DNA of 64,000 bases from Methanocalculus taiwanensis (GCF_024372745.1 NZ_VOTZ01000003.1:1-64000); one strand, 5' to 3'; shown: positions 1 to 64,000, counted from the stretch's first letter. Notes: generated by a model not told the origin, from the sequence alone. A program made the numbers and translations.

Positions 1-189
1 ATAGTCGATTTTGAGGTTATTGAAGAGTTCTTGTTCATTGGTTTTCTTCCAGGCGTTTAATAGGGATTTGGTATCTTCTCCAGCAACAGGCATTAGTGCA
101 TCCTCGATTCCATATGGTTTGACCAAAGTTAAATACTCTGACATATGGCGGGGATGTAATAGTCTGAAACATTGGTTTAATGACTTCAT
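1..189 (-). CDS. N-terminal part of an unknown protein, runs off the left edge
   Basis: An open frame of 63 codons runs without a stop from an ATG at 189 down to base 1, so only the N-terminus is visible. It reads MKSLNQCFRLLHPRHMSEY and continues with a mixed hydrophilic sequence (for example GIEDALMPVAGED). A second possible start is the Met at residue 16 (MSEYLTLVK). No family is recognised. It is transcribed away from the ATPase gene at 258, and the 68-bp AT-rich gap between them would have to hold both promoters. The overlapping frame on the plus strand has no recognisable features and is taken as a shadow. Confidence 0.45.
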   Translation of the reverse strand, partial: MKSLNQCFRLLHPRHMSEYLTLVKPYGIEDALMPVAGEDTKSLLNAWKKTNEQELFNNLKIDY

Positions 190-257
190 ATCAATAAAAA
201 TAAAAATAGAAAAATTAATTATCTTCACGATCCTTTGATTTATAATGGTGTTAAATT

Positions 258-1760
258 ATGTCATCAAATAAAAAAAATCATTCTTTTGAGGAAAACAAAG
301 CATTATTCCAAAAAGAAAAAATTGACTTTACTTTAGAAATAAAAAATTTTGGTCCAATTACTGAAGGAAATATTATTCTCAAACCTCTGACAATATTTAT
401 CGGACCTAACCAATCTGGAAAATCATATGCATCTGCTTTAATATATTCAATTTATCGAACAAATTCTCGAATCGCTACTCAAAAAACACCGTATTATTCA
501 TTTGACTCCAGATTAACAAAAAATGAAAAAAATAAATTATATGATGTAATTGATAAATTTATTGATACAAATGATCCAAATGTAAACAAGGATGATTTTC
601 AACATCTATGTAAAATAGCTTTCAAAAGAATTCATCTAAAATTAATAAATGATGAAATATCAAGAGTCTTTGCAACTCAAATTGAGAGACTAAAAAGTAT
701 CAATAAAAGAATATCGTATGTTCGTATAGATTATGGAGATTTTTATGAAAAAATAAACATCCGGAAAGGAGTTTTTCAATTGACAGAATTAAGCGATTTA
801 AATATGAAAATCGCAAAGGCAAAGGGTGATGACTATACCATTTTAGAAAAATTTTTTGTTGCGGTATCAGATTCTAATGTTATTAGTAAGAAATCTGAAA
901 AAAAGGATCTTGAACGAACCCTTAAATATTTACCATACATGTATGAAATGGATCAACAGTTTGTTAAACTCTTCTCTAGACCAAGATCTCGTTCCTCTCT
1001 CTATTTACCTGCAGCACGTTCTGGTATTCTTCAAGGTCATAAAGCCTTATCTGCAAGTTTGAATCGTCTTGCTCCTTATGCTGGAATGGAGCAATTATCT
1101 CTTCCTGCTTTATCTGGAGTTATTTCAGACTTCATTAATAAACTTGTTTTTTTAAAAGATGAAAAAGAGGAATTATTTGATTTATCAACGGATTTTGAAC
1201 GCGAATTAATTTATGGCAAAATATCCTTGAAAGAGAAAAAAGAAGAATCCTCATATCCAGAAATTCAATATACTTATCTGGGAGAAGAATTACCTATTCA
1301 TCTATGCTCATCTACTGTGTCAGAATTAGCACCAATATTCCTGTCCTTAAAGCACTGGGTTGGATCTGGAGGACTATTAATCATTGAGGAACCGGAAGCA
1401 CATTTACATCCTGAAAATCAACGTATTTTTGCAAAGTTAATTGTTCGATTGGTTCGTAAAAATGTTCGGGTATTAATTACAACTCATAGTGATTATCTAT
1501 TGGAGCAGTTAAATAATTATATTTTATTGAGTAAAATTAATGAAAATAGGCGGATTTCTGAATATATGTTAGATAAAGAAGATTATTTAAAACCTGATGA
1601 GATTGCCACCCATATTTTTACTTATGATAAAAAAAATGGTAATACCATATCGTCTGTCCCTATTGATGAAAATGAGGGCATTTCTCAGGATGAATTTTTA
1701 AGGATTACTAAAGAATTGTATGACCAGTCGGTGATGATTCGAAGAGAGATTAATAAATAA
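258..1760 (+). CDS. AAA ATPase, AAA_15/OLD-like, possible defence ATPase
   Basis: A 500-residue P-loop ATPase of the SMC/OLD-like (AAA_15/AAA_21) kind. Walker A is GPNQSGKS at residues 49-56, preceded by the family-typical start 'IKNFGPITEGNIILKPLTIFIG'-like strand. The Walker B block with IIEEPEAHLHP lies near residues 374-385, and the H-loop (ITTHSDYLLEQL) near 406-418. The long middle part is helical and divergent, as in this family. There is no TOPRIM domain after the ATPase core, so it is not an ordinary OLD nuclease or GajA. It sits 9 bp upstream of a small gene with a nuclease-like motif, and the two probably form an operon. Such ATPases act as sensors in several anti-phage systems; that role here is inference. 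The gene is AT-rich compared with the housekeeping genes further right. Confidence 0.75.
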   Translation: MSSNKKNHSFEENKALFQKEKIDFTLEIKNFGPITEGNIILKPLTIFIGPNQSGKSYASALIYSIYRTNSRIATQKTPYYSFDSRLTKNEKNKLYDVIDKFIDTNDPNVNKDDFQHLCKIAFKRIHLKLINDEISRVFATQIERLKSINKRISYVRIDYGDFYEKINIRKGVFQLTELSDLNMKIAKAKGDDYTILEKFFVAVSDSNVISKKSEKKDLERTLKYLPYMYEMDQQFVKLFSRPRSRSSLYLPAARSGILQGHKALSASLNRLAPYAGMEQLSLPALSGVISDFINKLVFLKDEKEELFDLSTDFERELIYGKISLKEKKEESSYPEIQYTYLGEELPIHLCSSTVSELAPIFLSLKHWVGSGGLLIIEEPEAHLHPENQRIFAKLIVRLVRKNVRVLITTHSDYLLEQLNNYILLSKINENRRISEYMLDKEDYLKPDEIATHIFTYDKKNGNTISSVPIDENEGISQDEFLRITKELYDQSVMIRREINK

Positions 1761-1769
1761 TGAGATTTT

Positions 1770-2249
1770 ATGACTGAAATAGTGCGGATAAAACAAACAC
1801 ATCATGCAGTTTGTATCGATCAATGCAAAGATCGTGGACAAAAAGTAAAATTACAACTTCAGGGCTTTAAACGTGAGAATAGAGTAATTATAAAATCTGA
1901 CAATTTATGTCCTAATAAAAAAATGTGTGATTGCTTTATTTTTATTAAAGATAATTTTTTTATTGTAGTTGTTTGTGAAATTAAATCCAAAAATTTTAGC
2001 ATTGATGATGTATTTGAAAAAATTTCAAATGGTTCTTATGAGTGTGAAAAAATTTTTAATGAGTATGTTGGTTCGGGTAAAAAGTTTGTATTTTATCCGA
2101 TTTTTTTATATGAAAGTGTTCGCTCACCTAACGATCTAAAAATACTCCGTAGTAAACGAATTAGATTCAATGGGAAAAAAGATGAAATGATAATTTGTGA
2201 GGAAGGAAAAAAAGAACTAAATTTTATTATTAGTAAATACTCTAAATAA
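1770..2249 (+). CDS. Small protein with PD-(D/E)XK-like motif, partner of the AAA ATPase
   Basis: A 159-residue protein I do not recognise as a named family. Asp54 is followed by two hydrophobic strands (FIFI, then FFIVVVC) and Glu70-Ile-Lys72. A D-x(15)-E-x-K arrangement on beta strands is what a PD-(D/E)XK nuclease core looks like. Four cysteines (15, 19, 47, 53) could bind metal. The ATG at 1770 begins 9 bp after the ATPase stop, so the two are likely co-transcribed and co-translated. The pairing suggests an ATPase sensor with a nuclease or other effector, but catalysis is not shown. It could instead be a non-enzymatic partner. Confidence 0.5.
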   Translation: MTEIVRIKQTHHAVCIDQCKDRGQKVKLQLQGFKRENRVIIKSDNLCPNKKMCDCFIFIKDNFFIVVVCEIKSKNFSIDDVFEKISNGSYECEKIFNEYVGSGKKFVFYPIFLYESVRSPNDLKILRSKRIRFNGKKDEMIICEEGKKELNFIISKYSK

Positions 2250-2357
2250 AAATATTTTTCACTCACCATTATATTTATATCCTCATTTAAATGGGTATGA
2301 CCTATACCTCACTTTGCGAGACCTCTCCCATAACCCGTTGAATTTTCTCCCTCAGAA

Positions 2358-2883
2358 TCAACAATCAGCCATTCCCAGCGACCTCTTGCCCATCATCTCC
2401 AGTACAACTGGCACTTGTGGGAGCACATTCCATTGCGCCGATCCGAATTGATTCCACAATCCGCACCTTCTCTGATTAAATCTACAATAAGCTGTTGAGC
2501 TGATACAACCGGCCAACCTTCTACAATTTGTTTCTCAAAAAAAACGTGGTGATCGGAACAAAATATCTTAACATTCCCTTTTCCCAAATATCCGGATTCC
2601 AACAAATAATTATCCCACTGCTCAAATTCATAGTCCTTGATGTATAATTCATACGATCTCGGGAATAAATAGCCTCCAACAAGGTTTTTTGCAAAAATTT
2701 GACGATCTTTTAAAATACCCTCTCTTTCTAAATCATTTAGAATTGTATGGACATATGGATAGCTCACTTCTGCTAATTATGCGACTCTATATCCTGATGG
2801 TTTTTTATTTTATCGCTGAGTAATACTCTATAAACTCGCTCTTGCTTACTTCCAAAATATTGAAATTCATTTTTATCTATCAT
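2358..2883 (-). pseudogene. Broken winged-helix (AbiEi antitoxin-like) gene joined to an IS-end relic
   Basis: Read on the minus strand, translation starts at 2883 (MIDKNEFQYFGSKQERVYRV). A frameshift in an A-run near 2805 moves the frame to KPSGYRVA, then an in-frame TAA, then LAEVSYPYVHTILND, a clear winged-helix segment. The middle (IFCSDHHVFFEK, then VVSAQQLIVDLIREG) resembles the C-terminal part of AbiEi-type antitoxins. After about 2470 the expected C-terminus is missing. Instead, minus-strand bases 2440-2420 encode QFGSA in another frame and resemble the last codons of the insertion-sequence transposase at 9272, and plus-strand bases 2453-2466 match that element's terminal repeat. It is therefore a dead gene with a frameshift, a stop and a replaced 3' end. 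The AbiEi label is a resemblance only. Confidence 0.55.
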
Positions 2884-3480
2884 TGTTCTTCTTCTCGTAA
2901 TTGATATATCGTAATTTTCCATTCTACTTAAAATTAACCTATATATCGCAATTCTGTGATCTGATTATCTCTAGTAAAAAATCCCGTGTCCAGTATCCAA
3001 TATCAAATATTCAGTATCTCCTATCAACAATGATTGAACGGCACAGTGCCCTCGATTTACGTCTCGATGGCAGTAATTTAAGACCTTTGGATGGCTCATG
3101 GATGTTCCACTGACCAATACCCCTTTGCAGCTGTGACATGAAGATGGCAACCGGGCAGCTCTCGTGTCTCTCTCCCTCTTTCTCTATCGAGCAACGGCAA
3201 CGTTCAGGTGATGCTCTTTTCGGAGCGCCACAAGTGAGCATTTTTACACCGCCATTGACATTTTTGGGAGAGGTGTTTGTGGTGGGGGCAGGGAATATGC
3301 TGGGTTAATGCGACATTGTATAGATAAGCATCATTGAAAATAGAAAATCAGCTTTATTGACGATATTGTGAGATTATTACGTAAAGGTGGCTTAATAACT
3401 GGTTAAAATAATAGGATCATTACAAGCTTATGATAGAAATCATCCCTTGATAAACACTTTCACACCACGGTCAAAAACGG
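2884..3480. other. Gene-free stretch between the pseudogene and the methyltransferase
   Basis: About 600 bases with no convincing gene; the short frames present have no recognisable domain. It contains copy A of a dispersed repeat (3261-3320) and, at its right end, the methyltransferase promoter. Around 2995-3025 there is a run of near-repeats of the form 'agtatc(c/t)aatatc', which I could not interpret. Confidence 0.4.
3261..3320 (+). repeat. Dispersed repeat, copy A
   Basis: Two blocks are shared with 17312-17392 on the same strand. The first is a 'ttttgggagaggtg' block; the second is a 36-base core (gggcagRgaatatgctggg, then ttaatgYgacattgta) with two mismatches. Copy B has about 20 extra bases between the blocks. 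Copy A lies in a gene-free region about 220 bp before the methyltransferase. Confidence 0.7.
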
Positions 3481-3488
3481 TTTATATA
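3481..3488 (+). promoter_or_regulatory. TATA box for the cytosine methyltransferase gene
   Basis: TTTATATA lies 50 bases before the ATG at 3538. Archaeal transcription starts about 25 bases after the TATA box, so the transcript should begin near 3510 with a leader of roughly 25-28 bases. That leader contains the palindrome at 3519-3531. Confidence 0.6.
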
Positions 3489-3518
3489 AGCATGACAACG
3501 ACTAATTAGATTTAAGTG

Positions 3519-3531
3519 AACCTAATAGGTT
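3519..3531. promoter_or_regulatory. Palindrome AACCTAATAGGTT in the methyltransferase leader
   Basis: A perfect inverted repeat with 5-base arms and a 3-base spacer lies just after the predicted transcription start and 6 bases before the ATG at 3538. Its second half also supplies the only ribosome-binding-like sequence (AGGTT). It could be an operator for the methyltransferase or for another regulator. Binding is not shown, and a palindrome this short can occur by chance. Confidence 0.35.
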
Positions 3532-3537
3532 GATTAC

Positions 3538-4767
3538 ATGATATCAAATTTATCAGATTTCACAGACACTTGCTCTGATATGAAACCTCCAAAACCAGAT
3601 AAAATACTTAGAGTCTGTTCCCTTTTTACTGGTTGTGGAGGAATGGATCTTGGTTTCATTGGTGGTTTTAGTCATCTTGGCACATATTACCCCAAAACCG
3701 GTTTCCGTATCGTCTTCGCAAATGATTTCGACCCAGATGCTAGGATGACGTATCTTGCAAATCGATCTTTCTTAGGCGATCACTCTTATGATGATCGTGA
3801 TGTAAGGGTAATTACTGATTTTGATCAAATTCCAGACTTTGATGTACTAACCGCAGGTTTCCCTTGCCAACCTTTCTCGAGCGCAGGCAATAGAGAAGGC
3901 TATTCTGATAAGCATGGTCGAGGAAACCTTTTCGAAGAGGTTGAACGCTTTATCCAACATAAAAAGCCCCTTGCGATCGTTTTGGAAAATGTCAGGGGAA
4001 TATTAAGCTCGAAGATGCCTGATGGTACACCAGTCACTGAGGAAATTAGTAAAAGAATCGCCGAAGTGAAAACAGATGATGGTGAGCTGATTCGGTATAA
4101 GGTATCACCACCAAGATTATTAAAAGCCTCTGACTATGGCGTTCCTCAACAGAGGTATAGGGTTGTTATAGTGGCGGTAAGAGATGGTTTGGAGCCATTT
4201 TATTTCGAAAAAATGCACAAATACGTGCGAAAAGAATCAATATCTAATAGAAGGTTGAAAGACGTTCTCACTTCTGTAGAAGGACTTCCTAACCAAGATG
4301 AGATATGGGATTTCTCACCGCAGCAGAAGATAATGGTCGAGCATATAATAAGGTCTTGGAAGGATGTCCCATACGAACTTCTACCAGACAGATTTAAGCG
4401 GATACGTGACCAAATCAAGAGATACCGGGCACCGAACTTTTACCGCAGGTTCTCATGGGATGAGATCGCAGGAACGATAACAGCTTCAGCTCAACCGGAA
4501 AATTGCGGAATTTTACATCCAGATATAAAACAGAAGCGACGCTTTACGATAAGAGAAGTTGCTAGAATCCAATCCTTCCCTGATAAGTTTATTTTTAAAG
4601 CTCGAAATGTTCAACAAGAGTATAAGGTGATCGGAAATGCTGTCCCACCCGTACTAGCGTATGTAGTTGCGTGTACTTTGAAAGAGTCTCTCCTGGGTGA
4701 AGATGAAATGCCGATATGTTCTGTTAAATATTCCACTACATCAAAGAGTTTAAGTTGTCGGATATAA
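3538..4767 (+). CDS. dcm: DNA (cytosine-5) methyltransferase
   Basis: A 409-residue C5-cytosine DNA methyltransferase that transfers a methyl group from S-adenosylmethionine to cytosine in a specific DNA site. The family motifs are in order: motif I (SLFTGCGGMDLGF, 28-40), motif IV with catalytic Cys110 (GFPCQPFSSAG), motif VI (ENVRG, 150-154), motif VIII (QRYRV, 205-209), motif IX (GTITASAQPEN, 312-322) and motif X (GNAVPP, 366-371). The target-recognition part lies between VIII and IX. It faces the McrC, McrB, Vsr and EVE genes across a 160-bp gap. The most likely role is the protective methylase of an LlaJI/BsuMI-like restriction system. Those systems normally have two methylases, and only one is seen here. 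The target site cannot be read from the sequence. Confidence 0.93.
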   Translation: MISNLSDFTDTCSDMKPPKPDKILRVCSLFTGCGGMDLGFIGGFSHLGTYYPKTGFRIVFANDFDPDARMTYLANRSFLGDHSYDDRDVRVITDFDQIPDFDVLTAGFPCQPFSSAGNREGYSDKHGRGNLFEEVERFIQHKKPLAIVLENVRGILSSKMPDGTPVTEEISKRIAEVKTDDGELIRYKVSPPRLLKASDYGVPQQRYRVVIVAVRDGLEPFYFEKMHKYVRKESISNRRLKDVLTSVEGLPNQDEIWDFSPQQKIMVEHIIRSWKDVPYELLPDRFKRIRDQIKRYRAPNFYRRFSWDEIAGTITASAQPENCGILHPDIKQKRRFTIREVARIQSFPDKFIFKARNVQQEYKVIGNAVPPVLAYVVACTLKESLLGEDEMPICSVKYSTTSKSLSCRI

Positions 4768-4926
4768 CGATTATTCTCCATTTTTTTTCAAAACCCAAAC
4801 AAATATCCTTCGTTAGAAGAATGCCATGGCTTTTCCAATTATGAATTTTGATGATGCGGGGGGAGAAGGGGTTATGAAATATTTAAAAATATGATGATTT
4901 ATAATTTATATAAAAATATAACTAAA

Positions 4927-6210
4927 TTATGAACCGTTCGGGATAACAATCTTAAGCACACTTCTATAAAATTTTTCAATGTTGTCCTTGAATTCCTCCG
5001 AAGTGGTTGCTGAAAGGTCGATGAATACCGCGTCCACTTTTTTCAAATACACTCGCCGATAACTATTATCAATGAATATAGTCAAGCAGTCTGTATTCTG
5101 GCTGTTCTTCGGATAAATTAAGATTGCCTTTTCAGCTAAAAGACAGGTGGCATAAAACTCAATTTGGTAGATATCTTCGGGAAGGAATACGCGTTCTTTA
5201 CATTTACAATCCAAAACTACCTTGGCGGTTCTTTGCTCAGGGTCATATCGGTAAAGGATATCCGGTTCGATTGATTTGGGAGAATTAGTCGACTCCTTTG
5301 AAATCTCCGCATACCGGATGTTTGTATCGGGTGGAAAGGATATTGATTCAGTTTGTAGTCCCTGATCGATCGAAAACAAATCACTCGATACTTGCAAGAC
5401 TTTCGTGCAAAAATCCTGAAATAATAGATCGAAGTTAACCATAAAGCATGAGCCAGCTCTACCATCCTTAAAAGAGATTACGTTAAGATCGAAGAGCACT
5501 ACTTTCGCCCAGTACAGAGCCTCTGAATATTCAAAATAAATCGTTGAATCGGCGTATTTTTCCGAAAGGAGTTTTCCCTCGTCAACAGAACAATAAGGTA
5601 GAAAACGAGCGAGGCGAACGAAATCATCTGTTATTAAAAATTCTAATTTATAAAGAGCGGCACCAAGAATACGTGAGACGGGGTTGTTGATGGATGTCTC
5701 ATCATAAACACAATTAAACGGCTTTCTCTTTCGTTCATAGAGTCGGATTGCTGTCTCCTCCCAATTTATATGACCTTTTTGATAATCCGAATTCTCTTCT
5801 TTGACGATGAAAAGATGTGGGAGCCCCTTCCCGATTACGCTGTTTAACTCGGTGATAAACTTTCGTGCTATTTCCGTATCGAGGACTCCTTCCCCTACAT
5901 CGAAAAGATCCATAATATTCGAAAGCTCGGACTGCCGGGAATTCACGAAGAAGTACATATATTCAACTTGTCTCATGCCGATCTCTTCGAACCTCGGGAC
6001 AATTTCTACCTTCCTGTTAGGAAGTTCGATATGTCCGACATAAGAACTATTAATTGAACATACGCCTTCTGATAATGAAAAGCTCTCAGGTGAAAGCGTT
6101 TCTGACAAGGAAATATGAAGTGCGGGATATTCCTCTTCACTATATCGAAAAGGTATTCCCTGTTTGATCTTTAAACCCCTAATTTCGCTTTCCATCAACT
6201 TATCCTTCAC
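4927..6210 (-). CDS. mcrC: McrC-family nuclease subunit
   Basis: A 427-residue McrC-type protein, the endonuclease partner of McrB-type GTPases. The C-terminal PD-(D/E)XK site is visible as Pro316-Asp317 and then Asp334-x-Lys336 (VVLDCKCK). The N-terminal half carries the McrC signatures (for example GHIELPNRKVEIVPRF at 59-74). The start is probably the GTG at 6210, which shares its G with the McrB stop (TAGTG), indicating translational coupling; an ATG five codons later is also possible. In LlaJI and BsuMI, homologues of McrB and McrC form a site-specific restriction enzyme that cuts unmodified DNA, while McrBC of E. coli cuts methylated DNA. Which applies here is not decidable from sequence. 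Confidence 0.88.
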   Translation of the reverse strand: MKDKLMESEIRGLKIKQGIPFRYSEEEYPALHISLSETLSPESFSLSEGVCSINSSYVGHIELPNRKVEIVPRFEEIGMRQVEYMYFFVNSRQSELSNIMDLFDVGEGVLDTEIARKFITELNSVIGKGLPHLFIVKEENSDYQKGHINWEETAIRLYERKRKPFNCVYDETSINNPVSRILGAALYKLEFLITDDFVRLARFLPYCSVDEGKLLSEKYADSTIYFEYSEALYWAKVVLFDLNVISFKDGRAGSCFMVNFDLLFQDFCTKVLQVSSDLFSIDQGLQTESISFPPDTNIRYAEISKESTNSPKSIEPDILYRYDPEQRTAKVVLDCKCKERVFLPEDIYQIEFYATCLLAEKAILIYPKNSQNTDCLTIFIDNSYRRVYLKKVDAVFIDLSATTSEEFKDNIEKFYRSVLKIVIPNGS

Positions 6211-7910
6211 TAAATATATTTTTTTATGGCATTGATGAATTCATTGTCATCATCAAAACGAGTATTCAAATCGCCTAAAATCCGATTTAATGTCCCCTCT
6301 TTTCCGAACGTATATTCTTCGAGCATTGGTAGTATCTTATAGTTATATTGCCTTCGAAACTCATCGATCCTCCACTTCTCGCCATTAGGGGGTATGAAAT
6401 ATGTGTGGCCGATTACCATTTCCGTACCAAGGTGTTCAATAATCCTCTTATTTAAGGCTGCAGCGAAGTTAACTAAATTAATATTTTGAGGTTCAGGCCC
6501 TTTTACATCAAGAATAATCTCAGGTGACCTTTCTTCGCTTTGAAAAAAGTCTTCTAAAATGTTTTTGTCGAAATTGAATCGTATAAACGCGAAGCGCCGC
6601 CGTAAAGCGTAGTCTACCAGCGCGATACTACGATCGGTTGAATTCATCGTTCCAAGGATGTATAGGTTCTTCGGGATGTAAAAATCTCCCTCACTAACTT
6701 CGAATTCGGGTTTCACTTTTAGACGATAGTCTCTGTCAAGTGCCTGTATTGTCTCACCGAAGATGTTTGACAGATTACCGCGGTTTATTTCCTCGATGAT
6801 TAAGAGATAATTATCGTCTTTGTTTTGATTGGCCTTCTTACACCATTCAACGAAAGGACCGGGCTTCGTGACGGGTTGATTCTTTTGTTCGTCCCATCTT
6901 GTCCCGCCGATAAAGTCTTCATATCTGAAAGACGGGTGAAATTGGATTCTGTAAACGTTTTCACGTTTGAAAAAGGGTTTGCCTTCTTGCCCCTTCTCGG
7001 CGACTTTACCGGCTATATATGACTTCCCGGTCCCTGGGGGGCCGTATAAGATAGCCTGATTCCACTCTCTCAAGACTTGATATACCTCGTCTGTGTTCAT
7101 AGTTGCCTCCTTTGTAAGTAAACGGTAATCCTTAAATTCGAAAATCGGTATTGGATATTTTACGTAATTCTGATAATCAACCTCGGATTCATTATCTGGT
7201 AAAGCATCTCTTACCTGTTCACCGGTTATCGGGAATGAGGATAATGTTATCGATATAGCTTCTTCCTCGAACATTCGATTTATTTCGGCCTCCGAAATTT
7301 TGAAGTCCTGATAAAATAGATCTCGTAGGAAGGATAATTGAGCGTACTGAGAGGTATTCTCCAATTCTTCGAACTGGTGAAAGCGGTAAACCCAGATCGC
7401 TAAATGATATACATTTATCTTTCGCCCATCGAGGAAGTGTTTCCCTGTTAAGATATCTAAGTAGTCCTGTTTCAAAGAAAATATTTTCAGCCCATTGTTT
7501 TCAAGATCTCGATCGAAATAATAGTCTCGCAACGTATTATCAATAGTATCTTTTACCCTTGCGGGCAAATAATTCCAAACAGTACTTGCATTATTATATT
7601 TATATATAACACTTTGTGTCAAATAATTCGTGTTATCAAAAGCAAACGGATCGAGACAACACCTTTTCCCGGGTTTTTCACCCGGGCCGAATAAGCCGCA
7701 GGTCATTTTTAAGGATTCTAAAAAGTTTTCTCTCTGCCTTGGGGATTCTGTGTTTAAGTAAACATCTGGGATAGGATTGGAGACTGATATTCCCATCCTC
7801 TTCATAACTAAAAATATAGAGAAGAATTCCATCTTATGTTGGGCATCGGTCCATCGCCCTCTTTTAAAATATTCGATGGAATTTTTTACCGTCTCGCTTG
7901 ATATATACAT
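6210..7910 (-). CDS. mcrB: McrB-family AAA+ GTPase subunit
   Basis: A 566-residue protein with an AAA+ motor of the McrB type in its C-terminal half. Walker A is GPPGTGKS (290-297), Walker B is LLIIEEINR (369-377), and the McrB GTP-specificity signature MNxxD is present as MNSTD (422-426). The arginine cluster RRR is at 437-439. The first 280 residues match no DNA-binding domain I recognise; in this family that region reads the DNA target and varies freely. It contains a Cys-rich patch near 71-85. It translocates along DNA by hydrolysing GTP and activates McrC. It is coupled to mcrC by a one-base overlap and lies 30 bp after vsr in the same direction. Confidence 0.88.
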   Translation of the reverse strand: MYISSETVKNSIEYFKRGRWTDAQHKMEFFSIFLVMKRMGISVSNPIPDVYLNTESPRQRENFLESLKMTCGLFGPGEKPGKRCCLDPFAFDNTNYLTQSVIYKYNNASTVWNYLPARVKDTIDNTLRDYYFDRDLENNGLKIFSLKQDYLDILTGKHFLDGRKINVYHLAIWVYRFHQFEELENTSQYAQLSFLRDLFYQDFKISEAEINRMFEEEAISITLSSFPITGEQVRDALPDNESEVDYQNYVKYPIPIFEFKDYRLLTKEATMNTDEVYQVLREWNQAILYGPPGTGKSYIAGKVAEKGQEGKPFFKRENVYRIQFHPSFRYEDFIGGTRWDEQKNQPVTKPGPFVEWCKKANQNKDDNYLLIIEEINRGNLSNIFGETIQALDRDYRLKVKPEFEVSEGDFYIPKNLYILGTMNSTDRSIALVDYALRRRFAFIRFNFDKNILEDFFQSEERSPEIILDVKGPEPQNINLVNFAAALNKRIIEHLGTEMVIGHTYFIPPNGEKWRIDEFRRQYNYKILPMLEEYTFGKEGTLNRILGDLNTRFDDDNEFINAIKKYI

Positions 7911-7940
7911 GTCTTATATCTTCGATATGTCTCTCGTACT

Positions 7941-8426
7941 TTAATAGATCGATCTATCCGTCCTCTGAATAAACTCGGCGACATCTTTGGCGAGAGTCTG
8001 TACATCTTTGTTAATCTCACACTCCCAGAAAACGAAAACTTTCCAGCCACTTTCTTCCAGTTTTAGGATGATATTGGTGTCCCTTTGCCTGTTCCGCGAT
8101 ATCTTCTCTATCCAGAATTGTGAATGGGTCTTAGGTGTTTGTTTTCCACATTTCGGACACCCGTGCCAAAAACACCCGTGTACGAATATCGCGACTTTCT
8201 TTCCTGGGTAGGTAATATCTGGCTTGCCCAAGGCTTTCTCCCAGTTCTTTCTATATCCAGAAAGTCCTATCTCACGAAGCGCTTTTCGTAGAGTGACTTC
8301 CGCCTTCGTGTCTTTAGTCTTCATTGATCTCATCACTTTTTTGACAGTTGAAGAAGAGGCGGGAGGTGGGTTTTTTAAATTATATGGTTCCTCAGCGGTT
8401 TTATTGTACTCTTTTTCATCGTACAT
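7941..8426 (-). CDS. vsr: Very short patch repair endonuclease (Vsr)
   Basis: A 161-residue Vsr-type endonuclease that nicks next to T:G mismatches arising when 5-methylcytosine deaminates. Typical features are the MRSMKTKDT start of the domain (32-40), Asp70 in GKPDIT, the zinc and active-site block FVHGCFWHGCPKCG (81-94), FWIEKISRNRQRD (104-116) and the end WECEI (134-138). About 30 poorly conserved residues precede the domain, so the true start may be later. It lies between the EVE gene and mcrB on the same strand. Its presence supports the view that the neighbouring methyltransferase makes 5-methylcytosine. Confidence 0.92.
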   Translation of the reverse strand: MYDEKEYNKTAEEPYNLKNPPPASSSTVKKVMRSMKTKDTKAEVTLRKALREIGLSGYRKNWEKALGKPDITYPGKKVAIFVHGCFWHGCPKCGKQTPKTHSQFWIEKISRNRQRDTNIILKLEESGWKVFVFWECEINKDVQTLAKDVAEFIQRTDRSIY

Positions 8427-8464
8427 ATTCCGTTAAACAGTAGCAAACTGCTAGAGTGAATTGG

Positions 8465-8950
8465 CTAATCAAAAGCTTCGATCATCATAGAATATTCGGT
8501 CTTCTTGAGAAAATTGGCGTTTTCCTCGTGGAGATGTATCAATGTTTGAAAATCATCCCCTGTGATCTCGAACAGGTACTTTTGCATGCTTCGTTTGATA
8601 ATTTTTAAAAAGTTTTCTGAAATGGTCTCAATATCTTTATATTCAGCAAATCTTATCGGTATGGGTAGTGTAATATTTTTATTTGTATCCACTCGTATCA
8701 TTTTGTTGTCATTATAAACGGATGACGCGATGGATGATATCCCTACTATCGCCCCTCTCCACTCTTTTTTAGATGTTAAGCTGTGTGTTAGATGAGTAAA
8801 AAGTATATCTCCGTCACGGACATCTTTTAATAAATTGAAGTATCTTGTTGTAGCTGGTGCTTTCAATCCGATTTTTTCACCTGTTTGTGCGTCTTTTAAT
8901 TTATTCTCCCAAGCCCAATTACCACTCGCTACTTCTATCCAGATTCTCAT
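8465..8950 (-). CDS. EVE-domain-like protein
   Basis: A 161-residue protein resembling the EVE/PUA-like fold: it begins RIWIEVASGNWAWEN, has a GDILFTHLTH segment (about 48-57) and WRGAIVGISSI (64-74). EVE domains bind modified bases and are often fused to or encoded beside McrB-type GTPases. Here it is a free-standing first gene, 38 bp before vsr, in the order EVE, vsr, mcrB, mcrC. It may read the modified base for the restriction complex; this is inferred from context. The insertion sequence end is only 85 bp upstream, so the operon promoter must lie in that short AT-rich stretch or in the IS itself. Confidence 0.6.
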   Translation of the reverse strand: MRIWIEVASGNWAWENKLKDAQTGEKIGLKAPATTRYFNLLKDVRDGDILFTHLTHSLTSKKEWRGAIVGISSIASSVYNDNKMIRVDTNKNITLPIPIRFAEYKDIETISENFLKIIKRSMQKYLFEITGDDFQTLIHLHEENANFLKKTEYSMMIEAFD

Positions 8951-9035
8951 ACTATTAGTCCTCGATGTATATCTGTTTAAATCTCATCTTTAACAAATAT
9001 ATTCCACTAATAATTAAATTACTTTGCATTGTCAA

Positions 9036-11235
9036 TATATTTCACAATCCGCACCTCTTGAAGCAAAAAAGCTGAATTAGCACCATTTAAGAGAAAATTG
9101 AACCGATAGCTCCGACATTAGATCCCCTATTCCCCCCTCTTCTTGTAAGAGATATATCGCTCCCACAATCCAGGTCACTCTTCCCTCCTCTCAATCCTGC
9201 AGAATATCGATGCTGCTCGCTGCCAAGGTTCACCAAATTTCCAGATAGCGATCAGGAGGTGTCAGGAAGCACTACGCCGATTTGCACTTCGCCGATCCAA
9301 ACTGATCCCCTACCACCGATCCCATACCAATAAGATAGAGCAGGATCGCCAGGCGATACTTGTTCCGTTCATTAATACCCGTGATCTGGCGGTTTCCCTC
9401 TTCGGTGAGAATATTGAATGAGCCAAGTGACTGTATCAGAAACGCCGCTGTTGGAGATTTCAGGGGTTTATTATCGATATAGATTCTGGGCGGCTCCGGC
9501 AGTTTCCTGATGTTCATCCGTGCAACCATCTGTAGAATTCCCATCACAAGATACGAGACATACAGTATCATCATCATGGCATCGATCCGTTTTGGATTAT
9601 TCAGATAGATCCGGTCTGCCATGATTGACCATTTCATTGTTCGGAAAATGTTCTCGACAATATGCTGCTGTTTGTAATGGCGGAGCACGGACCTGTCATC
9701 CATCTCCGATTCGAAATGATTTGTCAGGAGAGCGAATGTCTCCTTCTTCTCTCTGAACTTTCTCACCCGGTCCTCGTGCAGACTGATCTCCTTCACCCGG
9801 ACATGGTAGACCGTCCACTCTTCAAGAGGTTTCGTCTCCTCTCCCCTCCGTCCCCGTGGCCATCGTTGTTTTTTCTCGGATTCGATCTCGATCACCGGTT
9901 GGACAAGCAGTTTCCTGGACTGTTCGTGCAGCTCTTCAATTGCCCTCAATGCATCAGGTTCACAGGCAAATGGAGTTTTGAACTTCTTCTCCTTGATCAA
10001 TTCCTCCAACGTAGTTGTATCAGTCTTTATCTGGCTCTGCACCCTCTCATCTGCTGCCGATGTTTCATAGACGACAAGTGTATAGGGTAATCCATAGAGA
10101 TCAACCTCAAATCTCTGTGAACGGTAGGTTGCCCGTTTATCGTGCGCCTCCTCCTCGGTACAACATTGACCAAGGTCTGTCCACTGATTCCGTTCACGGG
10201 CAATCGATCTGTATCGTTCAGCAAGTTTCCCTGCGAAATTCGCTGGAATATGTGATATAAACCGCACTTCAGATCCTTGCCGGTTTAAAACCTCCAGATT
10301 GGGACGGTTGATGAGTTTTGAATCTGCAATGTAGGTATGGTCTTTGAACTCTTCCCCGAAAATCTCCTGAAGAACGGTGAGCGCTTCCATATTCCAGACG
10401 GAGTCTGCATGATTTCCATTCATGGTTTTGCAATACCGGATCAGTCCATTGCCATCTGAGACGGCTCCTGTCTGAAAGATCCTGCGATCCCTTCGGCCGG
10501 TTTTGTTGAGGCCAAAACAGATTGTTGGACCATGAACATCTGGTGTTTCCTCAAGATCATACTCGCCACAGACCTCATGTGATGTGACATCGCTGTGGAG
10601 GATGAGTGATTGTGGGATATCATAGATGGCATAGGCCCGGAGAGAGAGCTGTTGAAAGAAGTTTGAGGGACAGGCATCTGCGAACTTGTCAAGGAACCTT
10701 CCGAGACAATCGTCAGTAAACGATGTGGCAGGTATGGCTGAACCAAAGATCAGTTCTGTGTCGATATCTTCGAGCTGCTGGCTCACATGGACTAGTGCAA
10801 CCCGCTGGTGGGTGGAGATAAAAGGCAGCAGAACCAGGGCGAGTGCTCTGTTTCCCGGGCTGATCGAACACTGATTTTGATCCCAGGATACCGTTTTGTT
10901 TACCAGGTCAACAAACCCGACTTGGTCGAGGATTGACCGAACAACCAAGGCAATGAGTGGGGTTATCTGTGTTGGAGAGGGTGATTCCGGTATACGATCC
11001 ACCAGATTCCTGATTTCTTTGATCGGATCGGTTACACTCATTTTGGTTTTCGGATAGAGGCGATCCATTTTGGTCTGGCCATTCTTCTCCCTCTGTTTCG
11101 GCATGATGGATATAGAATGAGGATGAATTTATAGTTAATCATTATGTTGGATAATAGTTGTACTAGTTGGTACATTGTTAAATGAAAATATAATTAAATG
11201 TGAATTGTGAATGGGGTGCGGATTCTGAAATATAT
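9036..11235 (-). mobile_element. Complete IS1634-like insertion sequence with terminal inverted repeats
   Basis: The element encloses the transposase at 9272-11104. Its left end reads tttcacaatccgcacctc (9040-9057), and the right end, read on the other strand, is tttcagaatccgcacccc (11231-11214), matching at 16 of 18 bases. The AT-rich tatat sequence outside each end makes the exact boundary and target duplication ambiguous by a few bases. Length is about 2.2 kb. It sits in AT-rich intergenic DNA upstream of the EVE gene and breaks no recognisable gene. A match to its terminal repeat also occurs at 2453-2466. Confidence 0.82.
9272..11104 (-). CDS. IS1634-like transposase (DDE)
   Basis: A 610-residue DDE transposase. 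A DUF4277-like N-terminal region lies near residues 30-150, followed by the RNase H-like core. Likely acidic residues are Asp in LILHSDVTS (about 170), Asp in HTYIADSKL, and Glu in the late helix HIVENIFRTMKW near residue 500. The long Lys/Arg-rich insertion (about 390-430) is usual for this group. The frame is open and full length, so the element may be active. The C-terminus ends QFGSAKCKSA, and a sequence encoding QFGSA recurs in the relic at 2420-2440. Confidence 0.85.
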   Translation of the reverse strand: MPKQREKNGQTKMDRLYPKTKMSVTDPIKEIRNLVDRIPESPSPTQITPLIALVVRSILDQVGFVDLVNKTVSWDQNQCSISPGNRALALVLLPFISTHQRVALVHVSQQLEDIDTELIFGSAIPATSFTDDCLGRFLDKFADACPSNFFQQLSLRAYAIYDIPQSLILHSDVTSHEVCGEYDLEETPDVHGPTICFGLNKTGRRDRRIFQTGAVSDGNGLIRYCKTMNGNHADSVWNMEALTVLQEIFGEEFKDHTYIADSKLINRPNLEVLNRQGSEVRFISHIPANFAGKLAERYRSIARERNQWTDLGQCCTEEEAHDKRATYRSQRFEVDLYGLPYTLVVYETSAADERVQSQIKTDTTTLEELIKEKKFKTPFACEPDALRAIEELHEQSRKLLVQPVIEIESEKKQRWPRGRRGEETKPLEEWTVYHVRVKEISLHEDRVRKFREKKETFALLTNHFESEMDDRSVLRHYKQQHIVENIFRTMKWSIMADRIYLNNPKRIDAMMMILYVSYLVMGILQMVARMNIRKLPEPPRIYIDNKPLKSPTAAFLIQSLGSFNILTEEGNRQITGINERNKYRLAILLYLIGMGSVVGDQFGSAKCKSA

Positions 11236-11601
11236 AAAAAAAGATGTCATTATGTCCCAAGCTGACTCATCTTATTGAGGCGTTATTGTGTATAAAAACT
11301 ATATTATTAATAAAATGCCTCTTAATTTTATTTTTATATTGGTATCTATATGGGTTTTAAATAATTCAAGCATTCACACATTTATCTACCTTAGCGGTTT
11401 CCTCTCTCTACAGGAAATGGTAGGGTGCACCGTTGGGGAAATATAATCGTTTTCAGTCAATCAAAAACTTCCGATGTAAAAAAATAATCCGAAATCCTTT
11501 GTTATTGGTTAGATTAATCGAAGAAATTAATTAGGTGATGCTAATCAGAGATCATATGAAATAATTTATTACTGTTTCAGACAATAAAGCAATATTACCT
11601 T
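11236..11601. other. AT-rich gap before the Panacea-linked membrane gene
   Basis: About 365 bases with no gene I can support. It must contain the promoter for the gene pair at 11602-13123. Several AT-rich stretches could serve as TATA boxes (for example aataatttatta at 11559-11570), but none stands out. Confidence 0.35.
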
Positions 11602-12624
11602 ATGGGATATATAAACAACTCCTTACTCCCTATTGATAAAATCATATACTTTTATCTTGGGGGCATCAGTCTATTGGTATTCTCGATAATCAATTCTCTT
11701 TGGCCGGATCTTATCAATTATTGGTATTGGAAAATTATTATCGTATCTTTTTGTTTAATGCCAATAATCATCCTTATTTTTAAGATACAGACAACGAGGC
11801 AGTATTTAATTGATTATATCGATGAGATACAATTAGGCTTGATAGTCTCACTAGCGGTTATGGGTATATATAGTGACCTTTTTATTGGTGAGCTTGGCAT
11901 CTATCTTTTCCTTTTTATATTAGGTGGCACTGTATTTGTCATAGCTTACAGCGGACTCTCTAAAAAACGCTATTCAGAGTTACAACGGCTTTCAAACCAG
12001 CAAGAAGAGAAAATTAAACAATTAGAATTTCAGTTGAATGATGATATTCTCCATAAGAGAGAAGAAGTAAAACATTACATAATAAATCTGGCAGAAAACC
12101 GATTAGAATTCTGTTATCAAGAGAAATATGAAGACAGAATCACTCTATACTTACATTTAGATGAACTCAATGCCTTCATGCTATTCTATAGATTTTCAAA
12201 GAATCCCGAATTGCAAAAGACAGGTCGTCGTACTTATCCAGATTCAATCGGCGTCATACAAGAGGCATGGCAACATGGTAAGGCATCAAGATCTTACAAC
12301 CACCGTTATGACGAGGATCCCGAAGGATATATTAAAGAGCTATATGAGAAAGACGGTCTCGAAAGAGAATTGGTCATTAACCTTACTATGCACCCACAAC
12401 AAGTGATTGCATGTAGGCTCGACAAAGGACAAGATCTATTCTACGGATTACTTGTCATTGAATCTAATAAAAAGGGGCGTTTTAATGATGATGAGGTGTA
12501 CCGGATAATTAATACCTGTGGACATTCAAAAGGTGAAGTGTATAGTAAAGTTGGAGAACTTAAAACACTTTATAGAGACCTGATGGAGTCCTCTGAAGAA
12601 ATGGGGTTGGATTATGAGAATTAA
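11602..12624 (+). CDS. Four-TM membrane protein with coiled coil and GAF-like domain
   Basis: A 340-residue protein not recognised as a named family. Four hydrophobic segments are visible (about 13-32, 41-61, 77-95, 97-118), followed by a charged heptad-like coiled coil (about 120-160). The C-terminal domain (about 165-325) has a GAF-like look, ending in a FYGLLVIESNKKGRFNDDEV stretch, which resembles the last strand and helix of GAF domains. Its stop overlaps the next gene, a Panacea-domain protein, by 11 bases, so the two are translationally coupled. Panacea proteins neutralise many kinds of toxin, some of them membrane-acting, so this may be a membrane toxin or abortive-infection effector. 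That function is inference. Confidence 0.6.
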   Translation: MGYINNSLLPIDKIIYFYLGGISLLVFSIINSLWPDLINYWYWKIIIVSFCLMPIIILIFKIQTTRQYLIDYIDEIQLGLIVSLAVMGIYSDLFIGELGIYLFLFILGGTVFVIAYSGLSKKRYSELQRLSNQQEEKIKQLEFQLNDDILHKREEVKHYIINLAENRLEFCYQEKYEDRITLYLHLDELNAFMLFYRFSKNPELQKTGRRTYPDSIGVIQEAWQHGKASRSYNHRYDEDPEGYIKELYEKDGLERELVINLTMHPQQVIACRLDKGQDLFYGLLVIESNKKGRFNDDEVYRIINTCGHSKGEVYSKVGELKTLYRDLMESSEEMGLDYEN

Positions 12625-13123
12625 AGCAAGTTTAAAAGATGTCATTGCATATATTCTCAAGAAATATCCCGACTGTAACGATCTCTCCGATGCAAGACTA
12701 ACGAAGATGATATATCTTGCAGATTGGAAAAAAGCTGTTAAAAGTGGCGATACTGTTACTGATATTAAATGGTACTTTGATAATTATGGGCCATATGTTG
12801 ATGATATAATTGAAACTGCCAATGAAAATCCGTCCCTTTTTACTGTTAGGAACACACAAAATGCTTTTGGTGGAAAGAAAAAGGAAATCAAACTAAACAA
12901 TCTAAGATATATAGCTAATATTCCAGATGAAGATGCTGGAATAATTGATTTCGTTATTGAAAAGACGAAAGATAAGACCTTTTCGGAGTTTAAGAAACTT
13001 ATCTATAATACATATCCAATTGTGTTTTCTAACCAGTACGAATACTTAGATCTAATTAAGCTTGCAGAAGATTATCACAGATTTTTAAAAGGGGTAAAAG
13101 AAGCAAAAAATAAAATTAATTGA
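12614..13123 (+). CDS. Panacea (DUF4065) domain protein, putative antitoxin
   Basis: A 169-residue Panacea/SocA-like protein. The hallmark N-terminal pattern is present: LTKMIYLADW (29-38), a Trp in a DIKWYFDNYGPYV segment (50-62), then the hydrophobic helix after the YGP motif. Members act as proteolysis-linked adaptors or as antitoxins for very different toxins. The ATG lies inside the end of the four-TM gene, an 11-base overlap, so the pair is likely a toxin-antitoxin or defence unit with the effector encoded first. The genes are AT-rich and border the IS element, consistent with horizontal transfer. Confidence 0.8.
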   Translation: MRIKASLKDVIAYILKKYPDCNDLSDARLTKMIYLADWKKAVKSGDTVTDIKWYFDNYGPYVDDIIETANENPSLFTVRNTQNAFGGKKKEIKLNNLRYIANIPDEDAGIIDFVIEKTKDKTFSEFKKLIYNTYPIVFSNQYEYLDLIKLAEDYHRFLKGVKEAKNKIN

Positions 13124-13298
13124 TATGTCAATTAAAAAAATGAGCAATTTCCTTTTAATTTATCAATAATTTTGAGTGGCTATTTATTATAAGCAGGTAG
13201 AAAGGGATCATTGCAGTGAACTAGTGCAATCATTTTAATGTTCAGACCCACAATGATTTTCCTCGCTAGGTTTTGTATTTTCCGCACCCTCTCCACAC

Positions 13299-13650
13299 CC
13301 TCAAAAAAATACGATAGCCGGATCACATTTTAGTTATCCGGCAGCATCGCCTCACAGGGGATGGGCGTGTCATATCATTCATACCATGCGAGGAAATCGG
13401 GATTGTCTTCCCGGAACCGAGGGCCGGAGAAATCCTTCTGTGAGGTCTATTTTCGTGTCGATGAGTGCCTGGTCCGCCTTTCCTATCGCCTCAAACGACT
13501 TGTTCATGTGGGGGTATCCTTCCGCACCGGGGAAGGACGGAGCCAGGGAAGGACGGAGCACCGGTTACGATCTGGAACTGGAGATGCTCTGGAAGTGGAG
13601 GTGCGGCACATCCGGGTTCCCGCTGTTCCCGACAAGGCCAACCGCCTGCC
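13299..13650 (-). pseudogene. Degraded duplicate of the 3' end of the M23 peptidase gene
   Basis: The stretch matches 19650-19940 closely, starting in the shared 'ccctcaaaaaaa' downstream sequence and running through the codons for the C-terminus of the M23 peptidase (GAEGYPH, GKADQALIDTK and FPDN-like end). It carries small insertions, including a doubled 'ggaaggacggagc', and frame breaks, so it cannot encode the domain. The N-terminal and catalytic parts are absent. It is a remnant of a partial duplication about 6 kb from its source and in the same orientation. Confidence 0.8.
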
Positions 13651-13725
13651 CTGCATCTTCCCGTGAGCCGCCAGCCTCGTTATGAGTTGGTGAGAATGTT
13701 GGATGCAATGGTCATCGAATCGGGC

Positions 13726-13763
13726 TAAGAATAGGAATGAAACATAAGAATAGGAATGAAACA
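13726..13763 (+). repeat. Two exact tandem copies of a 19-bp unit
   Basis: The unit taagaataggaatgaaaca occurs twice in a row (13726-13744 and 13745-13763), followed by 'taaaagga'. It ends 14 bases before the TATA box of the GNAT gene, where an archaeal TFB-recognition element or an upstream activator site would lie. It could be a regulator-binding repeat or simple slippage. Confidence 0.7.
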
Positions 13764-13777
13764 TAAAAGGAGGGTGG

Positions 13778-13785
13778 TTTATATC
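13778..13785 (+). promoter_or_regulatory. TATA box for the GNAT gene, probably leaderless transcript
   Basis: TTTATATC begins 30 bases before the ATG at 13808. With transcription starting about 25 bases from the centre of the box, the mRNA would begin at or within a few bases of the start codon. No Shine-Dalgarno sequence is seen just before the ATG, which agrees with a leaderless message. Confidence 0.5.
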
Positions 13786-13807
13786 AGAGTATCCCAGAAT
13801 ACAAATT

Positions 13808-14587
13808 ATGAGTGATATTGAAATCATCGATCTTACCCCAGACAATATCGCCGACTATGGGGTCTGCGGGTATAAGGATGTCAGGAAGCATCTGGAACTC
13901 AGAAATAAAATAAACTGGTTCAACCGGTATTACCCAAAAGGACTGCGGATAAAAGTCTTGTTTTCCGGGAGTGCCGGTTACCAGGGTATGCTTGAATATA
14001 TCCCGGGAAAATATGCCCATCGCCCTGTGGATGCAGACGGTTATATGTTCATCCATTGTATCTTCGTCGGTTTCAGGAATGAATTCAAGGGAAAGGGATA
14101 TGCTTCGACCCTGATCAATGCATGTATTGCTGATGCAAAACTGGCCGACATGGATGGTGTTGCCGTTGTAACAAGGAAAGGCCCGTTTATGGCAAATAAG
14201 GAGATTTTTGTGAAACAGGGATTTATCGTTACGGACACGGCAGCTCCCGACTTCGAAATGCTTGGCTTAAAATTCCATTTGAATGCACCCGATCCCAAGT
14301 TCAAGCAAAATCTGGCAAAGAACGTTGAAAAATATCCATACGGTTTAACAGTCCTGCGCTCGGCCCAGTGCCCATATACCGAGAAGAACGTTGCTACCAT
14401 TATGGAGACTGCAAAGAACAAGTATGGTCTGAACGCCCGGCTGGTTGATCTAAAAGAAGCGGCCGATGTTCAGGAATCTCCCTGTGCATTCGGGACGTTC
14501 TGCATTGTATACAATGGCGAGGTCATCAGCCATCATCCGATCAGCAACAAGAGATTTGAGAACATCATGAACAAGATGAAAAAATAA
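13808..14587 (+). CDS. GNAT acetyltransferase with C-terminal YoaP-like domain
   Basis: A 259-residue protein. The first 150 residues form a GNAT N-acetyltransferase domain, with the acetyl-CoA loop in FKGKGYASTLINACI (about 93-107). The C-terminal part (about 175-255) resembles the YoaP domain, starting LRSAQCPYTEKN, a thioredoxin-like fold with an exposed Cys. This two-domain pairing is a known family of unknown substrate. It has its own promoter and stands alone between a pseudogene and a gene-poor stretch. Confidence 0.78.
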   Translation: MSDIEIIDLTPDNIADYGVCGYKDVRKHLELRNKINWFNRYYPKGLRIKVLFSGSAGYQGMLEYIPGKYAHRPVDADGYMFIHCIFVGFRNEFKGKGYASTLINACIADAKLADMDGVAVVTRKGPFMANKEIFVKQGFIVTDTAAPDFEMLGLKFHLNAPDPKFKQNLAKNVEKYPYGLTVLRSAQCPYTEKNVATIMETAKNKYGLNARLVDLKEAADVQESPCAFGTFCIVYNGEVISHHPISNKRFENIMNKMKK

Positions 14588-14962
14588 GATGAATGCCAGG
14601 CTCATGTCAGTCCGGCCTGCCATGACGATCCAAAGCGGAACCGCAAACCCCCGGCCAGAATTGCCTGAGATCCTTGACCTGATCCCTCACAGGACCAAAT
14701 ACCAACCATTTCCTATCCCTCCTTCTATGAACCTCTCAGGTCGCTCGCTACGTATGCTCTCATCAGGATCTCGCTCCGGCAGGTGAAATGAAGGACAAGC
14801 GAGATCACGCTCCGGTACCGGGCAGCTGATGTGAGGATCTGCGGGGAAGAGGGAGGGGCGGTAAAAACGCATCATACTTGTGATTTTCGGGGGAGAATAT
14901 GAGGTACAGAAACATTGCCGCCGAGACAACGGTTTGTTTATTATTCCTCGGGCGGTATGGAT
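14588..14962. other. Gap with no recognisable gene
   Basis: About 375 bases between the GNAT gene and the remnant of the DUF3795 gene. The short frames in it have no recognisable domain or start signal. GC content is higher than in the defence island. Confidence 0.4.
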
Positions 14963-15153
14963 TTACGCTTTTTCCTCACACTCGCTACATGCCTTGTCAT
15001 GCAGAGATATGATCCCGCCGCATAGTGGACACCGGTACTTTGTATTGTGTACTTTCATCAGGTGTCCTATTCCCTGCGCTTTGGCGATTATGCTATTGTC
15101 TATGAGGCTTTCCCCATATCGTTTGTTATAGCTTTTTTCAAGATTTGTTATTA

Positions 15154-16894
15154 CCTGAACTCCCGCTGTTTATAGGCACTGGATCACAATAGGATCTCAC
15201 ATAACCATCTATTTCATCAATTTATCCTCGATCTGGGCTTTTAATCGAAAGTAATTTATACTATCATGTGCCTATATTGTGTGGGCACGCCATGGAGCCT
15301 ATTCGAAGGATCAAAAAATCTGGCGGAAGAGAATACTGGTACGAAGAAACACCATACTACGACCCGGTATCAAAGCAGACTCGATACAAGAACTCCAAAT
15401 ATCTGGGTCGGAATATCGATGGAAAACCCGTTCGTATGCGGGATGCACCACAAGAAGTCAAAGATAAGCTCAAGAAAAATACCCAACCCATAACGATCCG
15501 ATCTGCCTATGATCACGGCTCAATCATGCTCCTTACGCAGATCATGCATGACCTGAAACTGGATCAGTACCTTCATGAGATCCTCAACGACTCCGATGCG
15601 GCAATGGTGACTGCACTTGCAATGAACCGTATTGTCCGACCAATGGCAATGAAAGATGTCGGGACATGGTATGTCGGAACCACCCTTGCCCTTGATTCAC
15701 CACAGAGGTCTATTACCGGCCAGAGGATCAGTGAACTGCTTGCTCGAATCGGAACCAGTACTGTTCCGCAGCAACTGATGGCAAGACTCCTGGAAGAGAA
15801 CAGGACGAAACGAACACTGATCTATGATATAACCAGTCTCTCCAGCCATTCTTCCCTGATGAACCTCCTTGAATACGGTTATAACAGGGATGGCGTGTCA
15901 CTTCCCCAGATTAATCTCTCACTCATCATGGACAAGGAACTTGGTATCCCGGTGATGTACGATCTCTATCCCGGGAGTATTACTGATGTCACAACGCTCA
16001 CTGGAACCCTGAAGAAAATTGCCGCATATGGCGTGAAAGAGTATACCGCCATTATGGATCGTGGATTCTTCAGCCAGCATAACCTTCTGGAGATGCTGGA
16101 ACAACAGATTTCATTCATTATCGCTGCAACGATCCAGCTGAAGGAAGTGAAACTCCTTCTCACCGAAGCTCAGCGGGATATCACCAATGTTGAATACCTG
16201 CAGAAGTTCAAAGACAGGACGCTCTACGCAAAGCCAGTGACACTCCCGCTTGAGTCCTCTCAATTGAAAGGGTATCTCTTCTATGATCCAAAACGGGAAC
16301 TCGAGGAGAAAGAATCACTCACCAGCCGCCTGATTGATATCAGAGATAAACTGGCCACTGTCAGGCTGAAGAAGGAAAAACCTGCATATATCAGGTTTTA
16401 TGAGATAGCTGGCAAGCTTAAGAATTTTTTCGATTGGGATGTGGTTGATGATCGGATTGAGGCAACCATTCGGCAGAATGCTGTTGCACAACGGATGAAC
16501 AGAATGGGGAAGTTCATGGTTTTTTATTCAGGAGATGTTGACTGGTTGACTGCTCTGTCCCTGTACAGGGAACGTGATGAGATCGAGAAGGAGATAGAGA
16601 TGATGAAGTCGGATTTGGATGTTCTCCCACTGAATACACATAAGGACAGTACCACAAGCGGTTTCATCTTTGTTGTGTTTGTGGCGTTAATTATCCGCAC
16701 CAGATTGCTGGGAATGATGAAGGATGCAGGGTTGCTGAAGCACTATTCTGTCAAGAGCCTCTTGCTGGAGCTCAATATGCTCAAAAAAATCACTCTTGCA
16801 GATGGGCAGGTGATGACAACTGAGATGACAAAGAAACAGCGGCTCATTCTTGAGGCACTTGGGATCATGTGACTATGTTTTCCGGGAGTTCAGG
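15154..16894 (+). mobile_element. IS4/IS1634-like insertion sequence, 1741 bp, with TIRs and 6-bp target duplication
   Basis: The left end CCTGAACTCCCG (15154-15165) and the right end CGGGAGTTCAGG (16883-16894) are perfect 12-bp inverted repeats. The direct repeat TTATTA flanks it at 15148-15153 and 16895-16900. The interior contains one intact transposase. The target is a DUF3795 gene, whose frame is restored when the element is removed. Confidence 0.93.
15268..16872 (+). CDS. IS4/IS1634-superfamily transposase (DDE)
   Basis: A 534-residue transposase that cuts and joins the ends of the surrounding element. The first catalytic Asp is in LIYDITSLSSHS (about 185), the second in AIMDRGFFSQ (about 260), and the Glu in the late YRERDEIEKEIEMMK helix (about 433-447) of the Y-(2)-R-(3)-E type. 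The frame is intact and ends 22 bp before the right terminal repeat. A second in-frame Met (MEPIRRIKK) eight codons downstream may be the real start. It differs from the transposase at 9272, so the two elements are of separate origin. Confidence 0.9.
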   Translation: MPILCGHAMEPIRRIKKSGGREYWYEETPYYDPVSKQTRYKNSKYLGRNIDGKPVRMRDAPQEVKDKLKKNTQPITIRSAYDHGSIMLLTQIMHDLKLDQYLHEILNDSDAAMVTALAMNRIVRPMAMKDVGTWYVGTTLALDSPQRSITGQRISELLARIGTSTVPQQLMARLLEENRTKRTLIYDITSLSSHSSLMNLLEYGYNRDGVSLPQINLSLIMDKELGIPVMYDLYPGSITDVTTLTGTLKKIAAYGVKEYTAIMDRGFFSQHNLLEMLEQQISFIIAATIQLKEVKLLLTEAQRDITNVEYLQKFKDRTLYAKPVTLPLESSQLKGYLFYDPKRELEEKESLTSRLIDIRDKLATVRLKKEKPAYIRFYEIAGKLKNFFDWDVVDDRIEATIRQNAVAQRMNRMGKFMVFYSGDVDWLTALSLYRERDEIEKEIEMMKSDLDVLPLNTHKDSTTSGFIFVVFVALIIRTRLLGMMKDAGLLKHYSVKSLLLELNMLKKITLADGQVMTTEMTKKQRLILEALGIM

Positions 16895-17311
16895 TTATTA
16901 GCCTGCATGGAAAGCCAGTACATTCAAAACAATGCCTTATCTCTTTCTCTGTGGCACAGTTTTTGATTTTACAATCACGACAATGCTTTGGCTTATCTGC
17001 TATATCTCCTATATCTGCCATATCTACCATCTCTGTAAAACAACCGGGACAAGGGAATTTTGTTTTTTTCGGTTGACAGTGTTTATAGCAAACCATGCAA
17101 TTCATACCGCACGGTGCAAACATGTGGGTGTCAATTTCCAAAGGCATTCTCATCAAACCTGCCTCCTTCGGAAGTATAATGCTCTGAACAAGATGCCAGA
17201 AGTATGCGACCTTTCATTCAGCTTTTTCATTTGCATATTAATGAATAAACATTCTTAAGAAGAGAGGGTAACAGCAGAATAAGTGCATGAGCTCAATTTC
17301 TCTGTGGTAGG

Positions 17312-17392
17312 GTTTTGGGAGAGGTGGTTTTGCTGAAGTGGGTTGGTGGTGGGATGGGGGCAGAGAATATGCTGGGTTAATGTGACATTGTA
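17312..17392 (+). repeat. Dispersed repeat, copy B
   Basis: This is the second copy of the repeat at 3261-3320, with the same two blocks in the same order and orientation. Its end lies 19 bases before the ATG of the lipoprotein at 17412, so it overlaps that gene's promoter region. The shared sequence has no long frame. It could be a small non-autonomous element or duplicated regulatory DNA. Confidence 0.7.
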
Positions 17393-17411
17393 GAGGTACA
17401 CTCATACAATT

Positions 17412-18104
17412 ATGAGACAAATCATATTTTTATTCGCTATAGTGTCAATAATCATGGTCTCCGGGTGTACTACGGCAGGGTCCCCGGCAGCACCGATTGG
17501 AAAAGGGTCCGTGAACCTCTGCATCGCTAATCCGGCGCTTGCTGACTCATCCCAAATACCAGAAGTTATTCTCTGGACATCCCCGGGCAACAGCGATGAG
17601 AAGGCGGACCAGACAATAGTAGCAACATTCCCCGCCTGCGAAAATCTTTCTGTTACTATCTGGGAGAAGAAAGTGATGCGGGATACCTGGAGCCGTATTA
17701 CCCTCAGAACAACGGATGGACAGTCCTATGCCGGGTGGATAATCGCAGACCATCTGACTGCGGAAACAAACGAGGTGGGAACGGAATGGAGTGAACATTA
17801 TTCATCGGTTCTCGGCCGCTGGGAACAGACCAACCGGGGGAACGGTGCGAAGATCTGGTACGAATTCAAAGAGGACGGGATGTATACGTTCAATTACGAT
17901 ATGATGGGCAACAGGGATAACGTCCAGGACCGGGGTTCGTGGGAGTACCGGGGAAACCAAACGTATGACCTTGTATCGAGTACCGCTTCCGATCACAGGT
18001 TGGAATCCATCACCCTGGATCCACAGGCAAAGACATTCAAATCAGGATTCCAGTACTCGTCCGACCCGGCAGCGGAACACGAACTTGTATATGCCCGAGT
18101 ATGA
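17412..18104 (+). CDS. Predicted lipoprotein of unknown function
   Basis: A 230-residue secreted lipoprotein. The signal peptide (MRQIIFLFAIVSIIMVSGC) ends in a lipobox with Cys19, so the mature protein should be anchored to the outer face of the membrane. The rest is soluble and rich in Trp and Tyr. The section LGRWEQTNRGNGAKIWYEF and beyond resembles lipocalin-like 'fragile' beta repeats, but no named domain is certain. It stands alone, with copy B of the dispersed repeat immediately upstream. Confidence 0.7.
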   Translation: MRQIIFLFAIVSIIMVSGCTTAGSPAAPIGKGSVNLCIANPALADSSQIPEVILWTSPGNSDEKADQTIVATFPACENLSVTIWEKKVMRDTWSRITLRTTDGQSYAGWIIADHLTAETNEVGTEWSEHYSSVLGRWEQTNRGNGAKIWYEFKEDGMYTFNYDMMGNRDNVQDRGSWEYRGNQTYDLVSSTASDHRLESITLDPQAKTFKSGFQYSSDPAAEHELVYARV

Positions 18105-18286
18105 TACCGGGATCGGTTCCCAAGTACCTTTATTTGAGTGTGGCTGATCCAGCATAACCATCGATACTGTCATGCTCTTTTATCAACCGGCAACCACAGA
18201 GGGCATGAAATCCGGGAGATCGGCTCCCCCACCCCCCGGTTCGTGCAGAAGATGCACCTATATTAGCAATCGTAACGAAACCATCC

Positions 18287-19597
18287 TTGATGGAACTTCC
18301 CTACCTGAACAAATTCATAAGACGCAATAAGGAAGATCTCCCGGAGATCTCGCGTGAGGAGTTTTTTCAGAATCTCACACTGTCCCGGGCTGAAGCGGAA
18401 GCGATCTGCAGCAACGCAGAAGACGATCTGAAACGCCTCGATGAGACGAAATGGAGCCTTAAATATACCTCGCTCATCCTCGGGGCGGCGCTCGTAATCA
18501 ACCTGGGGCTCATGTTTGCATTCACCTGGAAGTTCTACCTGTACTGGATTATGGCGGCCTTCGTGTTCCTGATGGTGAACCCCTTCCTCACCATGCTTCC
18601 GACCGATATGGCAGACTTAAAGATGTATATAGGGTACATCAGGGAACTCAAAGTCAGGGAACTCACAGTGCGTGAGAGAAAGAGCCGGGATGGGATCGCG
18701 GGCGAAGAGACCTCGGGAAAAGAGGCTTCGGGAAAAGAGACCTCCGGAAAAAGCAGCATCGGTATTGCCGACACAACCGAGACGATCAAAGGGCTTACCC
18801 GGCAGAGGAACTACCTCCTCGAACTCGGCTGGAACCTCTTCTTCATCAACTGCCAGCCGCTGGCACCGGGCTTTCTCATGCTCTTTGCCCTCTCCGCTGC
18901 TTTTGCACTCGCAGGCTGGGCAGTCTTCGGCCAGTTCGAGGCGTTCTCCTCCATCATCATCACCGTCCAGTCCATTGCATTAATCGTGTTCTATATCGCG
19001 ATTGTGCATGTGAAGCCGTATTCCAGTGGCTTTTTCTCGGAAGTGCTCGGCATCCATTCCACCTTCAAAGAGCATTATGAAGAAGCCTGGAGCAAGGGAC
19101 TGAAATTCGCACTCACCGCCGCTGTCCTGATCACCGTCACCGGTATCCTTCTCATAGCAGCGCTCGTCCTCCCCGGGATCACCTACGGCAGTTTCACATC
19201 TGCCGAAGCCGATGTCCACATCAACATAGGGATCTTTGCCCTGATCTTCCTCTCGCAGATGATTGCTGTTCGGCATTTTCAGGGGAGATACAGCAGGACG
19301 CTCGCGGAAACCCTCTTGAAATCGAAGATCGTGGCTATCCGGGAGGAGATCCTCCCGGCCATCTCAACCCTCGAGACGGCACCCGCAGATGAGGGCGTAA
19401 CCCCGCAGATGAAGGGCAGTTTAAAAAAGATCGGGATCGATCTCATCCGGCACCGGATGCTGAAGATCGACTACAGGTCATTATTCGGGTACTTCCCGGT
19501 ATGCCTGATTAACCCGGACATCGGTGCCGTGATGAGCATCTCCGGCAAGAGGGACAGCAGCCGAACCGGGATACAGGAAGACAGAGCGGCGGAATAA
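18287..19597 (+). CDS. Six-TM membrane protein of unknown function
   Basis: A 436-residue integral membrane protein. Predicted membrane segments are near 60-79, 83-103, 194-214, 221-241, 274-296 and 311-328, with an N-terminal helical tail and a soluble C-terminal tail. The loop between segments two and three carries a short internal repeat at 140-155 (EETSGKEASGKETSGK), coded by near-identical 15-base units, probably from slippage. No transporter or sensor motif is recognised. It converges with the peptidase gene at 19656. Confidence 0.65.
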   Translation: MMELPYLNKFIRRNKEDLPEISREEFFQNLTLSRAEAEAICSNAEDDLKRLDETKWSLKYTSLILGAALVINLGLMFAFTWKFYLYWIMAAFVFLMVNPFLTMLPTDMADLKMYIGYIRELKVRELTVRERKSRDGIAGEETSGKEASGKETSGKSSIGIADTTETIKGLTRQRNYLLELGWNLFFINCQPLAPGFLMLFALSAAFALAGWAVFGQFEAFSSIIITVQSIALIVFYIAIVHVKPYSSGFFSEVLGIHSTFKEHYEEAWSKGLKFALTAAVLITVTGILLIAALVLPGITYGSFTSAEADVHINIGIFALIFLSQMIAVRHFQGRYSRTLAETLLKSKIVAIREEILPAISTLETAPADEGVTPQMKGSLKKIGIDLIRHRMLKIDYRSLFGYFPVCLINPDIGAVMSISGKRDSSRTGIQEDRAAE

Positions 19598-19655
19598 CCA
19601 CCTGATCCCAAAGCTTTCACCCTCTTTTATCACTCCCGCCGCCCCCTCAAAAAAA

Positions 19656-20876
19656 CTACGATAGCCGGATCACATTATGGTTATCCGGCAGCATCGCCTC
19701 ACGGGGGATGGGCGTCTCATACCATGCTATAAAGTCGGGATACTCTTCCCAGAACTGAAGGCCGGAGAAATCCTCCTGTGAGGTTTTCGTGTCGATGAGT
19801 GCCTGGTCCGCCTTTCCTATTGACTCAAACGACCGGTACACGTGGGGGTATCCTTCCGCACCGAGGAAGGACGGGGTGCCGGTCACGATCTGGAAGTGGA
19901 GGTGCGGCACATCTGAGTTGCCGCTGTTCCCGACAAGGCCGATCACCTGCCCCTCTTTCACCGTATCACCCTTTTTCACGGTAAGTGATCCGGGAATCAT
20001 GTGGCCGTAGCAGGCATACTTATCATCCCCGAGATCGAGGATGACGTAGTTGCCGGCTGCGGTCGTGATGTCGGCCGGAGGGGTGGAGTAGATGGTCGGG
20101 ATGTCCGGCAGCCCGTCAAGCGTTTCTGCAACGGTCGCGTCTGCGACTGCATAGAGCTCCTTTCCATATCCATACCAGCTGTGAATGTCCGTTATGTTCT
20201 CAGAGGCAAGGCGGCCCGTCTCCGGGTCGGCCCCGATCAGATCCTGTGCGTACCGCTGCGGAACCCGTGTCGCTCCGTTTGTTGTAATCTGTGCCCGGAA
20301 GTGGTGGGTATATGGATACGTGGTCTCGATGATCAGCCACCCGGGACCGCGGACCGGGGAGGCGATCACAATCGGCTCACAATCCTTCCTCACTGCCACC
20401 TCCCCCCCTTCCAGAATGGCCGGGGGCAGTCCGTCTGCATTCCGGTTCAGGGTGACCCGGTGGATGAGCCGGTCCGGGACAGATTCCGGGTTCACGACGA
20501 GCCAGACAGAGACCCGCGACATCGGCATCTTACTGGTGAATGTATCAATCTCCTCCTGGGTTGGCGGTGGAGAGGATGCCGGATGCCAGAGCTGGTCGAG
20601 GTCATCCCCTTGCAGGGTTATCAGAACAGCACCGGTCCTGGGATCGATCACCTCGACCTTCTCCGGCGTGATCGTCTCATTGCCGGACGGGTGGAATTCG
20701 AGTTCATAGGCAAGGTTCATCCCCCCGCTGCTCATGACCGGGATGGGTTCAACAGGAACGGTCATGGTAATCTCCGGGGCAGCGGGTGCTGGCGCCTCAC
20801 CGGATCCGGTACAGCCCGAAGCCAGGAGGGCGCAGACAATAATCGCGAGTGTGAGAAGGAATGGAATGTGTCTCAT
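19656..20876 (-). CDS. Lipoprotein with M23 (LytM-like) peptidase domain
   Basis: A 406-residue protein. The start is placed at the ATG at 20876, because the following MRHIPFLLTLAIIVCALLAS leads straight to a lipobox Cys (SGC); a longer frame begins 13 codons upstream. The C-terminal half has an M23 metallopeptidase core: LYAVADATVAE, YGHMIPGSLTVKKGDTV, GQVIGLVGNSGNS and the zinc motif HLHFQIV. Usual M23 enzymes cut peptidoglycan or pseudomurein peptides, which these archaea mostly lack, so the substrate may be a surface protein. The first zinc ligand (usual HxxxD) is not obvious, so activity is uncertain. A degraded copy of its 3' end lies at 13299-13650. Confidence 0.8.
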   Translation of the reverse strand: MRHIPFLLTLAIIVCALLASGCTGSGEAPAPAAPEITMTVPVEPIPVMSSGGMNLAYELEFHPSGNETITPEKVEVIDPRTGAVLITLQGDDLDQLWHPASSPPPTQEEIDTFTSKMPMSRVSVWLVVNPESVPDRLIHRVTLNRNADGLPPAILEGGEVAVRKDCEPIVIASPVRGPGWLIIETTYPYTHHFRAQITTNGATRVPQRYAQDLIGADPETGRLASENITDIHSWYGYGKELYAVADATVAETLDGLPDIPTIYSTPPADITTAAGNYVILDLGDDKYACYGHMIPGSLTVKKGDTVKEGQVIGLVGNSGNSDVPHLHFQIVTGTPSFLGAEGYPHVYRSFESIGKADQALIDTKTSQEDFSGLQFWEEYPDFIAWYETPIPREAMLPDNHNVIRLS

Positions 20877-21122
20877 GGTGGGATTATCTCCGTGTATCAT
20901 CTTTTTCTTCAGCAATATATCTCAGGACAGGCAACATCATTGGTTGAAAACCGGGAACGGGCATGTTATTCTCCTGATGAAGGATATTCGGGGGTGATGA
21001 GAAAAAGGTTTGGAGGGTTAAGGTGTGGGTTTTCAATGATCTGTATGGAGGATATTGCTGACCTTTGACTCACGTCTAAGGAATTGCTGGGAGAAATACA
21101 CTTTCACCCTGCGCTCACTCGA

Positions 21123-21130
21123 TATTTATA
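21123..21130 (+). promoter_or_regulatory. TATA box for the small winged-helix gene at 21159
   Basis: TATTTATA begins 36 bases before the ATG. The expected start of transcription is close to 21152, giving a leader of only a few bases. Confidence 0.45.
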
Positions 21131-21158
21131 ATCTGGAATTAAAATCTCTCTTGCTACT

Positions 21159-21449
21159 ATGGTTATTCAATTCTCTGAAGAGGCCCTTTTTATTCTGAAC
21201 GTCCTCTATAAACGGAGAAATCTCAGTCCTCATCGAGGATTTCACTCTGAAAAATTAAGAGATTTGTACAATAAAAGATTTCCAGAAAAACGATATCTGC
21301 CATATAAGGACGCAATAAAAAATCTAAAGAATGCCGGATATATCACTGTTATAAAAAAGGCAGAGGATAAATTCTATATATCTAATATTAATGGTGCAAT
21401 TAAAGCGCTAAGAAGTCATGGATACATCTCCGATGACGGCTTATTGTAA
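21159..21449 (+). CDS. Small winged-helix-like protein
   Basis: A 96-residue basic protein, probably a winged helix-turn-helix: helices around FSEEALFILNVLYKR and SEKLRDLYNKRF, a recognition-like helix PYKDAIKNLKNAGYI, then a beta wing (VIKKAEDKFYISN). The layout suggests DNA binding. It lies 112 bp before another winged-helix gene, with a palindromic site between them. The target is not known. Confidence 0.55.
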   Translation: MVIQFSEEALFILNVLYKRRNLSPHRGFHSEKLRDLYNKRFPEKRYLPYKDAIKNLKNAGYITVIKKAEDKFYISNINGAIKALRSHGYISDDGLL

Positions 21450-21474
21450 CTCCTCCAACGAATGCAAAATATTT

Positions 21475-21502
21475 TTATCATATGTGATAAAATAAGTTAT
21501 CA
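21475..21502. promoter_or_regulatory. Putative operator: TTATCA-tatg-TGATAA palindrome plus third half site
   Basis: A perfect inverted repeat with 6-base arms occupies 21475-21490, and another TTATCA half site lies at 21497-21502. It sits about 60-85 bases before the ATG at 21561, where the promoter of that DNA-binding gene should be, so self-regulation is plausible. Placing the start at 21561 rather than at the upstream ATG (21462) makes this region non-coding. Confidence 0.45.
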
Positions 21503-21560
21503 CTTCGCTCTGCTATGGGTAGAAGTTGATATCATCAATAACAATGATCCGGAAATCGTG

Positions 21561-21926
21561 ATGCATATGCCCCGTCCATTTGAAGGAGTCTTTGGAAATA
21601 CCTGTGAATTGCGGATGCTTGAATTCCTGCTGCCGCTTGAGGGAATGGAATTCAATGTCACAGAACTATCAGACGAAGTCGGTGTCAGCCGGGTGACGGT
21701 TGGCAGGGTGGTGAAGAAGTTTGTTGCATGGGGAATCCTCAATGCCAGCAATAGGAAGATTCCCCGGTACTCAATCAATCCATCATCGCCAATAGTCCGG
21801 GCGCTCGAGAGCATGAACAATGCCTTGATCAGCCAGATCATTGCTGAAGAAAAGGAGGAGGAGGAGCAAGCTATCGATATGCTCATGAAGAAGCGCAAGG
21901 CGACTCCTGATCTTCTTGCAAAATAG
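21561..21926 (+). CDS. Winged helix-turn-helix DNA-binding protein
   Basis: A 121-residue MarR/ArsR-like regulator. The helix-turn-helix is clear in FNVTELSDEVGVSRVTVGRVVKKF, followed by a wing (ILNASNRKIPRYSI) and a charged C-terminal helix (EEKEEEEQAIDMLMKKRK). The start is set at MHMPRPFEGVFGN. A longer frame adds 33 residues (MQNIFIICDKISYHF and on) that look unrelated and would run through the palindromic site. Proteins of this size and ending are common in methanogens as partners of toxins or other regulators, but no partner gene follows. Confidence 0.7.
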   Translation: MHMPRPFEGVFGNTCELRMLEFLLPLEGMEFNVTELSDEVGVSRVTVGRVVKKFVAWGILNASNRKIPRYSINPSSPIVRALESMNNALISQIIAEEKEEEEQAIDMLMKKRKATPDLLAK

Positions 21927-21944
21927 CTACAGGCAATAAAATAA

Positions 21945-22017
21945 TGTGAGAGACCAGATTCGACCTGCCAACCCTGCTCCTACAGGATCAGATCGAACAA
22001 CCGCATTCGCCCGCCCC
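21945..22017 (-). pseudogene. tRNA-Leu-like 3' relic, possible old attachment site
   Basis: On the minus strand this ends in a T-arm and acceptor-like sequence (GGTCGAATCTGGTCTCTCACA) resembling the intact tRNA-Leu at 25449 (GGTTCGAATCCGGCCTCTCGCA), with one base deleted. A variable-arm-like GATCCTGTAGG precedes it. It cannot fold as a full tRNA. The part at 21972-22017 is repeated at 23096-23141. It has the same orientation as the intact gene, as expected of a remnant left by integration at a tRNA 3' end. Confidence 0.5.
21972..22017 (+). repeat. 46-bp direct repeat, copy 1
   Basis: This stretch is identical to 23096-23141 except for one base (ccctgCtcc against ccctgTtcc). It overlaps the tRNA-Leu-like relic. 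The two copies flank the carbonic anhydrase gene, so the segment between them may have been inserted or duplicated as a unit. Confidence 0.8.
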
Positions 22018-22147
22018 GGATTCATGATACCCGGGCGTGATGCCACCTCCGTCCCGGACGGTTATGTCTCTAAAATACCCGGAAATTCCAAAATGACTGG
22101 GGAGAGAACCTTTCGGATCGGGCAGTTATAATAAAAGAAAAGGGTGC

Positions 22148-22732
22148 CTATTTCACCCGGCTCAGCAGCCCGTTTGTAAGATCGTAGTAGAGCCCGTGCA
22201 CTTCTACCCTCTTCTCGTCAACAGCCTTTTTGAGCAGCGGGTACGTGTACAGGTGCTCAATCTGGAGCCGCACATTCTCGTGCTCGATTAACCGGTAACG
22301 CTCATCCTTTTCGGCAAGTGTCGTCGGGGGCTTGATTTTTGCATCCACCCGCTCCTTTGCCTCGCGGGCATTGTTGAGCCAGAGCGGGATGTATGAATCC
22401 GTGCTCTCCTTGTCAAGGGCACGGATCGCCCCGCAGTTCGAGTGCCCGCAGATGACTACGTCCTTGACCTTCAGGTGAAGAACCGCATACTCGAGTACGG
22501 TTGCAAAGTTCCAGTCATGGATAGGCACGATGTTTCCGATATTCCGCTGGATGAAAAGCTCGCCGGCTTTCGCCTGCGTAATATGTCCTGTCTGGAGCCG
22601 GGAATCCGAGCAGCCAATCCAGAGCGTCTCCGGATGCTGGCTTCCCGTCAGCTCCATGTAATGGTCTATGTTGGGAGTGAAATCCGACTCCCTGAACTTC
22701 ATGTTCCCTAGTAAAAATTTTTCAATTCCCAA
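22148..22732 (-). CDS. Beta-class carbonic anhydrase
   Basis: A 194-residue beta-carbonic anhydrase that interconverts carbon dioxide and bicarbonate in the cytoplasm, useful to a methanogen that uses CO2. Zinc ligands Cys41, His97 and Cys100 and the Asp43-Arg45 pair are visible in GCSDSR and CGHSNCGA. The start is taken as the TTG at 22732: a good ribosome-binding site (GAGGTG) lies 5 bases upstream, an in-frame stop is just above it, and the first ten residues (MGIEKFLLGN) match the family's usual beginning. An ATG start ten codons later is the alternative. A TATA-like sequence (tttatgta on the minus strand) lies near 22753-22760. Confidence 0.9.
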   Translation of the reverse strand: MGIEKFLLGNMKFRESDFTPNIDHYMELTGSQHPETLWIGCSDSRLQTGHITQAKAGELFIQRNIGNIVPIHDWNFATVLEYAVLHLKVKDVVICGHSNCGAIRALDKESTDSYIPLWLNNAREAKERVDAKIKPPTTLAEKDERYRLIEHENVRLQIEHLYTYPLLKKAVDEKRVEVHGLYYDLTNGLLSRVK

Positions 22733-23095
22733 ATTAACACCTCAGATAGTGTACATAAACCGCCAGGCGCCGCTTATGCATACTACTGATACTGGAAACG
22801 GAGATGAAAAAACCTTTCGAATTGAGATTGGAGCTCATAACGCGCGAAATCTTCAAATCGGCAAATACTATCTTTATATAAAGTATACTGCCTGAAATGG
22901 TCTTTTATTGGTTGCGTCAGTTTCCAGGGGGGTGGTGCTGGGAGTCTTCAGGCCTGAAATCCAAGTCTGGTTTTCACAGATTTAACCTATGTGTTTATTT
23001 GTGAGAAGTTATAATCTATATAAACTTTTTTTGAAAGGTTAAATGTAGTGATGATCCAGAATACGCACCATCACCCTGCCAAAACCTCAGCCCGG
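22733..23095. other. Gap with two TATA-like sites and no gene
   Basis: About 360 bases. The 12-base palindrome CTTTATATAAAG (22872-22883) and CTATATAAAC (23015-23024) look like strong plus-strand TATA boxes, yet no plus-strand gene follows before the converging methyltransferase. They may drive a small RNA or be left over from lost DNA. No small protein is convincing. Confidence 0.35.
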
Positions 23096-23141
23096 CCCTG
23101 TTCCTACAGGATCAGATCGAACAACCGCATTCGCCCGCCCC
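23096..23141 (+). repeat. 46-bp direct repeat, copy 2
   Basis: Second copy of the sequence at 21972-22017, in the same orientation. It lies just beyond the stop of the methyltransferase at 23164. Here the T-arm-like part found next to copy 1 is missing. Confidence 0.8.
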
Positions 23142-23163
23142 TCACCTTGCCGTGCCTCCTCAA

Positions 23164-23934
23164 TCACCTCGCCATCAGGGCGAAGACACCCCAGCCAACA
23201 TATTCTCTCGTATAGGCGGCGTAGCGTTTTGGTTCCGACGTCAGCATGCCCCTCATTTCCTCTGCGAAGCCGTCGTCTGGATTCGCTTCGAGCCATCGGC
23301 GCATGGTGAGCCACTTGGCCGCCTCATACCTGTCCCAGCCATCCTGGTTTGCCAGCACCATCTCCACCACATCGTAGTTGAGATCATTAAAAGACGCGAG
23401 AAGATCCGGGAGCATGAGGAAATCCGAGATGGAATTGGCATCGCATTCCCTGGCAACGTCCTCTGTTGGCGGCAGCTGCCTCCAGTAGGGCTCGCCGATG
23501 AGGATGATCCCTTTGGGGTTGAGGCTCTTTGCCAGAAGATCGATGGTGCCGGCAACTCCCCCGCCAATCCAGGTGGCGCCGAGACAGGCTGCTACATCGA
23601 CCTTTTCGTCGGCGATGTAGCCGGCAGCGTCGCCGTGGATGAACCTGATCCGATCTGCGACTCCGAGCTCTTCAGCACGGAGTTTCGCCTGCTCTGTGAA
23701 CAGCGGGCTCATATCGATGCCGACACCGGTGATTCCAAAATCGCGTGCCCAGGTGCAGAGCATCTCGCCCGAACCACTGCCGAGATCGAGCAGACGGGCC
23801 CCCGGCTCCAGGCGCAACGCTCTGCCGAGAGTGGCGAGGTTTTCCGGTGTGAACGGGTTATGAATCCGGTGAGCGCTTTCTGAAATAGTAAAGATACGTG
23901 GTATGTCCAATGGAAAAAACTCCTTTGAGTACAT
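23164..23934 (-). CDS. Class I SAM-dependent methyltransferase
   Basis: A 256-residue methyltransferase. Motif I is LLDLGSGSGEML (about 44-55), the acidic end of strand two is VGIDMS (about 69-74), motif II-like IRFIHGDAAGY follows near 94-104, and the motif-IV region is VDVAACLGATW. The fold binds S-adenosylmethionine; the substrate cannot be told from sequence and may be a small molecule. It is a single gene between integration relics, so it may have been acquired with them. Confidence 0.8.
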   Translation of the reverse strand: MYSKEFFPLDIPRIFTISESAHRIHNPFTPENLATLGRALRLEPGARLLDLGSGSGEMLCTWARDFGITGVGIDMSPLFTEQAKLRAEELGVADRIRFIHGDAAGYIADEKVDVAACLGATWIGGGVAGTIDLLAKSLNPKGIILIGEPYWRQLPPTEDVARECDANSISDFLMLPDLLASFNDLNYDVVEMVLANQDGWDRYEAAKWLTMRRWLEANPDDGFAEEMRGMLTSEPKRYAAYTREYVGWGVFALMAR

Positions 23935-24103
23935 TAGGTGATAATTGGATTATATCCTTCGTGGCTGTCATTGATATGGGTTTAAGATAATTATCTGGGT
24001 GAGGGTGAGGTGAACACGCCAGATATCAGACACCCCAAAAACAGAAGATGTCCGATAATGTCCGATAAATGTCCGTTATCTTGCAAGATATACTCTCGAC
24101 CCA

Positions 24104-24352
24104 TCAGGCTTTCCCGGAATGTGGCCTGGTTAAAACGTATTTTCTGCCCTTTTTCGCACCGAATGCTTCCAGCAAGCCACGATGGACGAGATCGAGAAGA
24201 TCACGGTACCGGGTCTTCTCCGATACCTCCGGCACAATCGATGCATAGTCCATAGCAGTTATACCGCCGTTTGTATTTGCAAATGCACAGAGGGTCTTGA
24301 GATACTCGTCCTTCCAGGACTCCTTGAATTCAATGTTCTGGCTCTCGATCAT
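24104..24352 (-). pseudogene. AlbA_2/Schlafen-type regulator with large internal deletion
   Basis: An 82-residue frame that joins the first 31 residues of an AlbA_2 (divergent AAA_4) protein (MIESQNIEFKESWKDEYLKT, then FANTNGG) directly to a C-terminal winged-helix piece (TRYRDLLDLVHRGLLEAFGAKKGRKYVL). Normal members have about 300-450 residues between these parts. The reading frame has survived, but the core domain is lost, so it is best seen as a deletion remnant. Confidence 0.65.
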
Positions 24353-24593
24353 GGTGAATGTGGCTGACTACTACATCGACGGGCATTCTCTTATAGGCTT
24401 CTCGCCGACCGGGGCGAGGAGCTAGGAGGTTTCCGGTTGCTGATACTGTCTGCTCTCTTCATATTTGAGCCTGGACGCTCGATAAAACAGATCCAGAGAT
24501 ATGTCCCGCACCGGGCATGCCACAACATTCACAAAATGGTTTTTGGTTATTCAAGGCAACCAATTTCCATAGTAGCGGTGTTGTCACAGATAA

Positions 24594-24655
24594 ATGCGAG
24601 AGGCCGGATTCGAACCGATAGATCTTCAGGGGTTTGGATCTTATGTCTATTGCAT
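24594..24655 (-). pseudogene. tRNA-Leu(UAA)-like 3' half, possible attachment site
   Basis: Bases 24594-24617 are identical over 24 bases to 25448-25471, the T-arm and acceptor end of the intact tRNA-Leu. Further in, the minus strand retains TAAGATCC, the anticodon and following bases, then a changed variable arm. The 5' half is absent. The two copies form direct repeats about 850 bp apart flanking the HicBA genes, as expected if an element integrated into the tRNA 3' end. Confidence 0.65.
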
Positions 24656-24765
24656 TCACAGAGAGATTGTTATCACGCGGATGGATGTGGTTATTGGGAA
24701 AAAAAATTGTTTAGAAGTTTCCTGATTATGTAATTATACCCGCATTTGTTCTTTTCAGTTTTTCG

Positions 24766-24990
24766 CTATAATAATTGTATGAACTCATCTTTTGTGAGCC
24801 CCGCATGTCTGATGATGCTTTGAATCGTTCCTTTTGAAATTTCCTTGTGGTTTGGAATAGTAAGCCTTCGATGAGGTTCTTTCTCCTGTCTGAGGATAAT
24901 ATGGCTACCTGTTTGATGGTCAACAGAGTAGCCTATCTTATTAAGTGCTTTTATTACTTCAAGATAAGACAATATTGGCAATTTAGGCAT
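24766..24990 (-). CDS. hicA: HicA-family mRNA interferase toxin
   Basis: A 74-residue HicA toxin, a double-stranded-RNA-binding-fold ribonuclease that cleaves mRNA. The typical sequence is seen: a LSYLEVIKALNKIGY start, the catalytic His in QTGSHIILR (about 29), and the end IPNHKEISKGTIQSIIRHAGL. It lies one base after the hicB stop, transcribed second, so antitoxin is made first. Confidence 0.93.
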   Translation of the reverse strand: MPKLPILSYLEVIKALNKIGYSVDHQTGSHIILRQEKEPHRRLTIPNHKEISKGTIQSIIRHAGLTKDEFIQLL

Positions 24991-24991
24991 A

Positions 24992-25204
24992 TCAGGCGGT
25001 TATCTCTACAGTATCTTCATATATTGACGGGGGGATTGGCTCATTATGCTTCTTGAGGCTTGCCAGGTACCCTGTTGCAGCATCGTGTATATTTTCCAAG
25101 GCTTCAGCTCTGGTTTTCCCCTGGGATATACAACCCGGAAGGGACGGACATTCGGCGACAAAGATCCCATCTTCGTCGACTTCAATTATCACTCTGAATT
25201 TCAT
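24992..25204 (-). CDS. hicB: HicB-family antitoxin
   Basis: A 70-residue HicB antitoxin with the partial RNase H-like fold: KFRVIIEVDEDGIFVAECPS, LPGCISQGKTRAEALENIHDA. It lacks the C-terminal DNA-binding domain present in longer HicB proteins, so autoregulation would need another factor. It neutralises HicA by direct binding. The pair lies between two copies of the tRNA-Leu 3' end and may travel as a small integrated cassette. Confidence 0.9.
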   Translation of the reverse strand: MKFRVIIEVDEDGIFVAECPSLPGCISQGKTRAEALENIHDAATGYLASLKKHNEPIPPSIYEDTVEITA

Positions 25205-25448
25205 ATGACCTTATCTCACCAATTTGATAATTTAGGTACGGACCGCTCATCTTATTCGGTAATGTAGTATTGCGATTTCTGAAATATAAAATCTGTTCTA
25301 TGAACACTCACCTTTTCTGAGGATTATACATACGTTCTCGTTCAGGGAACAGGTTCTAATTGTCATCATGGAAGAGTAATTCAAAAGAGATGGCAAAAGA
25401 ACCTGAGCGAATTCATTCTGTCAGTTCAGTAAATAAAAAGGAGCTGTA

Positions 25449-25533
25449 TGCGAGAGGCCGGATTCGAACCGGCGGACCCCTGCGGGATCGGATCTTAAGT
25501 CCGACGCCGTTGGCCGGGCTTGGCTACCCTCGC
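25449..25533 (-). tRNA. tRNA-Leu (anticodon UAA)
   Basis: An 85-base class II tRNA on the minus strand. The acceptor stem pairs GCGAGGG with CTCTCGC plus discriminator A; the anticodon stem-loop is TCGGA-CTTAAGA-TCCGA with anticodon TAA; a long variable arm and the T-arm CCGG-TTCGAAT-CCGG follow. No CCA is encoded. No intron is seen. Its 3' end is repeated at 24594-24617 and, degenerately, at 21945. Confidence 0.95.
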
Positions 25534-25617
25534 GCCGTAATAGAATGTGCCGTCCATCCAGAAAAAGTATTGGAAGATTATCGGGTTCATCGTCCCATTG
25601 AATGTCTATCTGATACC

Positions 25618-25794
25618 TTATTTCGCATCAATCCGCTCAGCCCCGATCCCGGATCTGAAGACCTTCACCACCCGGAACTTACGGCCGGTCGTCCGCTCAT
25701 ACCACTCCCGCTGCTCATCCGCCTCCTTCAGCGTCCTGAGCGGGTGGCGGACCCGCTGCCCGTTCTCTTCGTCAACAAGCACAATTTTGCTCAT
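25618..25794 (-). CDS. Small conserved-looking protein downstream of nifB
   Basis: A 58-residue basic and acidic protein beginning MSKIVLVDEENGQRVRHPLR and ending in KFRVVKVFRSGIGAERIDAK. The start is chosen at 25794, 26 bp after the radical SAM stop; a longer frame would overlap nifB. GC use matches its neighbours and it is read in the same direction, so it is probably co-transcribed. No function is recognised. Confidence 0.55.
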   Translation of the reverse strand: MSKIVLVDEENGQRVRHPLRTLKEADEQREWYERTTGRKFRVVKVFRSGIGAERIDAK

Positions 25795-25820
25795 CGGCTC
25801 AAAATATGGTTTTTCCTGGA

Positions 25821-26807
25821 TTACTCTTCTTTCTTTTCGCCGCATCCATGTGAAAGGCAGGACTGCATATCCTGGCCGAGCTTCCCGACCGCATCCGCCC
25901 GGCACCGCTGGCAGTGCTTCATCTGCTTCACGTACGGTGCGCAACGGTCATGCATCGCCCGCTTCATTGCCGGTGTCGGCGGGGTGACTCCCTCGAACTT
26001 GTACTGCGGGATGAGGGGGATGATATTGAAGTTGTAGACGCCCATTGCGCCGACCTTCTTTGCGATCTCGGGGATATGCTCATCATTGACGCCGGGGATA
26101 TAGACGGTGTTGATCTTCACGATCATCTTCCGCTCAACCGCCATCTGAATCCCTTTCAGCTGCTGTTCGAGGAGGATCTTTGCACCCTCCACTCCTTCGT
26201 ACTTCTTTCCCTTGTAGGTGACATGCGAGTAGATCTTCGCCCCGATTTCCGGATCAATCGCATTTAAGGTCACCGTCAGGTTGTAGACATCGTACTTCAC
26301 CAGCTCGTCGATATATTCGGGGAGCATCAGGCCGTTTGTGCTCAGGCAGAGGATCAGGTGGGGAAACTCCTCATGCACAAGCCGCATCGTCTCAAGCGTC
26401 TCCGGGTTTGCGAGCGGCTCGCCGGGCCCTGCGATCCCGATCACCTTCACGTACGGGAACTTCTCCATCACTTCCCTGACACGGGCAACCCCGTCACCCG
26501 GGCTGAGGACCTCGCTTGTCACGCCGGGACGCGACTCATTCACGCAGTCGAAATCCCGGACACAGTAATTGCACTGGATATTGCATTTCGGTGCAACCGC
26601 AAGATGGGCCCTGCCGAATGCATGGCATGCCTTCTCGGAAAAGCAGGGATGCTCCTTGATTCTTCGGAGCGTCTCTGGATCGTATGGTATCTCCTTTCCC
26701 TGTACGTTCGCTGTCGGGTAACCCTCATCCGTCATATGATCTACTAATGGATGAATAGGCAATAAATACTGTCCTTTCTGCATCCCGGATGGAACAGGGT
26801 CTGTCAT
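25821..26807 (-). CDS. nifB: NifB-type radical SAM cofactor maturase
   Basis: A radical SAM protein of the NifB family, which fuses two [4Fe-4S] clusters and adds carbide to make the 8Fe precursor of the nitrogenase cofactor. In the longest frame (start 26840) the radical SAM motif is C86-x3-C90-x2-C93 (KCNIQCNYC), with NifB-specific HPCFSEKACHAFGRAHLAVAP just before and FDCVNESRPG after. The 26840 start would leave 5 bp to the divergent lipoprotein start, so the ATG at 26807 or 26783 is preferred. It has no NafY-like C-terminal domain, as usual in archaea. No nif structural genes lie in the window. Confidence 0.9.
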   Translation of the reverse strand: MTDPVPSGMQKGQYLLPIHPLVDHMTDEGYPTANVQGKEIPYDPETLRRIKEHPCFSEKACHAFGRAHLAVAPKCNIQCNYCVRDFDCVNESRPGVTSEVLSPGDGVARVREVMEKFPYVKVIGIAGPGEPLANPETLETMRLVHEEFPHLILCLSTNGLMLPEYIDELVKYDVYNLTVTLNAIDPEIGAKIYSHVTYKGKKYEGVEGAKILLEQQLKGIQMAVERKMIVKINTVYIPGVNDEHIPEIAKKVGAMGVYNFNIIPLIPQYKFEGVTPPTPAMKRAMHDRCAPYVKQMKHCQRCRADAVGKLGQDMQSCLSHGCGEKKEE

Positions 26808-26845
26808 GATACCATTTTTTATCCCGAGGCGATCATCCATCTATC

Positions 26846-27358
26846 ATGAAACGTATCGCCATCCTCCTTCTCCTCTGCCTGATGCTGCCGTTCTTCTCCG
26901 GCTGTACCGGGGTCGATACATCCCCTGACCCCCTCACACCGACCCCCGCCCCTGTGCCGGTTGTATCTGTAGAATCGCCCGTCATCGTACTCCCCCCTGA
27001 ACTGGCAGGAACACCAGTTACGCTCTCGGCAATCCCACTACAAACCGATCATGCCCTCTACCTCACCTTTGAGATGAATGCACGGGGACGGCAGAGACAG
27101 ATTCCAACCGGGGGCTACCCGCTGATCCTCACCTTCTTCGTATACAATACCGACCAGTTTGCACCAGGATATGCACCGTCAACTGCTGACGAGGTCAGAA
27201 ACTCCGCTATACCGTACAAGACACGCTCATTGCACCTCTATTCAGAGAACATCCTCACCCATAATGAACAGGTGCCGGAGCGTAGCTCACCCGCCGGGCT
27301 TTTTTATCCCTCCAGACCATATGCCTATGGTGTCATCATCGAGATCAGGCAGGTGTAA
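26846..27358 (+). CDS. Predicted lipoprotein of unknown function
   Basis: A 170-residue exported protein. The signal peptide MKRIAILLLLCLMLPFFSGC ends with a lipobox Cys20; a Pro/Thr-rich spacer follows, then a beta-rich domain. No family is recognised. It begins divergently from nifB and lies 6 bp before the PEGA-protein gene, with which it likely forms an operon. Confidence 0.7.
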   Translation: MKRIAILLLLCLMLPFFSGCTGVDTSPDPLTPTPAPVPVVSVESPVIVLPPELAGTPVTLSAIPLQTDHALYLTFEMNARGRQRQIPTGGYPLILTFFVYNTDQFAPGYAPSTADEVRNSAIPYKTRSLHLYSENILTHNEQVPERSSPAGLFYPSRPYAYGVIIEIRQV

Positions 27359-27364
27359 AAAGAC

Positions 27365-28576
27365 ATGAACAAGATCATCTATCTACTGCTCGGGCTTGCA
27401 CTCCTCGCCCTCCCGGCATCAGCCGCCGTATCGTTTTCGACCCCATCACCAGTTGATCTCACACTCGGAGATCCCATCACCCTCACCGGGACTGCTGAAC
27501 ACACCACCGTCATCTACCTCTTCATGACCGGTCCCGGCCTCAATCCAACTGGCGTCTCGCTCAATGACAGGCAGGCGCTCGCTGAGACCGGGAACATGGT
27601 GAAGGCCTATGTCACACCGGCAGGCAGCTGGGAATATACCTGGTATACGCAGGGGATCAGTGGAAAATCCGGGCTCTCTGCCGGGACGTATACACTCTAT
27701 GCCTCGGACACCCCGCAGCATGCCGGTGCACTTAAGAAATGCACCGGGTGCGCCTATGACACGATTACGGTGCTGCTCTCCCTTCCGGTTGTACAATCCA
27801 CGCCATCAACAAAGATGGGTGATATCGATATCAGGGCTACCTCCGGCCTGACAATCCTGCTGGATGGCGTCCCCATGGGGGCAACTCCATCAGTTCTGAG
27901 GGGTGTCAGTACCGGCATCCGGGTCATCGAACTTAAATCCGGCTCGTACTACTCGTGGTCTGAGCGTGTTGCCGTCTCGGAAGGTGCAACCGTGATAATC
28001 AATGCAAACCCCCGGGCCTTACCAAAGACCGGCTCGGTCTCTGTCACCTCCTCTCCTTCAGGCTATCCAATCATCATCAACGGTGCAAATACCGGGACTA
28101 GCACCCCCGGCACCATCACGGGCCTGACAACCGGGCTTCAGATCGTTGAACTGAGGGCGCCAGGATACAACAACTGGAAGCGGTCTGTTACGGTCTATCC
28201 TGGCAAAACCGAGATGCTCGTTGCCGATCTCGTCTCTCCGGGAGCACCGGCAACTACTGGTGCAACACCTCTCCCGCCACCCACCGGCTCACTCCGGGTC
28301 ATCTCGAGCCCTGCAGGGGCGAATGTGAACGTCGGCGACCAGTTCTATGGCATCACCCCGGTCACCATTCCTGATCTCGCAACCGGCCCCCACCAGGTCA
28401 CCATCTCACTAGCGGGATACAGCCCCTGGAGCGGCATGGTATCAATTGCCAGCGGCGAGACACTGGATCTCTCACCGACACTCAGCCCCCTGCCACAGCC
28501 GACACCGGCGCCCTTCCCTCTCCCCGCATTGTGTGGAGCTCTCTTCATCATCTTCATCGGAATGAGAAGAAGGTAA
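27365..28576 (+). CDS. Surface protein with PEGA repeats and C-terminal anchor
   Basis: A 403-residue surface protein. The signal peptide covers residues 1-20 (cleavage near ASAA). The region to about 135 resembles the DUF3821-like beta domain of methanogen surface proteins (DPITLTGTAEHTTVIYLFMTG). Three PEGA repeats follow at about 138-207, 212-282 and 297-370, each with the pattern 'sxPxGaxVxvdGxxxGxTP, GxhxVxlxxxGYxxW'. A Pro-rich linker and a hydrophobic helix with MRRR at the very end form a membrane anchor. It probably binds or spaces components of the cell envelope. Confidence 0.8.
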   Translation: MNKIIYLLLGLALLALPASAAVSFSTPSPVDLTLGDPITLTGTAEHTTVIYLFMTGPGLNPTGVSLNDRQALAETGNMVKAYVTPAGSWEYTWYTQGISGKSGLSAGTYTLYASDTPQHAGALKKCTGCAYDTITVLLSLPVVQSTPSTKMGDIDIRATSGLTILLDGVPMGATPSVLRGVSTGIRVIELKSGSYYSWSERVAVSEGATVIINANPRALPKTGSVSVTSSPSGYPIIINGANTGTSTPGTITGLTTGLQIVELRAPGYNNWKRSVTVYPGKTEMLVADLVSPGAPATTGATPLPPPTGSLRVISSPAGANVNVGDQFYGITPVTIPDLATGPHQVTISLAGYSPWSGMVSIASGETLDLSPTLSPLPQPTPAPFPLPALCGALFIIFIGMRRR

Positions 28577-28729
28577 CCTCATTTCAATTTTTTTCATACA
28601 CAACAGTCTTTGATCGCAACCATATCCCCGGCACTGGTGGCAGCCAGCATCTCCAAAAACTGCCCCGTGATCCATTGATCACAACACCCTTCTTCTTGAA
28701 GAGCAACCTCTATTACTAGAGAGGTTACG

Positions 28730-31700
28730 ATGGATCTTTTTGGAAACATACTTGGAAAAAGTGAGACAGCTGCTCCGTACATCCAGAAAGCCGAGGCGCT
28801 CTTTGAGAAGGGAAAGGTTGATGATGGGGTCAGGCAGTGCAGGCGTGCAGTTGAGATCGAACCGGGCAATGCACAGGCCTGGTACCTGATCGGTTCCGGT
28901 GAACGATTCCTCGGCCACACCACTTTGGCACTGGAGGCATTTACAAAGGCATCAGCACTCTCTCCAGACGATCCTGCCATCTGGATCGCAATGGCAGGAA
29001 TCTATTCCCGGTGCGGCAGGTTTGCAGATGCGGTCGCAAGTATCGACCGCATTCCCGCATCTGATGCAAAACGCCGTGATCTTCTGATCAGGAAAGCCGA
29101 GTGGCTCGAAGCGCTCGGCAGGTATGAGGAAGCGGAACAGCTGCTGAAAGAGATCGTCGCTGAATCCCCCGAAGACGGGGAAAACCTTGCATGGCGGATC
29201 GATCTCCTGATGCGGCTTGGTAAATATGCAGACGCGATCACCGCAATCGGGTCTGCGATCTCGCTCGGGTTCAGACCTGCTGAGATGCATGCCCGGAGAG
29301 GGCGTGCCCTGGAAGGAACCGGGGATCTAAAAGGCGCACTTGCGGCATACCGGGAAGCCCTCTCCCTAAAGAACGACGATCCTGGCACCTGGTATGCACG
29401 GGCACGGATCGAAGAATCAGATGGCGACTATGCTGCCGCAGCCGCCTCCTATGCCGAAGTAATGCGGGGGGTAACTGATGATAGTGCAGCGGGTGTTGCC
29501 AGATCACACTGTCTCTTCATGGCTGGCCAGTACGATGAAGCATTTACCGGCTTTGAGAAGATTGTCACGAAGAACCCGGAGTACTACCCGGCCTGGTACC
29601 TGCTCGGCGTCACGGCAGAGCGGCTCGGACGGGTGAAACGGGCAGCAGAATGTTTTGATAAGCTCTTAAAACACGACCCCGCCAACACAAACGGCTGGTA
29701 CCGCCGGGGCCTTGCCATGATGAGCCTCGGGCGGTACAAGGAGGCACTGGAGAGTTTCCGGAGGATGCAGCACCCCGATGGCACCAAAAAAGTGGCCTGG
29801 GTGACAAGCGACGGCGAGATGAGCCTCTTTGGGAGATCCTATGATCAGAGCGGCACAGCCAGGGAGCCGATCGAGATCGATGCGAAGAATATCGTCTTAA
29901 TCGGCCTCCAGGCACGATCGCTTGCTGGTGTCGGGCAGTATGAGGATGCACTGAAGATGATCGCCCGCCTCCCCTCAGAAGAGAAGAAGAGCACGCAGAT
30001 CCAGCTGATCTCGGCCGAGGCAGAAGCGGCGCTTGGCAATTATGCCGCTGCAATGCAGCATATCGAAGCACTCAGAAATGATCCGAAGGCAGTCTCCGAA
30101 TCAAGGCGCCTGTATGCGGAGATCCTGATGAAGAACCAGAGATACAGGGAAGCTGCTGAGATCTTCAGTGAGATCCTCTCAGATGAACCCGATGATATCC
30201 GGGCACTCCGCAGGCGGGCAGAAGCAGTGATGAGGCTTGGAGCCAATGCAGATGCGGCAGAGGATCTCAAAACACTCATCGAACTCTCCCCAACTGACTG
30301 GCAGGCGATTATCCTCCGTTCTGAACTTCTCTCCCTCACCGGGGATGCAGCAGGATCCATAGCCCTCCTTGAGACCCTTCCCGAGAAGCTCCGGACAGAT
30401 CCATCCATCCGGATGATGCGGGCATATGCTTTCGATTTGTCCGGGAAGATGGAAGATGCCTTAAAAGAATTAAAGGCTGTTCTAGAAAATTCTGAAGATG
30501 CAGGCGCTCTTCTTCATGCCGCCACCCTTGCATACAGGACGGGTGATCTCACCTATGCACAGATGCTCATCGGGAAGCTGAACGAAAAGTCAGTGTCATC
30601 CGGCGGCATCGCCCTCTGGCATGCCACTATCCTCTCCGCAATCGGCGACTATGAGGAAGCAGCCGATGCATACACCGAAGCCCTCTCCTTCAACCAGAAA
30701 AACCCATCTGCACTGATCGGACGGGCAGAGGCATTCAGGCACATTGGGCATGCTGAGCCCGCACTTGCGGACATAAACGCTGCCCTCTCAATAAATCCGA
30801 AATCTCTCCATCTGCATGCTATCAGCGGCAGCATCCTGATGCAACGTTCACGATATGAGGAGGCAGCAGATGCGTTCAGGAGATCAGAATGCGATCTCTC
30901 ACTCTCGCTCGCTGCCGAGGCGCTTATACGTTCAGGACGGTACCAGGAAGCCCTTTCACATTTCGAGAGCTACACAGCTTCCCATCCCGATGATCAGATC
31001 GCCCTCTACCTCGCCGGAATGGCTGCCGAACATCTCGGAAAGTACCAGACTGCCATTGCACACTACCAGAAGGTATCAGATTCAATCCCCGATGCACAGT
31101 ATCGCCTCGGATCGCTCCTGAATGCAACTGGTGAATATGGTGAAGCCGAAACAGTGCTGGGAGCGTTCTGCGAGAGCCATCCCGAAGATATAGGGGGATG
31201 GTGCAGCAGGGCATCTGCATACGAACACCTTGGACGTGACGGGGAGGCAGGCGATGCATACCAGGAGGCGATGAACCAGGGTGCAGAGAGTCCTGCACTC
31301 CTCATTGCAATGGAAGGTATCCTCTCACGGCTCGGGCGGCCGGATGACGCAGCAGAGATCTGCCTTGCCATTACCAGGCAGCACCCGAATATCCCTATGA
31401 TGAACCGGCGGCTCGGCGAGCTGATGACCCTTCTTGGGAGATCGGCCGAGGCAGCCGATGCATACCAAAAAGCTCTCCGTGAAACACCGGACGATCCGCT
31501 GCTGCTCATCGCTGCAACCGATGCGCTCATGAAGGTGGATGCCCGGAAGGAGGCGCTCGAACACTTAAAGCATGCCGGTGAAGTGCATCCCGATGACGCA
31601 CGGATCTGGCAAGCGATGGGTGATGTCCTGACTGCCGACTCCGAATATGCACATGCGGTCCGGGCATATGATCGGGCCATCGCAACTGAAGATGCCCCCT

Positions 31701-32710
31701 CAGAGGTATACCGGGGCCGGGCACGGGCACTCATGCTCTCAGGCAAATGGAAAGAGGCATGCGATGCCCTCTCAGAATATCTCCAGAAAGAGGAGCGTGA
31801 TCTCGCCACCTGGTTCGAGCTTGGCAGCCTTGCAGAATCAGTCGGGGATCTCAGGATGGCAGGGAAAGCATATCATAAAGCAGCAGACCTTCCGGGAGCA
31901 CCCTTTGCATATGCACGGGTGCTCGCACTCCTCGGCGATGGTGAGCGGGCACTCCAGCAGATCGAGACGCTCATCGGGGAAGATCCCGACAATATCGAGT
32001 ATCTCAGGTTCTCTGCCTCCCTCTTCCTCAGTATGGGGCAGTACGAGGAGGCGATTGACAGCTACTCACGTGCCCTCAGGGTCAGGAAGGACGATCATCA
32101 GCTTATACGTGGTTATGCCTCAGCACTCGAATCTTCCGGAAGATACCATGAAGCGGTTGGGATCTACTCAGATCTCCAGAAGGCAGAGCCAACTCTTACT
32201 TCGACGATCTATTCGATCGGCTCGCTTCTGACGCATCTGGGCAAGTATCGTGAAGCAGCCAGAACCTATGACCAGATCCTGGCTGAACATCCGGATGATG
32301 TGGCAGCGATCATCCGCCGTGGATCAATCGCAGAGCGGCTCGGGCATTTCGGAGAAGCGGTTGACTTGTATGAAAAAGCCCTTTCCATCGACTCGAAGAA
32401 CGGGCCGCTCTGGAGTGCACGGGGTTCGATCATGGTAGCCCTTGGCAGGTACAATGATGCGCTGAAGTCATATGACCGTGCACTCGACCTCTCCCAGAAT
32501 GAGATCAATGCCTGGTACTGCAAGGGGCTTGTCCTGAATTATGTGGGGAAGAAGGAGCAGGCGATGTCCTGTTTCGATCATGTCACAGAGGAGGATCCTG
32601 GGCATGCACTCGCCTGGTACCAGAAATCCAGGATCTATGACAGCATCGGCGAGCGGAAGGAGGCACTGGGCTGCCTCTCACGCGCCCTTGATATCGATCC
32701 CGATCTCTGA
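28730..32710 (+). CDS. Giant TPR-repeat protein, 1326 residues
   Basis: The protein consists almost entirely of tetratricopeptide repeats (34-residue helix pairs such as AWYLIGSGERFLGHTTLALE and AIWQAMGDVL-like units), about 35 of them, without a signal peptide or membrane segment, so it is cytoplasmic. One break near residues 345-380 (VAWVTSDGEMSLFGRSYDQS) interrupts the pattern. TPR arrays are protein-binding scaffolds; the partner is unknown. A ribosome-binding site (GAGGT) precedes the ATG. It ends 3 bp before rlmH, so the two may be co-transcribed. Such long uniform repeats suggest growth by internal duplication. Confidence 0.88.
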   Translation: MDLFGNILGKSETAAPYIQKAEALFEKGKVDDGVRQCRRAVEIEPGNAQAWYLIGSGERFLGHTTLALEAFTKASALSPDDPAIWIAMAGIYSRCGRFADAVASIDRIPASDAKRRDLLIRKAEWLEALGRYEEAEQLLKEIVAESPEDGENLAWRIDLLMRLGKYADAITAIGSAISLGFRPAEMHARRGRALEGTGDLKGALAAYREALSLKNDDPGTWYARARIEESDGDYAAAAASYAEVMRGVTDDSAAGVARSHCLFMAGQYDEAFTGFEKIVTKNPEYYPAWYLLGVTAERLGRVKRAAECFDKLLKHDPANTNGWYRRGLAMMSLGRYKEALESFRRMQHPDGTKKVAWVTSDGEMSLFGRSYDQSGTAREPIEIDAKNIVLIGLQARSLAGVGQYEDALKMIARLPSEEKKSTQIQLISAEAEAALGNYAAAMQHIEALRNDPKAVSESRRLYAEILMKNQRYREAAEIFSEILSDEPDDIRALRRRAEAVMRLGANADAAEDLKTLIELSPTDWQAIILRSELLSLTGDAAGSIALLETLPEKLRTDPSIRMMRAYAFDLSGKMEDALKELKAVLENSEDAGALLHAATLAYRTGDLTYAQMLIGKLNEKSVSSGGIALWHATILSAIGDYEEAADAYTEALSFNQKNPSALIGRAEAFRHIGHAEPALADINAALSINPKSLHLHAISGSILMQRSRYEEAADAFRRSECDLSLSLAAEALIRSGRYQEALSHFESYTASHPDDQIALYLAGMAAEHLGKYQTAIAHYQKVSDSIPDAQYRLGSLLNATGEYGEAETVLGAFCESHPEDIGGWCSRASAYEHLGRDGEAGDAYQEAMNQGAESPALLIAMEGILSRLGRPDDAAEICLAITRQHPNIPMMNRRLGELMTLLGRSAEAADAYQKALRETPDDPLLLIAATDALMKVDARKEALEHLKHAGEVHPDDARIWQAMGDVLTADSEYAHAVRAYDRAIATEDAPSEVYRGRARALMLSGKWKEACDALSEYLQKEERDLATWFELGSLAESVGDLRMAGKAYHKAADLPGAPFAYARVLALLGDGERALQQIETLIGEDPDNIEYLRFSASLFLSMGQYEEAIDSYSRALRVRKDDHQLIRGYASALESSGRYHEAVGIYSDLQKAEPTLTSTIYSIGSLLTHLGKYREAARTYDQILAEHPDDVAAIIRRGSIAERLGHFGEAVDLYEKALSIDSKNGPLWSARGSIMVALGRYNDALKSYDRALDLSQNEINAWYCKGLVLNYVGKKEQAMSCFDHVTEEDPGHALAWYQKSRIYDSIGERKEALGCLSRALDIDPDL

Positions 32711-32713
32711 CCT

Positions 32714-33184
32714 ATGCAGATCAGGATAATTGCTGTTGGGAAGGTGAAAGAGAACTGGCAGAAGGAGGGGATTGCGGATCTGATCCGCCGCCTCTCTCCC
32801 TATGCCACCATCACCATCACCGAGGTGCCGGATCAGAAATATTCTTCAGCTGGCGAACAGCCTTCTGCTATACGGAAAGAGGGGGCCTCTCTCCTCGCAG
32901 CAGCAAAGGATCCCGCTCTTTTTATCGCACTCGATCCCGCCGGCCGTATGATGCCGAGCGAGACATTTGCCGCTCTCCTCCGAAACCACGAGATCTCCGG
33001 AAGAGGTGATATTGCGTTCTGTATCGGTGGTGCAGACGGCTTGTCTGAAGAGGTGCGTGCCCGTGCCGATCTCATTCTCTCGCTATCAGAGATGACGTTT
33101 ACTCATACAATGGCCCGCCTTCTTCTTCTTGAACAGGTATACCGGGGATTTCGGATCATCCGGGGCGAGCCGTACCACAGATGA
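32714..33184 (+). CDS. rlmH: RlmH-type SPOUT methyltransferase
   Basis: A 156-residue SPOUT-fold methyltransferase that in bacteria methylates pseudouridine 1915 (N3) of 23S rRNA. The start MQIRIIAVGKVKE, the SAM-binding knot region (FCIGGADGLSEEVRARADLI) and the C-terminal block (THTMARLLLLEQVYRGFRI, then GEPYHR) are typical. The length matches the bacterial enzyme. RlmH homologues are present in only some archaea. It follows the TPR gene by 3 bp. Confidence 0.92.
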   Translation: MQIRIIAVGKVKENWQKEGIADLIRRLSPYATITITEVPDQKYSSAGEQPSAIRKEGASLLAAAKDPALFIALDPAGRMMPSETFAALLRNHEISGRGDIAFCIGGADGLSEEVRARADLILSLSEMTFTHTMARLLLLEQVYRGFRIIRGEPYHR

Positions 33185-33393
33185 AAAAGAGCCGCCCCGC
33201 AACTCCAATTGGGTCGTTTGAAGCATTCCCGCCCCTCCCGCGCAGCATCTGCGGTTACCCGTTCAACCTCCCTGCGAAGCATCTGAATGAACAGATCCGA
33301 ATGCATGATTCGAACACCCGATAGCCGGATGAATGACTCGCTCCCTATTGCACACCGCACCAGAAGAACGAAGAGCGAAAAAAGAGGTGATGG

Positions 33394-34944
33394 TCAGGCC
33401 ATTCTCCGGTTGTGCCGGATCTGGAAGAGCACCATCACGATGAGTGATACCGGAAGGGCGATCACCAGCGGATTGCAGGCACTCCAGGGCTGGCTGAGGA
33501 TGGATGGCACACCGAAGATGAACTGGGAGAGTCCAAGGACACTTGATTCGGCTGCATGCACAAAGACCGTCCAGATGAACCAGACGAAGGCTCCTGCGAG
33601 GAGCGATGCCTTTGCACCGATGACGCAGGGGGATTTCGAGGTGATCCCGTTTACAAATGCGGGCAGGAAGGCCGATGCGCAGAGCCCCATGAAGATGACG
33701 GTTGCCCGTGCGATGATGCTGCCGGGCAGCAGGAAGGCAACTAAGATGGAGATGACCATCATGATCATGATGCCCCGCTTGTTTGCGGTAAGTGACAATG
33801 CACACTCCCGTCCCCGGCCCCAGACATCACAGGCAAGGGCGGTTCCCATCGTATGATAGAGCGAGCTTAAGGTAGACATCGCCGCACAGAGGAGTGTCAG
33901 CATAAAGATGATCACAAAGACATCCGGCATCGACTGTGTAATGAAGAGCGGGATGATCGAATCGATATTGCCGCCGGCGGCAGTCACCGCAATCTGTCCG
34001 CTCTGCTGGTAGAAGTAGACGTTTGTCAGTGCTCCGACGGTGAATGCCACACCGGTCATCATCAGGATGAAGGGGCCGCCGATCAGGGTTGCACGGTGCA
34101 GTGATTTGTCGTCCTTTGCGGTCATGAACCGGACGATCAGCTGCGGCTGGGCAAGCACACCGATACCGACACCGAGCACCATCGTGGTGATAAGCGTCAT
34201 CCATATCGGGGATCCGAAGGTCGGCATTGACGTCCACCCGGTATGCCCTGCAGCAGCAAGGCCTTCTGGAACAAGGTGTGCCATATTGGTGAGTGCGGTA
34301 TTTGCTGCCACGACACCACCAAGATGGATATAGGTGAGGAGCAATAACGCGGTCATACCGATCAGCATGATCGCACCCTGCAATGCATCGGTATGCATCA
34401 CGGCGATGAGCCCTCCGAAGACGACATATGCCCCGACGATCAAGGCAAATCCGAGGAGTGCTGTTTCGTACGGGATTGAGAGCGTGACCTCAATGAACCG
34501 GGCTCCGCCGATCAGGATGGCGGCGGTGTAGATCGGCATCGAGAGGATGATGATGATGCCGCTAATGTACTGGAGGAACGGGGAATTGTAGCATTTTCCC
34601 ATCAGGTCAGGGAATGTGTACGCGGAGAGCCGTTTCCCGGTTTCACGGATCTTCTTTCCGAAGAAGACGAACGCGATGAAGATACCTACCCCGATATTTA
34701 AGACGGTGAGCCAGATCAGCCCCATGCCGAGGTTTGCCGCCACACCCCCGAACCCGACAATTGCTGATGTTGAGATGAAGGTTGCTCCGTACGAGAGCGC
34801 GATGACAACCGGATGGGTGTTTCTTCCGGCAACCATGTAGTCTTCGGCTACTTTCGTCTTCTTGTACCCATAGTACCCGATTCCGACGATCAGGAGCAAA
34901 TAGATCGCAACCACAATCGAGAGGGTTAATACATCAACTGCCAT
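33394..34944 (-). CDS. Sodium/solute symporter (SSF family)
   Basis: A 516-residue secondary transporter with about 13 hydrophobic segments, coupling sodium entry to solute uptake. SSF features include the start helix and YGYKKTKVAEDYMVAGRN (about 24-41), the unwound helix GATFISTSAIVGFGG (about 52-66) and the GIGIGVLAQPQLIVRFMTAKD block (about 256-276). The solute is not predictable. Its ATG lies inside the end of the 40-residue gene upstream (11-base overlap), which marks the pair as a transport unit. Confidence 0.9.
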   Translation of the reverse strand: MAVDVLTLSIVVAIYLLLIVGIGYYGYKKTKVAEDYMVAGRNTHPVVIALSYGATFISTSAIVGFGGVAANLGMGLIWLTVLNIGVGIFIAFVFFGKKIRETGKRLSAYTFPDLMGKCYNSPFLQYISGIIIILSMPIYTAAILIGGARFIEVTLSIPYETALLGFALIVGAYVVFGGLIAVMHTDALQGAIMLIGMTALLLLTYIHLGGVVAANTALTNMAHLVPEGLAAAGHTGWTSMPTFGSPIWMTLITTMVLGVGIGVLAQPQLIVRFMTAKDDKSLHRATLIGGPFILMMTGVAFTVGALTNVYFYQQSGQIAVTAAGGNIDSIIPLFITQSMPDVFVIIFMLTLLCAAMSTLSSLYHTMGTALACDVWGRGRECALSLTANKRGIMIMMVISILVAFLLPGSIIARATVIFMGLCASAFLPAFVNGITSKSPCVIGAKASLLAGAFVWFIWTVFVHAAESSVLGLSQFIFGVPSILSQPWSACNPLVIALPVSLIVMVLFQIRHNRRMA

Positions 34945-35056
34945 GTTCTGCGTCTCCGTTGTTCCAGTTCAACAAACCATACAGTACACACAAGCCTGCG
35001 AAGCCAATTGCAAGCAGATATGCAATCCAGATGTAGGGATCAGGAATACCAAACAT
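34934..35056 (-). CDS. Symporter small accessory membrane protein, 40 residues
   Basis: A microprotein starting MFGIPDPYIWIAYLLAIGFA with one membrane helix (about 9-29) and a polar tail (NWNNGDAEHGS). A strong ribosome-binding site (GGAGGT) lies 7 bases before the ATG, and the end overlaps the symporter start by 11 bases. Small one-helix partners encoded just upstream of SSF transporters are known in methanogens. It probably stabilises or regulates the transporter. Confidence 0.85.
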   Translation of the reverse strand: MFGIPDPYIWIAYLLAIGFAGLCVLYGLLNWNNGDAEHGS

Positions 35057-35088
35057 AATGATAACCTCCGGTACCTCAGCAACTGCAC

Positions 35089-35116
35089 GGGAGACCGAAC
35101 AATACAGCGGTCTCCC
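35089..35116 (-). promoter_or_regulatory. Perfect 9-bp hairpin in the symporter leader
   Basis: GGGAGACCG and CGGTCTCCC form a 9-bp stem with a 10-base loop, upstream of the ribosome-binding site of the microprotein gene. TATA-like sequence on the minus strand near 35205-35230 places it within the leader of the symporter transcript. It is not followed by a T-run, so it is not a simple terminator. It may control translation or RNA stability. Confidence 0.45.
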
Positions 35117-35235
35117 TATCTAAAGAAGAAAAAGAAGTTGTCTGCTACGAATGCAAGGGCCAGACCCATACAACTATCTGTTGCAGACATGAGGTATCCA
35201 CATAGAGTAGATATTTTATACTATTTATAAACCGC

Positions 35236-35670
35236 CTATTTGGATCTCAGCCTGAGTGAGGCTGAATTCATGCAGAACCGCCGACCCGCCGGAGGTGGGC
35301 CGTCATTGAAGACATGACCAAGATGGGCACCGCAGAGGGCGCAGAGCACCTCGTCCCTGATCATACCAGCTGATCTGTCCACCTTAATGTGGATATTGTT
35401 TTCTGAAACGGCTTTTGTGAAACTCGGCCATCCGGTACCTGAATCAAATTTATCCTCAGAATAGAAGAGATCAGTTTCACAACAGGCACAGAGATATATC
35501 CCATTCAAATGGCAGTTGTGGTATCTTCCGGTAAACGGCGGCTCGGTTCCCCCTCTCCGTGCCACTTCAAAGGTGATCGGATCGAGTATAGCTTTCCATG
35601 TGCTCTCACTTTTTTCTATTGGCTCCTGATCGATGAGCCTCCCTTCCGTGACCGAATAGATCTGCACCAT
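35236..35670 (-). CDS. msrB: Peptide methionine-R-sulfoxide reductase MsrB
   Basis: A 144-residue MsrB that reduces the R form of methionine sulfoxide in oxidised proteins. The zinc-binding Cys pairs CACC and CALC, the substrate block GWPSFTKAV, GHVFNDGPPPAGRRFCMNSASLRL and the catalytic Cys within RRFCMNSA are all present. The start is set at 35670 (MVQIYSVTEG); a frame 20 codons longer has no conserved sequence. It is transcribed divergently from a MsvR-like redox regulator, 101 bp away, which may control it. Confidence 0.93.
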   Translation of the reverse strand: MVQIYSVTEGRLIDQEPIEKSESTWKAILDPITFEVARRGGTEPPFTGRYHNCHLNGIYLCACCETDLFYSEDKFDSGTGWPSFTKAVSENNIHIKVDRSAGMIRDEVLCALCGAHLGHVFNDGPPPAGRRFCMNSASLRLRSK

Positions 35671-35771
35671 AGAGAAGAGATCCCTCCTGAAGTATAAGAT
35701 ATGATCGATTATTCTCAAATAAGCGAACAATATATAATTGTGTACGATCTTCTATACTACAGGAATACCAT

Positions 35772-36533
35772 ATGAGGGCTATTGGGAGATCGGATCTATC
35801 TTTGTTTGGAACCGCAACCGGCGTGCGGGCTGTGCGCAATCCCGTACGACGGCATATCCTTCAGCTCCTTGAAGGTGGTGAGATGAGTTTTGAATCAATC
35901 GTCTCATCTTCCGGGCGGGCCAAATCGACCGTCTCCGCACATCTCTCCGCCCTTGTCGACGAGGGGATCATAGGTTCCCGTCCCGGGGATGATGATGAAC
36001 GGAAGAAATACTTCTTTTTAACATCCCACTTCATCGGCGAACTCTCGCCCGGGGATCGGATCGCAGATGAGATCAGCGACTATGCCTTTGATTACCGGGA
36101 GGGGGCAGTCGATCCTTTTGCATTCTACCGGCTCGTCTACCGGACATTCCGTGTTTCCCTCCTGATGGAGGGGATCTCGATTGATCCGCTCCTGAAACGA
36201 GCTGGTGAAACAGTCGGTAATGCCATCTACCCGGCGCTTGCGGCAAAGGATATGGATGGATTCTGCACGAACCTTGCCGGTTTCTGGGAGCAGCACCATC
36301 TCGGCAATATAGAAAATCTGACGCTCGATCCAATCTATTTCTCGATTTATGACTGCTTTGAATGCGTCGAACTCCCATTCCTCGGCAAACCTGCATGCTC
36401 GTTTGATTCCGGCCTCCTCTCCCTCCTCTTCTCCCGGCAGTCCGGCAGGCCGATGGAAGCGTTGGAACGGGAGTGCTATGCAGCCGGGGATCCCTGCTGC
36501 ACCTTTGAGATACTTCCTGTTCCAGAAAAATAA
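35772..36533 (+). CDS. MsvR-like regulator: winged helix plus V4R domain
   Basis: A 253-residue regulator. The N-terminus is an ArsR-like winged helix (VRRHILQLLEGGEMSFESIV, then KSTVSAHLSALVDEGII; about 22-70). The C-terminal part (about 110-250) is a V4R domain ending in a Cys-rich stretch (YDCFECVELPF, KPACSF, ECYAAGDPCCTFEI). This layout is that of MsvR, a methanogen redox-sensing regulator whose V4R cysteines respond to oxidation. The divergent partner MsrB repairs oxidised methionine, which fits. The shared intergenic region contains an aatatataatt TATA region (35730-35740). Confidence 0.78.
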   Translation: MRAIGRSDLSLFGTATGVRAVRNPVRRHILQLLEGGEMSFESIVSSSGRAKSTVSAHLSALVDEGIIGSRPGDDDERKKYFFLTSHFIGELSPGDRIADEISDYAFDYREGAVDPFAFYRLVYRTFRVSLLMEGISIDPLLKRAGETVGNAIYPALAAKDMDGFCTNLAGFWEQHHLGNIENLTLDPIYFSIYDCFECVELPFLGKPACSFDSGLLSLLFSRQSGRPMEALERECYAAGDPCCTFEILPVPEK

Positions 36534-36592
36534 CGATTTACAACCAGTAAGGTTATACCATTCAATGACATTTTTTGTAATGGTGTGAACTG

Positions 36593-37357
36593 ATGATCAG
36601 GAACGCTCTCTTAATTCTGCTGATAGCCACAGCTCTGCTCGTAACAGCGGGCTGTGTGGCTGAAGAGCCAGAGGCACCGCCGGAAACCCCGGCACCGCCA
36701 GTATCGCTGCATATGTTTGATGCAACCAATAATGGAGAATCCTATACCTTCTGGACCGGCGAGTTTATCCAGATCAAGCTTGTCGAGAACCCGACAACCG
36801 GGTACTCCTGGGATATGGCCGTTCCCGAGGGGCTCACCCTGAAGAGGGATGAGTTCATCGCCCCGGAGACCGAAATGGCAGGAGCCCCCGGCATGCATGT
36901 CTGGGAGTTTGAGGCTGGCGCTCCAGGCACCTACACAGTTGAAGGAAAGTATGTCCGTCCCTGGGAGACAGATGCCGAGCCGGCAGAGACCTTCACCCTG
37001 ACGATCATTGTTGAGGCAGACGCGGCCCCGGCACCTGTTTCACGGGTACTTGAGGTTGATGAGACAAACAATGGCGGTATGATCGGCTTTGATCCAGGAA
37101 TGCAGTTCAAAATTACGCTTGTCGAGAACCCGACGACCGGGTACTCCTGGGATATGGCCGTTCCCGAGGGGCTCACCCTCGTCTCCGATGAGTTCATCGC
37201 CCCCGATACCGAACTGATGGGTGCTCCCGGCACGCATGTCTGGCTTATCCAGGGGGATAAACCCGGTGAATACGTGGTTGAAGGGAAGTACATCCGGCCC
37301 TGGGAAGCAGATGGCGAGCCAGCTGATACATTCACCCTTGAGGTAATGGTCGGTTAA
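36593..37357 (+). CDS. Lipoprotein with two chagasin-type (I42) inhibitor domains
   Basis: A 254-residue exported protein with lipobox Cys21 (VTAGC). Two chagasin-like domains follow (about 38-141 and 151-254). Each has the diagnostic loop NPTTGYSW (66-73 and 179-186), a second loop (MAGAPG / LMGAPG) and the RPW loop (GKYVRPWE / GKYIRPWE). These three loops plug the active site of papain-type cysteine proteases in chagasin. A 63-base segment is almost identical in the two halves, so the duplication is recent or maintained by gene conversion. It may protect the cell from secreted proteases. It precedes a transglutaminase/protease-like lipoprotein gene by 100 bp. Confidence 0.85.
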   Translation: MIRNALLILLIATALLVTAGCVAEEPEAPPETPAPPVSLHMFDATNNGESYTFWTGEFIQIKLVENPTTGYSWDMAVPEGLTLKRDEFIAPETEMAGAPGMHVWEFEAGAPGTYTVEGKYVRPWETDAEPAETFTLTIIVEADAAPAPVSRVLEVDETNNGGMIGFDPGMQFKITLVENPTTGYSWDMAVPEGLTLVSDEFIAPDTELMGAPGTHVWLIQGDKPGEYVVEGKYIRPWEADGEPADTFTLEVMVG

Positions 37358-37458
37358 GCATCAGATAACTCTTCTTTTACCCATTTTTTTATCCTGAGGA
37401 TATGGAAGACCGGATTGTGCTTCGTCAGTTCTATTACCACTCCCGTTCAAAGGAAAAT

Positions 37459-38622
37459 ATGTATCGCATCCTTTCTGTAGCCCTTATCGCCCTTTTTGCG
37501 CTCTCACTGGGCTGTACATCCATCGCTGATTACGGAGAAGAAGCCGGGGATCAGATAGCTATCCGCGAACCCTATCCCCTTGCCTTCCACACAAGCTTCT
37601 ATTCGCAGGGGATATCCGATATCACCTTCACACTCACGAATTACGGCACTGATGAACGGATCATCCGGGCATCTGCCTGGTATGACGAGTACAGCTCAAA
37701 GGCCATTACAACTGTTGAGATTCCTCCGGATGAGACGGTCGAGCTCGATGTGATGATCGTCCTCAACGAGGAGAAAGTCCGGGCGATCACTACAACCACC
37801 CTCTTTAACCTCGCCTGGGTTGTCGAGGAATGGGACGGGGATTACTGGCAGATTATTGAGGAAGGGACCGCCCCGATCGAAGTCTACCCGATGGATACGA
37901 TGGTCTGGGAGATTTCAGATGGTGAGGGTGGCAGCATCGATACGACCGAATATATCGCCGTCTTTGTCACACCACAGGCACCGGCGGTGCGTGAACTGCT
38001 GGTTGCGTCAAAGGAGTATGTGGATCCTGCCTATGATCCGATGTACGAAACACTCGGCCTCTCCAGGACTCTTGCCGGGTACCAGTTCGGCGACCTTCCG
38101 GATGAGGCATGGTATATTCATACCGGCCTCCATGCAAAGGCGGTCTATAATGCCCTCAGATACACCTATGATGTCCGGTACCTTGACATGACGGTTAGCT
38201 TCGGAACCCAGGGGTATGTCCAGCGGGTGAACACGCCTGAAGAGTCACTCCGTTCCACATCCGCAAACTGCGTGGATGGATCTGTTCTCTTTGCATCAGC
38301 CCTCGAAGCAATGGGTATCGATGCATACATCATCTCCCTCCCCACCCACGCCTATGTAGCATGGAAACATGATCCCAGCCCTGCAAACACCCCCGGCTAT
38401 GAGAATCCGGACGGACTCCCGCTCCTCAACCCCGATGATCTCACAGCACTTGAGACGACGATGATCGGCGACTATGAATTCGGAGAGGCGGTTGCCTATG
38501 GTAATGAGCAGCTTGGGAAAGACTGGGATTTATTCAATGACTTCGAGAATCCCGATGCCAAAGAGTACCGGCTGATTGATATCGGGTATGCACGGGACGA
38601 GGGGATCTATCCCCTCCGGTGA
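37459..38622 (+). CDS. Lipoprotein with transglutaminase-like domain
   Basis: A 387-residue protein. The start is placed at the ATG at 37459, preceded by AAGGA, because MYRILSVALIALFALSLGC is a clean lipoprotein signal; a longer frame adds 19 unrelated residues. The C-terminal half has a transglutaminase/papain-like core with the catalytic Cys in STSANCVDGSVLFASALEA and the His in SLPTHAYVAWKHD. The N-terminal half is a beta-sandwich-like domain. Such archaeal proteins are thought to be extracellular proteases or protein cross-linkers. The chagasin-type inhibitor encoded just upstream could be its partner; this is inference. Confidence 0.78.
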   Translation: MYRILSVALIALFALSLGCTSIADYGEEAGDQIAIREPYPLAFHTSFYSQGISDITFTLTNYGTDERIIRASAWYDEYSSKAITTVEIPPDETVELDVMIVLNEEKVRAITTTTLFNLAWVVEEWDGDYWQIIEEGTAPIEVYPMDTMVWEISDGEGGSIDTTEYIAVFVTPQAPAVRELLVASKEYVDPAYDPMYETLGLSRTLAGYQFGDLPDEAWYIHTGLHAKAVYNALRYTYDVRYLDMTVSFGTQGYVQRVNTPEESLRSTSANCVDGSVLFASALEAMGIDAYIISLPTHAYVAWKHDPSPANTPGYENPDGLPLLNPDDLTALETTMIGDYEFGEAVAYGNEQLGKDWDLFNDFENPDAKEYRLIDIGYARDEGIYPLR

Positions 38623-38713
38623 TCCTCTTTTCCTTAATAGCGATCTGCAGCCGCCATGGTGTATGATGCCGTGAAAAGATACAAGAGAGAAGAGCAACCA
38701 TTCTGATCCGACA

Positions 38714-38941
38714 ATGGCTGAAGAGAAGCGTCTGACACGATCAAAGACAAACCGGCTCCTGGCTGGCGTATGCGGAGGGATTGCAGAATACTATGGATGG
38801 GATCCCTCGCTCGTCAGGATAGGCTGGATCGTCCTTTCATTCATCCCGGCATTTCCGGGCATCATCCTCTATATCCTCGCCTTAATCATCATCCCTGAAG
38901 AGGATGGAGAGAAGAAGAGTGATACCTATTCCGGCGAATAG
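38714..38941 (+). CDS. PspC-domain membrane protein
   Basis: A 75-residue protein with the PspC pattern: KRLTRSKTNRLLAGVCGGIAEYYGWDPSLVR, then a single or re-entrant hydrophobic segment (IGWIVLSFIPAFPGIILYILALIII) and an acidic tail. PspC domains in bacteria sense envelope stress. Here it is a stand-alone form, common in archaea. It converges with uvrB, 6 bp away. Confidence 0.85.
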   Translation: MAEEKRLTRSKTNRLLAGVCGGIAEYYGWDPSLVRIGWIVLSFIPAFPGIILYILALIIIPEEDGEKKSDTYSGE

Positions 38942-38947
38942 CCAAAA

Positions 38948-40873
38948 TCACCTCATCTTCTCTTTTGCCTTCCGGATCTGCTCCCGCAGCTCGATGGCAT
39001 GCTCAAAATCAAGTGATTCGGCAGCGGCACGCATCTCTGACTCGAGCTGAATTATAAGGTTTGGAATTTCGTCCTGCGGGATCTCTGCAAGCTCTACACC
39101 CTCGACCTCCTTCTCCCGGATCGGCTTTCTGATCGTCTCCGGCACAATCCCGTGCTCTTCATTGAATGCGAGCTGGAGCTTCCGCCTCCGTTCTGTCTCG
39201 GCAAGCGCCCGCCTGATCGAGTCGGTCATTTTGTCTGCATAGAGGACAACACGGGAGTTGGCGTTCCGTGCCGCCCTTCCAATCGTCTGGATCAGGCTCT
39301 TTTCGTTTCTGAGGAACCCTTCCTTGTCTGCATCCAGGATACCGACGAACCCGACCTCGGGGATATCAAGCCCCTCCCTGAGCAGGTTGATCCCGACCAG
39401 CACATCAAAGGTGCCGAGCCGGAGCTGCCTGATGATCTCGGTCCGCTCAAGCGTGATGATCTCGGAATGGAGGTACCGGGTCTTAATGCCCCTCCCGATT
39501 AAGTAATCCGTGAACTCCTCTGCGAGTTTTTTGGTGAGTGTCGTGACCAGCACCCGGTCGCCCTGTTCGATGGTGCGGAGAATCTCCTTCTCCAGATCCT
39601 CTGTCTGCCCTTCAATCGGCCTGACCTCCACCACCGGGTCGACAAGGCCGGTCGGCCTGATGATCTGCTCGATCACCTGTTCCGCATGCTCTGCTTCGTA
39701 GCTTCCGGGCGTTGCCGAGACGAAGACGACATGTTTCATGTACTCCTCAAACTCATGGAACTTCAGGGGGCGGTTATCATATGCGCTTGGGAGGCGGAAC
39801 CCGTATTCGACCAGGTTCTTCTTCCGTGCATAATCGCCATTGAACATCCCCCGCACCTGCGGCAGGGTCTGGTGGCTCTCGTCGATGATCAGGAGGAAAT
39901 CACCTGGGAAATAGTCGAGGAGGCAGTACGGCTTCATTCCGGCGGATCTCCCGTCAAAATGGCGGGAATAGTTCTCGATCCCCTTGCAGCTCCCGGTCTC
40001 CTCGATCATCTCGATATCAAAGAGGGTACGCTGGCGGAGCCGGTGGGCCTCGATCATCCCGAGTGTCGGGAGCACCTCGTCAAGCTCGGCACGGATTGAT
40101 TCAACCGCCCGCTTCCGCTCGTCTTCGGGGGTGACGAAATGGCGGGCGGGGTAGATATGGAAGTACTCCATTGTGGAGAGCCGCCGGCCGCTCGTCTTCT
40201 CGATCTCAAAGATCCGGTCGACCGTGTCGCCGAAGAGCTCGATCCTGATGATATCGTTGAAGTAGCCGGGGATGATCTCGATGGTATCGCCCCGCACCCG
40301 GAACCTCCCCGGCATCAGTTCGGTGTCGTTGCGCTCGAACTGGATCTCGACCAGCCGCTCGATGATCTCCCGCTGCCTTGCCTTCTCACCGCACCGGAGC
40401 TCAAACCCGAGGTTCTGGAAATGCTCGGGATTTCCAAGGCCGTAGATGCAGGAGACCGAGGAGACGATGATGGTATCGTTCCGCGAGAGGAGTGAGGCGG
40501 TAGCAGAGAGGCGCATCTGCTCGATCTTCGGGTTTATATCCGCATCTTTCTCGATGTACTGGTCTTTCCGTGGGAGATAGGACTCAGGCTGGTAGTAGTC
40601 ATAGTAGGAGACGAAATACTCCACCCGGTTCTCAGGGAAGAAGTCAAGGAACTCATTATAGAGCTGTGCTGCCAGCGTCTTGTTATGCGCAAGCACGAGC
40701 GTCGGCATCCCAAGCTCTGTGATCAGGTTTGCGATCGTGAAGGTCTTCCCTGATCCCGTCACTCCGAGGAGGGTCTGTTTTGCCATCCCCTCAGAGAAAC
40801 CACTGGTTAAGCCCCTGATGGCATCGGGCTGTGAGCCTGCAGGCTTGAAGTCTGCGTGGAGGGTGAAGTTCAT
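38948..40873 (-). CDS. uvrB: Excinuclease ABC subunit B
   Basis: A 641-residue UvrB, the damage-verifying helicase-like subunit of nucleotide excision repair. Walker A is GVTGSGKT (37-44), the DNA-clamping beta-hairpin is YFVSYYDYYQPESYLP (about 87-102), helicase motif VI is QTIGRAARN, and the C-terminal UVR motif that docks UvrC is LESEMRAAAESLDFEHAIELREQ. It is the last gene of uvrA-uvrC-uvrB, overlapping uvrC by 4 bases. The system is of bacterial type and was probably acquired by transfer into mesophilic euryarchaea long ago. Confidence 0.97.
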   Translation of the reverse strand: MNFTLHADFKPAGSQPDAIRGLTSGFSEGMAKQTLLGVTGSGKTFTIANLITELGMPTLVLAHNKTLAAQLYNEFLDFFPENRVEYFVSYYDYYQPESYLPRKDQYIEKDADINPKIEQMRLSATASLLSRNDTIIVSSVSCIYGLGNPEHFQNLGFELRCGEKARQREIIERLVEIQFERNDTELMPGRFRVRGDTIEIIPGYFNDIIRIELFGDTVDRIFEIEKTSGRRLSTMEYFHIYPARHFVTPEDERKRAVESIRAELDEVLPTLGMIEAHRLRQRTLFDIEMIEETGSCKGIENYSRHFDGRSAGMKPYCLLDYFPGDFLLIIDESHQTLPQVRGMFNGDYARKKNLVEYGFRLPSAYDNRPLKFHEFEEYMKHVVFVSATPGSYEAEHAEQVIEQIIRPTGLVDPVVEVRPIEGQTEDLEKEILRTIEQGDRVLVTTLTKKLAEEFTDYLIGRGIKTRYLHSEIITLERTEIIRQLRLGTFDVLVGINLLREGLDIPEVGFVGILDADKEGFLRNEKSLIQTIGRAARNANSRVVLYADKMTDSIRRALAETERRRKLQLAFNEEHGIVPETIRKPIREKEVEGVELAEIPQDEIPNLIIQLESEMRAAAESLDFEHAIELREQIRKAKEKMR

Positions 40874-42420
40874 GGGATCACCTTCTTTCTTCGCTTGATC
40901 CTGTTATAACTGACGGCGAACCGGTGCGCCTCGTCCCGGATCTCCTGGATGAGGAGTGAGGCAGGATCATCAGATGGCACCGGGAGGGGGTAGGGGAGTT
41001 TTGGGAGATAGATTTCCTCCTCCCGTTTGGCAAGCGCTATGACGGGGATATTGAGATCGAGCTTGTTCAGTTCTGCATATGCAGCCGAGAGCTGGGCTTT
41101 CCCGCCATCGATCACGATCAGATCGGGCAGCTCCCCGTCTTCTGCGATCAGGCGGGAGTACCGCCGCGAAACCACCTCCCGGATCGATCCGGGATCATCC
41201 CCTCCGACGGCGCTCTTCAGGGAGAACCGCCGGTACCCCCGTTTATCCGGCTTCCCGCCGACGAACCTGACCATCCCCCCGACAGCGGCGGTGCCAGAGA
41301 GGTGGGAGATGTCGAAACACTCGATCACCTCGGGATCAGATGCCAGCCTGAGTGCCCTCCTCAGTGCCTTCACCCGTTCGCTCCCCGCAAACCAGGTGAG
41401 ATCGACGTTCTTTGCAGCCAGATTCAGAAGTTCCCGCTTTGCCCCCTGCTTCGGGACGGTTATGGCAACGCTCTTCCCCCGGAGTGCTGCCAGGTACGCG
41501 GCGATTGCCTCATCCACTGTTTCAGGGAGGATCACCTCCCCCGGCACCTCGTGGTCGCTGTAATACTGAACAAGAAACTCGGAGAGGAAACCGGGTGCCT
41601 CATTGAACCGGAACTCCTCTTTTTCGACCAGTGTCCCGTTTCTCTGGTGGAAGAGGAGGAGGAAGACCTCGCCGCCTGTGATCCGGTACTGGATCACGTC
41701 CCCCTCGCTTGCGAACTTCCGGGCAGCCATCCTCCTTCCGGCGAGATGTTCAAGGGCGCAGATAGTTTCCCTGATCAGAATCGCAGACTCAAATTCGCAG
41801 ATTCCTGATAGCCGCTCCATCTCATCGTTCAGATCAGCGATCAGCTCTTTTGTCCTGCCTTTTAAGACCTCTTCTGCCTGCCGCACCCGTTCTGCATATG
41901 CCTCTTCTGATATCTTCCCGATGCAGGGTGCAGGGCAGGTGCCGATATGGTACCGGAGGCAGGCACGTTTTGGGAGCCGCCTGCATGAACGGAGGCCGAA
42001 GATCTTCTTCACCATCGCCAGCAGCCGATCACGCTCACGGGCTGAGACGAAGGGACCGAAGTACCTCCCTTCCATCCCCATCTTCCTGGCAATTCCTATC
42101 CTGGGGAATGGATTATCTGAGATATGAATGAACGCAAAGCTTTTTGCATCCTTCAGGTCGATGTTGTACTTCGGCTGATACCGCTTGATCAGCGTGTTCT
42201 CTAAAATAAGAGCTTCTGTCTCATTTACTGTGGCGATGAAATCAACTGACCTGATCGCCTCAACCAGCACCGCAGTCTTTGGATCCAGCCCCTTCTTCTT
42301 GAAATAGCTCTGCACCCGCTTCCTGAGGTTCTTTGCCTTGCCGACATAGATGACAGTGCCGGATTCATCCCTGAACAGGTACGATCCCGGCTCCTCGGGA
42401 ATAATGGTGGTATCGATCAT
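40870..42420 (-). CDS. uvrC: Excinuclease ABC subunit C, without the HhH tail
   Basis: A 516-residue UvrC that makes both incisions around a DNA lesion. The N-terminal GIY-YIG nuclease (GSYLFRDESGTVIYVGKAKN, about 13-32), the central Cys cluster, the UVR motif (LNDEMERLSGICEFESAILI) and the RNase H-like nuclease (IECFDISHLSGTAAVGGMV, about 357-375) are present. The protein stops after DEAHRFAVSYNRIKRRKK, exactly where the C-terminal tandem helix-hairpin-helix domain of bacterial UvrC (about 610 residues) would begin. It overlaps uvrA and uvrB by 4 bases each. Confidence 0.95.
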   Translation of the reverse strand: MIDTTIIPEEPGSYLFRDESGTVIYVGKAKNLRKRVQSYFKKKGLDPKTAVLVEAIRSVDFIATVNETEALILENTLIKRYQPKYNIDLKDAKSFAFIHISDNPFPRIGIARKMGMEGRYFGPFVSARERDRLLAMVKKIFGLRSCRRLPKRACLRYHIGTCPAPCIGKISEEAYAERVRQAEEVLKGRTKELIADLNDEMERLSGICEFESAILIRETICALEHLAGRRMAARKFASEGDVIQYRITGGEVFLLLFHQRNGTLVEKEEFRFNEAPGFLSEFLVQYYSDHEVPGEVILPETVDEAIAAYLAALRGKSVAITVPKQGAKRELLNLAAKNVDLTWFAGSERVKALRRALRLASDPEVIECFDISHLSGTAAVGGMVRFVGGKPDKRGYRRFSLKSAVGGDDPGSIREVVSRRYSRLIAEDGELPDLIVIDGGKAQLSAAYAELNKLDLNIPVIALAKREEEIYLPKLPYPLPVPSDDPASLLIQEIRDEAHRFAVSYNRIKRRKKVIP

Positions 42421-45221
42421 TGTTCAAGCAATGGCCCGAGGAACCGGCCGGTATGGCTCTCCGGTACACGGGCGATCTCTTCAGGCGTCCCTGCTGCGAT
42501 GATCTCCCCACCGCCATCCCCGCCCTCGGGTCCCAGATCGATGATGTGGTCTGCGGATTTGATCACATCCAGGTTATGCTCGATCACAACAACCGTGTTC
42601 CCTTTTTCCACAAGATCGTCAAGCACCGCGATCAGCTTGCTGACATCATGGAAGTGGAGGCCGGTTGTCGGCTCATCCAGGAGATAGAGGGTCTGGCCTG
42701 TGGCCCGTTTTGCAAGTTCGCGGGTGATCTTGATCCGCTGCGCCTCACCGCCGGAGAGTGTGGTGGCGCTCTGGCCGAGCTTGATGTACCCAAGCCCCAC
42801 CCGGCAGAGGGTCTCAAGCTTCTGCCTGATTGCCGGTATGTTCTCAAAGAGGTTCCGAGCCTCTTCGACACTCATTGCGAGGACATCCGCGATCGTCTTC
42901 CCCCGGTACCGGACTTCCAGCGTCTCACGGTTATACCGCTCTCCCTTGCACTCCTCGCACTCGACGAAGACATCGGGGAGGAAGTGCATCTCGATCTTGA
43001 TGGTGCCGTCCCCCTGGCATGCCTCGCACCGGCCGCCTTTGACATTAAAGGAGAAACGCCCCGGCTTGTATCCCCGCATCTTCGCCTCTTTCGTCTCGGC
43101 AAAGATCTTCCTGATCTCGTCAAAGACTTTCGTGTAGGTGGCGGGATTGGACCGGGGCGTCCGCCCGATCGGGCTCTGGTCGATCACGATCACCTTGTCG
43201 ATCTCCTCGTCTGCCGTGAGGGATCGAAAAACGCCCGTATCCTTCCGGGAGCCGTGGATCGTATTCATCAGTGCCGGGTACAGGGTCTCGTAGATGAGGG
43301 TCGATTTCCCGGATCCCGAGACTCCGGTGATGACGGTGAAGAGGCCAAGCGGGATCTCGCAGCTGATATCCTTCAGGTTATGCTCGGTGCAGCCGGTGAG
43401 CCTGATACAGGGGCCAATCGCTCTGCGGGTTTTTGGAACCGGGATCGTGATCTTTCCTGAGAGGTACTGGCCGGTGAGGGAATCGTCTGCGTTGATGATA
43501 TCGTCAAGGGAGCCAAGCGCGATGATCCCGCCGCCATGGATCCCTGCACCCGGCCCCATATCCACGATACAGTCTGCATGCCTGATCGTATCCTCGTCAT
43601 GTTCGACGACGAGGACGGTGTTGCCGAGATCCCGGAGATGTTTTAAGGTCTCGATTAAGCGGTGGTTGTCCCGCTGATGGAGGCCGATTGAGGGCTCGTC
43701 CAGCACATAGAGGACGCCCATCAGGTTTGATCCGATCTGGGTGGCAAGCCGGATCCGCTGTGCTTCGCCTCCCGAGAGGGTGCCAGCGTTCCTGGAGAGG
43801 GTGAGGTATGACAATCCCACCCGTTCAAGGAAGAGGAGGCGGGATCGGATCTCCTTTTTCACCTGCCGTGCGATCTCCTCCTCTTTTGGCGTAAGAGGGA
43901 GATCGGTGAAGAAGGCGAGTGCTTTTCCAACCGAGAGGTCGGTTACATCCGCTATCGAGTATCCATGAATCTTCACAGCGAGCACCTCCTTCTTCAGCCG
44001 CAAGCCTCCACAGGAGGGGCAGGGGGTGACCCGCATGAACTTCTCAAGTTCTTCCCGCCGGTACTCGGACTTCGTCTCCCGGTACAGCCGTTCCGACTGG
44101 GGGATCAGCCCCTCCCAGGCGCCTTTATGCGACCATTCGGCATCCCACCGTTTCATCTTCATCGAGAACCGGATCTGGTCGTCTGACCCATAGAGCAGGG
44201 TATGGAGCTGCGCATCGGTTAAGTCCCGGATCGGTGAATGGATCGAGTACCCTGCATGTTCTGCAACAGATCCGAGGTACTGCATCCGGTACCCGTCAAG
44301 GTAGTTCCGGTACAATGCCACCGCGCCGTCTGCGATGCTCAGGTTCTTATCCGGTAATATGAGGTCCGGATCAAAACGCATCTGAAATCCAAGCCCATTG
44401 CAGGTCTCGCATGCCCCAAACGGGCTGTTGAATGAGAAGAAACGGGGCTGGAGCTCTTCTACCGAGAAGCCGCAGATCGGGCATGCCATCGTGGCAGAGT
44501 AGGTCTCTTCTGCCCCGTCCTCAAAGGATGCAATCACAAGCCCACCTGATCGCTTCACGGCAGTCTCGCATGCCTCTGCGAGCCGGGAGGTTTCGGCTGG
44601 ATCCAGCCGGTCTATGACGATCTCGATGTCATGTTTCACGTACCGCTCAAGCGGGATCTCCTCGTCGGTCCTGTGGATGATCCCATCCACCCTGACGCGG
44701 GAGAAGCCTTCAGAATCGAGATCTTTTATGATCTTTGCATAGGTCCCCTTCTTCTGCCTGACGACCGGTGCCAGGATGGTGACCATCCCGCTCCCCTGTG
44801 CCGCGATTGCGTCTGCGATCTGTTGCGGGGATCTGGACTCGATTGCAATTTCGTGTTCCGGGCAGTGCGGCACTCCGACCCGTGCGAAGAGGAGCCTGAG
44901 ATAATCATAGATCTCAGTGACGGTTCCAACGGTGCTCCTCGGATTCTTCGAGGTTGTCTTCTGTTCTATCGATATTGCGGGGGAGAGCCCTTCGATTGCA
45001 TCGACATCGGGCTTATTCATCTGGCCAAGGAACTGGCGGGCATATGCCGAGAGGGATTCGACATACCGCCGCTGCCCTTCTGCGTAGATAGTATCAAAGG
45101 CGAGCGTGGACTTCCCTGAACCGGAGACGCCGGTGATAACGATCAGCTGGTCCCGCGGGAGGATAACGGTGATATCCTTCAGGTTATGCTCCCGTGCTCC
45201 ACGAACAATGAGGTCTTTCAT
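42417..45221 (-). CDS. uvrA: Excinuclease ABC subunit A
   Basis: A 934-residue UvrA, the damage-sensing ATPase that loads UvrB. Both ABC modules are complete: Walker [10 protein letters not shown] at about 33-41 and again near 640, signature motifs LSGGEAQRI in both halves, and Walker [11 protein letters not shown] in the second. Zinc-finger cysteines are seen ([25 protein letters not shown]). It is the first gene of the operon, with a 4-base overlap into uvrC. No strong Shine-Dalgarno sequence precedes the ATG. Confidence 0.97.
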
Positions 45222-45269
45222 CAGTGGTGTACCTGTTGATCATGGGTGGTATTAGGTATAGAGATGCTG

Positions 45270-46253
45270 TCAACGGTCGTGGCGCCTCAGGAATGATCTC
45301 ACCTTCTCAGACTCGATCCATCCCCGGTCAAGCTGGTCGAGGTAGCCACGGATGATCTCCACCTGCAAACGGATCTCTTCTGCGATCGCCTCATCCCCGC
45401 ATCCTGCATAGCCGAGGATCACGGTGAGCGGGTTTCGGATATGGTCACCGAGGACGGCGAACTGTTCGATATTCTCCTCGATCTGGCGGTATGCCGCCTG
45501 TTTGATCTCAAGGTTCCGTCTCCGCTCGGTTATATCCCGTGAGATGGAGACGATCACCCTTCTGCCGCCGAGCATCATCCCATGGGCATTGATCTCAACC
45601 GGGCAGAGGGATCCGTCAGATCTCGCCTGTTCGGTCTCAAAGAGGATCTGATCCGAGACCAGCAGCTTCTTCACCTCCCTCAGGATCTTCCCCACACGCC
45701 CGGGAGGGACGATATCAAGCGGGGATCGAAAGAGGAGCTCGTCCCGCGAGTACCCAAGCCGCTCGCAGGCGATATCGTTCACCTCGATGAATGCCTCCGG
45801 CTCGCCTGTTCTGCTGATGGTATAGACGAGGATTCCGTCATTCCCCCCATGGAAGAGAAGGCGGTACTGCTCCCCGCTCTCCCTGAGCCTTGCTTCCGCC
45901 TGCTTCCATCGGGTGATCTGCCGGAAGAACCAGAGCGTTCTGCCACCTTCCACCTCCCTGACAGAGAGTTCATACCAGTGCCGCTCACCGGATGGCGATT
46001 GCAGCATGAGCTCCTTTCCCTTGAGCGGAATCTTTGAGGTGAGAGCATCCATTACCTCTGCAATCACAGCCTGATCCACAATCCCGTTCTTCGTGAGCAG
46101 GGATCGGATCATCTCGCCTGTACCGGAACCATCACTTCCCTCTCCGGCAAGCCTCCTGAATGTATCGTTTGCGTAGGCGATTGTATTCCCATCTGAAATC
46201 AGGATGCCATCTTCAAGTGCGTCTGCGAAAGATAACAGATGGGTTCTCTTCAT
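45270..46253 (-). CDS. PAS-domain sensor lacking a kinase ATPase domain
   Basis: A 327-residue soluble protein with two PAS domains (about 10-110 and 125-240) and a PAC-like ending (VIVSISRDITERRRNLE). The last 75 residues resemble a histidine-kinase dimerisation helix with an H-box-like FAVLGDHIRNPLTVILGYAG, but there is no HATPase domain before the stop. This short form recurs in Methanomicrobiales. It may sense a small ligand or redox state and pass the signal by dimer contacts; the output is unknown. It lies 48 bp after the uvrA start, read in the same direction toward it. Confidence 0.75.
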   Translation of the reverse strand: MKRTHLLSFADALEDGILISDGNTIAYANDTFRRLAGEGSDGSGTGEMIRSLLTKNGIVDQAVIAEVMDALTSKIPLKGKELMLQSPSGERHWYELSVREVEGGRTLWFFRQITRWKQAEARLRESGEQYRLLFHGGNDGILVYTISRTGEPEAFIEVNDIACERLGYSRDELLFRSPLDIVPPGRVGKILREVKKLLVSDQILFETEQARSDGSLCPVEINAHGMMLGGRRVIVSISRDITERRRNLEIKQAAYRQIEENIEQFAVLGDHIRNPLTVILGYAGCGDEAIAEEIRLQVEIIRGYLDQLDRGWIESEKVRSFLRRHDR

Positions 46254-46335
46254 GATGGTAGTGTACTTCCATCCTTCAACTTAAATAATTAATGAATGCA
46301 AACCTCTATATTGACAGAACCTGAATCTCTCCTTC

Positions 46336-47010
46336 ATGAAGATCCTTGCATTCAACGGGAGCCCGAGGGGGTCCCAGAGCTCAACACGGCGGCTCCTTCT
46401 CGCCGCCTGTGAGGGTGCAGAAGAAGCAGGTGCAAAAACCAGCGCCATCGATATCTGCGAGCTGGATATCGGGTATTGCAATGCCTGTGGAAGCTGCTAT
46501 AATACCGGCGCCTGTGTCCTTGACGATGATTTTGAATCTGTTTACATACCATTCCTGGAAGCAGACGGGATCATCTTCTCCTCCCCCGTCTACATCAATT
46601 CCGTGACTGCCCAGCTGAAAACATTCTTTGACCGCCTCGCAGATGCCGTGCATTGCCAGCGTCTCTCCGGGAAATACGGGTGCAGCCTCTCAACTGCCGG
46701 GGGAGCGCTTGCAGAGGAGGTGGCTGAGTACCAGAACGGCGTGATCAGGATGCTCGGAGGCACCACTGTCGGAGCGGTCGGTGTGGATATCATGGGTGAT
46801 CCCGGTGCAGTGGATGCGAAAATCCCGGCTGCAAAGGCACTCGGGGCCGATCTCGTAGCCGCCATACGCGAGCAGCGGAAGTATCCCGAGCAGGAAGAAG
46901 AGCACCGGATCCGGCGGGAACATATGATCGAGCTCGTCCGCTTCAACAGGGATGCCTGGAAGTCCGAGTATGAGTACTGGGAGAATCAGGGCGCATTTTC
47001 GGATCGGTGA
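46336..47010 (+). CDS. Iron-sulfur flavoprotein-like NADPH-dependent FMN reductase
   Basis: A 224-residue flavodoxin-fold protein. The start KILAFNGSPRGSQSSTRRLL is the FMN phosphate loop, and C48-x2-C51-x2-C54-x5-C60 (CNACGSCYNTGAC) is the compact [4Fe-4S] motif of methanogen iron-sulfur flavoproteins. PVYINSVTAQLKTFFDR forms the second flavin contact. Proteins of this type pass electrons from ferredoxin to oxygen, peroxide or small substrates. The 3' end overlaps the converging RNase-like gene by 25 bases. Confidence 0.88.
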   Translation: MKILAFNGSPRGSQSSTRRLLLAACEGAEEAGAKTSAIDICELDIGYCNACGSCYNTGACVLDDDFESVYIPFLEADGIIFSSPVYINSVTAQLKTFFDRLADAVHCQRLSGKYGCSLSTAGGALAEEVAEYQNGVIRMLGGTTVGAVGVDIMGDPGAVDAKIPAAKALGADLVAAIREQRKYPEQEEEHRIRREHMIELVRFNRDAWKSEYEYWENQGAFSDR

Positions 47011-47480
47011 TTAAGCCTCTCTATCCGCCTGATAATATCATCGGTATGGGACCCCATCCAGTAGAGTCGCCTGCATGAGGGGCACCAGCGGAAGGTGTGT
47101 CCTTTCTCATCGACGGGAGCATAATCCGCCTCCCGGATCTCCTCTTCAGGAGCATCTTCGAGGAGCGTGTTACAGATCGAGCAGCGGATCAGCCGGACAG
47201 AGGGGTCGATCAGCCCGCTCTCCTTCAGGAATGAGAGCTGATCGAGGATCTCCTTCTCACGGACATAGACTCCCTGATCCCCGGCCCGCCCGGCGAGTTC
47301 GCGATCCCTGGTGAGGAGGATCCTCCCTTCCCTTTCTGCCCAGAGGAGGAGTTTGGTATCTTCCTTCGGGTTGCCTGGCGGGAGAGTGTCGGCACTTGCG
47401 GTATCGTAGCCAAGGAGCCTGAGGTGCCTCATCAGGGTGCCAAGCATCCGGTCCACCAGGAACCGGGGTTCAGGTTTCAT
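46986..47480 (-). CDS. Mut7-C RNase (DUF82/PIN-like) domain protein
   Basis: A 164-residue Mut7-C protein. The PIN-like part begins FLVDRMLGTLMRHLRLLGYDT with the conserved Asp, has a LLWAEREGRILLTRDREL block (about 45-62), and is followed by a zinc ribbon (CSICN, then CPSCRRLYWMGSHTDDI). The family is thought to be RNA-cleaving. The start overlaps the stop of amrS by 4 bases, so it follows amrS in an operon, and the tail overlaps the converging flavoprotein gene. Confidence 0.88.
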   Translation of the reverse strand: MKPEPRFLVDRMLGTLMRHLRLLGYDTASADTLPPGNPKEDTKLLLWAEREGRILLTRDRELAGRAGDQGVYVREKEILDQLSFLKESGLIDPSVRLIRCSICNTLLEDAPEEEIREADYAPVDEKGHTFRWCPSCRRLYWMGSHTDDIIRRIERLNHRSENAP

Positions 47481-48481
47481 GAAAGTATAAGCGGTATCCG
47501 CTCACCACAGCGTCCGCACCGGTCTCCATCAAGTCCTACATTATCCGCAGAAAATCCTCTTCTCCGGATCAGCTCCGCCCCACAGGAGGGGCACCGGGTA
47601 TCTTCATAAGGTGAACCGGGGATATTTCCGAGGTATGGATACTTGAGCCCGAGCTCCTGTGCCCGGGAATAGATCCGCTCCAGAGTGGCAAGCGGGGTTG
47701 CGGGCGGATCATTCATCTGGTAATCGGGATGGTAGCGGGTGAAATGCATCGGAGTCTCCGGGCCCAGATGCTCGATCACCCAGCGGATCATTGTATCGAT
47801 TTCGGCCGGATCATCATTCAAGCCGGGAATTACCAGCGTTACTGTCTCGATATGCATGCCGAGCTCGTGTGCGCGGATCGTGGCATCCAGTACCGGCTGG
47901 AGGCGGCCCCCGCAGATCTGTTTGTAGAATTCGTCATTAAATGCCTTGATATCCACCCGGAACGCAGAGAGCATCGGTGATAGTTCATTCAATGCCTCTT
48001 CGGTGATGTAGCCGTTTGTCACATAGATCGTCTTCAGGTTGCGTTTCCGTCCTATTCTGCCCATATCAAGGGCATATTCATGCCAGATCGTCGGTTCATT
48101 ATAGGTCCAGGTGATGCTGGCAGCACCGGATCGCTCTGCCTGTGCCACACCCTCTTCCGGCTGAATTTCACGGAGCGGGAGTTCGTCAATCTTTGCCTGT
48201 GATATCTCCCAGTTCTGGCAGTGCCGGCACCGGAAGGTGCACCCAATCCCGCCGAGCGAATAGGTGGTGGTTCCGGGGAGAAAATGGAAAAGCGGCTTCT
48301 TCTCGATTGGATCGAGTGCTGCAGAGACGACCTTTCCATATGTCAGTGCATAGAGCCTTCCGTCCCGGTTCCCGCGAACCCCGCAGATACCCTGTCCTCT
48401 CTCCCGGATCAGGCATCCATGCGGGCAGAGGCCGCATCGTATCGCATCATCTTCCTTCTTCCACATCCGTGCTTCTATCAT
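47477..48481 (-). CDS. amrS: AmmeMemoRadiSam system radical SAM enzyme (AmrS)
   Basis: A 334-residue radical SAM enzyme. The cluster motif is C81-x3-C85-x2-C88 (GCTFRCRHCQN), preceded by N-terminal cysteines (CGLCPHGC, C33) and followed by a C-terminal zinc ribbon (CPSCG, CGRCGE). This is the AmrS layout, related to pyruvate formate-lyase activases. The substrate is not known; it usually occurs with AmrA and AmrB, which are not in this window. It is followed by the Mut7-C gene with a 4-base overlap. Confidence 0.93.
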   Translation of the reverse strand: MIEARMWKKEDDAIRCGLCPHGCLIRERGQGICGVRGNRDGRLYALTYGKVVSAALDPIEKKPLFHFLPGTTTYSLGGIGCTFRCRHCQNWEISQAKIDELPLREIQPEEGVAQAERSGAASITWTYNEPTIWHEYALDMGRIGRKRNLKTIYVTNGYITEEALNELSPMLSAFRVDIKAFNDEFYKQICGGRLQPVLDATIRAHELGMHIETVTLVIPGLNDDPAEIDTMIRWVIEHLGPETPMHFTRYHPDYQMNDPPATPLATLERIYSRAQELGLKYPYLGNIPGSPYEDTRCPSCGAELIRRRGFSADNVGLDGDRCGRCGERIPLILS

Positions 48482-48569
48482 CGCCTCTCAAATCTCCCGG
48501 TTCCCTTGTGTATTTCACTCTGTGTAATGCGGCATTATATGTGATCCATGATGAAATGTTTAAGGTAAC

Positions 48570-49274
48570 ATGAAGAAGGTAGTTATCTCGGTCGGCGGAT
48601 CGGTTCTTGTACCTACACTCGAGTCACATAATCTCGATGCATGGGTGGCAGCGCTCCGGGAGATTCAGCAGGACTATTCCGTCTTCTGCGTCTGTGGAGG
48701 GGGAGGCGAGGCACGCCGGTACATATCGGTCTGCCGGAGCCTTGGAATTGATGAAGGCACCGCAGACGAACTCGGGATCATGGTGACGCGGATGAATGCG
48801 TTCCTTTTGATCGCGGCACTCGGTGATGCCGCCTATCCGACTGTCCCGGCAACATACCGTGAGGCAAAGCAGGCAGCGCTCCATGGGAGAATCGTCGTCA
48901 TGGGAGGGGTGACACCCGGTCAGACGACAGATGCGGTCTCAGCAGTCCTTGCAGAGGAGGTCGGCGCAGATCTGCTGATAAATGCAACGGCGGTGGACGC
49001 TATCTACTCGTCTGATCCCAGGAAGGACGCATCGGCCGAGCGGTTCTCGATGATCACCCCGGCTGATCTGATCCAGATCATCATGCGTGAGCGGATGGGC
49101 GCGGGATCGAACATGATCGTCGACCTGGTGGCAGCAAAAATCGTTGAGCGGAGTGGTATCCCCTTCATCGTGATGGATGGGAGAAAACCCGGCGATATCG
49201 TAACTGCGCTCAAAGTAGGGACATTCAATGGCACCCTTGTTGCAGAGAAGCCGGATTCCGTTCTCCCCCTCTGA
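48570..49274 (+). CDS. pyrH: Archaeal uridylate kinase
   Basis: A 234-residue amino-acid-kinase-fold enzyme that phosphorylates UMP to UDP. The start KKVVISVGGSVLVP and the glycine loop VCGGGGEARRY, GIDEGTADELGIMVTRMNA and the GVTPGQTTDAVSAVLAEEV region match archaeal UMP kinase. A TATA-like cattatatg lies at 48532-48540 and an AAGGT ribosome-binding site precedes the ATG. It is followed by tRNA-Pro. Confidence 0.93.
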   Translation: MKKVVISVGGSVLVPTLESHNLDAWVAALREIQQDYSVFCVCGGGGEARRYISVCRSLGIDEGTADELGIMVTRMNAFLLIAALGDAAYPTVPATYREAKQAALHGRIVVMGGVTPGQTTDAVSAVLAEEVGADLLINATAVDAIYSSDPRKDASAERFSMITPADLIQIIMRERMGAGSNMIVDLVAAKIVERSGIPFIVMDGRKPGDIVTALKVGTFNGTLVAEKPDSVLPL

Positions 49275-49329
49275 GATGCGGATAAAACGATACCCTTTTT
49301 TAGATAGAACCTCAATTTAGTAAGGTCAC

Positions 49330-49404
49330 GGGGTAGTAGGGTAGCCTGGTCCATCCTAGAGCGTTTGGGACGCTTTGACCGCAGTTCGAATCTGCGCTAC
49401 CCCA
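49330..49404 (+). tRNA. tRNA-Pro (anticodon UGG)
   Basis: A 75-base tRNA: acceptor stem GGGGTAG with CTACCCC and discriminator A, anticodon loop TTTGGGA giving anticodon TGG, and T-arm GCAG-TTCGAAT-CTGC. No CCA is encoded and no intron is seen. It lies 8 bp before the nth start. Confidence 0.95.
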
Positions 49405-49412
49405 TTTTTGAG

Positions 49413-50057
49413 ATGGACTCAAAGACAGCTTTTCTTATCTATTCACGCCTGAATGATCGCTATCCTCATACGGAGACCCATTTTCTGCATTTCCAGGATC
49501 CCTTCCAGTGCCTGGTCCTGACGATCCTCTCTGCCCAGACGACCGACGCGACAGTGAATCTGGTTGCGCCGTCTCTCTTTGCACGGTTCCCGACACCGGA
49601 ATCTCTTGCCGCTGCGGATCTGGAGGAGGTGGAGATAATCATCCACAGAACCGGCTTTTACCATGCCAAGGCCCGGCATATCACCGGTGCGGCGAGGGCT
49701 ATTGTGGAGCGGTTTGGAGGCAGAGTACCGGCTACGATGGTCGAGCTCCTGACGATCCCGGGTGTCGGAAGGAAGACTGCAAATATCGTCTTAAACCATG
49801 CCTTTGGGATCGATGAGGGGATCGCTGTTGATACGCATGTCCGGCGGCTTGCGCAGCGTATCGGGTTCTCAGACTCGGCAAACCCGGACAAAATCGAGCA
49901 GGATATGATTGCGCTCTTCCCCCGTTCCCACTGGGGCGATATCACGTACCTGTTGATCCGGCATGGACGGGAGATCTGCCCTGCCAGAAAGCCGCAGTGT
50001 GAAACCTGCGTGATCCGGGACCTCTGCCGTTTTGTCCATTCAGAAGAAAAGGGGTGA
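49413..50057 (+). CDS. nth: Endonuclease III
   Basis: A 214-residue base-excision glycosylase/AP lyase for oxidised pyrimidines. The helix-hairpin-helix with catalytic Lys (LTIPGVGRKTANIVLNHAFG), the catalytic Asp in AVDTHVRRLAQRIG, and the [4Fe-4S] motif C-x6-C-x2-C-x5-C near the end (CPARKPQCETCVIRDLC) are complete. The start is set at MDSKTAFLIY (49413), because an upstream ATG lies inside the tRNA. The 3' end overlaps the converging phosphate transporter gene by 18 bases. Confidence 0.95.
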   Translation: MDSKTAFLIYSRLNDRYPHTETHFLHFQDPFQCLVLTILSAQTTDATVNLVAPSLFARFPTPESLAAADLEEVEIIIHRTGFYHAKARHITGAARAIVERFGGRVPATMVELLTIPGVGRKTANIVLNHAFGIDEGIAVDTHVRRLAQRIGFSDSANPDKIEQDMIALFPRSHWGDITYLLIRHGREICPARKPQCETCVIRDLCRFVHSEEKG

Positions 50058-51218
50058 GGCTATCGCAAAGAAGCAGTAGGAGACGAGAGCCGCTGCCGGT
50101 ATCGTGATGATCCAGGCGATGATAATCTCGCGTACCACTCCCCACCGCACCGCAGCCGATCCCTGTGTGGTCCCAACACCCATGATTGCCCCGCTCATTG
50201 CGTGGGTCGTCGAGACCGGGATGCCGAGCATCGTCATCGCTGATAAGACGAGCCCTCCGGATGTAGATGCAGAGAACCCCTGGTAAGGGGTGATCCTGGT
50301 GATCCTGTTTGCCAGCTTGTCGATGACACGCCACCCTCCAAGGAGCGTCCCGAGAGATATTGCGGCACAGGAGGCGAATATCACCCAGAGCGGCACCTCA
50401 AAGACCGTGATAAATCCTCCTGCAAAGAGTATGGCGGTGATTATCCCCATTGCGTTCTGTGCATCATTGCTTCCATGCCCGATCGCGTGGAAGGATGCCG
50501 AGACGATCTGGAGTTTCCTGAAGATGTAATTCATCTTTTGCGGTGTGCCTGCCCTGCTCAGGTATCTCATAATAAAGGCGGCGAATGCATACGCAGCAAT
50601 GAACCCGAGGGTTGGCGAGACCACGATGAATAAGATGATTGCCAGGATTCCCTTGATCTGGACGATCTCAAGGAACATCGAGACAGGTATGATGATCGCA
50701 ACCCCGATGATCGAGCCAAGACCGAAATAGACCGGTTTTCTGTCTCCTGCATAATATGCAATTGCTCCAAATAATAATGCGCCTGCCACTGCGCCAAAGA
50801 GTGCGATTTCTATTGTCAGGGCGATGGTCTGCCAGTCCGGCCAGATCACTGCAAAGAAGCCTGCCGCCCCGATCCCGGCACCCATGATCCCCCCGACAAG
50901 AGAATGGCTGCTTGAAACCGGTATGCCAAAATGAGAACAGAAAAAGACCCAGAAAACCGATCCGACGAGACCGGTGACAAGTACAAAAGGAGTGAGTATT
51001 GCGGGATCGACGATCCCTTTTCCTATCGTCTTTGCAATGGCAGTTGAGAAGAGGAACGGGCCCACGAGATTAAAAAAGGCGGCTAGTCCGACGGCCTGGA
51101 GCGGGGTGAGCACCTTGGTGGCGATGACGGTTGCAATTGAGTTTGCCGCGTCATTTAAGCCGTTTACAAAGTTAAAGAGGAGGGCAAGTCCGATCCCCGC
51201 AATGATAAGAAGCTCCAT
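50040..51218 (-). CDS. PiT-family inorganic phosphate permease
   Basis: A 392-residue membrane protein with about ten hydrophobic segments. The two PiT signature repeats are visible: FVNGLNDAANSIATVIATK (17-35) near the N-terminus, and HAIGHGSNDAQNAMGIITAIL in the second half. GIPVSSSHSLVGGIMGAG and GIPVSTTHAMSGAIMGVG are the matching inner repeats. It imports phosphate with a cation. It is 6 bp downstream of the PhoU-like gene in one operon. Confidence 0.94.
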   Translation of the reverse strand: MELLIIAGIGLALLFNFVNGLNDAANSIATVIATKVLTPLQAVGLAAFFNLVGPFLFSTAIAKTIGKGIVDPAILTPFVLVTGLVGSVFWVFFCSHFGIPVSSSHSLVGGIMGAGIGAAGFFAVIWPDWQTIALTIEIALFGAVAGALLFGAIAYYAGDRKPVYFGLGSIIGVAIIIPVSMFLEIVQIKGILAIILFIVVSPTLGFIAAYAFAAFIMRYLSRAGTPQKMNYIFRKLQIVSASFHAIGHGSNDAQNAMGIITAILFAGGFITVFEVPLWVIFASCAAISLGTLLGGWRVIDKLANRITRITPYQGFSASTSGGLVLSAMTMLGIPVSTTHAMSGAIMGVGTTQGSAAVRWGVVREIIIAWIITIPAAALVSYCFFAIASPLFF

Positions 51219-51224
51219 AGATAC

Positions 51225-51854
51225 TCACGAATGCCGGATTGCAATATCTGCAAGGACATTTGCCGCATCCTCGCTTTTATCGGTTGCCTCTTCAAGGCTC
51301 TCGTAGATGCCCTTGAGCTTGATGATTTTGATTGCATCCTCACTGTCGAAGAGGTCGGTGATCGCGTGGGCGAGGACATCATCGGCAAGGTTTTCGAGCC
51401 TGTTGATCTCGATGCATTTCTTCTCAAGCGTCTCGGGGTTTTTCAGGTTTCTGACCTCCCTCACTGCAGTTGCGACCTCGCCTGCCTGAAGGTAGATGAT
51501 CTTGGCAAACTCCTTCATGTAGGGGTCTGTCGCCTCGATTCCATAGGTGAGCATCTTCCTGGCGGTGCCATCGACAAAATCAAGCGTGTCATCTAAAGCA
51601 GTTGTCAGCCGGGAGATCTCCTCCGGCTCAAGCGGCGTTATGAAACTCCGGTTCAGCTCTGCATATGCACGGTGAGCCAGCGCATCTCCCTGGTGTTCGA
51701 GTTTTTTTATCTTCCTGACTTTCTCTTCGATATTGGTATAGTCGTCAACAAGATCGACAAGGAGACGGGCGGCTTCTGTTGTTGTATCTGCGAGCTGCTC
51801 GAAGATATCATAGAATACATGATCGTTTGGAATAATCCAGTCTCGTAAACTCAC
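51225..51854 (-). CDS. PhoU-like (DUF47) regulator of the phosphate permease
   Basis: A 209-residue helical DUF47 protein, related to PhoU. The conserved metal-binding pattern of acidic residues occurs in KIKKLEHQGDALAHRAYAEL and NRLENLADDVLAHAI-type helices. Such genes are almost always paired with PiT permeases and are thought to control their activity. It is the first gene of the two-gene operon. Confidence 0.92.
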   Translation of the reverse strand: MSLRDWIIPNDHVFYDIFEQLADTTTEAARLLVDLVDDYTNIEEKVRKIKKLEHQGDALAHRAYAELNRSFITPLEPEEISRLTTALDDTLDFVDGTARKMLTYGIEATDPYMKEFAKIIYLQAGEVATAVREVRNLKNPETLEKKCIEINRLENLADDVLAHAITDLFDSEDAIKIIKLKGIYESLEEATDKSEDAANVLADIAIRHS

Positions 51855-51978
51855 AAGACACCACTCTTACAAGGAATTTTAAGAATAAAAAGGTCTTGAT
51901 TCAGACCGGTAAACAACAGTTCCAATCGTCCCCGGAACTTCAAAATCCGTGTTTCTTCCAGTCTGGCTCATCAGTTCA

Positions 51979-52839
51979 TCACGCTCTCTTCAGAAGCCCG
52001 TATTCACGGCTGCCTATGAACTCACGGATCATCTTTGCGGCAACTGCAGCGGTCTGTTCGGAATCGTTTGGGAGCACCTCGACATAATCGAATGCAACCG
52101 CACGGGGGGCCAGCGCCCTGATGATCGACCGGAGATCCCAGTGGGTGATTCCGAAGGGATCCGGTGTCCCAAGCCCCGGCGTCAGGCAAGAGTCGACGGC
52201 ATCCGCATCGATCGAGAGATAGATGGGATCGTCCCCGATGGCGGCTTTCACCTCGTCGAGGATCGCTGCGATGCCCCGGTCATGAACTTCGTCTGCGGTA
52301 TAGACCCGGTGGCGTGCCGCTGCTTCAAATTCCTCCTTTGATCCGCTCCGCGCACCGATGATGATGATATTCTGAATACCGAGATCATGGATCCGTGCAG
52401 AGACACAGTCGTGGTTATACCGGGATCCCCTGTATTCCTCCTGAAAATCAAGATGTGCGTCACAGACGACATACCATTTCGGCATGGCAGCGCGCACTGC
52501 GCCAATGGTGATCGAATGCTCACCGCCGAGCATCACCGGCACCTTGCCGTCAGCGAGGATCATCGAGACGGTATCCTCAACCTGGGCTGCTACGGTCTCT
52601 GGATCCACCTCCGGGTAGATATCTCCGAGATCGGTAAAGGGAACCCCGGTGAGCTCGATTCCATACTCCGGCATGAACGGCTCAAAATTATATGATATCG
52701 CACGGATTGCGTTTGGTGCGGCACGGGTGCCTGGCTTGTATGATGTCGTTCCGTCATAGGGAACACCGAATATCACGTACCGGGCATCCTCATACGAGGC
52801 TTCGGCATCGGCAAAAAGAGAGTTTGAAAAGGATTGCAT
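51979..52839 (-). CDS. speB: Agmatinase
   Basis: A 286-residue ureohydrolase that splits agmatine to putrescine and urea. The two-manganese site residues appear in GGEHSITIGAV, VVCDAHLDFQEEY and LSIDADAVDSCLTPG. It follows eIF-5A by 2 bp in the same direction. Archaea use agmatine and polyamines to modify eIF-5A into hypusine, so the shared operon links enzyme and substrate protein. Family members can also use other guanidino compounds, so the exact substrate is inferred. Confidence 0.9.
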   Translation of the reverse strand: MQSFSNSLFADAEASYEDARYVIFGVPYDGTTSYKPGTRAAPNAIRAISYNFEPFMPEYGIELTGVPFTDLGDIYPEVDPETVAAQVEDTVSMILADGKVPVMLGGEHSITIGAVRAAMPKWYVVCDAHLDFQEEYRGSRYNHDCVSARIHDLGIQNIIIIGARSGSKEEFEAAARHRVYTADEVHDRGIAAILDEVKAAIGDDPIYLSIDADAVDSCLTPGLGTPDPFGITHWDLRSIIRALAPRAVAFDYVEVLPNDSEQTAAVAAKMIREFIGSREYGLLKRA

Positions 52840-52841
52840 AT

Positions 52842-53222
52842 TCAGATGTCAAGTTTCCGCTTACCGAGGGACTCGATATAGGGGATCTCTTTGCCTGGCT
52901 CGATCTGCGCCAGCTGTGCATCCTCTACCTGAAGCTCGAAGTTTGTGAAATCCTTCATATCCATGAAGGAGACGGTATTTGCAGCGATGGAGATAACCTG
53001 TGCGCTCTTTCGCTCGACGATCGGCGCATAGACCTTTGCTCCGACCGGTGAAACAACAGAGCGCTTCATGCCATCGAAGATCCCGACCGCATCAATCCGT
53101 GCCTTTGCGGCACCATGCTTCCCGGGTTTTGAGGTGGAGATGCTCTGAATCTTGCATGGTTCGTCGTCTATGACCATGTAGCGGCCTTCTTTAAGTTTCC
53201 CAACTTCTGTCTGTTCTTTCAT
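52842..53222 (-). CDS. eif5A: Translation initiation factor 5A
   Basis: A 126-residue aIF5A/eIF-5A that helps ribosomes through difficult peptide bonds such as polyproline. The hypusine loop is STSKPGKHGAAKAR, with the modified Lys in GKHG (about 36), and the C-terminal OB-fold ends YIESLGKRKLDI. The start is MKEQTEVGKLKEG at 53222; longer frames upstream would cross the promoter shared with the divergent phosphatase gene. Confidence 0.96.
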   Translation of the reverse strand: MKEQTEVGKLKEGRYMVIDDEPCKIQSISTSKPGKHGAAKARIDAVGIFDGMKRSVVSPVGAKVYAPIVERKSAQVISIAANTVSFMDMKDFTNFELQVEDAQLAQIEPGKEIPYIESLGKRKLDI

Positions 53223-53279
53223 AATGAATACTCGCAGGAGTAATTTATTGAATCTAAAGAACATAAAGACAACGCAGTG

Positions 53280-54065
53280 ATGGCAGACAATCCCTTCCTT
53301 GATGCAAGCCGCACAATCTCGGCTACGCTCCGTGAAGCAATCCGTGATCTTGTCGGTACCGAGCAGGGTGGAGCGGAGATCAGGATGGGTGCTGACCAGA
53401 CCCCGACCGAGATGATTGATGATATTGCCGAGTCGCTTGTGCTTGATCATCTCAGGGAAGCGGGCATCTGTCAGAGAGTGATCAGCGAGGAGGCGGGGGT
53501 AATTGATCTTTTCGGTGGGGAGGGGACGGTCTATCTCGATCCGATCGATGGCACCTATAATGCGGTTGCCGGGATCCCCTTCTATGCCCTCTCCCTTGCA
53601 TATGCCCGGGACGGGCAGATGAGTGAAGGGTATGTTATGGATCTTGCCTCGGGAGAGGAGTTCTATGCGGCTCGTGGCAGCGGTGCATTCCTGGACGGGC
53701 AACCGATCAGCGTATCCACGGTTTCATCATTGCATACGAGTGCGATGAGCCTGTACGGGAAGAAGTTCGATCCCCTCCGTATCATACGGCTTGGCAGTGA
53801 GATCCGGAGGTGGCGGCTCTTTGGTGCATCGGCACTTGAACTCTGCTATGTTGCCTGCGGCCGGATAGATGGTTTTGTTGATCTCAGGAATACGCTCAGG
53901 ATCACCGATGCAGCCGCCGGAATGCTCATCTGCACAGAAGCCGGAGGAGTTGTATCGGCACCGGATGGTGGTGTGGTCAGCTTCCCTGATGATGTCAGAG
54001 CGGGAAGGTGTATGGTTGCGACGAATGCGGTGATCCACCGGAAAGTGATCGAATATCTCAGGTGA
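53280..54065 (+). CDS. Inositol monophosphatase-family phosphatase (FBPase/IMPase type)
   Basis: A 261-residue phosphatase of the archaeal FBPase/IMPase family. Metal and phosphate motifs: VISEEAGVIDL (EE), YLDPIDGTYNAVAGIPF (DPIDGT) and the C-terminal ITDAAAGMLICTEAGG. These enzymes release phosphate from inositol 1-phosphate, fructose 1,6-bisphosphate or NADP. The next gene is NAD kinase, 3 bp away; in Methanocaldococcus the two activities are fused in one protein, so this may balance NAD and NADP. The ATG at 53280 is preferred to a GTG directly before it. Confidence 0.9.
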   Translation: MADNPFLDASRTISATLREAIRDLVGTEQGGAEIRMGADQTPTEMIDDIAESLVLDHLREAGICQRVISEEAGVIDLFGGEGTVYLDPIDGTYNAVAGIPFYALSLAYARDGQMSEGYVMDLASGEEFYAARGSGAFLDGQPISVSTVSSLHTSAMSLYGKKFDPLRIIRLGSEIRRWRLFGASALELCYVACGRIDGFVDLRNTLRITDAAAGMLICTEAGGVVSAPDGGVVSFPDDVRAGRCMVATNAVIHRKVIEYLR

Positions 54066-54068
54066 AGG

Positions 54069-54890
54069 ATGCGGTATTTCATCGTCTCGCGAATCGATCG
54101 CGATGAAGCGGTTGCGTTTGCTGGCAGTCTTGCAGGCGGGCTCAGGAAGGCCGGCCATACGGTGATCTTTGAAAGCGATACTGCCGATACTCTGAAGCTG
54201 GACGGCGGTGTCTCCTTTGACGATCTCCCTGGGCAGGCGGATGTCGTTGTTGCAGTCGGGGGAGACGGAACTGTGCTCCGGGCAGTCTCAAAGATGCAGG
54301 TGCAGATCCCGGTGATCGGGGTGAACTGGGGCGAAGTCGGGTTCCTCGCTGATCTCGAACGGGGCCATGCACTCGACTTCCTCGCATCGCTCAAGCCGGG
54401 ATTTCCTGTGGAAAAAAGGATGCGCCTCTCTTTTGAGAGCGATCACGGGCCGATCGGCGATGCACTCAATGAGGCATTGATCGTCACTTCCCGTCCTGCA
54501 AAGATGCTTCGGTTCTCGATTATAATAGATGGGGAAGTGGCCGAGACATTCCGGGCCGATGGGATCATCCTCAGCACACCGACCGGCTCGACTGCGTATG
54601 CGATGAGTGCAGGAGGGCCGATCGTTGATCCCTGGATCGATGGCGTGCTTGTGGTCCCACTCGCACCGTATATGCTCTCGTCCCGGCCCCATATCATCTC
54701 GACCGACCGGCAGATCGAAATACATCTTGAGAGCACAAAGCCAGCAAACCTTGTTATCGACGGGGTTGAGGTGGAGCCGCTTGGCTTCTCGGGATCGATC
54801 CGGGTATCGAGATCGACTGAGCCGTCACTCTTCATTAAAAGCGAACGGACTTTCTTTGAGAAAGTCGAGCAGAAACTGCGACGTCTCTGA
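54069..54890 (+). CDS. nadK: NAD kinase
   Basis: A 273-residue NAD kinase that makes NADP from NAD. The GGDGT motif (VVAVGGDGTVLRAVSKM), GVNWGEVGFLADL, NEALIVTSRPAKMLRF and the glycine/serine loop STPTGSTAYAMSAGGPIVDP are all present. It is 3 bp downstream of the phosphatase gene in the same operon. Confidence 0.95.
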   Translation: MRYFIVSRIDRDEAVAFAGSLAGGLRKAGHTVIFESDTADTLKLDGGVSFDDLPGQADVVVAVGGDGTVLRAVSKMQVQIPVIGVNWGEVGFLADLERGHALDFLASLKPGFPVEKRMRLSFESDHGPIGDALNEALIVTSRPAKMLRFSIIIDGEVAETFRADGIILSTPTGSTAYAMSAGGPIVDPWIDGVLVVPLAPYMLSSRPHIISTDRQIEIHLESTKPANLVIDGVEVEPLGFSGSIRVSRSTEPSLFIKSERTFFEKVEQKLRRL

Positions 54891-54954
54891 TCATCAGGTT
54901 TATCGTTGAATGGATAAATAGGGTCTTGCAGAGAGTAATGGAGTGTGAACGAAT

Positions 54955-55668
54955 ATGGATCAGATGCGAACCGATCTTGATTTTGCTGCGATATCTGCAC
55001 TGCTCAAAGAACAACTTGGCCTGAAAGGCTCCCCGGTTGCGATTAAGCTGGCGGGATCAGAAAAGGAGATCCCGGAGGGGATGGAAGAGGCTGCCGAACA
55101 GATGAGGCATTGCCAGATGGTCTCACTTGCACGGAATGAAGGGAAGTGTTTCTATGCGACCACCAATAAACACAACTGTATGGGCGGTGCCTGGGCGCTC
55201 GGGCTCCGGGAACTCACCTCCTCCCTCAAATCCGGCGAGTTTTATTTTGCCCTTGGTAAGTACGAGAGCTGGGCAGCCTGCCGCCGGACAATCCAGAATG
55301 TCCCGCACCTCCCCTCCGGCGATACCTATGCCACACTGTATTCGCCACTGGAATCGACACCTTTTACGCCGCATGTGGTGCTGATCATAGCCGAGCCGCG
55401 TTCGATGCTGAAACTGGCTCAGAGCGTTCTGTTCAGGATGGGCGGGAGGATCTATTCTGAGATGTCCGGGATCCAGTCGGTCTGTTCCGATGCGACTGCA
55501 ACGGTGTACATGAGCGGAAAGCCGAATATCTCCCTTGGATGTGACGGTTCACGGAAGTTCTCTGGGATTGCCGATGGCGAGATGGTGATGGGCCTCCCCG
55601 GTGAGCTGCTTGGTGAGATAGCGGATTCGATCCCGATCGTTGTCGGTGCTCCCGGCTCTAAGAAATAA
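54955..55668 (+). CDS. DUF169 family protein
   Basis: A 237-residue DUF169 protein. The family pattern is visible: LKGSPVAIKL near the start, a Cys-rich stretch (MRHCQMVSLARNEGKCFYATTNKHNCMGG), and the end SLGCDGSRKFSGIADGEMVMGLPGELL. Function is unknown; conserved cysteines suggest a metal or redox centre. A TATA-like gataaatag lies about 40 bp upstream. Confidence 0.88.
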   Translation: MDQMRTDLDFAAISALLKEQLGLKGSPVAIKLAGSEKEIPEGMEEAAEQMRHCQMVSLARNEGKCFYATTNKHNCMGGAWALGLRELTSSLKSGEFYFALGKYESWAACRRTIQNVPHLPSGDTYATLYSPLESTPFTPHVVLIIAEPRSMLKLAQSVLFRMGGRIYSEMSGIQSVCSDATATVYMSGKPNISLGCDGSRKFSGIADGEMVMGLPGELLGEIADSIPIVVGAPGSKK

Positions 55669-55730
55669 CCCCTTTTTGATCTCCGAATCCTTCTTATCAC
55701 CAGCAGGCGAGTAGTACAGAAACAGGTGGG

Positions 55731-56240
55731 ATGAGCTTGCAGATCTCGATGAAGCTTGAGTTGAAGGATACTCCGGGCCAGCTGCTCGGCGCATTGAAAC
55801 CGATCTCGGATATCGGCGGGAATATCATTACGATCATCCATCAGCGGGATCAGACGACTGCCGAGAACACCCTGACGGTGGATATCGTACTCGAGCTCCC
55901 CGAAAAGAAGCTTGATGCCCTCATCGATGCCCTTCGCGAACGGGGATGCGGGGTGATCCGGGTCGGCAAGGAGCGCCTTCTCCAGAAGCAGTCGCTGATT
56001 ATGATCGGACACCTGATGCATACCGATCTCACCGATACTGTTGACCGGATCGATCAGACTGGTTTTGCGGAAGTTTCAGAACTGCACATGGTGATGCCCG
56101 CAATCGATGAGCCTTCAACTGCCAAGATCACAATCCGTGCGATCTCACCGGAGGATATGCTCCATGCTGTGCGGATCCTCCGCGAGGTTGCGGCACAGAA
56201 GGATATTCTCATTCTCGAACCGCTCGGGGGTGCGGAATGA
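55731..56240 (+). CDS. ACT-domain regulatory protein
   Basis: A 169-residue protein with two ACT-like halves: LELKDTPGQLLGALKPISDIGGNI (about 9-32) and IGHLMHTDLTDTVDRIDQTGFAEV (about 91-114). ACT domains bind amino acids. Its stop overlaps the start of homoserine dehydrogenase (ATGA), so it is probably the detached feedback-control subunit of that enzyme, which itself lacks an ACT domain. Confidence 0.88.
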   Translation: MSLQISMKLELKDTPGQLLGALKPISDIGGNIITIIHQRDQTTAENTLTVDIVLELPEKKLDALIDALRERGCGVIRVGKERLLQKQSLIMIGHLMHTDLTDTVDRIDQTGFAEVSELHMVMPAIDEPSTAKITIRAISPEDMLHAVRILREVAAQKDILILEPLGGAE

Positions 56241-57217
56241 GGATCGCGATCATCGGGTTTGGTGCGGTCGGGCAGGGGCTTGCCCGAGTGCTTGCTGATA
56301 CGGGCTTTACCGTCACCGCTGTTGCGGATTCGCGTTCGGCCTGCATCAACAAGGACGGCCTCGATCTCCCTGAGGTGCTCGCCCGGAAGGAGGAGAGTGG
56401 ACTCTGCGGGAGTGCAGGCATTGGTATTGCTGATATTCTCTCATCAGGTGCATTTGATATCCTTGTTGAGGTCTCCCCGACGAATGCTGAGACCGGTGAG
56501 CCCGCCCTCTCGACGATCAGATCTGCACTTGCGATGGGAAAACATGTTGTCACCTCGAATAAGGGACCGATCGCCTGTGCATACCATGAGCTGAAGGCGC
56601 TAGCAGACATAAATGGCGTGATGCTCGGGTACGAGGCGACCGTTGCCGGTGCAGTGCCGATCGTCTCCGGGCTCAGGCATGGGCTTGCCGGTAATACAGT
56701 CAGGTCGCTCCACGGCATCCTGAACGGGACCTGCAACTATATCCTGACCCGGATGCGGGATGAGGGGCTCACCTATCCACAGGCGCTTCAGGAGGCCCGC
56801 GATCTCGGGTATGCCGAGGCGGATCCGACCTATGATGTGAAGGGGATCGATGCTGCAATCAAGCTCGTGATCCTGGCAAATACGCTTCTTGGAATGGATA
56901 TCCGGCTATCAGATGTTGATATCACCGGGATCGACTCGATCACGCTCGAAGCGCTCAGCCTTGCCGAGTCTGAAGGTGCGACGATCCGCCTGATCGGTGA
57001 AATCCTGCCTGAGAGAAACCAGGTGCGTGTCTCGCCACGCGTGATCCCGCTTGATCATCCGCTTGTTGTGGACGGGACACTCAATGCGATCTCAGTCTGC
57101 TGCGATCTGGCGGGACCGGTGACCTTTATCGGTAAAGGAGCCGGCCCCTACCCGACAGCCAGTGCGATCCTCGCCGATCTCAACTTCATCAGGGATTCCT
57201 ATGACCGGGGTGCTTGA
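56237..57217 (+). CDS. hom: Homoserine dehydrogenase
   Basis: A 326-residue enzyme that reduces aspartate semialdehyde to homoserine on the path to threonine and methionine. The N-terminal NAD(P) fold begins RIAIIGFGAVGQGLARVLAD; HVVTSNKGPIA and the catalytic domain with GILNGTCNYILTRM and ADPTYDVKGIDAAIKLVILA follow. It has no C-terminal ACT domain; the ACT protein is the preceding, 4-base-overlapping gene. Confidence 0.95.
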   Translation: MRIAIIGFGAVGQGLARVLADTGFTVTAVADSRSACINKDGLDLPEVLARKEESGLCGSAGIGIADILSSGAFDILVEVSPTNAETGEPALSTIRSALAMGKHVVTSNKGPIACAYHELKALADINGVMLGYEATVAGAVPIVSGLRHGLAGNTVRSLHGILNGTCNYILTRMRDEGLTYPQALQEARDLGYAEADPTYDVKGIDAAIKLVILANTLLGMDIRLSDVDITGIDSITLEALSLAESEGATIRLIGEILPERNQVRVSPRVIPLDHPLVVDGTLNAISVCCDLAGPVTFIGKGAGPYPTASAILADLNFIRDSYDRGA

Positions 57218-58304
57218 GAAGAGGAATAAAATCCTCTCCCTGATGCGTCGAATAACGCTGGATGAAGGCTCTTTTACTGTCGGGCAGATCGCCCGCCGGA
57301 TTGGTATTCCGAGGACAACAGCACAGGACTGGACGAACCGGCTTGTTCAGGAAGAATGTATTCTTCTCGACGCTCCCGGGAGAGGGAGGGAGCCTGCACG
57401 GTATGTCGCCAGAACCGCCCTTCCCCGGACGCTCTGCAAACGGATCTTCACGACCTGTGATGAGGATCTCGTCGAGATCTACCATGAGTGCATGAGCGCG
57501 GGCTGTGCCGCTTTCTGCCGCCATCACCACGGCCGTGCGGGCGGCGCCCTCTCCACGGTCAGAAGGGATGGCACCCTTCTCCGTGAACGCGGGCGTTTCG
57601 GCGCTGTTGCAGCAGATGTCGGCCTGTCTCCCCTCCCTGCGGTGAGTGTTGTCGCGATCCGGAGGGAGGGTGATCATATCGTCCAGACGATCCGGTCGTT
57701 TGGCGGGCCATCATACTCCCTGACCGAGATGATGTCCCGTGCGCGCGGTGTGCTGGCGGTACATACCCGTCGGAATGGCAATATCGTCGAGGGGGATGTC
57801 TATACAAAAGCGCTCAGGCTTGTTGCGATCGGGATTGATGATACCGATTCGGAGGGGAGCGGGGCAACATTTGCACTTGCCTATGCCCTTCTCCAGCTCC
57901 TGGGCAGGATGGATGGTGTGATGCCGATTGCCCATCATGTTGCGATGCTCTCGCCAGGGATCGACGAGAAGACGGCAGGCAACTCATGCAGCCTGATCGA
58001 GTTTGCAGCAGACGAAGAACAGCTGCCTGTGATCATCGATCGGGCTGTCTCGTTTGTTGCCGGGGAGTCTTCATCGCCGCACTGGGGGATTGCGGTGAAG
58101 ATCGGCCTCTCCCGGCCTGAGGGTCTCCTCGCCTATGGTGCAAAGGCGAGAACCGAGCGGATCAGTCTTGATGAGGCGCAAGGCTATGCTGCGGAGATGG
58201 GAATCCGGATTGCAGGCGGCCGGGGAGTGATCGGTGCGCTGGCTGCCGTCTCGCTGCATGGATGCGGGGATGAAGTGCTCCTCAACCCCGGCATCGGAAT
58301 CTGA
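57201..58304 (+). CDS. Winged-helix protein fused to a TiaS-like (IDDTD) domain
   Basis: A 367-residue protein with an unusual layout. Residues 1-75 are a winged helix (TVGQIARRIGIPRTTAQDWTNRL). Four cysteines and a His triplet (C86, C97, C102, C106, HHH 108-110) could bind a metal or Fe-S cluster. The C-terminal half carries GIDDTDSEGSGATFALAYAL (211-230), the motif of TiaS-type agmatinylcytidine synthases and of a methanogen-marker relative. It may be such a marker protein with an added DNA-binding domain; the reaction is unknown. The start is set at 57201, overlapping hom by 17 bases. Confidence 0.6.
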   Translation: MTGVLEKRNKILSLMRRITLDEGSFTVGQIARRIGIPRTTAQDWTNRLVQEECILLDAPGRGREPARYVARTALPRTLCKRIFTTCDEDLVEIYHECMSAGCAAFCRHHHGRAGGALSTVRRDGTLLRERGRFGAVAADVGLSPLPAVSVVAIRREGDHIVQTIRSFGGPSYSLTEMMSRARGVLAVHTRRNGNIVEGDVYTKALRLVAIGIDDTDSEGSGATFALAYALLQLLGRMDGVMPIAHHVAMLSPGIDEKTAGNSCSLIEFAADEEQLPVIIDRAVSFVAGESSSPHWGIAVKIGLSRPEGLLAYGAKARTERISLDEAQGYAAEMGIRIAGGRGVIGALAAVSLHGCGDEVLLNPGIGI

Positions 58305-58306
58305 TC

Positions 58307-59065
58307 TCAGGACCTGTACCCATAACTCCAGTCTGTTTCATTGAGTTTTCTGAGCATTGCAACGATTGCATCTACCAGTACCTTCTTCATAACAAGCCCT
58401 TTTTCACGGCTTCCTTTCGTCGGGTCGCCGGTTGCGCCGGTATCGGTTATCTCAGAAAAGAGCCATTTGATCTCGCCAAATTCCGGGAGGCCGGGAACTC
58501 TCCCTGCTGCATGTTCAGGCTGGCAGAGCTCCTCGAAGAGTGCAAGGCCAATCGACATCTCTCCTTCGCCGCCATGGCCAAGACCCCCCCAGACCTCGAA
58601 GAAGCCGTCGGGGAGGAGGGGGGCGATAGATTCCCACCAGGCACCAAGGGTGGCGATCTTCATCTCCGGGTGGGCGACTTTTACTTTTCTCGATGCGATC
58701 TCGATCGGTGCAATGTTCCCGTCATGGCCATTTAAGATGAAGACTTTTCGTATTCCTTCGCGGTACACAGATTCAAGAATATCCTCGATGATGGCGATCT
58801 CTGTTTCGAACCTGAGCGAGATGGTGAAGGAAAAGTCCCGGTAGTGTTCGGATACCCCGTAGGGAACGACCGGGAGGACGGCTGTGCCCGGTATCTGCTT
58901 TGCTACTTCTTCTGCCAGGATGGCGGCGGTATAGGCGTCGGTTGCAAAGGGGAGGTGGCCGCCATGGCTCTCAAGCGATCCGAGCGGGAGGATTGCCAGA
59001 TCGAAGGGGTTCTCCCGGTAATCATGGGCGGTTGTATGCTGCACCAGCAGGGGATTCTTCTCCAT
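58307..59065 (-). CDS. Creatininase-family hydrolase, possibly ArfB-type deformylase
   Basis: A 252-residue creatininase-fold metal amidohydrolase. Metal ligands are expected in GSLESHGGHLPFATDAY (Glu, His, Asp), LNGHDGN and GGEGEMS. In methanogens one member, ArfB, removes formate from a pyrimidine intermediate of riboflavin and F420 synthesis; this gene could be ArfB, but creatininase relatives with other roles cannot be excluded. It converges with the TiaS-like gene. Confidence 0.75.
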   Translation of the reverse strand: MEKNPLLVQHTTAHDYRENPFDLAILPLGSLESHGGHLPFATDAYTAAILAEEVAKQIPGTAVLPVVPYGVSEHYRDFSFTISLRFETEIAIIEDILESVYREGIRKVFILNGHDGNIAPIEIASRKVKVAHPEMKIATLGAWWESIAPLLPDGFFEVWGGLGHGGEGEMSIGLALFEELCQPEHAAGRVPGLPEFGEIKWLFSEITDTGATGDPTKGSREKGLVMKKVLVDAIVAMLRKLNETDWSYGYRS

Positions 59066-59133
59066 AGTGAGAGAATTGCGGTCATCGATTATCTATTCTT
59101 CTCTTTGAAGTGATGTTTCCTGACCGATTCTTA

Positions 59134-59143
59134 CTTATAATAT
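59134..59143 (+). promoter_or_regulatory. TATA box for the FKBP gene, probably leaderless transcript
   Basis: CTTATAATAT is centred about 26 bases before the ATG at 59164, so transcription should begin at or next to the start codon. A weak AGGT stretch right before the ATG does not leave room for a leader. Confidence 0.5.
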
Positions 59144-59163
59144 CGACCCAAACGCCTTCAGGT

Positions 59164-59595
59164 ATGACAGCAGCAGCAATTGGAGACATTGTGTCTATCC
59201 ACTATACAGGGACGCTCGAAGATGGCGAGGTTTTTGACTCCTCGCTTGAACGTGAGCCGCTCGAGTTTGAAATAGGTGCCGGACAGGTGATCCCCGGATT
59301 CGATCAGGGTGTTGAGGGCATGGTTGCCGGCGAGTCACGGCGGCTTGAGATCCCTGCAGACCAGGCGTATGGGGAGCGGAATGAAGAACTCATTTTCCCG
59401 GTGCCAAAGGACCAGTTCCCACCTGAGATCACCCCGAATGTCGGCGACCGCTTCCATGTGCAGGTCGGCGAAGATCAGGTTATTGAAGTGGGTGTCACCG
59501 GGATCACCGATGATATGGTGACGCTTGATGCAAACCACCCGCTTGCCGGAAAGACGCTCGTCTTTGAAGTAACCCTCGTTGAGATTAAAGAGTGA
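59164..59595 (+). CDS. FKBP-type peptidyl-prolyl isomerase (SlyD-like)
   Basis: A 143-residue FKBP-type isomerase and chaperone. The FKBP core (IGDIVSIHYTGTLEDGEVFDSS, LEFEIGAGQVIPGFDQGVEGM, EIPADQAYGERNE) holds the inserted flap domain (about 72-125) found in archaeal and SlyD proteins. The start is set at MTAAAIGD (59164), matching the TATA spacing; an ATG 18 codons earlier would lie before the promoter. Confidence 0.92.
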   Translation: MTAAAIGDIVSIHYTGTLEDGEVFDSSLEREPLEFEIGAGQVIPGFDQGVEGMVAGESRRLEIPADQAYGERNEELIFPVPKDQFPPEITPNVGDRFHVQVGEDQVIEVGVTGITDDMVTLDANHPLAGKTLVFEVTLVEIKE

Positions 59596-59748
59596 AGTGA
59601 GGGACTATCCCTCATTTTAGGGAATATATTTCCTGCTATTTTTTGAACCTTTCTCATTCTGTAATGATTTTCCGGAGCTCTTTGTGCCTCTTGTTTAAGG
59701 CGCCAATTCTTGAAAAAAAGGATTTTTGGGGTTTTGCAAAATGGGGAT

Positions 59749-60939
59749 TTAGAAGTCCGTCATGATACGGAACTGATCGATCTCTTCTGAATTAATCTCT
59801 TCGAGGAACTCTTCTGCCGCGTGCTGGATGTTCTTGCTTGCGGTGATGGCACGGCCGACGACGAGGATGTCAGCTCCGGACGCGAGTGCTTTCTTTGCCA
59901 CATTGACGCGGATGCCGCCTGCGGTTGCAACAAGGATCTTTCCGCCTGCTGCCTTCTTGATTGCGGGGATGTCACCCCAGGCATAGTCGCTTCCTTCTGC
60001 GTCGATTGCACGGTGCATCTCAACGACATGCGGGAGAGCATTGATCTTGGCAAGCGCCTTTACAAGGTTTAATGGTGATTCGACATTGAGCATATCGACG
60101 ACTGCGTAGATGCCGGTCTTCCGTGCCTCAAGGACTGCCTTCTCGATGGTTGAGATGGGGGCGAGGCCGGAGATCACAACGGCGTCAGCGGATGCATTTG
60201 CACACATCCGGGTCTCGAGGTTCCCGGTGTCGAGGGTCTTTAGGTCTGCGATGATGAAGGCGTTTGGCCTCATCTTCCTGATCTCTCCGATGACCGAGAG
60301 GCCGAACTGTTTGATCAGCGGTGTGCCTGCCTCGATGATCAGGTGGTCGTTCTGTGGAAGTTCTGTTAAGACACGCTCGACCTGGTTCATGTCAACGAGA
60401 TCCATGGCAACCTGGAGGTATGGAGGGTTCCAGAGCCGCTGGACCTTGAAGCCCATGACGCCGTGTGCTGCCCGGTCCTTCTCGTGGAGGATCGTCTTTT
60501 CGTCCGGGAAGGATTCGAATGCCCGTGAGAGTGAGAGTTTCATGGCCCCGTAGTTGTACCGGTAGATCCGGTTGTAGTCTTCTGCATCCGGTGCAAGGTA
60601 GACGCTTGCAATGATGACGATATCATCGATGTTGATGCCATTGAAGAGCCCTTCTTCGAGACTGTCTGCAACGGCCTTTGCCACTGCCGCCTGCACAGGC
60701 CCAAACATCTCTTTTACCTGTTCGCCCTTCTTCAGGGTGACCTTCGGGATGATGACGGTTGCGGGCTTTGTCAGGAGGTTTGGCCTGATCACTGCGAGCA
60801 GAGGGGTGTGCCCTGCCGAGAGCTGTGAGAGTGCATTTGCAAATGCTGTTCCTACAGGCCCGTTTTTGTCTCCGACTAACAGGTCGATGTGCGCAAGTTC
60901 GGGCCCATCGCCAACTAAAGCTTCACCTATTGAATACAT
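59749..60939 (-). CDS. fae-hps: Bifunctional formaldehyde-activating enzyme / hexulose-6-phosphate synthase
   Basis: A 396-residue fusion. The N-terminal Fae domain (1 to about 165; MYSIGEALVGDGPELAHIDL, with His17) condenses formaldehyde with tetrahydromethanopterin. The C-terminal Hps domain (about 170-396; VDMNQVERVLTELPQNDHLI, IIADLKTLDTGNLETRM, AGGIRVNVAKKALASGADILVVGRAI) is an orotidine-decarboxylase-fold barrel that makes or splits hexulose 6-phosphate. In methanogens the pair supplies ribulose 5-phosphate for pentose synthesis and captures the released formaldehyde. The start is the ATG at 60939; the longer frame adds a non-conserved stretch next to the tRNA gene. Confidence 0.95.
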   Translation of the reverse strand: MYSIGEALVGDGPELAHIDLLVGDKNGPVGTAFANALSQLSAGHTPLLAVIRPNLLTKPATVIIPKVTLKKGEQVKEMFGPVQAAVAKAVADSLEEGLFNGINIDDIVIIASVYLAPDAEDYNRIYRYNYGAMKLSLSRAFESFPDEKTILHEKDRAAHGVMGFKVQRLWNPPYLQVAMDLVDMNQVERVLTELPQNDHLIIEAGTPLIKQFGLSVIGEIRKMRPNAFIIADLKTLDTGNLETRMCANASADAVVISGLAPISTIEKAVLEARKTGIYAVVDMLNVESPLNLVKALAKINALPHVVEMHRAIDAEGSDYAWGDIPAIKKAAGGKILVATAGGIRVNVAKKALASGADILVVGRAITASKNIQHAAEEFLEEINSEEIDQFRIMTDF

Positions 60940-61016
60940 ACAAAAGTTCCTGCCTTGCTCATAACTATGGATCGAAGATCTATAAAATGACAAGCGCTTT
61001 TCAGAAGAATGAAAGG

Positions 61017-61192
61017 TGGGGTCGGTGAGATTTGAACTCACGATCGACGGGTCTCTCCGACAAGCGTATGAGCGGATACTTCAGCATCAGCGCTCCAACG
61101 GGTCATCATCTCAATCAATCAGCAGACCCGATTGTTCATCATACGCCAAGACCGCTGGAGCCCGTCGCCATACCGGACTAGGCCACGACCCC
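61017..61192 (-). tRNA. tRNA-Trp (anticodon CCA) with a 102-base intron
   Basis: The exons are 61192-61155 (38 bases, ending CTCCAG) and 61052-61017 (36 bases). Joined, they give acceptor GGGGTCG/CGACCCC with discriminator A, D-arm GCC-TAGTCCGGTAT-GGC, anticodon stem ACGGG/CCCGT with anticodon CCA, and T-arm GTGAG-TTCAAAT-CTCAC. The intron lies after position 37, the canonical archaeal site, and contains a C/D box guide RNA. No CCA is encoded. Confidence 0.94.
61053..61154 (-). ncRNA. Intron-encoded C/D box guide sRNA (2'-O-methylation of tRNA-Trp)
   Basis: On the minus strand the intron holds box C ATGATGA (61136-61142), box D' CTGA (61119-61122), box C' ATGATGA (61103-61109) and box D CTGA (61087-61090). 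The D' guide (cggtctg-like, 61123-61130) pairs with CAGACCCG across the spliced anticodon loop, putting the fifth base on C39. The D guide (61091-61102) pairs with the 5' exon GCTCCA, putting the fifth base on C34. These are the two positions known to be methylated by the tRNA-Trp intron in Haloferax and other euryarchaea. Confidence 0.88.
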
Positions 61193-61288
61193 GATCCTGT
61201 CTTGTAATAAATGGATGTATCGTAATTTATACATTGCGAACTCGCATTTCGATATCTTTTTTCCTCAGTAGCCGGTACGTTTTAAGGA

Positions 61289-62989
61289 ATGGTGGAAGGC
61301 AGCTATACATGCGGGGTGTCAGAGATACCCCTGCGAGGAGAGACGATTGGCGCAATGCTCAATCAGATCGCGGCAAAATACCCGGATAACGAGGCACTTG
61401 TCTCAGTTCACCAGGGTCTCCGATATACGTACCATGAATTCCTTGAAGAGGTTGAGGTCGTTGCCCGCGGCCTGATGGCCCTTGGGGTGGAGCGCGGGAA
61501 TCGTGTGGCGATCTGGTCGCTCAATTATGCGGAATGGGTGATTGTTCAGTTCGCAACAGCCAAGATCGGTGCGATCATGGTGAACATCAACCCGGCATAC
61601 CGGACCTATGAGCTTGAGTATGCCCTGAAGCAGTCCGAGGTGCAGACCCTGATCATCCAGGGGCAGTTCAAGACCTCAGATTACATCGGGATGTTCTATG
61701 AGGCCTGCCCTGAGGCGGCATCATCGCGGCCGGGCCGGATCAATTCGGATACTTTCCCGTACCTGAAGAATGTGATCTTCCTTGGGGATACTCCGCAGGA
61801 TGGGATGTTCCTCTGGAAGGAGATCCATGAGATGGCAGAGGATATCTCCCCTGGAGAGCTGAGTGAGCGGGAAGAGGTGCTGGAGTTTGATGATCCGATT
61901 AATATCCAGTATACCTCGGGAACGACGGGGTACCCGAAGGGGGTCGTCCTCTCCCATCACAGTATCATGAATAACGGGTTTGTGATCGGGGAAGGGATGC
62001 GGTTTTCTGAGAAAGACCGGCTCTGTATCCCGGTGCCGTTCTACCATTGCTTCGGGATGGTCCTCTCAAACCTCGCCTGCGTGACTCACGGCTCAACGAT
62101 GGTGCTCCCGGCCCCGGTCTTCAATGCCGAGGCGGTGCTGAAGGCTGTCCAGGATGAGCGGTGCACCGCACTCCACGGTGTTCCGACGATGTTCATTGCC
62201 GAGCTCTCGCTCCCTGACTTTGATTCATATAAGCTTGATTCACTCAGAACCGGGATCATGGCAGGCTCTCCCTGCCCGATCGAGGTGATGAAAGAGGTGA
62301 ATACACGGATGCATATGTCCGAGATCGTCATCGTTTATGGCCAGACCGAGACCTCGCCCGGTGTGACGATGTCCACTGTTGACGATCCGCTGATACGGCG
62401 TGTCTCGACCGTCGGCCGGGTGATGCCCCATACCGAGCTGAAGATCGTCGATCCTCAGACACGGCGGCTCGTGGCCCGTGGTGAGCCGGGAGAGATCTGC
62501 GCACGCGGCTACATGGTGATGAAGTGTTATTACAATAATCCAAGCGCCACCCACTCCACAATCGATCCGAATGGCTGGAACCATACGGGGGATCTCGGTG
62601 TGATGGATGAGGAAGGCTATATCCGGATCGTCGGCCGTCTGAAGGAGATGGTGATCCGGGGCGGCGAGAATATCTATCCCCGTGAGATCGAGGAGTTTCT
62701 TCATCATCACCCAAAGATTGACGATGCATATGTCATCGGGGTGCCTGATATTAAATACGGCGAGGAGCTGATGGCCTGGGTGAAGGTGGAGAACGGCAAT
62801 ACCCTCACCGAGGATGATATCCGGGCGTTCTGCAAGGGAAAAATCGCCCATTACAAGGTGCCGAGGTACTACAAGTTCGTCGACAGCTTCCCGATGACCA
62901 TCTCAGGCAAGATCCAGAAGTTCAAGATGCGGCAGCAGGCAGTTGAAGAGCTCGGCCTCCAGGATGCCGAGAAGGTTGAGACGGCCTGA
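61289..62989 (+). CDS. AMP-forming acyl-CoA synthetase (fatty-acid type)
   Basis: A 566-residue adenylate-forming enzyme that activates a carboxylic acid with ATP and joins it to CoA. The P-loop is YTSGTTGYPKGV (about 207-218); further motifs are YGQTETSPGV, the hinge region IVGRLKEMVIRGGENIYPREIE, and the C-terminal catalytic Lys in SGKIQKFKMR. It resembles medium/long-chain acyl-CoA ligases. Methanogens lack fatty-acid membranes, so the substrate may be an aromatic or branched acid. Confidence 0.9.
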   Translation: MVEGSYTCGVSEIPLRGETIGAMLNQIAAKYPDNEALVSVHQGLRYTYHEFLEEVEVVARGLMALGVERGNRVAIWSLNYAEWVIVQFATAKIGAIMVNINPAYRTYELEYALKQSEVQTLIIQGQFKTSDYIGMFYEACPEAASSRPGRINSDTFPYLKNVIFLGDTPQDGMFLWKEIHEMAEDISPGELSEREEVLEFDDPINIQYTSGTTGYPKGVVLSHHSIMNNGFVIGEGMRFSEKDRLCIPVPFYHCFGMVLSNLACVTHGSTMVLPAPVFNAEAVLKAVQDERCTALHGVPTMFIAELSLPDFDSYKLDSLRTGIMAGSPCPIEVMKEVNTRMHMSEIVIVYGQTETSPGVTMSTVDDPLIRRVSTVGRVMPHTELKIVDPQTRRLVARGEPGEICARGYMVMKCYYNNPSATHSTIDPNGWNHTGDLGVMDEEGYIRIVGRLKEMVIRGGENIYPREIEEFLHHHPKIDDAYVIGVPDIKYGEELMAWVKVENGNTLTEDDIRAFCKGKIAHYKVPRYYKFVDSFPMTISGKIQKFKMRQQAVEELGLQDAEKVETA

Positions 62990-63032
62990 AGGCTGTCCTA
63001 CTCCATGTAATGCGGGAGACAGGGGATCTATA

Positions 63033-63107
63033 CCCTAATAGATTTCATGTCTTCTGGATTCTCTCCGTTGAAACTGCATACATAGAGCGGAAATCTATGG
63101 ATTAGGG
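63033..63107. repeat. Imperfect inverted repeat in the gap after the acyl-CoA synthetase
   Basis: ccctaatagattt (63033-63045) and aaatctatggattaggg (63091-63107) can pair around a 45-base loop, with a four-base bulge. It lies about 50 bases after the stop codon and about 170 before the next gene. It may be a stem at the transcript end or the trace of a small element. The rest of the gap 62990-63278 has no gene. Confidence 0.4.
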
Positions 63108-63278
63108 AGTCCCTTTCACCCACCATCTCTTTCTCTATCTCCCGGTTTCCAAGCTCCTGTGCATCCATGTGTGGTTGACTGCTCTTAGGGATTTTATCTG
63201 GCGAACATTTAGTGGGTAGTGTTTATTTTTCTTATCGGGAGGGAGATTCATATCAATTGAGGGCTCAACTACCTCACC

Positions 63279-64000
63279 ATGGGGTATGAGATTGTTCTGA
63301 TTGATTCGGCAGAGAAGGATTCTTTGTTAACTGCTCTGGACCGCTCAAAGCTGTATGAAGTCCGGTCTGAGATCTATGGCTGCTGTATCAAGCTGCTCAC
63401 GGATTCCAATGATGTGAGGCTTCGGTTTTCCGAGAATTTCTTCTTTGCATCGCAGTCGATCCGATCGCACGGCCGATTGTTTGTGCTGTATAATGCGGCA
63501 TTCCCGGAGAATGCTGTGCGGTACGATCCCGCCTCAAAGACTGCGTTCCTCTTCAATATGACCTATTACGGGTGGATCAAATCAATTGCCCTCGCACTTG
63601 CCGGCGATATCCTCGAGGATGGCCACGGGATCGCCTCCTGCCATGGAGCCTGCCTTGACCGCCGGGGAGAAGGGTTTGCAATTGTAGGAACATCGGGTGC
63701 GGGGAAGACAACCCAGACATACGGGTTCCTCCTTGATCGAGCGGTCCGGGCGATTGCAGATGACTGGTTCTTCTTTCGGATCTTCGGTGAGGAGGCTCTG
63801 GCGTACTCGAGTGAGAAGAACTTCTATATCCGATCCGATCTCGCCGCTGCCTGGCCCGGGTTTGCCCCGCTCCTGGAACGATCAGACTATGATGCCGAGG
63901 GCCGGGCGGTCGTGGATCTCAGGTGGGCTATTGGAAAAGGCCGGATCTTCCCCCTGACGACGCTTCGCCGTCTTCTGGTGCTGACACCGGATGCAGAGGG
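63279..64000 (+). CDS. HPr kinase-like P-loop protein, cut by the right edge
   Basis: An open frame from the ATG at 63279 runs to the window end (240 complete codons, no stop). It begins MGYEIVLIDSAEKDSLL. The Walker A motif GTSGAGKTTQ lies near residue 136, preceded by HGACLDRRGEGFAIV and followed by AIADDWFFFRI with an acidic pair. This matches the HPr-kinase-like ATPase fold found in phosphoenolpyruvate-carboxykinase-like archaeal proteins. The N-terminal 100 residues are not recognised. The substrate is unknown, and the C-terminus is outside the window. Confidence 0.7.
   Translation, partial: MGYEIVLIDSAEKDSLLTALDRSKLYEVRSEIYGCCIKLLTDSNDVRLRFSENFFFASQSIRSHGRLFVLYNAAFPENAVRYDPASKTAFLFNMTYYGWIKSIALALAGDILEDGHGIASCHGACLDRRGEGFAIVGTSGAGKTTQTYGFLLDRAVRAIADDWFFFRIFGEEALAYSSEKNFYIRSDLAAAWPGFAPLLERSDYDAEGRAVVDLRWAIGKGRIFPLTTLRRLLVLTPDAE

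Follow-up and report, generated by a model that had tools for sequence, protein, structure and literature searches.

The window, the whole stretch of 64,000 nucleotides from Methanocalculus taiwanensis that was analysed, carries a cluster of five genes. A C5-cytosine DNA methyltransferase of 409 aa (M; positions 3538-4767, plus strand; PF00145, E = 1.9e-64) faces four genes on the minus strand: an McrC-like nuclease subunit of 427 aa (4927-6210; PF10117, E = 4.4e-24), an McrB-like AAA+ motor of 566 aa (6210-7910; AAA_5, E = 1.4e-16; NCBIfam McrB, E = 1.9e-38), a Vsr-type T:G mismatch nicking endonuclease of 161 aa (7941-8426; PF03852, E = 2e-22, and TIGR00632, both above cut-off) and a divergent, stand-alone EVE-like protein of the PUA superfamily, also of 161 aa (8465-8950; PF01878, marginal at E = 1e-4). 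The minus-strand genes form an operon (8950-4927) transcribed in the order EVE-Vsr-McrB-McrC, with gaps of 38 nt between EVE and Vsr and 30 nt between Vsr and McrB and an overlap of 1 nt between McrB and McrC. M is convergent with the McrC end of this operon, with 159 nt in between. The initial annotation had placed five such genes here, and all ORFs were confirmed on their strands, the EVE call being marginal (22.7 bits versus a cut-off of 23 for PF01878).

The restriction-modification (RM) cluster is most likely a horizontally acquired island, as judged from its G+C content of 36-43% versus 53% in the remainder of the window, from a transposase gene (DUF4277, weak DDE_Tnp_1; 9272-11104) that flanks it directly upstream of the EVE operon, and from the absence of a full-length McrB match in all 120 relatives. 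It is adjoined by an AAA ATPase gene and a small partner (258-2249; 29% G+C) that resemble the PD-T4-4 defence pair (PADLOC, E = 2e-44 and 1e-3); pair and cluster together make up a small defence island. Elsewhere in the window, a Fae-Hps-type fusion gene was identified by inspection at 59749-61041, and a tRNA match at 61017-61192 encloses the C/D-box RNA sR3 (61085-61146). A C/D-box RNA inside an intron is known for archaeal tRNA-Trp. Both the fusion gene and the RNA point to an archaeal host.

Motifs I, IV (PCQPFS), VI (ENVRG), VIII, IX and X of M are all intact, and its target-recognition region spans approximately residues 250-332. The host assembly comprises 2.34 Mb, and the genome-level sequence used consisted of sampled stretches. 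No C5 methylase other than M was found in the host genome, and the possibility that a further one lies outside the cluster was rejected on the basis of this search. The idea that M is an unrelated orphan was rejected as well.

A search of plasmids and phages with McrB as the only query gave three full-length relatives with 31-33% identity, located on the Staphylococcus epidermidis plasmid NZ_CP121512, on pLS2 of F. sanfranciscensis and in the Ruminococcus phage PV036414. Each adjoins one C5 methylase and an McrC-like gene. The three methylases share 46-50% identity with M, compared to 35% for the plasmid methylase that ranks next. A fourth independent case (L242) was found in viral contigs with the N-terminal domain of McrB as query and again lies beside a C5 methylase of the M family; a pattern search of viral contigs with McrB gave no match. 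When genomes were scanned with the target-recognition region of M as query, 80 loci were obtained. Annotation with local profiles revealed approximately 18 loci with M, McrB and McrC in Bacillota, Bacteroidota, Riflebacteria, plasmids and phages, the McrBs of which form a supported clade. Each of these loci has one methylase, with the exception of an outgroup (L093) that has two. The single methylase, regarded as an oddity in the initial annotation, is therefore the usual state, and PcaI (PMC8989522) also has only one. M is often in the same operon as McrB and McrC in the relatives, and the convergent order seen in the window recurs in Pontibacter (L046; M> <McrC <McrB <Vsr) and, at a contig end, in Crocinitomix (L043; M> <McrC <McrB). 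M, McrB and McrC are co-inherited as a three-gene core. In 395 Bacteroidota, the 20 best McrC relatives besides the Pontibacter seed belonged to ordinary McrBC loci without a methylase, and in 398 Bacillota the N-terminal domain of McrB was found in the seed genome only. A sister branch in Prevotella (L107:12232-14589 and L108:4626-7049) combines the M family with larger McrB-like genes; the partner proteins of approximately 750-800 aa match DUF2357 and PDDEXK_7 in L108 and no Pfam model in L107.

McrB has the sequence MNSTDRS, which corresponds to the signature motif MNxxDRS and is kept in the relatives, and the McrB family profile matches E. coli McrB in the PDB at 3e-52. The PD-(D/E)xK residues of McrC, D317, D334 and K336, are invariant among the relatives. 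The N-terminal domain of McrB (residues 1-262) is of the specificity type and belongs to no recognised family; Pfam searches gave no match in it to the modified-base readers DUF3578, YTH, EVE or SRA. An AlphaFold2 model of this domain (pLDDT 74, pTM 0.78) is mostly helical and had no match in the PDB at E <= 0.001; the top 50 contained no B3 protein. A Type II-like action of McrB and McrC is favoured by the lack of a Pfam reader domain and of a PDB match, by the methylase being a constant partner, and by the precedent of PcaI.

The target-recognition region of M is common to methylases that accompany three different nuclease modules: McrBC-like, a two-gene module named here c1+c2, and Hpy99I-like. 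Across the methylases linked to the three modules, identity in residues 250-332 is 57-71%, compared to 46-59% in the catalytic half, a conservation that is inflated to some extent because the loci were collected partly via this very region. An Hpy99I-like endonuclease (E = 4e-33 to 3fc3) adjoins an M-family gene in five loci, and these five methylases are 57-68% identical to M in residues 250-332. Hpy99I cleaves at CGWCG (PMC4081073), and a palindromic CGWCG or a near relative is predicted as the target of M, at somewhat better than even odds. Since M.Hpy99I is an m4C enzyme (PMC3936762), the link to CGWCG rests on the Hpy99I endonuclease and not on its methylase. If the site is palindromic, one methylase is enough for full protection. 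In line with the prediction, 5mC was seen at CGWCG in a Bacillus with one C5 methyltransferase gene (PMC9808626). Near M-family loci the observed/expected ratio of CGWCG is 0.69, 0.57 and 0.70 in the three nuclease classes, versus 0.96, 0.97 and 0.86 in the Bacillota, Bacteroidota and same-genus controls, respectively. This under-representation is similar in core and flanks, but it is shared by further palindromes, GGWCC and GGCC among them. In the host genome the ratio is 0.76, barely lower than the 0.78-0.90 of congeners, and the deamination products of CGWCG gave no clear signal there. In several relatives (L032, L034, L048), M carries at its N terminus a Cro/C1-type HTH (PF13443) that is absent from M of the window; this suggests that these methylases may regulate themselves.

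The commonest partner of the M family is the c1+c2 module (L045:10432-12395 and 38 similar loci). The c1 protein (approximately 463 aa) has no Pfam or PDB match and appears LAGLIDADG-like by eye, and c2 (approximately 195 aa) has a weak PD-(D/E)xK match; the module is often followed by Vsr. M together with c1/c2 looks like an undescribed type of RM system, and these systems may be more novel than the McrBC system of the window.

Vsr of the window, the only Vsr found in the host genome, keeps the catalytic residues E, D, H, H and D as well as the intercalating F-W (alignment to 1cw0, E = 1.4e-21), and Thr63 of E. coli Vsr is replaced by Val. Vsr is also present in 12 other M-family loci, including eight c1/c2 systems and one McrBC locus of the clade of the window. 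From this recurrence, Vsr would be an ordinary companion of the M family and would keep mutation at the methylated site in check.

The EVE-like protein, in turn, matches PRK00809 at E = 3e-5 and, by hhalign, 26 archaeal EVE proteins with a probability of 72.5%; AlphaFold2, run on the single sequence, returned a pLDDT of 35. Searches with the sequence of the protein and with a profile of archaeal EVE proteins detected no EVE protein in approximately 90 related loci, where some contigs end near M and where an equally divergent EVE protein may be missed, the profile giving the protein of the window itself 20.6 bits. EVE was likewise not found in 20 ordinary McrBC loci, in L242, or, in a search run without a positive control, in 40 genomes with M-family systems, and no homologues of the EVE-like protein were found in plasmids, phages or viral contigs. 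As judged by this distribution, the gene is an accessory, optional passenger and not a core part, and the core would function without EVE. M of L242 (5768-7369) has an N-terminal extension of approximately 185 aa that is possibly ASCH-like (PUA superfamily; Pfam sub-threshold, E = 0.16), and a weak relative of the EVE-like protein in locus L122 apparently lies beside an Mrr-like restriction gene. Stand-alone EVE genes that neighbour RM systems in archaea have been described in Bell et al. 2020 (PMC7641849).

Altogether, we consider the cluster to be a Type II-like RM system with an McrBC-type nuclease of the PcaI/LlaJI kind, an McrB specificity domain of no recognised family and an optional EVE protein; we put the probability of this reading at roughly three in four. 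M would methylate one cytosine per strand of a short palindrome, for which CGWCG is predicted. A hexamer of the McrB-like protein would recognise the unmethylated site by its N-terminal domain, and its AAA+ motor would direct the PD-(D/E)xK subunit McrC to cut foreign DNA. Vsr would repair the T:G mismatches that arise by deamination of the system's own 5-methylcytosine, and the EVE-like protein most likely binds modified bases and thereby tunes the action of the system. The likeness to LlaJI- and BsuMI-type systems that cut unmethylated DNA, already proposed in the initial annotation, gains weight from the finding that all detected relatives of this McrB have a methylase of a single target-recognition family as partner.

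That annotation had also left room for a methylation-dependent system. In such a reading, a Type IV McrBC would stand beside an unrelated methylase and Vsr. The homology of McrB and McrC is compatible with it, as is the location of M on the opposite strand. Classic McrBC cuts DNA containing 5-methylcytosine and usually has no cognate methylase. However, in every relative a methylase of one family lies beside McrB and McrC, a 5mC-cutting nuclease encoded beside the genome's sole C5 methylase would risk self-destruction, and the N-terminal domain of McrB resembles neither the DUF3578, EVE and YTH models nor any PDB fold; a Type IV system is, therefore, very improbable. A role for the EVE-like protein as a working subunit that reads 5mC is also unlikely, though less so. 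Such a subunit would either gate McrBC off self DNA or extend its action to methylated foreign DNA, giving the system a dual specificity. The position of the gene as the first of the operon, only 38 nt from the next, speaks for this, and the ASCH-like extension in L242, the Mrr-linked relative and the passage of Bell et al. can be counted in its favour. Against it stands the absence of EVE from all other related loci and from the 40 genomes, the latter lacking a positive control; moreover, the EVE assignment and the ASCH match of L242 are both sub-threshold, and modelling gave no usable fold for the EVE-like protein. The more specific version, in which EVE reads the 5mC set by the system's own methylase and gates McrBC in trans, so that unmethylated, self-methylated and foreign-methylated DNA are told apart, appears slightly less probable still. 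Hence, the proposal that an EVE reader of 5mC defines a compact variant, for which absence from all related clusters had been named as the contrary outcome, is not borne out by the loci examined.

The Type II-like reading defines a testable family of McrBC-type nucleases with one C5 methylase and one predicted target, CGWCG, distributed over archaea and bacteria as well as plasmids and phages. At least two unrelated nuclease modules have this methylase in common, which shows that nucleases are exchanged while the methylation mark stays fixed. The specificity domain of McrB in this branch matched no solved structure. If the CGWCG prediction is true, the commercially available Hpy99I would provide an immediate protection assay.

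Among known systems, those of Bell et al. 2020 resemble the window in that an archaeal restriction system is accompanied by a stand-alone EVE protein, but the EVE contexts given in the passage concerned are Type I RM and COG1743/DUF499/SWI2-SNF2 systems, not a C5 methylase with Vsr and McrBC. Hpy99I-type RM resembles the window in that an Hpy99I-like endonuclease lies beside methylases with the target-recognition region of M; however, the Hpy99I nuclease is a beta-beta-alpha-Me enzyme and its methylase makes m4C (PMC3936762), whereas M is a C5 methylase. BsuMI of Bacillus subtilis combines McrB/McrC-like restriction subunits with C5 methylation, as does the window. Unlike the window, it has three restriction ORFs, and its McrB-like subunit is small (343 aa; PMC1459862). 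LlaJI of Lactococcus and its H. pylori relative share with the window an McrB-like specificity/GTPase subunit, an McrC-like nuclease and C5 methylation. BsuMI has two methylases. So has LlaJI, which cuts unmethylated DNA and needs both because its site, GACGC/GCGTC, is asymmetric (PMC1459862), whereas the window has one methylase in the locus and in the genome. The N-terminal domain of LlaJI is of the B3 type (PMC12707154, PMC7680126), in contrast to the unrecognised domain in McrB of the window. PcaI (PcaRCI) of Pectobacterium carotovorum RC5297 recognises CCNGG, and its PcaIB has large extensions that are absent from the 427-aa McrC of the window; the main text on PcaI mentions no Vsr and has EVE only in a cited title, whereas the window has both genes. 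Like the window, PcaI has one C5 methylase with McrB-like and McrC-like subunits in a low-GC mobile region, and experiments showed that this McrBC-like enzyme, the DNA-binding domain of which is unrelated, restricts unmethylated DNA (NAR 2022; PMC8989522).
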